Positions 1-34,354 of a DNA stretch of 34,354 nucleotides are shown here, in pieces. The stretch lies in assembly GCA_021325385.1 (NCBI GenBank), contig JAJPHH010000131.1, positions 1-34,354 of the forward strand. The letters run 5' to 3'. How positions within the stretch are numbered: position 1 is the first letter of the stretch; each line of letters begins with the position of its first letter. The notes beneath the pieces were generated by a model. The model searched no databases, was not told the DNA's origin, and worked only from the letters and a program-made list of their open reading frames with translations. This DNA comes from Alphaproteobacteria bacterium. GTDB taxonomy: Bacteria > Pseudomonadota > Alphaproteobacteria > Rhizobiales > Beijerinckiaceae. The position numbers were made by a program, and so were the translations under genes.

Positions 1-368
<368 letters not shown>

Positions 369-392
369 GGACTCCGGAAGTACGCGCCTTCC

Positions 393-471
393 GAGTCGCT
401 AATCCCAGACTCAGCGGCGCCCTTCATCCATCGTCTTCGGCGGCGCCTTCTCCCAGATCCGCGGGAGAAGG
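393..471. repeat. Palindromic repeat, copy 2, upstream flank of the toxin-antitoxin module
   Basis: About 80 bp aligns, with a few mismatches, to 1058-1140 in direct orientation. Both contain the AATCCCAGAC core, a GGCGGC stem and a CCTTCTCCC/GGGAGAAGG hairpin (446-454 with 463-471 here). The two copies bracket the toxin-antitoxin pair. The rest of the 358-516 gap holds no gene. Confidence 0.75.
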
Positions 472-516
472 ATTCTCGCTCTTCCCTCTCGACGCGGAGG
501 CGTATATCCTCGCATC

Positions 517-747
517 ATGACTAAGCGTCTTGATCGCGCGATGGAGGCTTTGAAGAAGCTCCCCGAAGGAGCGCAGGACGATATCGCGCGCGTGGTGCTG
601 CAACTCGCCGGCGTTGACGATGAAGAGCCCGTTTCGCTATCGCCGGACGAGCGCGCCGCTATCGCAAAATCCAGAGCCGCCGCCGTTCGCGGCGAGTTTG
701 CAACGGACGAACAGGTCGCCGAGGTCTGGCGCAAATACGGGCTGTGA
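517..747 (+). CDS. Antitoxin-like protein of a RelB/ParE-type module
   Basis: The product is a 76-residue acidic, helical protein beginning MTKRLDRAMEALKKLPEGAQ and containing a central SLSPDERAAIAKSRAAAVRG segment. This layout matches short addiction-module antitoxins found upstream of ParE/RelE toxins: the N-terminal part is expected to dimerise or bind DNA and the C-terminal part to wrap the toxin. The stop codon overlaps the GTG start of the next gene (GTGA, 744-747), which is typical translational coupling of a type II toxin-antitoxin operon. Purines around 505-508 could serve as a distant ribosome binding site. The family assignment rests mainly on size, composition and neighbour. Confidence 0.75.
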   Translation: MTKRLDRAMEALKKLPEGAQDDIARVVLQLAGVDDEEPVSLSPDERAAIAKSRAAAVRGEFATDEQVAEVWRKYGL

Positions 748-1031
748 GGGTTTGCTATACCCTTCCGGCTCTTGCCGATCTCGAAGCGATTTTTGAGTAC
801 GTCGCCGCGCATTCGCCACAAGGCGCCCGACGACGCATTCAATCCCGAATAAAAGCGGCCATTGCTCATTTGGCCGATCATCCGCACGTCGGCGTCCGCA
901 CTGAAGATACGGCCATCCGCCGGCTCGCGACGTCTCCTTATCCTTATCTCGTCTTTTACGAAGTCGGCGATACGGAGATCATTGTCCAGGCGATCAGGCA
1001 TGGCGCACGCAATCCGAGCGGCATGCCTGGA
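744..1031 (+). CDS. ParE/RelE-family toxin, stop codon apparently lost
   Basis: The first 96 codons from GTG 744 encode a ParE/RelE fold protein: TLPALADLEAIFEYVAAHSP, a middle SRIKAAIAHLADHPHVG, and the C-terminal strand pair YPYLVFYEVGDTEIIVQAIRHGARNP. In this family the protein ends within a few residues of that RHG-R motif. Here no in-frame stop follows: the frame stays open to 2514-2516, all the way across the antisense strand of dinB. A TAG at 1049-1051 lies in a different frame and would be reached after a one-base deletion was restored, giving a toxin of normal length of about 100 residues. The coordinates given cover the recognisable domain only. The gene is probably a frameshifted or inactive toxin. 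Confidence 0.75.
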
Positions 1032-1057
1032 GGGCTGGACCGTTGGTCTAGCGCCCA

Positions 1058-1150
1058 CCGAGTCGGCAAATCCCAGACCCAGCGCTGCCCCTCATTCGTC
1101 GCCTTCGGCGGCGCGTTCTCCCCGCTTTACGGGGAGAAGGGGAGCCCGCA
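1058..1150. repeat. Palindromic repeat, copy 3, overlapping the dinB 3' end
   Basis: This is a direct-orientation copy of the repeat at 393-471, with a hairpin of arms 1116-1124 and 1130-1138. It lies between the ParE-like toxin and dinB, and it encodes the last roughly 19 residues and stop codon of dinB on the minus strand. Confidence 0.8.
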
Positions 1151-2399
1151 CCACCGCGCCGGCGCCGAACTTCTCCCGCAGCGCGTCGATGGCCGTCTCG
1201 CGCGACTTCTCCTTGCCGACATCCTTGTCGATCAGATCGCCCTTGTCCGCCTCCTCGGCCGGCGCGAAATCGGCGGCGGCGACGCCGATCAGGCGGAAGC
1301 TCGCGCCGTCGGCCTCACGCGAGAGGAGATCGCGCGCGGCGGCGAAGAGACGGCCGGCGAGTTGCGTCGGCGCGGCGCTGGAGCGGGCGCGGGTGCGCAG
1401 CTTGAAATCGGGCAGGCGCAGTTTCAGCGTCACGCTCCGGGCGGCGAGGCCCTCGCGCTTAAGACGAAGCGCGACCTTCTCGCACAAGCCCAACAGGACG
1501 CGCTCCAATTCGGCCTTGTCCGAAACGTCATTGTCGAAGGTCGTCTCGGCGGAAATGCTCTTCGTCTCGCGCTCCGGCGACACGCGACGTTCGTCGATCC
1601 CATTGGCGAGCCGCCACAGCCGACCGCCTTCCGGGCCGCACTCACGGACCATCTCGGCTTCGCTGCGCCGCTGCACGTCGCCGATCGTCCTGAGGCCCGC
1701 CTTGACGAGCCGCGCCTCGGCGACGCGGCCGACGCCCCAAATCCTGCCGATCGGCTGCGGCTCGAGCAGCGCCAGCGCCTGATCGCGCGCGACAATGGAA
1801 AAACCGCGCGGCTTATCGAGATCGGAGGCGAATTTCGCGAGGAACTTGCAATAGCTGAGGCCGATCGAAACCGTGACGCCGACCTTCGTCTCCACGTCTT
1901 TGGCGAAGCGCGCCAGCGTCGCCGCGGCGCTTCTTGCGTGCAGCCGCTCGCAGCCGACGAGATCGAGAAAGGCTTCGTCGATCGACAGCGGCTCGACCAG
2001 CGGCGTCAGGCTTTGCATCATCGCGCGGATTTCGCGACCGACTTCGGAATATTTGCGCATATTCGGCGCGATGACGATCGCCTGGGGACAGAGCCGGCGG
2101 GCTTGATACATCGGCATGGCCGAGCGCACGCCGAAAGTGCGGGCGATGTAGCAGCAGGTCGAGACCACGCCCCGCCTTCCGCTCCCGCCGACGATCACCG
2201 GATGATCGCGGAGGGCGGGATCGTCGCGTTTTTCGATCGCGGCGTAAAAGGCGTCGCAATCGACATGGGCGATGGTCAGCTCCTTTTGCCCCGGATCTTC
2301 GATCAGGCGCGGCGAGCCGCAATTGGCGCAACGCTTCGCCGCCGCAACGCCGGTAAAGCTGCTGACGCAATCGCGACATATGAACGCAGCGGCGGTCAT
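1092..2399 (-). CDS. dinB: DNA polymerase IV (Y-family translesion polymerase) with N-terminal zinc-ribbon-like extension
   Basis: This 435-residue Y-family polymerase copies damaged DNA with low fidelity. Catalytic residues are visible: D47 in HVDCDAFYAAIE, with Y52 at the steric-gate position, and D141/E142 in PLSIDEAFLD. The helix-hairpin-helix thumb (IGRIWGVGRVAEARL) and a little-finger domain follow. Ahead of the usual start is a roughly 40-residue extension with two CxxC pairs (C8/C11 and C24/C27), which suggests a bound zinc. The last residues (APLLPVKRGERAAEGDE) come from a palindromic repeat and resemble the tail of serS. The start overlaps the stop of the upstream DUF3572 gene (ATGA), so the two are probably co-translated. 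No LexA box was identified by eye. Confidence 0.95.
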   Translation of the reverse strand: MTAAAFICRDCVSSFTGVAAAKRCANCGSPRLIEDPGQKELTIAHVDCDAFYAAIEKRDDPALRDHPVIVGGSGRRGVVSTCCYIARTFGVRSAMPMYQARRLCPQAIVIAPNMRKYSEVGREIRAMMQSLTPLVEPLSIDEAFLDLVGCERLHARSAAATLARFAKDVETKVGVTVSIGLSYCKFLAKFASDLDKPRGFSIVARDQALALLEPQPIGRIWGVGRVAEARLVKAGLRTIGDVQRRSEAEMVRECGPEGGRLWRLANGIDERRVSPERETKSISAETTFDNDVSDKAELERVLLGLCEKVALRLKREGLAARSVTLKLRLPDFKLRTRARSSAAPTQLAGRLFAAARDLLSREADGASFRLIGVAAADFAPAEEADKGDLIDKDVGKEKSRETAIDALREKFGAGAVVRAPLLPVKRGERAAEGDE

Positions 2400-2704
2400 G
2401 GATCGTCTTGCGCTTCTTCTCCGACCAGGCGCGAGCGCGCCTGCATGACGATCTCAGGAGCGAGATTCTGTTGCGCGGCGAAAGCGATCAGAAGGGATTC
2501 GTCTCCCGCTACATAGTCGAGGATAGCGCCGAGAAAGCCGGGCTCGGCCGCCGCGGCGCGCAAATTTTGCGGACCGAGCCCCGATTGGGCGAGAAAGCGC
2601 TGGAGACGCTCCGAATCCTCAGCGATAAAGGCGAGCGCGGCGACGGCCAAATCTTGCGCCTGCTCTTTGCCTGTGGATGATCGCGATTTCGCCCCGGTGT
2701 ACAC
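2396..2704 (-). CDS. DUF3572 family protein
   Basis: The product is a small helical alphaproteobacterial protein of 102 residues with the pattern typical of DUF3572 (AALAFIAEDSERLQRFLAQSG ... PGFLGAILDYVAGDESLLIAFA). Its function is unknown. The start is GTG at 2704, chosen because an AAAGGAAA purine stretch lies about 10 bases upstream and no ATG exists in frame before the conserved region. Its stop overlaps the dinB start by four bases, so it forms a two-gene operon with the polymerase. It is divergent from divK, with about 100 bp between them. The family call is from memory of the sequence pattern and is fairly secure. Confidence 0.8.
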   Translation of the reverse strand: MYTGAKSRSSTGKEQAQDLAVAALAFIAEDSERLQRFLAQSGLGPQNLRAAAAEPGFLGAILDYVAGDESLLIAFAAQQNLAPEIVMQARSRLVGEEAQDDP

Positions 2705-2771
2705 GATTCAATTTTCCTTTCATAAATTTCTCCGGGATAGTCTTACGCAATCCCCGCCGCGTAAATGGGCT

Positions 2772-2786
2772 TTAAGAAACGTTAAC
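2772..2786 (+). promoter_or_regulatory. CtrA-like TTAA repeat upstream of divK
   Basis: TTAA at 2772-2775 and TTAAC at 2782-2786 are separated by 6 bases, 20 bases before the divK start. The full CtrA site is TTAA-N7-TTAAC, so the spacing is one base short. divK is a known CtrA-regulated gene in Caulobacter, which makes the position suggestive. Confidence 0.35.
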
Positions 2787-2805
2787 GCTGGTCTCGGAAA
2801 CGCTG

Positions 2806-3177
2806 ATGTCGAAAACCGTGCTGATCGTAGAAGACAACGAGCTCAACATGAAGCTCTTCAACGATCTGCTGGAGACCCGCGGCTGTCGCGTGCTCCAGAC
2901 CCGGCAAGGCGTCGAAGCGATGGATCTCGCCCGCAAGCACCGCCCGGACCTGATCTTGATGGATATTCAGCTTCCTGAAGTTTCGGGCCTGCAAGTCACC
3001 CAATGGCTGAAGGACGACGACGATCTGCGCGCCATTCCGGTGATTGCGGTAACGGCTTTCGCGATGAAGGGGGACGAGGAAAAGATCAGGCAGGGTGGCT
3101 GCGAGGCCTATCTCTCAAAGCCGATATCCGTGGCGAAATTCTTCGAGACGGTGGATAATTTCCTCGGACCCCGGTGA
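2806..3177 (+). CDS. divK: Single-domain response regulator DivK
   Basis: This 123-residue receiver-only protein has the acidic pocket E9/D10, phosphoacceptor D53 ([13 protein letters not shown]), T83 and K105. The spacing is the same as in Caulobacter DivK, whose phosphoacceptor is also D53. In the family, DivK is phosphorylated by DivJ and dephosphorylated by PleC, and its phosphorylated form inhibits the CckA-CtrA pathway through DivL, setting cell-cycle timing and polarity. There is no output domain. It is followed by pleD after 4 bases, the standard alphaproteobacterial arrangement, and the two are surely one transcript. A near-consensus CtrA site lies just upstream. Confidence 0.95.
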
Positions 3178-3181
3178 GCCG

Positions 3182-4552
3182 ATGACCGCCCGCATCCTCG
3201 TCGTCGACGACATCGCGCCGAACCGAAGATTGCTCGAAGCGAAGCTGACGGCGGAATATTTCGACGTCATCACCGCCTCGGACGGCCGCGAGGCGTTGCA
3301 GAAATGCGAGCAGGATCTGTGCGACATCGTCCTGCTCGACGTCATGATGCCGGGCATGGACGGGTTTGAAGTCTGCCGCCGGATCAAGACAAATCCGACC
3401 ACCGCCCATCTCGCCGTGGTGCTGATCACGGCGCTCGATCAGCCGGCCGACCGCGTCCGCGGCCTCGAAGCGGGCGCCGACGATTTTCTGACCAAGCCGA
3501 TCGACGAAGTCGCGCTGATGGCGCGGGTGCGCTCGCTGGCCCGGCTCAAAGTCGTGGTCGACGAATTGCGCAACAGGGCCAACACGACTCTGGCGTTGCG
3601 CGCCGAGGACGAGAGCGCCGCGCTGCTTGCCGAGGACGACCGCGCGGCCCGCGTTCTCCTGGTCGAAGACCGCCAAGGCTCGCGCGAGCGGATCAGCCAG
3701 GCGCTCTCGGCCCGCTACGACGTCGTCGTCGAAAATGATCCGCAGGAGGCCTTGTTCAAGGCGGCCGAAGACAATTTCGATCTCTTCGTCGTCAGTCTCG
3801 GCCTCGCCAGTTACGACGGCCTGAGGCTCTGCAGCCAGATCCGCGCGCTCGAGCGGACGCGCCATCTGCCGATCCTGGTCATCGCCGAAATGGAGGATCG
3901 CGACCGCGTGCTGCGCGGCCTCGAGCTCGGCGTCAACGATTATCTAGCGCGGCCGATCGACCGCAACGAATTGCTCGCCCGCGCCCGCGTTCTCTTGCGC
4001 GGCAAGCGCTACGCCGACCGCTTGCGCGACAAGGTGCAGCAGTCGATCGAACTTGCCATCGTCGATCCGCTAACCGGCCTCAACAATCGCCGATTTCTCG
4101 AAAACCACCTCGCCGCCACCTTGGAGCAGGCGCGGGCTCGGCATAAGCCGGTGTCGCTGATGATCCTCGACATCGATCATTTCAAGCAGGTCAACGACAC
4201 GTACGGCCATCAGGCCGGCGACGAGGTGCTGAAGGGCTTTTCCGAGCGCATCCGCCGCATCATCCGCGGCGGCGATCTGCTCTGCCGGATGGGCGGCGAG
4301 GAGTTCGTCGTGGTGATGCCCAACGTGCCGCTGGACGTCGCCCAGAAAGTCGCCGAGCGCGCTCGGGCAGCGATCGAGGAGGCGCCCTTCGTCATCGACA
4401 AGGCGGGCAGGAGCATCCCTATCACGGTGTCGATCGGCCTCGCCGAGCGCGGCCGCGACGCGCAGGCCGAGGCGCTCTACGAGCGCGCCGACCGCGCCCT
4501 CTACCGCTCGAAGGCGGAAGGGCGCAATCGGGTGACCGCGGACGCGGCGTGA
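3182..4552 (+). CDS. pleD: Response regulator diguanylate cyclase PleD
   Basis: The 456-residue protein has the full PleD layout: receiver domain REC1 with phosphoacceptor D53 (VLLDVMMPGMDG), a degenerate REC2 adaptor at about residues 155-275 in which the phosphoacceptor site is not conserved, and a C-terminal GGDEF domain with active-site GGEEF (371-375). The inhibitory I-site RxxD is present as R362-D365, five residues ahead of the active site, so product inhibition by c-di-GMP is expected. In Caulobacter, PleD makes c-di-GMP at the stalked pole to drive the motile-to-sessile switch. ATG 3182 is chosen because the REC1 fold begins directly there (MTARILVVDD). It is translationally close to divK. 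Confidence 0.95.
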   Translation: MTARILVVDDIAPNRRLLEAKLTAEYFDVITASDGREALQKCEQDLCDIVLLDVMMPGMDGFEVCRRIKTNPTTAHLAVVLITALDQPADRVRGLEAGADDFLTKPIDEVALMARVRSLARLKVVVDELRNRANTTLALRAEDESAALLAEDDRAARVLLVEDRQGSRERISQALSARYDVVVENDPQEALFKAAEDNFDLFVVSLGLASYDGLRLCSQIRALERTRHLPILVIAEMEDRDRVLRGLELGVNDYLARPIDRNELLARARVLLRGKRYADRLRDKVQQSIELAIVDPLTGLNNRRFLENHLAATLEQARARHKPVSLMILDIDHFKQVNDTYGHQAGDEVLKGFSERIRRIIRGGDLLCRMGGEEFVVVMPNVPLDVAQKVAERARAAIEEAPFVIDKAGRSIPITVSIGLAERGRDAQAEALYERADRALYRSKAEGRNRVTADAA

Positions 4553-4635
4553 GCGGCGCTGCGAATGATATTGTCGTCGAAAATTGACGTCTCGATTTTG
4601 ACGTCCGCAACGCCGTCGATGGCGAAGCCGTCGCG

Positions 4636-5064
4636 TTAGTCGGAGTCCCAATGGCGCGCGACGATCCAGGTCAGAAAAATCTGAACTTCGATCGGAATTT
4701 CCTTTGGCAGGTCGACAGTCGTCTCGCTGTACGGATTGCGCCATTTCGGCGAAATCGCGCCGACTCGAACCTTGCCGTCGAGCAGCGCGAATTTTCGCCC
4801 GGTGAGGCCGACTGCGTTTAGCCGCCAGGCTTTGCCGGCGCAATCGACCGCATATCGATTGACGAGCGCGGCTTGCGCCGCCGAGGCGACGCGCTCGCCA
4901 TCGAGCCACAGCTCGAAAGTCGGCGCGAACACGCCCGTATTGGTGACGGTGTAGGCTTGTCCGCCGATCGCGAATGAGGCGACGCCTGCTTTCAGCACGG
5001 CGACGGTTCGACCGAGTTCGTCGAGGAAAGCGAGTTCTTTGTGATTTCCCGACGCCTTGAGCAT
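4636..5064 (-). CDS. Hypothetical protein, possibly LURP-one/tubby-like beta barrel
   Basis: A 142-residue protein starts at ATG 5064. The pattern is beta-rich: alternating short hydrophobic strands (KELAFLDELGRTVAVLKAG, GQAYTVTNTGVFAPTFELWL), a RYAVDCAGKAWRLNAVG segment, GRKFALLDGKVRVGAI, and a C-terminal helix PIEVQIFLTWIVARHW. This order recalls LURP-one or scramblase-like single-domain barrels with a buried C-terminal helix, but the link is only a fold-level impression. No signal peptide is seen. The frame extends upstream to 5256, but the extra 64 residues look like non-coding GC-rich translation, so the internal ATG is preferred. It is convergent with pleD and no function is assigned. 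Confidence 0.6.
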   Translation of the reverse strand: MLKASGNHKELAFLDELGRTVAVLKAGVASFAIGGQAYTVTNTGVFAPTFELWLDGERVASAAQAALVNRYAVDCAGKAWRLNAVGLTGRKFALLDGKVRVGAISPKWRNPYSETTVDLPKEIPIEVQIFLTWIVARHWDSD

Positions 5065-5396
5065 AACGTCCACTCTTGCCGGAGGCGGCGCCCGAGCGGC
5101 GGCTCGTTCACCGCGCGTTTTCGGGTTCGCTGGCGGGCCGATCATCGCTCCCGCCGAAGGCGGCAGCGTGTCCTCGAAGCGGCCGATCACGAATTCGACG
5201 TTGGCTGAACTTTCGGCGGCTCGGTCCGCGACGTCCGCCCGCCCATCTTCCGGCAAGCCTTCGAAACTGTCGACCGCCGCCGCGACGCGGCGGCGGGGAG
5301 GGGGATGGGCATGGCGGGGGATCCAGGCGGAAGGGGCTGGAAGCTACTAAACGCGCCCCGTCCTCCATGCCATTGTCGTGCTCGGCGTCAATCCCA

Positions 5397-5463
5397 AGCC
5401 GCTTCGCGAGCTCCGTGTCCTTCCCGCGGGAGCCGCTTCGCGAGCTCCGTGTCATTCCCGCGC
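5397..5463. repeat. Two tandem units of about 34 bp
   Basis: The unit AGCCGCTTCGCGAGCTCCGT plus GTC(C/A)TTCCCGCG occurs at 5397-5430 and again at 5431-5463, nearly identical, with a 34-base period. The second unit runs directly into the inverted repeat at 5451. No gene is supported in 5065-5665. Confidence 0.75.
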
Positions 5464-5533
5464 AAGCGGGAATCCAGAGACCGCCGCGCCTGAAAGCTCG
5501 CTCAGTCTGGATTCCCGCTTGCGCGGGAATGAC
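5451..5533. repeat. Perfect 28-bp inverted repeat pair (BIME-like)
   Basis: Bases 5451-5478 are the exact reverse complement of 5506-5533. Each arm is itself a hairpin built on ATTCCCGC/GCGGGAAT. The same element, less perfect, is found at 23121-23205. It is a dispersed REP-type doublet in a roughly 600-bp gap between the hypothetical gene and csbD. Confidence 0.9.
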
Positions 5534-5665
5534 ATTCCAGGAATTTCCGTACCGCCGGCGCAGCCGTCCGCGCGCGGAAAATTTGGTGCTTGATCCCGCT
5601 CGAGACGCTACGCCGCTTAGCGGCGGACGACGTCAATCACGGTTAGCGCTCGGCGCGCCTCGTCC

Positions 5666-5872
5666 CTAATGCCAAGTCTGCCGCGAGAGCCAGTCGTCGA
5701 TGTCCTTGCGCACTTGATCCTTGGCGATGCCGTATCGCTCTTGGATTTTCCCTTCGAGTTGGTCGCGGCTGCCGTTGATCCGCGCGAGATCGTCGTCGGT
5801 GAGCTTGCCCCATTGCTCTTTGAGCTTGCCCTGCGCCTGCTTCCAGTTTCCTGCGATCCGGTCCCAATCCAT
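5666..5872 (-). CDS. CsbD family stress-response protein
   Basis: This 68-residue hydrophilic protein is close to the CsbD consensus: MDWDRIAGNWKQAQGKLKEQ, then WGKLTDDDLARINGSRDQLEG and IQERYGIAKDQVRKDIDDWL. CsbD-like proteins are small four-helix cytoplasmic proteins that are induced by general stress; no biochemical activity is established. The start at 5872 is supported by an AGGAGG Shine-Dalgarno sequence about 6 bases upstream. It stands alone: its 3' side is a repeat-rich gap and its 5' side is another long gap with palindromes. A general-stress promoter could lie in 5873-6000, but I could not pick one with confidence. Confidence 0.92.
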   Translation of the reverse strand: MDWDRIAGNWKQAQGKLKEQWGKLTDDDLARINGSRDQLEGKIQERYGIAKDQVRKDIDDWLSRQTWH

Positions 5873-5920
5873 CGTGTCCTCCTGAAATCGGGGAAGCTGA
5901 ACGCGCGTGGGAGGGACAGA

Positions 5921-5988
5921 GTTCCGGGCTGGCCTCGGCGCCCTCCGCCAGCGCCGGGCCCAGTGGGGACGGAGCGGACGCCCGGAAC
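5921..5988. repeat. Inverted repeat upstream of csbD
   Basis: GTTCCGGGC at 5921-5929 is the exact reverse complement of 5980-5988. A second imperfect hairpin follows (about 5979-5999, GAAC-GATTTT-GTTC core). The 5873-6168 stretch has no supported gene. Confidence 0.6.
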
Positions 5989-6168
5989 GATTTTGTTCGG
6001 GGCGGGCGGGATCGTTTGAAGCAGAGGCTGCGTTGGACGGCGCGAAAGTTTGCGCTGATTAACCCGCTCGCCGGAATCCGTCTAACCGAAGTTTCAAACG
6101 AATGCGCTGATATGGACGGGTGTTTTCCTCGCGCGGGTAGTTCGGCCCCAAAGCCTACTCGCTCGCCT

Positions 6169-6207
6169 GCCGCCGCGACCTCCGCGAGGGTTGCGGCGGC
6201 TTTTTTT
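6169..6207 (+). terminator. Strong intrinsic terminator without an obvious upstream gene
   Basis: Arms 6169-6180 and 6189-6200 pair over 12 bp (one G-T wobble) around an 8-base loop, and are followed directly by seven T residues (6201-6207). No plus-strand gene ends nearby: the previous plus-strand coding sequence is pleD, 1.6 kb upstream. It may end a small RNA transcribed from within about 6000-6168. Confidence 0.8.
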
Positions 6208-6246
6208 CGATTGCGCGCCTTGTAAAAGAAGAGAGCAAACGCGCTC

Positions 6247-6275
6247 TTGAAAAACGGAGGGTTCCTCCGTATAGT
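6247..6275 (+). promoter_or_regulatory. Sigma-70-like promoter with a dyad in the spacer
   Basis: TTGAAA (6247-6252) and TATAGT (6270-6275) are separated by 17 bases. The spacer carries a 7-bp perfect inverted repeat, ACGGAGG-GTT-CCTCCGT (6254-6270), which is a possible operator. The expected start of transcription is near 6282, about 190 bases upstream of the cyclase gene. Confidence 0.6.
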
Positions 6276-6468
6276 CTCCATTGGATCGCCGCCCCTCGCC
6301 GGCCGCCCGCAAATGTGGCGGGGCAGGGCGCGGCCCCTCCGCTTTGCGAGCTCGATCGGAGGCAAGAGCGCTTCTTGCCGCGCGCGTCTGACGAAATGAC
6401 GACCGTCGGGCGAGCTTGAATCCGTCGATCCTCGCCGCCGCCAAATTCAAACTCTACGAGGCGATTCC

Positions 6469-7773
6469 ATGTTCATTTCGAGCAACGCCGCCCGTCCGTT
6501 TCAGCCTTTCGCCAACGGCGTCGCGACGGTCCCGGCCGACGCCGTCGCCGGTCTTGGCGACGATCGCGACCAGGAGCGCGCGATCGCCGGACTCGCCGCC
6601 TGGATCGCCGAAGCTGGGCTGGTCGGATGGAGCGAAACCGCCTTGGTCGAGGGTTTTTGCGAACGCGCCGTGGCGCTCGGCCTGCCGCTCGCCCGCGCGG
6701 TTTTGCTGATGGACACGCTTCATCCGGTTTACGAAGGGCGCGCCTTTCATTGGGCCCGCGGCGAGGGCGAGACGAAGCTCACCGAATATGGATCGAGCGC
6801 CGACGGCGAGGCGGCGGCGCATTGGGAGGCGAGCCCGTTCTATCGGCTGCTGACCAGCGGCGAGAAGCTTCTGCGCCGGCGCGTCAATGCGGAGAGCGAA
6901 GCCGAATTTCCCAAACTCAAGGACGCGCGCGCCGCCGGGATCACGGATTACGTCGCGATCGTCAACCCTTTTGCCGGCGACGGCGTGATCGGCGAGATGG
7001 ATTGCTTCTATTCGTCGTGGATGACCGATCGCCCGAGCGGCTTCGACGACGAGGAGGTCGCGCTCCTTTCCCGCCTCGCGCCATTCCTGGGCCTGGCGAT
7101 CAAGTCGGCGTCGCTCGGCCGCATCGCCCGCACATTGGTCGAGACCTATCTCGGCCGCGACGCGGGCAGGCGGGTGCTGAGCGGCCGCATCGCGCGCGGC
7201 GTCGCCGACCGGATCGAGACGGCGTTGTGGTTCTCCGATTTGCGCAATTTCACCCGCATCTCGGACGCTTCGCCGCCCGAATTGGTGATCCCGCTGCTCA
7301 ATGATTACGCCGATGCGATCGTCTCGGCCATTCACGACAATGGCGGCGACGTCCTGAAGCTGATCGGCGACGGCGTGCTGGCGATTTTCCCGGCGCAAGA
7401 GCGCCATGACGCCTGCGCCGCCGCCTTGCGCGCGGCGCGGCAGGCGCAAGACGCGACAAGGGCGCTGAGCGCGGCGCGCGGCAAGCAGGGATTGCCGGCG
7501 ACCGACATGTATCTCGGCCTGCATTTCGGCGAAGTCTATTACGGCAATATCGGCAGCCGCGAGCGGCTCGATTTCACCGTGATCGGGCCGGCCGTCAACG
7601 AGGTCAACCGGATCGCGGCGATGTGCCGGTCCGTCGAGCAACCTGTTCTCGTATCGGCCGCGTTTGCGGCGTCGGCGGCGCTCGAGCCCAGTCCGTTCGT
7701 CTCGGTTGGGCGCTACGCTTTGCGCGGGGTGCTGAAGCCGCAGGAACTGTTCACGCTGGACGAGCGGCGATAG
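6469..7773 (+). CDS. Class III adenylate/guanylate cyclase with N-terminal GAF-like region
   Basis: The 434-residue protein has a C-terminal class III cyclase domain (about residues 245-420) that makes cyclic nucleotide from NTP. Metal-binding aspartates D257 (FSDLRNFT) and D301 (KLIGDGVLAIF) are present, as are D368 at the purine-specificity position and the transition-state pair N377/R381 (NEVNRI). The enzyme should be active, and the lysine/aspartate combination points to ATP. The first 220 residues form a soluble alpha/beta region resembling the sensor part of rhizobial cyclases; there are no membrane segments. ATG 6469 is preceded by ACGAGG at a good distance. A promoter with an internal dyad lies about 190 bases upstream. 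Its ligand and downstream effector are unknown. Confidence 0.9.
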   Translation: MFISSNAARPFQPFANGVATVPADAVAGLGDDRDQERAIAGLAAWIAEAGLVGWSETALVEGFCERAVALGLPLARAVLLMDTLHPVYEGRAFHWARGEGETKLTEYGSSADGEAAAHWEASPFYRLLTSGEKLLRRRVNAESEAEFPKLKDARAAGITDYVAIVNPFAGDGVIGEMDCFYSSWMTDRPSGFDDEEVALLSRLAPFLGLAIKSASLGRIARTLVETYLGRDAGRRVLSGRIARGVADRIETALWFSDLRNFTRISDASPPELVIPLLNDYADAIVSAIHDNGGDVLKLIGDGVLAIFPAQERHDACAAALRAARQAQDATRALSAARGKQGLPATDMYLGLHFGEVYYGNIGSRERLDFTVIGPAVNEVNRIAAMCRSVEQPVLVSAAFAASAALEPSPFVSVGRYALRGVLKPQELFTLDERR

Positions 7774-7879
7774 CCGCCTCGCGCAAGCCCTGGCCGATGG
7801 CGCCGCGTCGAGGGGCGCGCCGCCCAATTTCGACAGCAGGGACAAACGACGTACCTTCCCGCCGGATCGAGCGGGCGTG

Positions 7880-8518
7880 TCAATGCGTGAAGCGGTCGGG
7901 CGGCGAGCGCCAATCCCGCGGCGGCGCGTCTTCCGGCGTGGACGAAGGCGGCGAGGGGTTCGGACGGAAGGCGGCCGGGGCCGTCGAGCGCGCGACCAGT
8001 GCGCCAGCGCCTCGGCCGCCCCAAGCCCGCAAACGTTCCCGTACAGAGCGCCGGAAGGCGCGCCATTCGCGCTTCACGGCTTCTTTGTACGGGCTGATCA
8101 GCCGATCGGCGAAATGGTGGAACGCCAGCACCTTTTCATAGGTCCAGGCGAACCAGCGCAGCGTCAACAGCCTTTCGCGGGTGAGGTCGAAGATGACGGC
8201 GAGAAGGGCGACGCCGAACGTCTCCAAGAGGATCAGACTGACGAGACCGGACAGGAAATGGCCGGTCGCCATCAGCCAGAGCAGCACGCCCTTGAGCGGC
8301 TCCACGATCAAAAAGGGAACGCCGTAAATGATGACGACGAGGGCGATCGGCAGCCGGTCGATCGCCGCGACGATGCGCGCCCTCAGCGCGAGCCAAGGCA
8401 CGAGCCCGAGAAGCCATCGCCCCGCGGCGATGAAGGCGTCCCAGACCCAGGCCACAGCCAAAAACAGCGCCGCCACCGCCACCATGGCGGGCCGCGGGCG
8501 CTTCCGCTCTTCCGTCAT
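7880..8518 (-). CDS. Hypothetical membrane protein
   Basis: The product is 212 residues. It has a short basic N-terminus, then about four hydrophobic segments: one near residues 10-30 (PAMVAVAALFLAVAWVW), one over 50-75 (IALVVIIYGVPFLIVEPL), and a pair over 80-115 (GVLLWLMATGHFLSGLVSLI, LLETFGVALLAVIFD). An amphipathic basic stretch follows (RLISPYKEAVKREWRAFRRS), and the tail is proline-rich and disordered. ATG 8518 is chosen because AGGGGAA lies 8 bases upstream; the frame is open further upstream, but that part lacks features. The family is not recognised. It is convergent with the cyclase, about 105 bp apart, so a shared role is not implied. Confidence 0.75.
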   Translation of the reverse strand: MTEERKRPRPAMVAVAALFLAVAWVWDAFIAAGRWLLGLVPWLALRARIVAAIDRLPIALVVIIYGVPFLIVEPLKGVLLWLMATGHFLSGLVSLILLETFGVALLAVIFDLTRERLLTLRWFAWTYEKVLAFHHFADRLISPYKEAVKREWRAFRRSVRERLRAWGGRGAGALVARSTAPAAFRPNPSPPSSTPEDAPPRDWRSPPDRFTH

Positions 8519-8769
8519 CTTTCCCCTGCGACTTTCGCGAGAGGGGTCATAAAGCATTGCGACCACGCTGCCAATTGGGGCGCTCGCGCGGCGCCGTCGC
8601 CGCTCCGCCGGGAAACCGAGGCCGCGCGCTTGCAAGGCGATATCAACAAGCCGATCAAGCGGCTGTTCCGCCAGTTCGCTGGCGCACAACCTTAACCAAA
8701 GCGTCATCGTCCCGACATTGCCCAAGGATAACCCAGACTCGGCCTTATTGACGTGAAGAGGGGTTCGGG

Positions 8770-10938
8770 ATGTCTCTGGCGCATTTCTTCAAACGTTCGA
8801 CTGCATTGCTCGGGACGCTCGCGCTCCTGTCGAACGCCGCCGCGGCGCTCGCGCAAGAAGACTGGCCGCGAGACGACGGTCGGCATCATGAACAGGGATG
8901 GGAGGACGGCGATGATCATGAAGGGCCCTCGCTCAGAGAGAAGATCGAGCTTCTGCGCCGCAAGGTGAAATACGTGTTCGTCATCTTCCACGAGAACGAA
9001 TCGTTCGACCACTTCTTCGGCTCCTATCCCGGCGCCAACGGCCTGTTCAGCGCGCCGCGCGGCGCAAAGCCGGCCAACGCGACGCCGAGTTTCGAGCAGA
9101 AATACCTCGACACGTCGCTCAACCCCGTGACGATCTCGCCGTTCTTGATCCCCCAGGCGGTCAAGACGGCTGGCGGGCAGATCGCGCCGATCTATCCGGC
9201 CGACGAGATTTCGGTCGACCACAGCCACCAGGGCATGGCGAACAGCCTGCATATCGATCCGACGACAGGCGAGGCGGCGAACGACCGCTACGCCATGGAC
9301 CAAGAGGGTCTGACGACCGACGCAAGCAGCAATATCGTCACCAAAGCGGGCGCGGCGCCGACCGCGATCACCCTTGCGCAAAAGCAGAAAGCCGAAATCG
9401 ATGTCAGCCATATCGATTGCGACACGATCCCCTTCATGTGGCGTTGGGCGAAGAATTTCGTGTTGTTCGACAATTTCCGGCAGACGATCGTCGGCCCTTC
9501 GACGCCGAATGCGATCGCGCTGATCGCCGGCCAGTCCGGTCAGACGCAATGGGCGCTCCATAACAACGAAGCGCCGACGGTAAGCTACGCCAACCCGGCC
9601 TTCCCGAATCCGCTCGGCGCCAGCTACGCCTCGAGCGCGCCGCCGGCCCCTGGCGACGCCAACGCCTTCGTGCCGATCGTCAGCGATCCGGGCCCGTTCC
9701 CGGGCTCGAATCTCGACGCCAGCGCGGTGCGGCCGCCATGGAACGTCAATGACGAGAATCCGGCCAATCCGGCCCTGAACCTGACTTTCGCCAGCCAGCC
9801 GCTCTCGTTCATGGGCAAGAACATCTATTCCGTCATCGCGACGGACCCCAATCCGAGCGCGGATCTGTTGGACGTCCAGCAAGACATCAAAACCATCGCC
9901 TCCGACGATCCGGCGGTCAATTGGGGCTGGTATCAGCAAGGCTTCAACGCCAATGACGCGGCTGATCCTTACCAGTCGCCCAATTCGGGCGTGAACAGCG
10001 GCTACGTGCTGCATCACAACGGCCCGCAATATTTCGGCTATCTCGCCGACAATCCGCAAGTGCTGCACAACAACCTGCACGGCGTAAAGGACTTCCTCGA
10101 CGCCGTCGACGGCCGCATGCTGCCGGCCAATGGCGGCGTGTTCTATCTGCGCGGCGGCTACGACAACAATGACGGGCTCACGCCGGTCGATCCGACGCCC
10201 GCCATTCAGCACGCCTTTATGGGCAACGACGATCATCCGGCCTATTCGGATCAGCAGATCTCGGAGGCCTTCGCCGCCAAGGCGATCAACGCCATCGCCA
10301 ACAGTCCGTACTGGTCGCAAAGCGCGATCATCATCACCTATGACGAGACCGACGGGTTCTACGATCACGTCTCGCCCGAGCGGCGCAGCACGTTCGTCGA
10401 CGGCTCTCAGCTTGCGGCCGGTCCGCGCATTCCGACCATCCTGATCTCGCCTTACGCGAAGTCCGGCAAGATTTCGCATCGCTATAGCGAGCACGGCTCG
10501 GTGATCAAATTCGTCAACGAACTGTTCGGCCTTGTGCCGCTCGCCTCGCTGCCTGACGAGGCGTGGGGGCGCCAAATGGGCCTGGCGAGGCTCGGCCAGC
10601 CGAATCTCGGCCCTTCGGATGATCCGGACAATGATGTCGGCGACCTCACCGAAGCGTTCGACTACGACATCTTGCGGGGAGAAGAAGCGCCGATCCCGGC
10701 GACGCGCGCGACGTTCCCGGACAACGTGGTGAAGACGCTGCCTCACCTGGCGACGCCGAACTATTCGCCCAACGGCTACACCAATGGCGCATGCGCGGCG
10801 ATCGGCATTCTGCCGACCGACTTTCCGTCGAAGGAGGCCTACCAAAAGGGCGAGCCGATCGATCCGTATCCGGGCGACGTCAATCCGCGTCCGACGCAAT
10901 CGCCCGGCGTCCCCACGTCGGGGACCTGGACGCCCTGA
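8770..10938 (+). CDS. Exported phosphoesterase of the phospholipase C/acid phosphatase (AcpA) superfamily
   Basis: The 722-residue protein begins with a Sec signal peptide (to about residue 28, AAAALAQ) and has the phosphoesterase-family layout. The metal site HENESFDHFFG lies at 74-84, the nucleophile motif GPSTPN at 242-247 (T245 the likely nucleophile), the second metal motif TYDETDGFYDH at 523-533, and a late EHGSVIKFVNELFGL. The family hydrolyses phosphomonoesters or phospholipid head groups in the periplasm or outside the cell. The C-terminal domains of haemolytic PlcH-type enzymes are not seen, so an acid-phosphatase-like role is more likely. An Asp/Glu/His-rich linker follows the signal peptide. 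The start has GAAGAGGGG upstream, and a strong terminator follows the stop. A phosphate-scavenging role is inferred. Confidence 0.88.
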   Translation: MSLAHFFKRSTALLGTLALLSNAAAALAQEDWPRDDGRHHEQGWEDGDDHEGPSLREKIELLRRKVKYVFVIFHENESFDHFFGSYPGANGLFSAPRGAKPANATPSFEQKYLDTSLNPVTISPFLIPQAVKTAGGQIAPIYPADEISVDHSHQGMANSLHIDPTTGEAANDRYAMDQEGLTTDASSNIVTKAGAAPTAITLAQKQKAEIDVSHIDCDTIPFMWRWAKNFVLFDNFRQTIVGPSTPNAIALIAGQSGQTQWALHNNEAPTVSYANPAFPNPLGASYASSAPPAPGDANAFVPIVSDPGPFPGSNLDASAVRPPWNVNDENPANPALNLTFASQPLSFMGKNIYSVIATDPNPSADLLDVQQDIKTIASDDPAVNWGWYQQGFNANDAADPYQSPNSGVNSGYVLHHNGPQYFGYLADNPQVLHNNLHGVKDFLDAVDGRMLPANGGVFYLRGGYDNNDGLTPVDPTPAIQHAFMGNDDHPAYSDQQISEAFAAKAINAIANSPYWSQSAIIITYDETDGFYDHVSPERRSTFVDGSQLAAGPRIPTILISPYAKSGKISHRYSEHGSVIKFVNELFGLVPLASLPDEAWGRQMGLARLGQPNLGPSDDPDNDVGDLTEAFDYDILRGEEAPIPATRATFPDNVVKTLPHLATPNYSPNGYTNGACAAIGILPTDFPSKEAYQKGEPIDPYPGDVNPRPTQSPGVPTSGTWTP

Positions 10939-10967
10939 TCTCGGCTCGGCTTTCAGACGCTTGCGAC

Positions 10968-11005
10968 GGGATGGAGGCCTCGACCTCCATCCCCTTTTGT
11001 TTTTC
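10968..11005 (+). terminator. Intrinsic terminator of the phosphoesterase gene
   Basis: A perfect 10-bp stem (10968-10977 with 10984-10993, loop CCTCGA) is followed by CTTTTGTTTTT. It lies 30 bases after the phosphoesterase stop and only about 20 bases before the next start codon, so the downstream gene probably needs its own promoter or depends on read-through. Confidence 0.85.
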
Positions 11006-11024
11006 GGTTCGATTGAGCTTGTCG

Positions 11025-12035
11025 ATGCTTCGCGTAATCCTGGGCTTCTTGACTGTCGGTTTGGCCGCGCTCGCGAACGCCACGCAGGCGCAAACTTTGG
11101 AGGCGATCCGCGCCGCGCATCGGATGGAATGCGGCGTCGTCCTCGGCGCCGACGATTGGAATGGGGAGGACGTCCATGGCGATCTGTCGGCCCTAGGCGC
11201 TGAGATTTGCCGCGCGGTCGCCGTCGCCGTTCTCGGCGACGCGGGCGGCCTGACGATCCATGCCTTTCCAGCCGAACTGGAAGCGCTGAACGCGCTGAAA
11301 GCGGGCGCGATTCAGCTCGTGGTCGGAATCTCGCCCTCGGCGACGACGGCGACGCAGTTCGGCGTCGGCTTCGGACCGCCCGTCTTTTACGACTCGCAGC
11401 GCCTTCTGGTCTCCAAGCAGAGCGGCATAAAGGATGTCGCGGGCTTGCGCGACAAGCTCATATGCGCGCTCGACATGAGCCCGCCAGAGCGCGTTTTGCG
11501 CGACGAAATGACGGCGCGGGGCATCCCTTATGGGTTGATGGCTCATTCGGAACAGGGCGAGATGGACGCGGCCATCGCCGTTCGCCGATGCGACGCCGGC
11601 GCGGGCATGGAGTCCCGGCTCGCGCAGTCGCGAGCGAATTTTCACGCCTGGACCAACGATTTCGACTTTCTGCCGGAGCGGTTCGGGCTTGATCCGCTTG
11701 TCCCGGCTTATCGCTATGGCGATCAGAAATGGGGGCTGACCGTCGATTGGACGATCAACGCGCTGATCGAAGCCGAAGCGCTGGGCGTCACCCAGGGCAA
11801 TGTGGCGGCGGCGTCGGAACGGCGCGACATGCGGGCTGAGCTTTTGCTCGGCCACGATTTCGCGACTGCGCAAGCCTTGGGGCTGGCGCATGATTGGGCG
11901 GGGAAGGCGATCGCCGCGACAGGCAATTATGGCGAGATCTTTCAACGTACGACCGGAGGGCCGTACCATCTCGATCGCGGGCTCAATGCGCTTTGGACGC
12001 AGGGCGGGCTTATCCGGCCGCTGCCGATGAAGTGA
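11025..12035 (+). CDS. Orphan periplasmic binding protein, general L-amino-acid (AapJ)-like
   Basis: The 336-residue protein has a signal peptide (MLRVILGFLTVGLAALANATQAQ). Its mature part follows the order of AapJ-type solute-binding proteins: an early Cys (MECGVVLG), the AEICRAVAVAVLGDAG helix, an ALNALKAGAIQLVVG strand-helix, FGPPVFYDSQRLLV, a middle Cys (KLICALD), and LDPLVPAYRYGDQKW...TINALIEAEALGVT. In AapJ these precede ABC permeases and an ATPase; none is present here, so the protein is an orphan that may serve a distant transporter or act as a sensor. Several ligand-loop positions look diverged. ATG 11025 was chosen for the signal peptide; the ribosome binding site is weak and a terminator lies just upstream. 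Confidence 0.75.
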   Translation: MLRVILGFLTVGLAALANATQAQTLEAIRAAHRMECGVVLGADDWNGEDVHGDLSALGAEICRAVAVAVLGDAGGLTIHAFPAELEALNALKAGAIQLVVGISPSATTATQFGVGFGPPVFYDSQRLLVSKQSGIKDVAGLRDKLICALDMSPPERVLRDEMTARGIPYGLMAHSEQGEMDAAIAVRRCDAGAGMESRLAQSRANFHAWTNDFDFLPERFGLDPLVPAYRYGDQKWGLTVDWTINALIEAEALGVTQGNVAAASERRDMRAELLLGHDFATAQALGLAHDWAGKAIAATGNYGEIFQRTTGGPYHLDRGLNALWTQGGLIRPLPMK

Positions 12036-12150
12036 AGCGCGAACGAAGGCTCCTGCCTTCGTCCGCGGTTTCGTCGGCGCTGGAGACGACGCAACTCGGC
12101 GGCCTCACGGGCCTGACGTCGCTCTCGATGGGCCTGGGCAAGCCGAGCGC

Positions 12151-12270
12151 ATCCCCTCTCGCGAAGGGGGAGGGCCAGGACTGACGGCGCGCGGTAGACA
12201 ATACGGGTCCGCCAATTCCATGCGTTCGCGCCGTCACTCGCGACCCCTCTCCCTGCGGGCGAAGGCAGGC
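12151..12270. repeat. Inverted palindromic repeat pair at a convergent 3' junction
   Basis: TGACGGCGC (12182-12190) pairs with GCGCCGTCA (12228-12236). Each side carries a CCCTCTC-type hairpin arm (CCCCTCTCGCGAAGGGGGAGGG and its inverted counterpart near 12245-12265). The second arm encodes the C-terminal residues and stop of the WYL regulator gene. Confidence 0.65.
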
Positions 12271-12956
12271 TCCGCATCCATTCGCCATCCGGCGATCCAT
12301 TCCGCCCTCAGCCGGTCGCCGGCGCCGCGAAAGAAGTCGTCGACCGGCGCGCTTTTGCGCACCCGCTCCGTGCGGAAACTGCGCAAAGCCTGACGCAGCT
12401 CGCACCAGGCGACGATATTGGCATGCTCGGAATAATAGATCAGCGCCAGCGGCCAGATCGTCCGCCGCGTCTCGCGGCCGCGCTCGTCACGATAATCGAT
12501 CGAGAGCTTCTGCTCGTCGCGAATGGCGCGGCGGACCGCGCCAAGGTCGAGGTCCGGCGGCGGCGCGGCGCTCGTACCCCAGGCGTGGAGCGATCTGACG
12601 TCGAAGGCCCGGCGCAGCGGCGCCGGGATCGCGGCGGCGATTTTCTGGTTGACCCGCTTGGCCGCCTTCCTCAGTTCGATGTCGCCGGTCCGATCGAGCA
12701 GCGCCAAAGCCAAGACGACGGCCTCCGTCTCTTCGATCGAGAACATGAGCGGCGGCAGCTCGAAGCCGGGTCTCAGAATATAGCCGACGCCGCGGTCGCC
12801 GGCGATCGGCACGCGCATCGCCTGTAGCGCGGCGACGTCGCGATAGATCGAGCGCGGCGCGACTTCGAGCTTCTCGGCGATCGCGGCCGCGGTGACCGGC
12901 CGCTTGGCCAGCCGCAAGATTTGGATGATCTCGAATAGACGCGACGCCTTGCGCAT
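12234..12956 (-). CDS. YafY-type transcriptional regulator (HTH plus WYL domain)
   Basis: The product is 240 residues. An N-terminal HTH_11/DeoR-like winged helix (MRKASRLFEIIQILRLAKRP, then TAAAIAEKLEVAPRSIYRDV) is followed by a WYL effector domain. The WYL residues are altered to LSIDYRDERGRETRRTIWPLALIYY...NIVAWCELRQALRSFRTERV. Such proteins repress or activate divergent genes in response to small ligands or nucleic acid. The start is ATG 12956; a longer open frame upstream is on the antisense of lysE and is rejected. The gene is divergent from a LysE exporter with a perfect dyad in the gap, so it probably controls that gene and itself. The last residues (FARRERGRE) come from a palindromic repeat. 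Confidence 0.9.
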   Translation of the reverse strand: MRKASRLFEIIQILRLAKRPVTAAAIAEKLEVAPRSIYRDVAALQAMRVPIAGDRGVGYILRPGFELPPLMFSIEETEAVVLALALLDRTGDIELRKAAKRVNQKIAAAIPAPLRRAFDVRSLHAWGTSAAPPPDLDLGAVRRAIRDEQKLSIDYRDERGRETRRTIWPLALIYYSEHANIVAWCELRQALRSFRTERVRKSAPVDDFFRGAGDRLRAEWIAGWRMDAEPAFARRERGRE

Positions 12957-12985
12957 GATCCTCCCGGGCCGCCTCGTCCTCGTTG

Positions 12986-13009
12986 CAACTGACAGGAGGC
13001 TGTCAGTTG
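12986..13009. promoter_or_regulatory. Operator-like dyad between yafY-type regulator and lysE
   Basis: CAACTGACAG (12986-12995) and CTGTCAGTTG (13000-13009) are perfect 10-bp inverted arms separated by GAGG. It is the only strong dyad in the 102-bp divergent intergenic region. The position and symmetry fit a dimeric HTH regulator binding site. Confidence 0.75.
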
Positions 13010-13058
13010 GCTTCGTGTACAGCCCCCGCCGTCGGTTTGAAAGGCGGACGGCGAAGCA

Positions 13059-13700
13059 ATGTCCTATACGGCAAATCTCTGGCTCTTCCTCCTGCTCTTG
13101 TTCGGCGTGATTGTCGTGCCGGGCATGGACATGATGTTCGTTCTCGCCAACGCCTTGACCGGCGGGCGGCGGGCCGGCCTGGCGGCGACCGGCGGCGTCA
13201 TGCTGGGCGGCGCGGCGCATACCCTGTTCGGCGCGACCGGAATCGGCGCCTTGCTGAAATGGGCGCCGCAGCTTTATGGCGTGATGCTCTTCGCCGGCGC
13301 CGCCTATATGGCCTGGATCGGCGTCGCATTGGCGCGTAGCTCGATCGTCGTCGGCAAGGTCGCCGGCGCGGCCAGCCGATCCTCGTGGACGGCCTTCCGA
13401 CAGGGGGCGGCGACCTGCCTGCTCAACCCGAAAGCCTATCTCTTCGTCCTCTCCACGTACCCGCAATTCTTGAAGCCGCAATATGGCGCGGTCTGGCTGC
13501 AGGCGCTGGTGATGGGCGCGATGACGTTGCTGATGCAGTTCGCGATCTATGGCGGCTTGGCGCTCGCCGCCGGGCGCAGCCGCGATCTTCTTGTCCTCAA
13601 TCCGCGGGCGACCATCGTCGTCGGCCGGGCCGCGGGGGCTCTGCTCGTCGCGATCGCGGCCTTTACGGCCTGGCATGGCTGGGCGGGCCGGCCACCATAG
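13059..13700 (+). CDS. LysE/RhtB family exporter
   Basis: This 213-residue inner-membrane protein has about six hydrophobic segments and the LysE-family N-terminal pattern: FLLLLFGVIVVPGMDMMFVL corresponds to the usual PGP-dmlfVl motif, and GGRRAGLAATGGVMLGG to the conserved loop. Family members export amino acids or related metabolites. A central FRQGAATCLLNPKAYLFVLS segment matches the family NPKa-lFf motif. It is divergently transcribed from a YafY-type regulator, with an operator-like dyad in between. Exporters next to WYL/YafY regulators are usually induced by their substrate. The specific substrate cannot be read from the sequence. Confidence 0.9.
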   Translation: MSYTANLWLFLLLLFGVIVVPGMDMMFVLANALTGGRRAGLAATGGVMLGGAAHTLFGATGIGALLKWAPQLYGVMLFAGAAYMAWIGVALARSSIVVGKVAGAASRSSWTAFRQGAATCLLNPKAYLFVLSTYPQFLKPQYGAVWLQALVMGAMTLLMQFAIYGGLALAAGRSRDLLVLNPRATIVVGRAAGALLVAIAAFTAWHGWAGRPP

Positions 13701-13743
13701 GCGGATCGCGCCGCCGTGCGAAATCGCCGGCGGCGTCAGCGTG

Positions 13744-13881
13744 ATGACCGACGCGCGCGTGAAGGACTTTTTCGACGAAATGGCGAAAGCCGGCGTCGTC
13801 AAACCCGATCTCGATTACAAGACGGCCTATACGCTGCGTTTCGTCAACAAGGGCGTCGGCCTCGTTCTGCGGCCGAAATAG
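13744..13881 (+). pseudogene. Remnant of an ABC transporter substrate-binding protein (C-terminal 45 residues)
   Basis: The short frame starting MTDARVKDFFDEMAKAGVVK and ending in FVNKGVGLVLRPK matches, in my reading, the extreme C-terminus of NitT/TauT-type periplasmic binding proteins, which commonly end in VNKGVGLDLRPK. Nothing upstream continues the protein: lysE ends at 13700 and the preceding frame has no recognisable domain. It is best read as the tail left when the rest of the gene was deleted, with a chance ATG at 13744. A functional micro-protein cannot be excluded. Confidence 0.65.
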
Positions 13882-13890
13882 GCCGGCTCC

Positions 13891-14457
13891 TCACCGCAAT
13901 TCTAGCTCGTCGAGCCGTAGGGCGAAGGCGGCGGGCGCGAAGGCCGGGACCAGTCGCTCCGACGCGGCGAAATCCTGCGTCTCGCGATAGCCCTCGGGCG
14001 AGGGCGAACGGAAGACGCGGGTCGTGAGCTTGACGGCGTCGATCACCCAAAGCTCGCGCACGCCGAAGCCGGCATAGAGCTTGGCCTTGCGGCCCATATC
14101 GTAACGCAGAGACGAATCGGCGATTTCCACCACCAGGAGAACGCCGGGCGCCGATAGGGCTTTCAAGCCGTCTGCGCGGCGATAGATCACGACGTCCGGC
14201 TCCATATAGGTGTCCTCGGACAGACGGAACGTCGTCTCGGGCGCCAAGGCGCATTCCACGGGCCTCGCCCGATACCAGCGATCGAGCAGGGCGACTTTGA
14301 GAACTTCGTGCTGGTTCCCTTTCGGCGACATCGGAACCAGCTCCCCATGGATCAATTCGACCCGCTCGTCCTCATCCATGAGGCCGTCCGCGACCATCGC
14401 CTCGACCTCGGCGACGGTGAAGCGGCGTTGCGGCGATTGTCTCCATGCGTGCGCCAT
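13891..14457 (-). CDS. Uma2 family (PD-(D/E)XK) protein, copy A
   Basis: This 188-residue Uma2-fold protein belongs to the restriction-endonuclease-like superfamily. The order is RFTVAEVEAMVADGLMDEDE, VELIHGELVPMSPKG, a putative catalytic Asp in YMEPDVVIYRR, then LLVVEIADSSLRYD, and the catalytic-core Lys in GRKAKLYAGFGVRELWVID. Uma2 proteins are very numerous in cyanobacteria and some other bacteria; their physiological role is unknown and nuclease function is inferred from the fold. All the D-E-K positions are retained. It lies 74 bp downstream of a second copy in the same orientation. The two share a nearly identical 3' part, which suggests recent gene conversion. Confidence 0.88.
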   Translation of the reverse strand: MAHAWRQSPQRRFTVAEVEAMVADGLMDEDERVELIHGELVPMSPKGNQHEVLKVALLDRWYRARPVECALAPETTFRLSEDTYMEPDVVIYRRADGLKALSAPGVLLVVEIADSSLRYDMGRKAKLYAGFGVRELWVIDAVKLTTRVFRSPSPEGYRETQDFAASERLVPAFAPAAFALRLDELELR

Positions 14458-14531
14458 CGATCGGTCCTCGAAGGTTCAAGCGCGCGGCGATGGTGAGAAG
14501 CGTATCACAGGACCGACCTGGCGGCGAGGCG

Positions 14532-15125
14532 TTACGCCAATTCGAGCTCGTCGAGCCGCAGGGCGAAGGCGACGGGCGCGACGGCCGGGACCAGTCGCTC
14601 CGACGCGGCGAAATCCTGCGTCTCGCGATAGCCCTCGGGCGAGGGCGAACGGAAGACGCGGGCCGTGAGCTTGACGGCGTCGATCACCCAAAGCTCGCGC
14701 ACGCCGAAGCCGGCATAGAGCTTGGCCTTGCGGCCGACATCGTAGCTGAAGGACGTATCGGCGATTTCGACGACGAGCAGCGCGGTGTCGCCGGCCAGCG
14801 CTTTCAGCCCCGCGGCGCGGGAATAGACGACGACGTCCGGCTCCAGATAAGTGTCCTCGGACAGACGAAAGGTCGTTTCCGGCGCCAGATCGACATCGTC
14901 CGGCGCCAGGCGATACCAGCGCCGAAGCATCGCGACTTTGACGACCTCGTGTCGATTTCCCTTGGGCGACATCGGAACCAGCTCTCCGCCGATGAGTTCG
15001 ACCCGCTCGTCCTCCTCCATAATGCCGGCGGCGACCATCGCCTCGACTTCGGCCACGGTGAAACGGCGGCGCGGCAGCCCCTCGGCGGCGCGGGTGGTGC
15101 GAGGATGGAAGGCGTGGACGGTCAT
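14532..15125 (-). CDS. Uma2 family (PD-(D/E)XK) protein, copy B
   Basis: This is the paralogue of copy A, 197 residues with a slightly longer N-terminus (MTVHAFHPRTTRAAEGLPRR). The core residues are retained: EPDVVVYSR, LLVVEIADTSFSYD and GRKAKLYAGFG. ATG 15125 is chosen because AAAGGGCAG lies just upstream and homology to copy A begins at RRFTVAEVEAMV; the frame is open much further upstream, but without recognisable content. Bases 14583-14735 match 13942-14094 with one mismatch, while the 5' parts differ much more. Probably both copies arose by tandem duplication and are co-transcribed with B first. The function is as uncertain as for copy A. Confidence 0.88.
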   Translation of the reverse strand: MTVHAFHPRTTRAAEGLPRRRFTVAEVEAMVAAGIMEEDERVELIGGELVPMSPKGNRHEVVKVAMLRRWYRLAPDDVDLAPETTFRLSEDTYLEPDVVVYSRAAGLKALAGDTALLVVEIADTSFSYDVGRKAKLYAGFGVRELWVIDAVKLTARVFRSPSPEGYRETQDFAASERLVPAVAPVAFALRLDELELA

Positions 15126-15463
15126 CAGCCTGCCCTTTGATTTCGATCCTATCATAGGCGTAGCCGGGCGGCGAGGCGGCGCTTTCGGCGAAAAGCATTT
15201 CGCTCGCATGTAGCCGCATTGCGGAAAGCAGCGCGAGTAACTATTGTCGCCGATGCGGCGCATCTTCGGGGGCGCGCCAGACAAGCTTGCTTTCTTCGTT
15301 TTTCTATTCGCGCGTCCCGGACCTGACGGAGGGGACGGTCGGCGTTGTAGCGTTTCTTGAGAGCCCGCGGCCTTGAACCAGCGTCGATGACCCGCGGCGC
15401 GCGGGCGCGCGGAAAAATGGACGCTGATTGAACCTCCAAGTCGCAAGCGGCGACCAACCGGCG
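15126..15463. other. Intergenic stretch without a supported gene
   Basis: The roughly 340 bases between the divergent Uma2 copy B and the first VNHN-motif gene hold short open frames on both strands, but none with a recognisable family or good start context. A GC-only palindromic stretch (CCGCGGCGCGCGGGCGCGCGG, about 15391-15412) and the promoter(s) of the flanking genes must lie here; no clear -35/-10 was picked. Confidence 0.5.
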
Positions 15464-15482
15464 GGCGCCGATGACCGGCGCC
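15464..15482 (+). promoter_or_regulatory. Leader hairpin of VNHN gene 1
   Basis: GGCGCC (15464-15469) and GGCGCC (15477-15482) enclose the loop GATGACC. The hairpin ends 18 bases before the ATG. The second VNHN gene has the homologous hairpin GGAGCC-GACGACC-GGCTCC at exactly the same distance, with a compensatory base-pair change. Confidence 0.55.
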
Positions 15483-15500
15483 GTTCGAAGGAGAACAGCA

Positions 15501-15932
15501 ATGCGCAAATCTCTTGATCACGCCCGATCCGTCCTGTCGCCGAAAGCAGGAATCCTCGCCGCAGCCGCTGTCGCGGCGGCGCTCGCGACCCATTCGGCGG
15601 CCGCTCAGGTCAATCATAACAGCAATCCCGGCGTTTCATCCGTCTGCCAATCGGAATCGCAATACAAGGCGGACCAGATCAAGGCGAAAATCGCCGGGCT
15701 TGAGGAGAAGAAGAAGCGCCTCGAAGCGAAGATCGAAGAAGCCCAGGCGGAAAAGCAGAGCCTCGGCAAGACCGCGCATCCGGCCGGGAGCCTGGAGGCG
15801 CAGATCGGCCGGAACCGGCAGGGTCATCTCGACGTGGAGATCGCGAAATACAAGGCTCAAGTCTACCAGATCACGACCGAGATCGACGCGGCCAGTACGG
15901 AGCTGGCGTCTATCAATCAATGCTCCGGGTGA
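15501..15932 (+). CDS. Small secreted coiled-coil protein, VNHN-motif family member 1
   Basis: The 143-residue protein has a Sec signal peptide (hydrophobic core about 17-35, cleavage expected after HSAAA, before Q36). The mature N-terminus is QVNHNSNPG, followed by Cys49. A long charged helical region rich in Lys/Glu heptads (LEEKKKRLEAKIEEAQAEK, then VEIAKYKAQVYQITTEIDAA) leads to Cys141, three residues from the end. Two Cys residues bracketing a helical hairpin suggest a disulphide-closed coiled coil in the periplasm. The start at 15501 has AAGGAG 7 bases upstream. I do not recognise the family. The next two genes share the signal peptide layout and the QVNHN motif, so this is a tandem paralogue set. 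Confidence 0.85.
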   Translation: MRKSLDHARSVLSPKAGILAAAAVAAALATHSAAAQVNHNSNPGVSSVCQSESQYKADQIKAKIAGLEEKKKRLEAKIEEAQAEKQSLGKTAHPAGSLEAQIGRNRQGHLDVEIAKYKAQVYQITTEIDAASTELASINQCSG

Positions 15933-15995
15933 CGCGCAGCCGGCATCGCGCGCGGCGGTTGAACCTTTCGACCCGCCGTCGCGACCAACGGTCTG

Positions 15996-16014
15996 GGAGC
16001 CGACGACCGGCTCC
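15996..16014 (+). promoter_or_regulatory. Leader hairpin of VNHN gene 2
   Basis: GGAGCC (15996-16001) and GGCTCC (16009-16014) enclose GACGACC. It lies 18 bases before the ATG, as in gene 1. The central C-G pair of gene 1 is A-T here, so pairing is kept although sequence changed. The surrounding leader (TTGAACCT ... GCGACCAAC) is also shared. Confidence 0.55.
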
Positions 16015-16032
16015 GATTTTCAGGAGGAGTTC

Positions 16033-16344
16033 ATGCGCAAGTCAATCGCAACAGCCTCGGCGCCGGCCGCCTTGCGGTCTCATCGCCTCATGATCGCGCT
16101 CGCGGCCGCTATTCTGGCCGCGTCCATTCCGCCCGCGGCGGCCCAGGTCAATCACAACAGCAACGATACCGGCGGTTCGTCCTCGCACGCGAACGATTGC
16201 CCGCCGGGGAAGAAGCGCGCTTTGGAGCACCAGCTCGAAAGCATGGAGCGCACGCGCGACCGCATCGCTCGCCAGCACGGCGACACCGGTTCGATCGATC
16301 GCGCGATGGACAGGGCCCAGAAAGAATTGGCGGCCTGCCATTAG
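16033..16344 (+). CDS. Small secreted protein, VNHN-motif family member 2
   Basis: The 103-residue product has a signal peptide (hydrophobic core about 19-36) with cleavage expected after PPAAA, giving a mature QVNHNSNDTGG start that is almost identical to member 1. A Ser/Gly/His linker is followed by Cys56 (NDCPPGKKRALEHQL), a short helical hairpin (ESMERTRDRIARQHGDTGSI, then DRAMDRAQKELAA) and Cys102 next to the end. The Cys-helix-helix-Cys plan is shared with member 1, but the helices are shorter and the sequences have diverged. The AGGAGG-type ribosome binding site is strong. It is 100 bp downstream of member 1 in the same direction. The function is unknown; a secreted stress or envelope role is only a guess. 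Confidence 0.85.
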   Translation: MRKSIATASAPAALRSHRLMIALAAAILAASIPPAAAQVNHNSNDTGGSSSHANDCPPGKKRALEHQLESMERTRDRIARQHGDTGSIDRAMDRAQKELAACH

Positions 16345-16441
16345 ACCTGGGCGTGCGGGCTGGTCGTCCAATTTGACGCTGGTCGAACTTGGAAGCGCCC
16401 GTCAGCGGCTGCGAAGCCCTGATAGGCCTCGAGGGGAGTTC

Positions 16442-16686
16442 ATGCGCAATTCGCGAACAGAACGAACGCCCCGCGTACGGCGTCGCTATCTTGCCGCCTG
16501 ATCATCGCGGCCGCGGCCTCTCTTTTGGCCGCGGTCGCCGTCCAGCCCGCGCCCGCGCAAGTGAACCATAATGACAACAATCCGATCGTGACGCCGCAGG
16601 CGAAAGCGCCGTGCCCGCCATCGCGAAATGGGTCGTCAGAAATCCGGGAAGCTACGGAAACGCTTGGACGTTTGAGCCGCCAATGA
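16442..16686 (+). pseudogene. VNHN-motif family member 3, frameshifted and shortened
   Basis: ATG 16442 follows GAGGGGAGTTC and begins MRNSRTERTP as in the other members, but its frame ends at a TGA after 19 codons. Shifting frame inside the basic region restores a normal signal peptide (CRLIIAAAASLLAAVAVQPA) and the motif QVNHNDNN, then APCPPSRNG and a stop at 16684-16686. One Cys remains, and the helical hairpin with the second Cys is missing. It therefore looks like a third tandem copy that has been inactivated by a single-base indel and lost part of its 3' end. Programmed frameshifting is possible but has no visible slippery site. Confidence 0.75.
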
Positions 16687-16708
16687 GGTCGGCTGACTAG
16701 CGCACGGC

Positions 16709-17737
16709 CTACGCCGTCCTCTTCCGCGATTTTGCGAACGTATCGAACGCCACCGCCAGCACGATGATCACGCCGATGATGATCTGCTGGATGTAAGACG
16801 ACACATCCATGAGTACGAGGCCGTTGAGCAGCACGCCGATCAGCACCGTGCCGATCACGGTGCCGAATATCGTGCCGACGCCGCCGAACAGGCTAGTGCC
16901 GCCGATCACCACCGAGGCGATGACGGTCAGCTCGTAGCCGATGCCGGCGACGGCTTCCGAGGAGTTCAACCGCGCGGAGAGTACGAAAGCGCCGAGCCCA
17001 GCGAAGAAGCCCATGATCACATAGACGCTGGAGATCACGCGCCGCACATTAAGGCCTGAGAGCCGCGCCGCCTCGGGATTGCCGCCGACGGCATAGACCT
17101 GGCGGCCATAGCGGGTATAGCGCAGCACGATATGGGCGAGGACGGCGAAGGCGACGAAAATGATCACCGGCACCGGCACGGGCCCGATCTTGCCCTGGCC
17201 CCACCAGACATAGGCGGGATCGAAGCCGCTGATCGGGCCGCCGCCGGCGAAGAGCAGGGCGGCGCCGCGAAAGACCGACATGCCGCCGAGCGTCACGACG
17301 AAAGGCGGCACCTTGAACCTGGTGATCGCCTGGCCCTGCAGCCAGCCGCCGGCGATTCCGACGGCGACGGCGGCGAGCGCGGCGAGCGGCCAGCCATAGC
17401 CGAGCGCCTCCTGGCCGGCGCCGACATTGAAGCGGTTGGAAATGCCGCCCTTGTCCACCGCCGCCGCGACGAGGCCGGCGAAAGCGAGCAGCGAGCCGAT
17501 CGAAAGGTCGATGCCGGCGGTCAGGATGACGAAGGTCATGCCGACGGCGAGCAAGCCATAGACCGAGACTTGGCGCATCACGTTGAAGAGATTGAGCGGG
17601 CTCAAGAAACGCGGCTCGCCGACGGCGAACGCGGCCATCAGCACGACGAGAAAGAGGAGCGGCGCGAAACGGGCGACGATCCCGATCGGATCGGCCTTGA
17701 CCGGCGCGGCGGCTTCGATGGTCTTTGCTTCGCTCAT
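16709..17737 (-). CDS. Sugar ABC transporter permease (RbsC/IatP-like)
   Basis: This 342-residue inner-membrane permease of the carbohydrate-uptake-2 (CUT2) family has about ten hydrophobic segments. Typical motifs are visible: SLNLFNVMRQVS-type entry (LNLFNVMRQVSVYGLLAVGM), AGIDLSIGSLLAFAGL, the EAA-like loop AVGGNPEAARLSGLNVRR, and VIGGTSLFGGVGTIFGTVIG. It forms the translocation pore with the binding protein at 20530 and the double ATPase at 19490. Gene order binding protein-ATPase-permease is the same as the Caulobacter inositol importer (ibpA-iatA-iatP). A 223-bp gap containing a long inverted repeat separates it from the ATPase gene, unusual within an operon. The substrate is a pentose, hexose or polyol and is not determined. 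Confidence 0.93.
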   Translation of the reverse strand: MSEAKTIEAAAPVKADPIGIVARFAPLLFLVVLMAAFAVGEPRFLSPLNLFNVMRQVSVYGLLAVGMTFVILTAGIDLSIGSLLAFAGLVAAAVDKGGISNRFNVGAGQEALGYGWPLAALAAVAVGIAGGWLQGQAITRFKVPPFVVTLGGMSVFRGAALLFAGGGPISGFDPAYVWWGQGKIGPVPVPVIIFVAFAVLAHIVLRYTRYGRQVYAVGGNPEAARLSGLNVRRVISSVYVIMGFFAGLGAFVLSARLNSSEAVAGIGYELTVIASVVIGGTSLFGGVGTIFGTVIGTVLIGVLLNGLVLMDVSSYIQQIIIGVIIVLAVAFDTFAKSRKRTA

Positions 17738-17776
17738 CGCTTCGTCTCCGCTGACCTAAGCGCGCCTCGCCCCTGC

Positions 17777-17928
17777 AGGCCCCCTCCCGTACCCTCCCCC
17801 GCGCTTTCGCGCGGGAGAGGGGGCTTCGACGCCGCACCCAACGCCAGCGCGTGGCAGGGCCGGAAAAGCCGAGGCGCGGCGCTTGGGGCTCCCTCTCCCG
17901 CGAAGCGGGGAGGGTACGGGAGGGGGCC
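17777..17928. repeat. Perfect 22-bp inverted repeat inside the ABC operon
   Basis: Bases 17777-17798 are the exact reverse complement of 17907-17928, about 108 bases apart. Each arm is followed by its own CCGCG...CGCGGGAGAGGGGG-type hairpin. It fills the gap between the ATPase and permease genes and resembles REP doublets that stabilise or attenuate mRNA. Confidence 0.9.
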
Positions 17929-17960
17929 CGCGCGGGCGTCGATCATTTTCATGAATCTGT

Positions 17961-19490
17961 CTAAGCCGCCTTCTTGCCGCCGAGCGTCATCATCGTCATC
18001 AGCCGCTCCTCGGTCGCGTCCTTGCGGGCGATCTCGCCGGTGACGCGGCCTTCCCGCATGGTGACGATGCGATCGCTGATCGCCAGCACTTCGGGCAGTT
18101 CGGACGAGATGGCGACGACCGCGATGCCGCTGCGCGCCATTTCATAGAGCAGATTATGCACCTCGACCTTGGCGCCGATATCGATGCCGCGCGTCGGCTC
18201 GTCGACGATCAGCACGCGCGGTCGGAGCGCCAGCCAGCGGGCGAGCACGACCTTCTGCTGATTGCCGCCGGAAAGATTGGCGACGACTTGGTCCTGGCTC
18301 GCCATGCGGATATTGAGGCTCTTGCGGTATTCTTCCACCATGCGCCGCTCGGCGGCCTCGTCGATGAAGACCTTGCCGGTCAAGATCCGGTCATGCGCGG
18401 CCATGCTCAGATTGGGGCGGACGCCGAGCGACAGGAACAAGGCTTGCTGCTTGCGGTCCTCGGGCACGAGACCGATCCCGTGGCGGATCGCGTCTTGCGG
18501 CGAGCGGATGTCGACCGGCTTGCCGTCGACGAGGATGCGGCCGGAATCGAACGGATCGGCGCCGAAAATGGCGCGCGCCATTTCAGTGCGGCCGGCGCCG
18601 ACCAAGCCGGCCAAGCCGAGAATCTCGCCGCGGCGCGCCTCCAGCGAGACATTGTCGAGCACCGTCGCGTTCTGGTCCTGCGCCTTGCCGCGGCGCGACA
18701 GGCCTTCGACGCGCAGCGCCGCCTCGCCGGCCTTGGCCTCTTCGCGATGGGCGAAGAGCGCGTCGACCTGGCGGCCGACCATCAGGCGGATAATCCCATC
18801 GATCGTCGTCTCTGCGACCCTCCCGGCGCCGACGAAGCGGCCGTCGCGCAGCACCGTGTAGCGGTCGCAAATTTCCATCACTTCTTCGAGCCGATGCGTG
18901 ACGAAGATGATGCTGAGGCCTTGCGCCTTGAGGTCCCGGACGATGCGGAACAGCTTTTCGACTTCCGCCGCCGACAAGGCCGAGGTCGGCTCGTCCATCA
19001 CGATCAGCCGCGATTGCATCGACAGGGCGCGGGCGATCTCCACCATCTGCTGTTCGGCGACGGAAAGATCGCGCACGACCGCGAAGGGCTTGAGCCCCAA
19101 GCCGAGCCGGTCGGTGATCGCCCGCGTATCGGCGGCCATCTTGCGCCAATTGACGAACGGGCCGGCGCCGGGCTCGCGGCCGATAAAGACATTCTCGGCG
19201 ACGCTCATATTCGGGGCGAGGGTGAATTCCTGATAGATCGTCGCGACGCCGAGCCGCTGCGCATCATGGGGCGAGGTCATGGTCACGGGCGCGCCGGCCA
19301 GGACGATTTCGCCTTCGTCCGGCTGCTGGGCGCCGGAGAGAATTTTCAGCAAGGTCGACTTGCCGGCGCCGTTCTCGCCGAGCAAAGCATGGATTTCGCC
19401 GGGCGCGACCTCGAAGGTCACATCGTCTAGGGCCTGCACGCCGGGAAAGCGCTTGCTGATCCCGGACATGCGGAGCAGGGGCTCGGTCAT
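17961..19490 (-). CDS. Sugar ABC transporter ATP-binding protein (RbsA/IatA-like, two ATPase domains)
   Basis: The 509-residue protein carries two fused ATPase domains, as in all CUT2 importers. Domain 1 has Walker A GENGAGKST, signature LSVAEQQMVEIARAL and Walker B LIVMDEPTSAL. Domain 2 has the usual degenerate P-loop (LAGLVGAGRTEMARAIFG), signature LSGGNQQKVVLARWL and LIVDEPTRGIDIGAK. Energy comes mainly from domain 1 in this family. It lies 74 bp downstream of the binding-protein gene, with a stable hairpin in the gap, and 223 bp upstream of the permease. No regulator or sugar kinase is linked, so the substrate remains open; ribose, fructose or inositol are reasonable. Confidence 0.95.
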   Translation of the reverse strand: MTEPLLRMSGISKRFPGVQALDDVTFEVAPGEIHALLGENGAGKSTLLKILSGAQQPDEGEIVLAGAPVTMTSPHDAQRLGVATIYQEFTLAPNMSVAENVFIGREPGAGPFVNWRKMAADTRAITDRLGLGLKPFAVVRDLSVAEQQMVEIARALSMQSRLIVMDEPTSALSAAEVEKLFRIVRDLKAQGLSIIFVTHRLEEVMEICDRYTVLRDGRFVGAGRVAETTIDGIIRLMVGRQVDALFAHREEAKAGEAALRVEGLSRRGKAQDQNATVLDNVSLEARRGEILGLAGLVGAGRTEMARAIFGADPFDSGRILVDGKPVDIRSPQDAIRHGIGLVPEDRKQQALFLSLGVRPNLSMAAHDRILTGKVFIDEAAERRMVEEYRKSLNIRMASQDQVVANLSGGNQQKVVLARWLALRPRVLIVDEPTRGIDIGAKVEVHNLLYEMARSGIAVVAISSELPEVLAISDRIVTMREGRVTGEIARKDATEERLMTMMTLGGKKAA

Positions 19491-19526
19491 GGGGCGGCGT
19501 TCGGCGTTCGGAATGGAATGGGCGGT

Positions 19527-19559
19527 CGGCAGTCGGCGTCCCTCGACCGCCGACTGCCG
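19527..19559 (-). promoter_or_regulatory. Intra-operon hairpin after the binding-protein gene
   Basis: Perfect 12-bp arms (19527-19538 with 19548-19559) surround a 9-base loop, 6 bases after the binding-protein stop on the minus strand. There is no T-run, so it is more likely a 3'-end-protecting or attenuating hairpin that keeps binding-protein mRNA more abundant than that of the ATPase. Confidence 0.7.
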
Positions 19560-19564
19560 TCTCT

Positions 19565-20530
19565 TTACTTCACCTCGCCGAGGCGCTCGGCCTTGTCGAG
19601 ATTATCCTTGGTGACGGCGATCGGCGTCAGCAGCGTCACTTGCTCGGCCGGCTTCTTGCCGTCGCGCAGGAACGCCACCAATGTGTCGACGGCGCCGCGG
19701 CTCTGGCCGCCGGGCATCTGCTCGATCGTCGCGGTCATGTTGCCGGCCTTGATCTGGCCGAGCGCCTCGGGCAGCGCGTCGAAGCCGATCAGCTTGACCT
19801 TGCCGATCAGGTTGCGCGCCTTCAGCGCTTCGAGCGCGCCGAGCGCCATGTCGTCATTGGCGCAGACGATGACGTCCGGCGGCGATTTCATGGCGTCCAG
19901 CGCCGATTCGGTCATCGTGAGGCCCTTGGCGCGGTCGAAGCCTGCCGTGTCCTCGAAGACGAATTTGTATTTGTCGGCCGCCTTGTCGAGCACGTTGTGC
20001 AGGCCCTTGTTGCGGTCGATGGCCGGGCTTGCGCCCGACTGGCCCTGCAGGTTCATGACCTTCGCGCCGTTCGGGAAGAGCTGCTCGACCAGTTCGCCCT
20101 GCGCCTCGCCGCCCTTGACGTTGTCGGCGCCGACATGGGCGAGAATGCCCGGCACTTTGGCGACACGGCGGTCGATCGTGACGACCGGAATCTTCGCGTC
20201 GACCGCCTCCTGCAAAGCCGGCGCGAGCGCGTCGACCTCGTTCGGGCTGATGACGATGCCGTCGACGCCCTTGGTGATCGCCGCCTCGATATCGGCAGTC
20301 TGTTTGGGCGAGGAGCGCTGGCCGTCGCTCTCGATCACGGTGATATCGCCGAGCTTCTGCGCCTCGCCCTTGATCTGGTTCATCATGTGGACGAAGAACG
20401 GGAAGGCCATGTCCGGCACCGAGGCCAGGATGGTCAGGTGCTTGCCGGCGGCCTGAACGGGCGCGGCGGCCAGCGCGAGGCTTGTGACGCCAGCGAGCAG
20501 AGCTGCTCTGGCGAGATTTCGCAGCTTCAT
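19565..20530 (-). CDS. Periplasmic sugar-binding protein (RbsB/IbpA-like)
   Basis: This 321-residue member of the ribose/galactose-binding type 1 fold has a signal peptide (MKLRNLARAALLAGVTSLAL ... VQAAG). The mature protein shows the typical order FPFFVHMMNQIKGEAQKLGD, ADIEAAITKGVDGIVISPNE, IPVVTIDRR, HVGADNVKGGEAQGELV, IVCANDDMALGALEALKA and KLIGFDALPEAL. It delivers a sugar or polyol to the RbsC-like permease. The start is supported by GGAGGAG 5 bases upstream. A candidate promoter and a 15-bp palindrome lie 90-155 bases upstream. The first gene of the operon, it should be the most strongly expressed. The ligand is undetermined. Confidence 0.93.
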   Translation of the reverse strand: MKLRNLARAALLAGVTSLALAAAPVQAAGKHLTILASVPDMAFPFFVHMMNQIKGEAQKLGDITVIESDGQRSSPKQTADIEAAITKGVDGIVISPNEVDALAPALQEAVDAKIPVVTIDRRVAKVPGILAHVGADNVKGGEAQGELVEQLFPNGAKVMNLQGQSGASPAIDRNKGLHNVLDKAADKYKFVFEDTAGFDRAKGLTMTESALDAMKSPPDVIVCANDDMALGALEALKARNLIGKVKLIGFDALPEALGQIKAGNMTATIEQMPGGQSRGAVDTLVAFLRDGKKPAEQVTLLTPIAVTKDNLDKAERLGEVK

Positions 20531-20618
20531 CTTCTCCTCCCTTGCGCTCGCCTCAAGGCGTTCACGACCCTGACGCAGCGAGCGGACTGACGCCGCCCTT
20601 CAAGATGGGGCGACGTAA

Positions 20619-20649
20619 ATTTATCCGACCCTGCGGAAGAGCGAGTCAA
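20619..20649 (-). promoter_or_regulatory. Candidate promoter of the sugar ABC operon
   Basis: On the minus strand TTGACT (20649-20644) is followed, about 18 bases on, by GATAAAT (20625-20619). This is about 90 bases upstream of the binding-protein start codon. Confidence 0.5.
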
Positions 20650-20669
20650 GTAGGATGTTAGAATGTCAG

Positions 20670-20684
20670 GCGTGACGGTCACGC
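20670..20684. promoter_or_regulatory. 15-bp palindrome upstream of the ABC operon promoter
   Basis: GCGTGAC-G-GTCACGC is perfectly symmetric. It sits about 20 bases upstream of the candidate -35 box of the sugar transporter operon and could bind a dimeric activator or repressor. Confidence 0.45.
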
Positions 20685-20709
20685 GCTGATCCTTGTGCGA
20701 CGTCTCGCG

Positions 20710-20799
20710 CGCTTTCTGTTCGAGTTGCAGAAAGCGAAAGCCGTGGGCTCCGAATTCTCGTCGGGACGAGCGGAATAGTAAGGTTAAAAACCGCTCGTC
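20710..20799. repeat. Two hairpins in the divergent intergenic region
   Basis: CGCTTTCTG (20710-20718) pairs with CAGAAAGCG (20728-20736), and GACGAGCGG (20765-20773) with CCGCTCGTC (20791-20799). Both have perfect 9-bp arms and lie between the ABC operon and the methyltransferase gene. The 20531-20858 gap holds no gene. Confidence 0.6.
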
Positions 20800-20858
20800 G
20801 TTGCGCCGCCAAGTCGAGCGGCGGAGGGTGGCGCTCGGTTCAGATGCGAGGCCGCCCC

Positions 20859-21704
20859 ATGGATTACGCCACCCAACTCGTCCAGCCTTTTAGCGGCGAC
20901 GCCGCCGAGCGCCAGAGGCGGGTCGAGCGACGCCTCGCCGCGTCCGCCGTTCTGGCCGAGCCGTTCCGCCGGCTGGGCTATGATTGTTCGGAAGCATGGG
21001 CCTGGGAAAATTATCGCGGCGCCGTTCTGGCGCTCGCCCAGGCGCGGCGCGCAAGTCGCCCCCGCCAAGGCGACGCGGTCCGCATGCTCGAGATCGGCGG
21101 CGGCCGCGGCCCGCTGCTCCGTCCCGCCGAGGCGGCTGCGGCGGGGATCGCGGTCACCATCAACGATATCGACGCGCGCGAACTGAGCCTCGGGCCGAAA
21201 GAGTTCGACAAGGCCGAGTTCGACATCGCCGGCGAGCCGCCGCCGGCTTTGCTCGGGCGCTTCGACGTGATCGTCTCGCGCATGGTGATGGAGCATGTCG
21301 CCGACGCGCGCAAAGCCTGGGCCAATATGGCCGCGCTGCTCGCGCCTGGCGGCGTCGCGCTGGCCTTCCATCCGACGCTTTACGCGCCGCCCTTCGTGAT
21401 CAACCGGATTTTTCCCGAAAGGCTGACCGCGGCGATCTTGCGCTTCTTTTTTCCGAACCGCCATGACGGCGATTATCCGAAATTTCCGGCGCGCTACGAT
21501 TTATGCGTCTCGAACCCTGCGAAAGTCGAGCCGGTCCTCAAGGCGTGCGGATTTTCCGAGGTCCTGATTGCGCCGATTTGGGGCCATGGCTATTTTCGCC
21601 ACATTCCGCTTTTGCGCGAGCTCGACGCCATGCTGCAGCGCCTCGCCGAAGCGCGCGATTGGCGCTGGCTGTCGACCTACGCCTTCACGCTGGCGCGGCG
21701 GTAG
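20859..21704 (+). CDS. Class I SAM-dependent methyltransferase
   Basis: The protein is 281 residues if started at ATG 20859, where GAGG sits 7 bases upstream; ATG 20844 is a possible alternative adding five residues. The Rossmann motif I is RMLEIGGGRGPLLRPAEAA, followed by the acidic strand end TINDID and a motif IV-like LGRFDVIVSRMVMEHVADA, then LLAPGGVALAFHP. These are the SAM-binding elements of small-molecule or sugar methyltransferases. No membrane segment. It is the first gene of a polysaccharide cluster and is convergent with the O-antigen ligase, which suggests methylation of a sugar or nucleotide sugar, but the acceptor is not shown by sequence. A palindromic repeat follows its stop. 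Confidence 0.82.
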   Translation: MDYATQLVQPFSGDAAERQRRVERRLAASAVLAEPFRRLGYDCSEAWAWENYRGAVLALAQARRASRPRQGDAVRMLEIGGGRGPLLRPAEAAAAGIAVTINDIDARELSLGPKEFDKAEFDIAGEPPPALLGRFDVIVSRMVMEHVADARKAWANMAALLAPGGVALAFHPTLYAPPFVINRIFPERLTAAILRFFFPNRHDGDYPKFPARYDLCVSNPAKVEPVLKACGFSEVLIAPIWGHGYFRHIPLLRELDAMLQRLAEARDWRWLSTYAFTLARR

Positions 21705-21705
21705 A

Positions 21706-21850
21706 ACCCCTTCTTTCAAGGGAGAGGGACAGGGAGAGCAGTACGTCACTATAAATGAGACTGTAAAGGCGTTCGTATTTCGTCTTAGCGCCTATTCTGA
21801 CGCGTCGTACCCCTCACCCCGACCGCTCTCCCTCCTGGAGGCGGGAGAGG
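21706..21850. repeat. Inverted palindromic repeats at a convergent junction
   Basis: Arms CCCCTTCTTTCAAGGGAGAGGG (21707-21728) and the inverted CCGCTCTCCC...GGCGGGAGAGG (about 21823-21849) bracket the junction. The second unit encodes the last residues (RLQEGERSG) and stop of the O-antigen ligase gene on the minus strand. Confidence 0.6.
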
Positions 21851-23094
21851 CGTCGCGTCGCCGCCAAAAGTCCGTAGAACGCGCCGAACAGCAGGAACAG
21901 ATGGCGCCAATGGTCGGTGTCGATCTGAAAGCCTTGCAAAATTTGCAAGAAGAGGCAGGACCAGACGGCGATCGTCTCGGTCTGGTAGGGCGTGCGACGA
22001 AACACCAGGCGCCAGCCGAAATAGATTGTGACCGCGGCCAGCGTGAAGAAGGCGAGGCCGCCGATCCAGCCATAGGAGGCGAAGCCGTTGATATAGACGT
22101 TGTGCGGATCGACGCCCTCGAAATGATTGCGGAATTGCAGCGGGCCGAAGCCGAAGGGCCGATCGAGCAGCATCGGGATCGATCGCAACTGATCGCCGAA
22201 TCGGCCGGTCTGGCCGACATCGTAATCCTGGCTGAGCGAGAAACGGATCACGAAGACGTCGCGCACCGCGGGAATGGAGAGCGCGATCGTCAACAGCACG
22301 GCGACGACGGCGGCGCCGAGCGCCGTGAAAAAGACGATCCGCCGCCGCAAGGCCGCCGAGCGGGTCGTGAAATAGGTGAGGCCGATCATCATCGCCGTCG
22401 ACGCCAACCAGACGCCCCAGGCGCCCCGCGAGAAGCTCAGGAACAACGCGAGCAGCATGATGTGCAGCGGCAGATGGGTGCGAAAGAAGCCTTTGCTTCG
22501 TCGCAGAAGAACGGCTTGCGACAGCCAGATCAGCGGCGGCGACAGGAACGGGCCGAGCACGTTCGGATCCTTGAAGGTGCCGGAAGCGCGGCCGTAGAGG
22601 GTGAAATGCTGGCTCAATCCGCCGATATCGAAATAGCCGAGGATGGCGGCGAGGCTGGCGAGGACGCCGGCGGCGACATAGCCCGAGCGGATGACCGCGA
22701 GCCGCTCGAGCGGCGCTTTTGCGACGAGGCCGGCGAAGAAAATCGCGGTGACCGAAATGTAGAGCGAGATCGCCGAGAACATGTAGCTCTCGCGCTGATC
22801 GACATAGGGAACGAGCGACAGCGCGCCGCCGACATTGAACAAAGCCAGGCCGACGATCAGCGGCGCCATGGCGCGATCGAAGAGAAGATCGCGCCAGCCG
22901 AAGGCCAGCAAGGCCGGGATGAACATGATTTCGTACGGCGACGGTTCGATGCTGGCGAGGGCGCCGCTGGCGACGAACAGCCAGAGCAGAGCGCGCTTGA
23001 GCTTGGCGAGCGACAGGCTGGACGAAGCTCTCCCCGCAGCCTCGCCTGCGGCGCTCGAGGCAGGGCGTTGCTTGCTCACATCGGCGGCGGTCAT
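21814..23094 (-). CDS. O-antigen ligase/polymerase family membrane protein (Wzy/WaaL-like)
   Basis: The product is 426 residues from ATG 23094 with about ten transmembrane segments. A Wzy_C/O-antigen ligase signature follows the large periplasmic loop: GRASGTFKDPNVLGPFLSPP before a LFLSFSRGAWGVWL segment, and the late SIPMLLDRPFGFGPLQFRNH ... DPHNVYINGFASYGWIGGLA, with the HN-Y motif typical of the family. In an exopolysaccharide context it would polymerise lipid-linked repeats at the periplasmic face. The frame is open far upstream, but the region before 23094 translates a palindromic repeat, so the internal ATG is preferred. The C-terminus comes from another repeat. It is separated by 140 bp from the initiating transferase gene. 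Confidence 0.87.
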   Translation of the reverse strand: MTAADVSKQRPASSAAGEAAGRASSSLSLAKLKRALLWLFVASGALASIEPSPYEIMFIPALLAFGWRDLLFDRAMAPLIVGLALFNVGGALSLVPYVDQRESYMFSAISLYISVTAIFFAGLVAKAPLERLAVIRSGYVAAGVLASLAAILGYFDIGGLSQHFTLYGRASGTFKDPNVLGPFLSPPLIWLSQAVLLRRSKGFFRTHLPLHIMLLALFLSFSRGAWGVWLASTAMMIGLTYFTTRSAALRRRIVFFTALGAAVVAVLLTIALSIPAVRDVFVIRFSLSQDYDVGQTGRFGDQLRSIPMLLDRPFGFGPLQFRNHFEGVDPHNVYINGFASYGWIGGLAFFTLAAVTIYFGWRLVFRRTPYQTETIAVWSCLFLQILQGFQIDTDHWRHLFLLFGAFYGLLAATRRLSRLQEGERSG

Positions 23095-23120
23095 TGCGGA
23101 CAGTTCGACAGACGGCGTCC

Positions 23121-23205
23121 TGTCATTCCCGCGAAAGCGGGAACCCTGACTGAGCCAACCCCGAAGCGCCGTGGTTCTCTGGATTCCCGCTGTCGCGGGA
23201 ATGAC
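23121..23205. repeat. REP-type doublet (same family as 5451-5533)
   Basis: GTCATTCCCGCGAAAGCGGGAA (about 23122-23143) and an inverted GGATTCCCGCTGTCGCGGGAATGAC (23181-23205) face each other. Both are recognisable copies of the 28-bp element near 5.5 kb, here with mismatches. It lies between the initiating transferase and O-antigen ligase genes. Confidence 0.85.
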
Positions 23206-23234
23206 ACGAAGGTACGATCGAAACGAGTCATCCG

Positions 23235-24764
23235 CTAATACGCGTTCTTCGTCTTGATCAGCGAATAGGGCGTGAGCGCGAGAATGTAGAGGTCGAGCAG
23301 GATCGACCAGTTCTCGATATAGTAGAGATCGTGCTCGACGCGCTGCTGGATTTTCTCCGGCGTGTCGGTCTCGCCGCGCCAGCCATTGATCTGGGCCCAG
23401 CCGGTAATGCCCGGCTTGACGCGATGACGGGCGAAATAGCCGTCGACGACCTCGTCGTATTGGCGGTCCGCGGCCTTGGCGTAGACGGCGTGCGGCCGCG
23501 GTCCGACCAGCGAGAGATCGCCCTTGAACACGACGTTGAAGAGTTGCGGCAATTCGTCGAGCGAAGTCTTGCGGATGAAGCGGCCGACGCGGGTCACGCG
23601 CCGATCGTCCTTGGTGACGAGCTTGGCCGCATTCGCATCCGTTTGATCGACGTACATCGATCGGAACTTGAAGACTTCGATCAGCTCGTTGTTGAAGCCG
23701 TATCGCTTCTGGCGGAAAAGGACCGGTCCCGGCGAATCGAGCTTGACCGCTATGGCCGTGGCGAGCAGCACCGGCGACAGCGCGATCAGGGCCAGCGTTC
23801 CGACGATCTTGTCGAAAGCCAGCTTGATGACCACGTCCCAATCGGCGATCGGCTTGTCGAGAATGTCGAGGACCGGCACCTGGCCGACATAAGAATAGGA
23901 GCGCGGCCGGAAGCGCAGCCGATTGGCGTGGGCGGCGAGTCGAATGTCGATCGGCAGAACCCAAAGCTTGCGCAGCATTTCGAGGATGCGCTGCTCGGCT
24001 GTGATCGGCAGGGCGAAGATGACGAGATCGATGCGCGTGTGGCGGGCGAACTCGACGAGGTCGTCGACATTGCCGAGCTTGGGGAAGCCCTCGACGGTTT
24101 CCGGCGCGCGGTCGTCGCCGCGATCGTCGAACACGCCGAGCATCTTGATTTCGGAATTCTTCGCCGCGGCGAGATCGCGCAGCAATTCGCGGCCGAATTC
24201 GCCGCCGCCGACGACCACCGTGCGCTTGTCGAGCCGTCCGGCGCGAACCAGGCTCAAAGTGACCCGCGACAGGATCGCTCGGCTGACCGCCAGCGTGACG
24301 AGGCCGAGCAGGAACCAGAAGGCGGTCCAAACGCGCGAGACGGCGCCGTCGAGCTTCAGGAAAAAGATCGCGGCGAAGACGATCAGAAAGACGAAAGACC
24401 AGCCGCCGGCGATCCGGAAGACTTGCCGGATCGGCTGGCGGAACGCCGTCGGGTGATAGGTCTGCAAGCCCTGGAACACGACGAGCGACAGAACCGCCAC
24501 CGCCACAGCGATAATGAAATAGCTGGCGGAATAACCGACGCTCGGCGCCACATAGAAGCGATGAACCAGAACCGCCGTGGCGACGATGATGACGAATTCG
24601 ACGGCCCGGACGAAACCGGCGAGGACGATCGGCGAGTAGGGCGGCTTGGCCGGCTCGGCGGCGAGCGCCTCGAGCAGCTTGGCTCGCGTCGCCGGAGCTT
24701 GGCCGGCGGGCGAGGGCTGCGGGGCCGAAGCGGCGCGCAACTCCTTTGTCGAAAAAGATCTCAT
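23235..24764 (-). CDS. Undecaprenyl-phosphate glycosylphosphotransferase (initiating enzyme)
   Basis: The 509-residue protein starts at ATG 24764. It has about four N-terminal hydrophobic segments, a CoA-binding-like Rossmann region (KRTVVVGGGEFGRELLRDL), a fifth hydrophobic segment (KIVGTLALIALSPVLLATA) and the bacterial sugar transferase domain: VLFRQKRYGFNNELIEVFKF, RSMYVD, RKTSLDELPQLFNV, GDLSLVGPRPH and RHRVKPGITGWAQINGWRG. This family transfers a hexose 1-phosphate (often glucose) to undecaprenyl phosphate, the first step of exopolysaccharide repeat assembly. Its stop lies 140 bp before the O-antigen ligase, and its start overlaps the stop of the glycosyltransferase gene (ATGA). Confidence 0.93.
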   Translation of the reverse strand: MRSFSTKELRAASAPQPSPAGQAPATRAKLLEALAAEPAKPPYSPIVLAGFVRAVEFVIIVATAVLVHRFYVAPSVGYSASYFIIAVAVAVLSLVVFQGLQTYHPTAFRQPIRQVFRIAGGWSFVFLIVFAAIFFLKLDGAVSRVWTAFWFLLGLVTLAVSRAILSRVTLSLVRAGRLDKRTVVVGGGEFGRELLRDLAAAKNSEIKMLGVFDDRGDDRAPETVEGFPKLGNVDDLVEFARHTRIDLVIFALPITAEQRILEMLRKLWVLPIDIRLAAHANRLRFRPRSYSYVGQVPVLDILDKPIADWDVVIKLAFDKIVGTLALIALSPVLLATAIAVKLDSPGPVLFRQKRYGFNNELIEVFKFRSMYVDQTDANAAKLVTKDDRRVTRVGRFIRKTSLDELPQLFNVVFKGDLSLVGPRPHAVYAKAADRQYDEVVDGYFARHRVKPGITGWAQINGWRGETDTPEKIQQRVEHDLYYIENWSILLDLYILALTPYSLIKTKNAY

Positions 24765-25975
24765 GGCGCAGTCGGGGTCGTCGAAGGCGTCTTTTCGGCG
24801 GCTTGGCCGGCCGGCCGCGGCTGACGGCGCAGCAACGCCGCGCGGTAGCCGTCCATCACCGAATCGACCATGCTCTTGATCGAGAAATTGGCGGCGACGT
24901 ACGTCGCGAGGTCGGCGCATTGCCGCTGGCGCTCGGCGTCGGCGAGGCTCAGCGCCGACAGAATGCGGCCGCACAGATTGGCGGCGTCGTCGCAAGGACC
25001 GAGCCGGTCGGCATAGGGACCGAAAATTTCCGGAATGCCGCCGACATTGGTGGCGACGATCGGCAGGCGCGCAGCCGCGGCTTCGAGGAGCACGTAAGGC
25101 AGCGATTCGGCGCGCGACGGCGCGACGAGCAGCCGGCCGAGCCGGAAGGCCTGGCGCGTCGGCATAGGCCCGACAAAGGAAATTTGCCGGGCGACCCCGA
25201 GCCGTTGCGCTTCGGCGGTCAAGACTTCCTTATCCGGGCCGGAGCCGACCAACACGGCGCGAAGCGGGCTGCCCAGGGCGGAGGCGCGCGCCACCGCCTC
25301 GAGCAGCGTGTCGATGCCTTTAGCGGCGCGCAATTCGCCGACATAGAGAAGATCGGCGGCGTCCGGCGCCGGCTCGATCGGCTCGAATTCGGCGGGGCCG
25401 ACGCCATTTGCAACGACCCGTTTCAAGCCGCGCTCGCCGCCGACATAGCTCTGGTAGCGGCGGGCGATATAGGCGCTTTCGAAAAGGAACACGTCGGTCG
25501 CCAGGCTCAAGAGCTTCTCGATCGCCATGTAGAGGCGATGCTCCGCCGTCCCGGGCTGGTAGTTGAAGCTGCCGCCATGCGGCGTATAGGCCCGCGCCGG
25601 TCCGTTCGGGCCGGCGAAAAATGCCGGCGCGCGCGCGTAGAGTCCGCCTTTTGAGCCATGGCCATGGACGATGTCGGGCTTGAGACGGCGCGAGACCGCA
25701 ATGAATTTCATCATCGCGCCGATATCGCTGATATGCGGGCTGCGCTTGATGGGGCAGCCATGCACGCCGAGACTCAAGCCCGCCTTGATGCGGGCGAGGG
25801 CGGGCGCGACATTATCGCCGCGAAACGCGCTGTCGTAGAAAAGGCCGACTTCGTGCCCGCGCTCGGCCTGCTCGGCGGCGAGATCGACGACATGACGGAA
25901 CAAGCCGCCGAGCGGCGCGCGGAAGACATGGATAATGCGCAATTTGCGGCCGTCGAGACCGCGGACGGCTGTCAT
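24761..25975 (-). CDS. Glycosyltransferase family 4
   Basis: This 404-residue GT-B fold protein begins KLRIIHVFRAPLGGLFRHVV, the usual GT4 acceptor loop, and has a C-terminal nucleotide-sugar domain: LLYVGELRAAKGIDTLLEAV, RAVLVGSGPDKEVL, ISFVGPMPTR and the E-x7-E motif in APSRAESLPYVLLEAAAARL. It should add a sugar to the lipid-linked repeat at the cytoplasmic membrane face. The start has CAGGAG about 8 bases upstream. Its stop overlaps the start of the initiating transferase gene by four bases, so the two are co-translated. The sugar specificity cannot be read. It is separated by about 45 bp from the Wza-like gene upstream in the same operon. Confidence 0.92.
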   Translation of the reverse strand: MTAVRGLDGRKLRIIHVFRAPLGGLFRHVVDLAAEQAERGHEVGLFYDSAFRGDNVAPALARIKAGLSLGVHGCPIKRSPHISDIGAMMKFIAVSRRLKPDIVHGHGSKGGLYARAPAFFAGPNGPARAYTPHGGSFNYQPGTAEHRLYMAIEKLLSLATDVFLFESAYIARRYQSYVGGERGLKRVVANGVGPAEFEPIEPAPDAADLLYVGELRAAKGIDTLLEAVARASALGSPLRAVLVGSGPDKEVLTAEAQRLGVARQISFVGPMPTRQAFRLGRLLVAPSRAESLPYVLLEAAAARLPIVATNVGGIPEIFGPYADRLGPCDDAANLCGRILSALSLADAERQRQCADLATYVAANFSIKSMVDSVMDGYRAALLRRQPRPAGQAAEKTPSTTPTAP

Positions 25976-26021
25976 CGCCGCACTCCTGGATTTCTCCGAG
26001 GTCCGGCAATAGCGCGATAAG

Positions 26022-26579
26022 CTAAAAGAAACGTTCCCGAACGGTGATCGTATCGCCGGGTCTTACCGGGAAAGTCAGCGGCTCCCACGCGGTGATCAGC
26101 CGCCCATTGACCATCCGGGTCACGTCGGCGCCCGCCTGGTAGCCCCGGGGCGAGAAGCCGCCGGCGATCGCCACCGCGCTCTGGATCGTCAGGCCGCTGA
26201 CGTAAGGATATTGGCCAGCGGTCTGAACCTCGCCGAGCACGAAAAACGGCCGGAAAGCCTCGACTTCGACCGAGACGCGCGGATCGCGGATATAGCCGTT
26301 GCGCAGCTTGGCGGCGATCTCCCCTTCGAGCTCCGCGGTGGTCAGCCCATAGGCTCTGACAAGGCCGATCAGCGGCATCGAGATGTTGCCGGCGGGATCG
26401 ACCGAAAAGGAATTCGAGAGCGAATCCTGGCCGAAGACGATGACGCGCACGCGGTCGCCGCTGGCGAGCTGATAAGGCGCATTGAACTGGGCGCGGAAAA
26501 GCTGAGCGCCGTAAGGCGGCGCGCAGCCGGCGAGCGCGGCGGCGACGAGGAGGACGAGAGCGGAGCACAACCTTCGCAT
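26022..26579 (-). CDS. Polysaccharide export lipoprotein (Wza/ExoF/GumB-like)
   Basis: The 185-residue product begins with a lipoprotein signal (VLLVAAALAGCAPP, lipobox LAGC at the modified cysteine). The Poly_export domain follows: YQLASGDRVRVIVFGQDSLS, FSVDPAGNISMPLIGLVRA, GLTTAELEGEIAAKL, then the SLBB-type FFVLGEVQTAGQYPYVSGLT, IQSAVAIAGGF. It is short, lacking the extra SLBB repeats and C-terminal helix of E. coli Wza, as is common for GumB or alphaproteobacterial homologues. Expected location is the outer membrane, forming the export channel with the Wzc-like partner. It is divergent from that gene with 169 bp between, so a common control region is likely. Confidence 0.92.
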   Translation of the reverse strand: MRRLCSALVLLVAAALAGCAPPYGAQLFRAQFNAPYQLASGDRVRVIVFGQDSLSNSFSVDPAGNISMPLIGLVRAYGLTTAELEGEIAAKLRNGYIRDPRVSVEVEAFRPFFVLGEVQTAGQYPYVSGLTIQSAVAIAGGFSPRGYQAGADVTRMVNGRLITAWEPLTFPVRPGDTITVRERFF

Positions 26580-26748
26580 GAACTTGAAAACCGCGCCCGA
26601 ATTCTGACGACCGCTCCTGTCTATCGAGCTATGGTTAACGAAAAGCCAATGAGCGGCGACAAGCCGCGCGACGCCTTCCTCCGCTTAACCCCCCGGCAAC
26701 CTTAATCGCGGATAAACGCGCTGGCCTTCGCGCCGGCGGAGTGAAGAG

Positions 26749-28899
26749 ATGAGTGTCGAATGGGCGGAAAACCAGGCTTCTGGCGGCGAGGCGATCGACT
26801 TGCCGAAATTGTGGCGCGCGGTCGCCCGCCGGAAGTGGTGGATCATCGTCCCGACCGCGCTCGCCTTCCTCGCTTCGCTTGCGGTCATCGTCCTGGTTCA
26901 TCCGCGCTATACCGGCGTCGCCAAGGTTCTGTTGGAAAACCAAGAGAGCTATTTCACCAGGCCTGACAAAGCGGCCCTGGAGCAGACGCCCGCGCCTGAT
27001 CCCGAGGCCGTGCAGAGCCAGGCCGAAGCGATCATGTCGACGGCGCTGGCGCGCAAGGCGATCGTCAAGCTCGACCTCGCCAATCGGCCCGAATTCAATC
27101 CGGCCGCGGCGCCGGGCCCGCTGCAGACTTTTCTATCGATGGTCGGCCTCTCCCGTCAGCCGCCGCCCGGACGTACGACCGAAGATCGCCTCGTCGACAC
27201 GTTCCTTCAGCATCTGAACGCCTTTCCGGTCGCCAAGACGCGCGTGCTGCAGATCGAGTTCACCTCGCAAGACGCCGAATTCGCCGCCCGCGGCGCCAAC
27301 GTGGTCGCTCAGCTCTTTCTCGATCAGAGGGAGGAGGCGAAAAAGGACGCGGCGAAGTCCGCCAGCGCCTGGCTCGCGGGCAAGATCACCGAATTGCGCG
27401 CCAAGGTCGCTGACGCCGACGCCAAGGTCGAGGCGTTTCGCGCCCAATCGGGCCTGCTGTCGACCGCCAACAATCTGACCGCGCCGAGCCAGCAGCTTTC
27501 GGACATCAACGCGCAACTCGCCGCGGCCCGCAGCGCGCAAGCGAGCGCGCAGGCCAAGGCGCAGATGCTGCGCAACCTCGCCAAGCAGGGACGACTCAGC
27601 GAAGATCCCGATCTCGCCCGCGACGAGACGCTGCGCCGGCTGACCGAACAGCGCGTCACGTTGAAAGCGCAGATCGCGCAAGAATCGCGCACCCTCTTGC
27701 CGGAACATCCGCGCATGAAGGCGCTCGCCGCGCAACTGGCGGAGCTCGATTCCGAGATTCGCCTCGCCGCCGAGAAGTCGGCGCGAGCCTTGGAGAACGA
27801 GGCGCGCCTCGCCGGCGAGCAGGTCGAGAGCTTGCAGGCGACGCTCGCCGCGCAGGCCAAAACGGTCGCCGCGGGCGATCAAGACAATGTGCAGTTGCGC
27901 GCGCTGCAGCTCGACGCCAACGCCGCCCGCGACCAGCTCGAATCCTATCTGCAGAAATACCGCGAGGCGATCGCTCGGGACGCGGACAACGCCGCGCCGG
28001 CCGACGCTCGCGTGATCGCGCCGGCCAACGAGCCGCGCTATCCGACCTTCCCGAAGAAAATTCCGACCTTGCTGCTCGGCACGTTGGCCGGCTTCCTGCT
28101 CTCGGCCGGAATCGTCGTCTCGAGCGCGCTGCTCGAAGAAGGGGAGGGCGCGCCTCTGCGGCGACCGTCGCCGCGCGTCCGGATCGAGCCGTCGATCGCG
28201 CGTCAGGCGCCGGCGGGGCGCAGGACAGCCGTTCGCCCGCCGCCGCTGCCAGCGGGGGACGCCGAGCGCGAGGCCGCCGAGCGCGACGCCGCGGCGGAGG
28301 AGCTTGCAGGCGGCGCGCTCGCCGGGCTCCGCGGCCTGATCGAGCATGTCGAAGGCCAGAATCGGCCGGGCGAGACGCGCTTTGCGCTGCTCGCCGGCGA
28401 CGGCGTCGGCGCGAGCCGCAGGATGGCGCTGGATCTCGGCCGCGCCCTCGCCGCGAAAGGCCGCGCGGTGCTGGTCGATCTCGAGCCGGGACCGCAAATT
28501 TGGCTGAGGGACGCAATCGGCGGCGAGGGCCAAGACCTTGCCGGTCTCAGCGACGTCCTTTCGGGCGCCGCGACTTTCGATCAGGCGCTGCATCGCGACG
28601 CGTCCTCGCGGCTCGACATCGTCGCGGCGGGCGGCGATCGCGCGGCGCTCGCCGACGGCCTCGACGAGGCGCTCGTCGCCTTGGCGGAAAATTACGATTT
28701 CGTCGTCGCGCATGCCGCCGATTGGCGCGACCAGGCGGCGCGGATCGCGGCCGAACTGATCCGCGAGATGATCGTCATCGCCGGAGAGCGGCGGTTGCAG
28801 CGCCTTGTCGATGAAGCGCAGGCCGAGCTCGGCGCCTCCTGCGCCGTCGTCGGCTGCGTCGCGGCCGATCGGCGCGCGCGATTCGAACGGGCGGCGTGA
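26749..28899 (+). CDS. Polysaccharide co-polymerase (Wzc/GumC/ExoP-like) with degenerate P-loop
   Basis: The 716-residue protein has an N-terminal Wzz domain with TM1 (WWIIVPTALAFLASLAVIVL, about 28-48) and a long periplasmic region with heptad coiled coils (roughly 190-400). TM2 (about 438-462, TLLLGTLAGFLLSAGIVVSS) follows a PTFPKKIPT motif. The cytoplasmic C-terminus keeps the BY-kinase/ParA fold outline, but the Walker A position reads AGDGVGASRRMALDLG (about 547-562) without the GK(S/T) lysine; a VLVDLEPG follows, and no Tyr-rich tail exists (ends RRARFERAA). ATP binding and tyrosine kinase activity are therefore doubtful. It should set chain length and couple to the Wza-like lipoprotein, which is encoded divergently. 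The start has GGAG upstream. Confidence 0.88.
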   Translation: MSVEWAENQASGGEAIDLPKLWRAVARRKWWIIVPTALAFLASLAVIVLVHPRYTGVAKVLLENQESYFTRPDKAALEQTPAPDPEAVQSQAEAIMSTALARKAIVKLDLANRPEFNPAAAPGPLQTFLSMVGLSRQPPPGRTTEDRLVDTFLQHLNAFPVAKTRVLQIEFTSQDAEFAARGANVVAQLFLDQREEAKKDAAKSASAWLAGKITELRAKVADADAKVEAFRAQSGLLSTANNLTAPSQQLSDINAQLAAARSAQASAQAKAQMLRNLAKQGRLSEDPDLARDETLRRLTEQRVTLKAQIAQESRTLLPEHPRMKALAAQLAELDSEIRLAAEKSARALENEARLAGEQVESLQATLAAQAKTVAAGDQDNVQLRALQLDANAARDQLESYLQKYREAIARDADNAAPADARVIAPANEPRYPTFPKKIPTLLLGTLAGFLLSAGIVVSSALLEEGEGAPLRRPSPRVRIEPSIARQAPAGRRTAVRPPPLPAGDAEREAAERDAAAEELAGGALAGLRGLIEHVEGQNRPGETRFALLAGDGVGASRRMALDLGRALAAKGRAVLVDLEPGPQIWLRDAIGGEGQDLAGLSDVLSGAATFDQALHRDASSRLDIVAAGGDRAALADGLDEALVALAENYDFVVAHAADWRDQAARIAAELIREMIVIAGERRLQRLVDEAQAELGASCAVVGCVAADRRARFERAA

Positions 28900-28979
28900 C
28901 TCCTGCGCCGCCAAGCGAGCAGGGCGGAGGCGCCGAGGCGTCGCAAGACAAGCTCCAAACTCGGCGGCCCGTCGCGGCG

Positions 28980-30209
28980 CTATGCTCGGTTGCGGCGCCC
29001 CGCTTCGCGGAGACGGATGTTTTTCCGCAAGCGTTGCGCCAGCGACCACGCCCAAGGCCGGCGCTTGATCCAGCGCTTCGCGCGGCGCGCGAGCGTAAAA
29101 CCGATGCTGGCGAGGCGGCCCTTCGCCGTGAAGGCGAGCGCGGCGTCGAAGAGGGGCTCCCTGATTTCGCAGCAGACGTCCTTATAGCGCGCTTCGCCGA
29201 CGCCGAGGTCGAACATCTGAAAACCGCGATCATGCAGATCGCGGACGATATCGAGGATCAACCATTCGCCCGGGCTCGACCGCGCGATCTCGACGTCTTG
29301 GTCGTACGAAGTGACGATCCCGCAATAGCGGCGGGCATGGGCCATGCCGCCGAACACTGCGACAATGCGCTCGCCGCAGCGAAGCACGCGCAGCTCGATC
29401 ATCGCGCGCCCGGCGGCAAGGCCGTCGTGCGCCGCCGTTTCGAGAAACTGCACCGCGGCCCTGTCGCTAAAGTCATTGGCCACGCCCGCCGCCTTGGCGC
29501 GCGCCTCTTTCTGCGCAAAAAAGGCGGCGAGCGCTTCCCGCGCCGCCGCATCGTCGCGCGCGACCGACGACGAAACTGGCCCGAGCGTCTCCAAGCGGCG
29601 GATTTTCTTGCGCAGTTTTTTCTGCGCCGATTTCGAATAGTGCGCCGCGAACCAGTCGGCGAAATCGCCGCGGATCTGCGTCGCATGGGCGAAGCTCGGG
29701 CTCGGCTGCCCGCCCAGAGCGGCGAACGGATTGGCCGAGCCTCGCCAAGTCTGCGGCTGATTGGTGAAGAAGAACGCGTCGAGCCGCTCGGCCCGGGCGA
29801 CGCGCCGCAACAGATCGGCGACCTCGGCGCGATCGACGGCGAGGCCGGCGCGGAACACGCCCATGTGAAAATTGGCGTGCTTGCCGCCGACGAATTCGGC
29901 GATGCGCAGCCCGGGCCGGGATCGAACCGCGAGCGGCAGAAGCGCGGTGGTTCGGCCGCGCTCGTCGCGTATGACGACGATCAACGGCTCCAGTTTTTGC
30001 GCGCGGCCGATCGTGCGCAGCCACAGTTCGACGAAGTCCAGGCTTTGGTAGGGCGTGGCCAGGCCGTCGGCGTAGATTTCCGCCCACGCGTCGCCGGCGT
30101 CGCGCGGATCGCGAAAGACGTCGAAGGCGGCGAAGGCGCGCGCCGCGCCGTCGCGCCGGCGCGCGGCGGCGAATCCCGTCGCGCTCGCGAGGTCATGCGC
30201 GTTGCTCAA
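28980..30209 (-). CDS. CelD/BcsL-type acetyltransferase (GNAT/FemAB-like)
   Basis: This 409-residue soluble protein has the layout of the CelD/BcsL acetyltransferase domain (Acetyltransf_6). Segments include PYQSLDFVELWLRTIGRAQK, LEPLIVVIRDERGRTTALLP, IAEFVGGKHANFHMGVFRAG, SKSAQKKLRKKIRRLETLG, ELRVLRCGERIVAVFGGMAH, SPGEWLILDIVRDLHDRGF and MFDLGVGEARYK. These two-domain GNAT proteins often modify polysaccharides. The start codon is TTG (30209), chosen because AAGGA sits 7-11 bases upstream and no ATG precedes the conserved region. It lies in the polysaccharide cluster, divergent from a deacetylase gene, so acetyl-group editing of the product is plausible. Confidence 0.85.
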   Translation of the reverse strand: MSNAHDLASATGFAAARRRDGAARAFAAFDVFRDPRDAGDAWAEIYADGLATPYQSLDFVELWLRTIGRAQKLEPLIVVIRDERGRTTALLPLAVRSRPGLRIAEFVGGKHANFHMGVFRAGLAVDRAEVADLLRRVARAERLDAFFFTNQPQTWRGSANPFAALGGQPSPSFAHATQIRGDFADWFAAHYSKSAQKKLRKKIRRLETLGPVSSSVARDDAAAREALAAFFAQKEARAKAAGVANDFSDRAAVQFLETAAHDGLAAGRAMIELRVLRCGERIVAVFGGMAHARRYCGIVTSYDQDVEIARSSPGEWLILDIVRDLHDRGFQMFDLGVGEARYKDVCCEIREPLFDAALAFTAKGRLASIGFTLARRAKRWIKRRPWAWSLAQRLRKNIRLREAGRRNRA

Positions 30210-30312
30210 GAGCCATTCCTTGCCGGCCGGACGCCGAACCCTCGCGCAAATTGGTCAACGCACCCTTACGGCCATAAAGCTCTTGGCAATCTCGCTCTGC
30301 TAGGCCGGCCGC

Positions 30313-31365
30313 ATGGCGCTGAAAGACAGAATGATCCGCCTCGGCTTCGGCGCGTTCCGCGCCACCGGGCTGCATCGCCTCGCGAGCCCGATGACGCAAG
30401 GGCGCGGCGTGATTTTGATGCTGCATCACGTCCGCCCTTGGCGGCCGACGACGCCGCAATTCCAGCCGAACCGAGGACTGGAGATTACGCCGGATTTTCT
30501 CGAGGCGACGTTGAGCGCCGTCAACGGCGCCGGCTTCGAATTCGTGGCGATGGACGAAGCCTTGCGGCGTCTGGCCGAGGGCGGCCCGCCTTTCGCCGCG
30601 CTCACCTTTGACGACGGCTACCGCGATCTGCGCGACTTCGCTTTGCCGATCCTCGAGCGCTGGCGGGCGCCGTTCACGGCCTATGTCGCGACCGGCTTTG
30701 CATCGCGCACGGCGCGGCTCTGGTGGCTGGAGCTTGAAGAGGCGGTGCGCCGGCTCGATCGGATCGATATCGCCTGGGACGGCGCTTCGCTCGCGCTGCC
30801 GAGCGCGACCTTCGAGCAGAAGCAGGCCGCGTTCGATCGACTGTACTGGATTTTGCGGGCAGGGCCGGAGGAACGCCTGCTGCGCGTCGTCGGCGATCTC
30901 GCCGCGCGAGCTCAAGTCGACGGCGCCGCGATGGTCGAGGATTTGTGCCTGACCTGGGCCGAGATCGCCGAGCTTTCGCGCCATCCGCTGGCGACGATCG
31001 GCGCGCACACCATCAACCATCGCATGCTGGCCAAATGGCCGGACAATGTCGCACGCGACGAGATGGCGGCGTCGAAAGCGGAAATCGAAGCGAGGCTCGG
31101 CCTTGAAGTCCGCCATTTCGCCTATCCGGTCGGCGATCCGACCAGCGCCGGCCGACGCGAGTTCGCTCTGGCGCGCGAACTCGGCTTTTCAAGCGCGGTG
31201 ACGACGCGGCCCGGCATGCTGTTCGAAGACCACCGCAGCCATGAGACTGCGCTCCCGCGCTTGTCCGTGAATGGCGCCTGGCAGGACGTCGGCTACCTCG
31301 AAGTGCTGTTGTCCGGCGCGCCGTTCGCGCTCTGGAACCGCGGCCGAAGGCTGAATGTGGCTTAA
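30313..31365 (+). CDS. Polysaccharide deacetylase (NodB homology domain)
   Basis: The 350-residue protein has the NodB-fold motifs: MLHHV at the start of the domain, TFDDGY (98-103, catalytic/metal Asp D100 and D101), GAHTINH (230-236, metal His H232/H236) and FAYPVGDP. These residues bind a divalent metal and remove N- or O-acetyl groups from polysaccharides. There is no clear signal peptide, although the N-terminus is basic and moderately hydrophobic, so the cellular location is uncertain. The long insert between the first and second motifs is common in polysaccharide-cluster deacetylases of alphaproteobacteria. It is transcribed divergently from the CelD-like acetyltransferase, 103 bp apart, and ends the exopolysaccharide cluster. 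Confidence 0.9.
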   Translation: MALKDRMIRLGFGAFRATGLHRLASPMTQGRGVILMLHHVRPWRPTTPQFQPNRGLEITPDFLEATLSAVNGAGFEFVAMDEALRRLAEGGPPFAALTFDDGYRDLRDFALPILERWRAPFTAYVATGFASRTARLWWLELEEAVRRLDRIDIAWDGASLALPSATFEQKQAAFDRLYWILRAGPEERLLRVVGDLAARAQVDGAAMVEDLCLTWAEIAELSRHPLATIGAHTINHRMLAKWPDNVARDEMAASKAEIEARLGLEVRHFAYPVGDPTSAGRREFALARELGFSSAVTTRPGMLFEDHRSHETALPRLSVNGAWQDVGYLEVLLSGAPFALWNRGRRLNVA

Positions 31366-31470
31366 GATGAGTTCGCAATTAGCGACGTTAAGTAAGGGAG
31401 AAAAGCTGAAAGAGGCGCATAAGTTTTCCCCCGAAGGAATTCTTTTCGAATAAGCAAGCGCCTCGACCGG

Positions 31471-31701
31471 ATGCGCCGAAATCCTCGATCTAATTGGACG
31501 ATCGGGGATGTCGAAGCACTTTGCCGCGAACATGGCGTCACTTGCGAGCCCGCCCGCTCAGGCGGGTCGCATTATAAGATTGCGCATCGTGCGATTCCTG
31601 AAATCTTGACGATCCCTTTTAAGCGCCCGATCAAACCCGTATATATCCGCAAGCTCGTCGCATTTATCGATGCAGTGAGAGATGCCGATGTCTCGCCTTG
31701 A
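31471..31701 (+). CDS. hicA: HicA-like toxin
   Basis: This 76-residue protein matches the HicA mRNA interferase fold (double-stranded RNA-binding-like): WTIGDVEALCREHGVTCEPA, GSHYKIAHRA with the catalytic His of the G-S-H motif, then ILTIPFKRPIKPVYIRKLVA. HicA cleaves mRNA when free of HicB. It overlaps the antitoxin gene by 20 bases (hicB ATG 31682), a typical hicAB arrangement with toxin first. The start has no strong ribosome binding site; an upstream GAAGGAATT (31433-31441) is too far. The surrounding DNA is less GC-rich than the cluster next to it, which suggests acquisition. The family assignment is confident. Confidence 0.85.
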   Translation: MRRNPRSNWTIGDVEALCREHGVTCEPARSGGSHYKIAHRAIPEILTIPFKRPIKPVYIRKLVAFIDAVRDADVSP

Positions 31702-31912
31702 ATACCCCGTCGTGGTTGAACCGCTGCCGGACGCGGAAGGCGGCGGGTTTGCGGCGATCGTTCCCGATCTTCCGGGCTGTATGAGCGATGGCGACACCCC
31801 AGAGGAGGCGCTCGCCAACGTGCGCGACGCTATTGCGACGTGGATTGAGGCGGCTCGGGACATGGGCCGGACGATTCCAAAGCCGTCGCGCCATTTGGAG
31901 CTTGCCGGATAA
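31682..31912 (+). CDS. hicB: HicB-like antitoxin
   Basis: The 76-residue HicB antitoxin contains the RNase H-like fold: YPVVVEPLPDAEGGGFAAIV, PDLPGCMSDGDTPEEALANV and RDAIATWIEAARDMGRTIPK. It pairs with and neutralises HicA. Its length is at the short end and it has no evident C-terminal HTH or ribbon-helix-helix DNA-binding domain, so direct autoregulation by HicB may be weak or absent. ATG 31682 and ATG 31688 are both possible starts (MPMSRL). It ends just before a roughly 320-bp stretch without a gene. Confidence 0.88.
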   Translation: MPMSRLEYPVVVEPLPDAEGGGFAAIVPDLPGCMSDGDTPEEALANVRDAIATWIEAARDMGRTIPKPSRHLELAG

Positions 31913-32231
31913 CGAAGCTGTTCGACGACGTCTGGCATTCGGGCGCGATTTAGACGGTCAATGTAACGAATTTCGAAATGCCGATTCACGATGTGCGCGC
32001 AAAAACTCAAAGCTTCCTTCGTGATACTGTGGGCTTTGAATAGTACCTTAGTCTGCACACACGACGTAAACGGCGTTTGGCTCGAGATACCACGCTGTCC
32101 AGCTTGTGCTCGCCCCTCGCCCTACCGGTGATCGCTCTGCTTATCGCTTTTGCGATTCCCTACAGCGCCAGCCACGAGCGCAGTCCGGATCGCGGTTGTG
32201 GCCGGGCATGTACTCCCGCCCTAACCCCTTA
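31913..32231. other. Intergenic stretch between hicB and the DUF2842 gene
   Basis: No supported gene lies in these 319 bases, which are less GC-rich than their surroundings. The minus strand has an open segment near 32214-32136 that would read YMPGHNRDPDCARGWRCRE; this may be a gene fragment or chance, and I cannot assign it. No terminator with a T-run was found. Confidence 0.45.
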
Positions 32232-32438
32232 TCAGTCCCTTCGCTCCATCCACTTGATCAGCGGCATCAGCGGCAAGATCCAGGCGAGGCCGAGGACCAC
32301 ATAACTCACCGTCTGCACCAGCCCTGGTGCCTCCTGGATCGGCCGCGCCTGCGCGAGCGTCATGGCGAGAAGCGCGTAGAAGACGACGAAGGCCAGCATG
32401 GCTGCGCCGCCAAACAGTTTTCGCGCGCGAGAGTTCAA
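32232..32438 (-). CDS. DUF2842 family membrane protein
   Basis: This 68-residue protein has two transmembrane segments (MLAFVVFYALLAMTLAQA and SYVVLGLAWILPLMPLIKWM) and ends in a short RRD. The pattern fits DUF2842, a small alphaproteobacterial membrane family of unknown function. The start is TTG at 32438, supported by TAGGAG 7 bases upstream. It is divergent from ctaA with about 100 bp between, a neighbourhood I recall as common in alphaproteobacteria. A role in cytochrome oxidase or heme metabolism would be an inference from this context only. Confidence 0.8.
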   Translation of the reverse strand: MNSRARKLFGGAAMLAFVVFYALLAMTLAQARPIQEAPGLVQTVSYVVLGLAWILPLMPLIKWMERRD

Positions 32439-32539
32439 GAAAAGCTCCTAACCTGCGGCGAACCGGCCATTGTCCGGCCGCGCGGGCATGGGTTATGTCT
32501 CCGCCGCCCTTGCGTTTCAAGGCGAGTTTCGGAGAGGCC

Positions 32540-33601
32540 ATGTCGCTCAGCCAGACCCTTGCGCCCGCCCGCGCGGCGCGCGCCGGCGCGGCCGCCGCGG
32601 ACTACCGGACGGTTCGGTTATGGCTGTTTGCGGTCGCGGCGCTGATCCTCGCCATGGTTCTGGTCGGCGGCGCGACCAGGCTGACCGAATCCGGCCTGTC
32701 GATCACCGAATGGAAGCCGGTGACAGGCGTCCTCCCGCCGCTCAGCGCCGCCGACTGGCAGGCCGCCTTTTCCGCTTATAAGCAGATTCCGCAATATTCT
32801 CAGCTCTTTCCGGACATGACCTTGTCCGAATTCAAAACCATTTATTTTTGGGAATGGAGCCACCGGCTGCTGGCGCGGATCATTGGCGCCGCCTTCATCC
32901 TGCCGCTGCTCTGGTTCTGGGCGAGGGGGCGTCTGCGCGGGATCGGCTTGCAGATGCTGCTGCCGACCGGCTTGCTGGCGCTGGAGCCGATCGTCGGCTG
33001 GTGGATGGTCGCCTCGGGCCTCAGCGACCGCGTCGAGGTGTCGCAAGTCCGCCTCGCCGCCCATCTGCTGATCGCGACCGCGACTTACGGGGCGCTGCTG
33101 TGGATCGCGGTGGACTTAAGCGAGCGCCGGCGCGACGCCGCGAGTAAAGGGCTCAAATGGGCGAGCGGTCTCATCGCTCTCCTGGTCTTCTGTCAGATCG
33201 GCTTTGGCGCCTTGGTCGCGGGTCTGCGCGCCGGGCTCATCGACAACACTTGGCCGCTGATGGAGGGCCGGCTGATCCCCGCCGATCTCTGGCCGCAATC
33301 GCCATGGTGGAGCAATCTCTACCAAGACGCGACCAGCGCGCAATTCCAGCATCGCATGCTGGCTTATGCGATCGTCGCCCTGGCCCTGGCGCATGCGGTC
33401 GCCGCAGCGCGCTTCCTGCCGCGCAGCGGCTTGGCGCGCCGCGCCGTCGCCGTCGCCGGACTGACCTTGGCGCAAGCCGCGATCGGCGTCGCGGCGTTGC
33501 TCTTCGTCGTGCCGATCGGGCTCGGCCTGCTGCATCAGGCTTGCGCTATGCTGCTGTTCGGCATGGCGGTGGTCCATTGGCGGGCGACGGCTCTAGGCTA
33601 G
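32540..33601 (+). CDS. ctaA: Heme A synthase (COX15/CtaA)
   Basis: The 353-residue protein has eight hydrophobic segments in two four-helix halves, as in COX15/CtaA. It oxidises the C8 methyl of heme O to make heme A for cytochrome aa3 oxidase. The conserved ligand and motif positions are visible: LVGGATRLTESGLSITEWKP, the heme-ligand WEWSHRLLARIIG, EVSQVRLAAHLLIA, SAQFQHRMLAY and GLLHQACAML. The extracytoplasmic cysteine pair of Bacillus-type enzymes is absent, as is typical of alphaproteobacterial and mitochondrial (type 2) forms. ATG 32540 has GGAGAGG about 2-8 bases upstream. It is divergent from a DUF2842 gene and followed by an oxidoreductase gene after 28 bases. Confidence 0.96.
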   Translation: MSLSQTLAPARAARAGAAAADYRTVRLWLFAVAALILAMVLVGGATRLTESGLSITEWKPVTGVLPPLSAADWQAAFSAYKQIPQYSQLFPDMTLSEFKTIYFWEWSHRLLARIIGAAFILPLLWFWARGRLRGIGLQMLLPTGLLALEPIVGWWMVASGLSDRVEVSQVRLAAHLLIATATYGALLWIAVDLSERRRDAASKGLKWASGLIALLVFCQIGFGALVAGLRAGLIDNTWPLMEGRLIPADLWPQSPWWSNLYQDATSAQFQHRMLAYAIVALALAHAVAAARFLPRSGLARRAVAVAGLTLAQAAIGVAALLFVVPIGLGLLHQACAMLLFGMAVVHWRATALG

Positions 33602-33629
33602 TAGACGCGCAGCAGGGGGAGAGCGGACG

Positions 33630-34354
33630 ATGACCGTGCGGGTCGGATTGATCGGCTGCGGCGTGATGGGGACCGACCACGCCCGCATCCTTCGGCGCGA
33701 AGTCGCGGGCGCCCGGCTGGTTGCGACTTATGACGCGGACAAAAGCCGCGCCGAGGCGGTCGCTCGAAGGGCCGACGGCGCGCGCGCCTTCGCCTCCGCC
33801 CGCGCGCTGATCGCCGATCCGGACGTCCAGGCGGTGATCATCGCCTCGCCCGACGAGACCCATGCCGAACTCTCGATCGCCTGCATCGAAGCGGGCAAGC
33901 CGGCGCTCTGCGAAAAGCCGCTCGCTTCGTCGCTCGACGATTGCCGCGCCGTGATGGCGGCGGAGATGAAGGCCGGCCGCCGGCTGATTCAGGTCGGCTT
34001 CATGCGGCGCTTCGATCCCGGCTATCGCGCGATGAAAGGGAAGATCGGCGAAGCCGAGCTCGGCCGGCCGATCTTTCTACATTGCGTTCACCGCAACGCG
34101 ATTGCGCCGAGCTACATCACCTCCGACCTGGTCCTCGCCAATTCGGCGGTGCACGAATTCGACATTTCGCGGTTCATCCTCGACGAGGAATTCGCCTCGG
34201 TCACGGTGATCAGCGGCAAGCCGACGCGCAACGCCGAGACGCGGCGGCCGCAATTCGTCGCGCTCGAATCGCAAAGCGGAATCGTCGTGACGATCGAGGT
34301 CTTTCTCGACGCGCAATACGGCTATGACGTCCAGGCCGAATTGGTCTGCGAGAA
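33630..34354 (+). CDS. Gfo/Idh/MocA family oxidoreductase, inositol 2-dehydrogenase-like (3' end outside window)
   Basis: This fragment of 241 codons keeps the N-terminal Rossmann NAD-binding domain (RVGLIGCGVMGTDHARIL) and the catalytic region of the family: VIIASPDETHAELSIACIEA, EKPLASS with the conserved lysine, VGFMRRFDPGYRAMK, and NSAVHEFDISRFIL with the catalytic Asp/His segment. The closest recognised family is inositol 2-dehydrogenase (IolG), which oxidises myo-inositol to 2-keto-inositol, but other sugar dehydrogenases share these motifs. The start has AGGGGGAGAG upstream. The gene continues past the window end. If it is iolG, the sugar ABC importer 13 kb upstream could be an inositol importer, but nothing links the two directly. 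Confidence 0.85.
   Translation, partial: MTVRVGLIGCGVMGTDHARILRREVAGARLVATYDADKSRAEAVARRADGARAFASARALIADPDVQAVIIASPDETHAELSIACIEAGKPALCEKPLASSLDDCRAVMAAEMKAGRRLIQVGFMRRFDPGYRAMKGKIGEAELGRPIFLHCVHRNAIAPSYITSDLVLANSAVHEFDISRFILDEEFASVTVISGKPTRNAETRRPQFVALESQSGIVVTIEVFLDAQYGYDVQAELVCE

What the first reader, a model, noticed from the sequence alone, without database searches (positions are those of the whole stretch)
15501..16686. Tandem family of small secreted proteins sharing a QVNHN mature N-terminus
Three adjacent plus-strand genes start with MRxS and a signal peptide; predicted mature proteins begin QVNHNSN, QVNHNSN and QVNHNDN. After that motif the sequences diverge, but members 1 and 2 keep a Cys-helix-helix-Cys plan (Cys49/Cys141 and Cys56/Cys102). 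I do not recognise the family. Strong conservation restricted to the first mature residues suggests a recognition, metal-binding (His/Asn) or processing role for the N-terminus, with a variable disulphide-closed coiled coil behind it.
Basis: partly seen in the sequence, partly recalled or inferred. Interest (0 to 1): 0.75.

Follow-up and report, generated by a model that had tools for sequence, protein, structure and literature searches.

The report
Orphan tandem family of secreted proteins
One unnamed bacterium carries a row of two intact and one apparently broken small exported proteins that share a five-letter front end (QVNHN) and little else, and no relative turned up in the collections searched, so they look like home-grown genes whose job is still unknown.

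Summary
The core observation holds. Three segments encode an Ala-rich signal-peptide-like stretch followed by QVNHNSN, QVNHNSN and QVNHNDN; these are the only QVNHN-pattern matches in the 5.35 Mb genome, reversed control 0. One detail is wrong: member 3's MRNS start is not in the motif's frame, so member 3 looks decayed or mis-assembled. The five motif codons differ only silently (M2-M3: 5 silent, 0 replacing), so the peptide seems to have been kept. The duplicated unit begins about 50 bases upstream for M1/M2, with a hairpin carrying one compensatory pair; past the motif, DNA similarity is at shuffle level. M1 reads as a two-helix coiled coil between two Cys, M2 as a shorter version (inferred; structure prediction failed). 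No relative was found: 0 of 10 other genus genomes (M1), 0 of 396 other order genomes (exact pattern), 0 of 384 other class genomes (profile); 4 pattern hits among 84,980 species are out of context. Best reading: an orphan exported family with a constrained mature N-terminus, probably a docking tail; metal binding is untested.

The parts
15464..15482 (+). hairpin upstream of M1: 7-pair stem, 5-base loop, ends 18 bases before the ATG
   Evidence: forms in both M1 folds; perfect stem of 7
15501..15932 (+). M1, 143 aa precursor; signal-peptide-like part 15501-15605, predicted mature protein 15606-15929 with QVNHNSN and Cys49/Cys141
   Evidence: coding-like GC by codon position 0.64/0.45/0.75
15606..15626 (+). 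QVNHNSN motif of M1
15996..16014 (+). hairpin upstream of M2, same offset to the ATG as in M1, one compensatory pair (C-G in M1, A-T in M2)
   Evidence: forms in the 124-base fold but not in the minimum-energy structure of the 59-base fold
16033..16344 (+). M2, 103 aa precursor; signal-peptide-like part 16033-16143, predicted mature protein 16144-16341 with QVNHNSN and Cys56/Cys102
   Evidence: GC by codon position 0.63/0.55/0.81
16144..16164 (+). QVNHNSN motif of M2
16442..16501 (+). M3 start (MRNS...) that runs into a stop before the hydrophobic stretch
16444..16686 (+). M3 second frame: hydrophobic stretch, APA, QVNHNDN, one Cys after the motif, one short helix; no proper start in this frame
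   Evidence: matched by M2 at E 1.6e-7 in the own genome
16558..16578 (+). QVNHNDN motif of M3

Best explanation
A lineage-restricted (orphan) family of small exported proteins made by tandem duplication of one gene. Steps: (1) Sec-type signal peptide, cut by signal peptidase I after AxA, leaving Gln as first residue (inferred from the sequence); (2) in the periplasm or outside, the two Cys close an antiparallel two-helix coiled coil, about four heptads per helix in M1 and two in M2 (inferred from heptads and Cys places); (3) a flexible Asn/Ser/Gly-rich tail carries QVNHN at the free end, and this end is the constrained part: it keeps its residues while its codons drift (shown), so it probably docks to one common partner in the envelope while the coiled-coil bodies differ (inferred). 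M3 is a decaying or mis-assembled copy. M1 and M2 also share a 5' hairpin, suggesting common control (inferred).
For: Only 3 motif matches in the genome, all here. Motif codons: M2-M3 5 silent and 0 replacing changes, M1-M3 4 and 0, M1-M2 1 and 0; chance of all silent for random changes 9.1e-5, 5.9e-4, 0.16. In A+QVNHNxN 8, 7 and 7 of 8 residues agree for M1-M2, M2-M3 and M1-M3, against 14 of 33, 14 of 36 and 10 of 34 in the signal part and 12 of 59, 8 of 35 and 5 of 35 after it. Heptad contrast: M1 helix 1 reached by 6 of 5000 shuffles, helix 2 by 0, M2 helix 2 by 21. Codon-position GC is coding-like. No relative found.
Against: No partner, expression, export or disulphide was shown. M2 helix 1 is not above shuffles (645 of 5000). 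The silent-change test is post hoc, on five codons, and the three comparisons are not independent. M3 being broken argues that not every copy is needed. The M2 hairpin is not the minimum-energy structure of the short fold, and 55 of 1716 40-base windows of this contig hold a perfect stem of 7 or more.
Confidence: 0.4

Rival explanations
1. Young duplicated genes with little or no function: the shared front is what is left of the duplication, and the motif was kept by chance.
For: M3 is frame-broken and short; no relative found; the downstream side of the neighbouring ABC operon differs in the three genus genomes that hold its permease at 73-88% identity in the matched pieces, and none of the three fetched stretches holds M genes; M1 and M3 have lower third-position GC (0.75, 0.70) than the two ABC genes measured (0.88, 0.87), though the WYL gene has 0.76.
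Against: Motif codons differ only silently while the flanks have lost most residues; coding-like GC by position in M1 and M2.
Confidence: 0.3
2. The conserved end is a metal site or a processed terminus: the His/Asn-rich QVNHN binds Cu/Ni/Zn, or Gln cyclises to pyroglutamate.
For: Gln after an AxA cut and His at place 4 in all three. Disordered His-rich N-terminal parts matter for copper in a bacterial outer-membrane protein, PcoB (PMC12509749; abstract and start of the introduction read).
Against: The amino-terminal Cu/Ni motif as I recall it needs His at place 3, here 4 if the cut is before Gln; one His per chain; the neighbours scanned show no metal gene (11 proteins in all).
Confidence: 0.12
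3. Far members of a known Cys-helix-helix-Cys periplasmic family such as DUF1090 (E. coli YqjC).
For: By eye, M2 helix 2 and YqjC share I-D and the spacing of 14 residues from that I to the closing Cys.
Against: No PF06476 match for M2 at E up to 1, none in the own genome at E up to 0.1; a profile from 8 DUF1090 proteins gives mature M2 2.5 bits, reached by 24 of 300 shuffles.
Confidence: 0.06

Closest known systems
DUF1090 / YqjC (PF06476)
   Same: Small exported protein with a Cys, a helical pair and a second Cys (helices inferred)
   Different: No profile match; no QVNHN; YqjC has about 60 further residues after the second Cys
Generic two-helix coiled coils (weak hits: CLIP1, FosB, seryl-tRNA synthetase arm, SMC-like models)
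   Same: 4-3 heptad pattern in M1
   Different: Low-score matches below curated cut-offs where there are any; nothing on the signal peptide, Cys pair or motif
Taxonomically restricted (orphan) bacterial genes
   Same: No detectable relative in the collections searched; small; duplicated
   Different: A duplicated set with a motif under silent-only change; the only paper listing I saw on the bacterial topic is PMC10003748 (listing and start of abstract)

Membership tests
DUF1090 (PF06476) | match to the family profile over its cut-off (24.4 bits) | tested here: not met
   0 families for M2 at E up to 1; own genome no match at E up to 0.1; 0 of 31 genomes over the cut-off; 2.5 bits, 24 of 300 shuffles as good
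DUF1090 (PF06476) | Cys-helix-helix-Cys hairpin fold | not testable with these tools
Sec/SPase I exported proteins | positively charged start, hydrophobic core, small residues at -3 and -1 | tested here: met
   12-residue hydropathy 2.56, 2.76, 2.57 and AAA, AAA, APA before Gln for M1, M2 and the M3 second frame; no dedicated signal-peptide predictor was run
Disulphide-closed two-helix coiled coil | 4-3 heptads in both helices and a Cys on each side | tested here: inconclusive
   M1 met in both helices (6 and 0 of 5000 shuffles); M2 helix 2 met (21 of 5000), helix 1 not (645 of 5000); segments were chosen by me
Amino-terminal Cu/Ni (ATCUN) proteins | free N-terminus with His at place 3 (definition recalled) | tested here: not met
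   His is at place 4 if the cut precedes Gln; the cut itself is inferred
Bacterial orphan genes | no relative outside the lineage | tested here: met
   within the limits

The most novel reading that the evidence does not exclude
QVNHN at the mature N-terminus is an address or ligand tag: a short free-end peptide, perhaps cyclised or metal-loaded, that lets structurally different coiled-coil bodies dock on one envelope partner, in a family that arose within one bacterial lineage.
Probability: 0.12. Interest if true: 0.6.

Novelty: new variant of a known kind. Interest (0 to 1): 0.3.

Why it matters
If true, it is a clean small case of a new exported gene family in the making: duplication, retention of only a front-end peptide, divergence of the bodies and decay of one copy, with a short peptide that can be tested directly for a partner or a metal. 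If the motif is only a leftover, it is an ordinary orphan gene cluster.

Tried and rejected
Known-family search: Pfam, NCBIfam, PHROGs, PADLOC and solved-structure sequences gave no match over a curated cut-off for M1-M3. The lowest E-values were NCBIfam ASRP 4.8e-5 (22.2 bits, cut-off 300) for M1, PHROG 5392 (unknown function) 0.00096 for M3, covering its signal part, and CLIP1 0.0052 in solved structures for M1. I judge these to be coiled-coil or signal-peptide likeness.

Motif elsewhere: every hit that I read in other genomes or viral contigs lies out of signal-peptide context. L005 (AAQVNHN inside a 501-aa ORF); 7 viral and 4 species-collection stretches; 2 genus loci with up to 2 mismatches; 3 family loci with 1 mismatch. 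In one search the reversed control also hit once in 397 genomes. The species-collection pattern restricted the residue after QVNHN (WSN), so a QVNHNDN-type relative would be missed there.

Protein search of M2 in 120 genomes: 87 had something at E up to 1, the own genome included; best outside value 0.0021. I read 9 of the 19 outside loci fetched; none had the motif, one (L023) has an Ala-rich signal-peptide-like part only. Matches that were not fetched were not read.

DUF1090 kinship: rejected on profile evidence. REP-like or Rfam element for the 5' hairpin: no Rfam match near a gathering score (best E 0.19), and a loose hairpin-plus-SD pattern found the M2 copy without mismatch and 3 other places with 2 mismatches; that pattern's spacing does not fit M1. 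Phage or plasmid origin: no match (M1 was not run against phages). Nucleotide search of the locus in plasmids: 316 records, and the 20 listed all cover only the ABC permease end. Host name: not found; no 16S in the genome.

Full report
What is there. M1 (15501-15932, 143 aa) and M2 (16033-16344, 103 aa) are open frames with a purine-rich stretch before the ATG, a start MRKS, a hydrophobic core, AAA and then QVNHNSN. GC by codon position is coding-like: 0.64/0.45/0.75 and 0.63/0.55/0.81. Its part after the motif is short and has one Cys. The contig belongs to a 209-contig draft, so an assembly error cannot be excluded.

Is it more than chance. CARGTNAAYCAYAAY matches three times in 5.35 Mb, all here, reversed control 0. 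Each pair of whole proteins scores above all 2000 shuffles. DNA identity by stretch (200 shuffles each): the 31-base hairpin stretch M1-M2 0.78 (shuffle maximum 0.66), M2-M3 and M1-M3 0.48 (at shuffle level); signal part 0.59, 0.65 and 0.60 for M1-M2, M2-M3 and M1-M3 (maxima 0.55-0.58); motif 0.88, 0.67 and 0.67 (maxima 0.62-0.65); after the motif 0.48, 0.50 and 0.47 (maxima 0.54-0.55). So the copies are homologous in front, and their bodies are beyond DNA recognition.

Constraint. The five QVNHN codons differ by 5 silent and 0 replacing changes between M2 and M3, 4 and 0 between M1 and M3, 1 and 0 between M1 and M2; for random changes the chance of all silent is 9.1e-5, 5.9e-4 and 0.16. In the alignment A3 the A+QVNHNxN stretch keeps 8, 7 and 7 of 8 residues (M1-M2, M2-M3, M1-M3), the signal part 14 of 33, 14 of 36 and 10 of 34, the rest 12 of 59, 8 of 35 and 5 of 35. 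This was looked for after seeing the motif and the comparisons share data, so I treat it as good but not final evidence.

Body. M1: heptad places I60 I64 L67 K71 L74 I78 A81 K85 L88 and L110 I114 Y117 V121 I124 I128 A131 L135 I138, reached by 6 and 0 of 5000 shuffles. M2: I88 M92 A95 L99 C102 (21 of 5000) and K61 L64 L68 M71 R75 I78 H82 (645 of 5000, not above chance). M3: I67 A70 L74 L77 (19 of 5000) (segments chosen by me). With the Cys pairs this suggests an antiparallel hairpin, long in M1 and short in M2.

5' hairpin. Upstream of M1 and M2 stands GGCGCCG-ATGAC-CGGCGCC and GGAGCCG-ACGAC-CGGCTCC, each ending 18 bases before the ATG, with one pair changed on both sides. Against it: the 59-base M2 stretch prefers another fold (80 of 200 shuffles as stable), although the 124-base stretch forms it (6 of 200); M1 short and long folds had 11 and 0 of 200. 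Perfect stems of 7 or more occur in 55 of 1716 windows of the contig. M3 has only a 4-pair perfect stem there. No Rfam match neared its gathering score.

Relatives. M1 in the genus: 0 of 10 other genomes. Exact AAQVNHN pattern in the family sample: 1 of 198 others, inside an unrelated long ORF. A-QVNHN-x-N in the order sample: 0 of 396 others; in the family sample with one mismatch 3 of 396 others, all out of context; in the genus with two mismatches 2 of 10 others, out of context. Species collection (84,980 species): 4 stretches, out of context. Profile of the three in the class sample: 0 of 384 others at E up to 0.001, with at most 10 candidates scored per genome. M2 in 120 genomes: best outside E 0.0021, 9 outside loci read, no relative. 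Viral contigs, phages (M2) and plasmids: none. The genome's own very near kin may be left out of the named collections, as the tools state.

Surroundings. Upstream on the minus strand are two Uma2-type genes (13891-14457; Uma2 domain within the frame 14532-15617), then a WYL/HTH regulator; downstream on the minus strand a sugar-type ABC operon (permease 16709-17737, ATPase, binding protein). Three genus genomes (G005, G002, G006) hold close copies of the permease (matched pieces 80%, 88/73% and 81% identical). In the stretches fetched there, none of M1-M3 or the two Uma2 proteins matched at E up to 1e-3. So the M genes sit at a place whose content varies in the genus. No modification, metal or secretion gene was found among the 11 neighbour proteins scanned with Pfam.

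Mechanism. Shown: frames, motif, silent-only motif change, narrow distribution in the sets searched. Inferred: export, cut before Gln, disulphide hairpin, docking by the free end. I give 0.4 to the docking-tail reading, 0.3 to young genes with little function, 0.12 to a metal or processed terminus, 0.06 to a far DUF1090 relative; the rest is unknown.

Literature. Searches. 'VNHN' with 'signal peptide' gave 2 papers, by title a scorpion venom transcriptome and a coronavirus vaccine design (listing only). Of PMC12509749 I saw the abstract, the start of the introduction and the outline; the other papers only as listings with the starts of abstracts. I found no paper on this family in those searches.

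Noticed in passing
window 13891-14457 and 14532-15617 (minus strand): Two adjacent Uma2-family (putative restriction endonuclease fold) genes next to the M genes, absent by tblastn from the three ABC-operon stretches fetched from other genus genomes.
   Followed up: partly
L061 7735-8728 (G002:C278): The permease relative in another genus genome matches in two pieces in different frames, so it is broken or mis-assembled there.
   Followed up: no
window 15464-15482 and 15996-16014: Matching hairpins before M1 and M2 with one compensatory pair and equal distance to the start; possible shared control element.
   Followed up: partly
window 1092-2399 (minus) and 8770-10938 (plus): An IMS-family (Y-family polymerase-like) gene and a PF04185 phosphoesterase gene on the same contig.
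   Followed up: no
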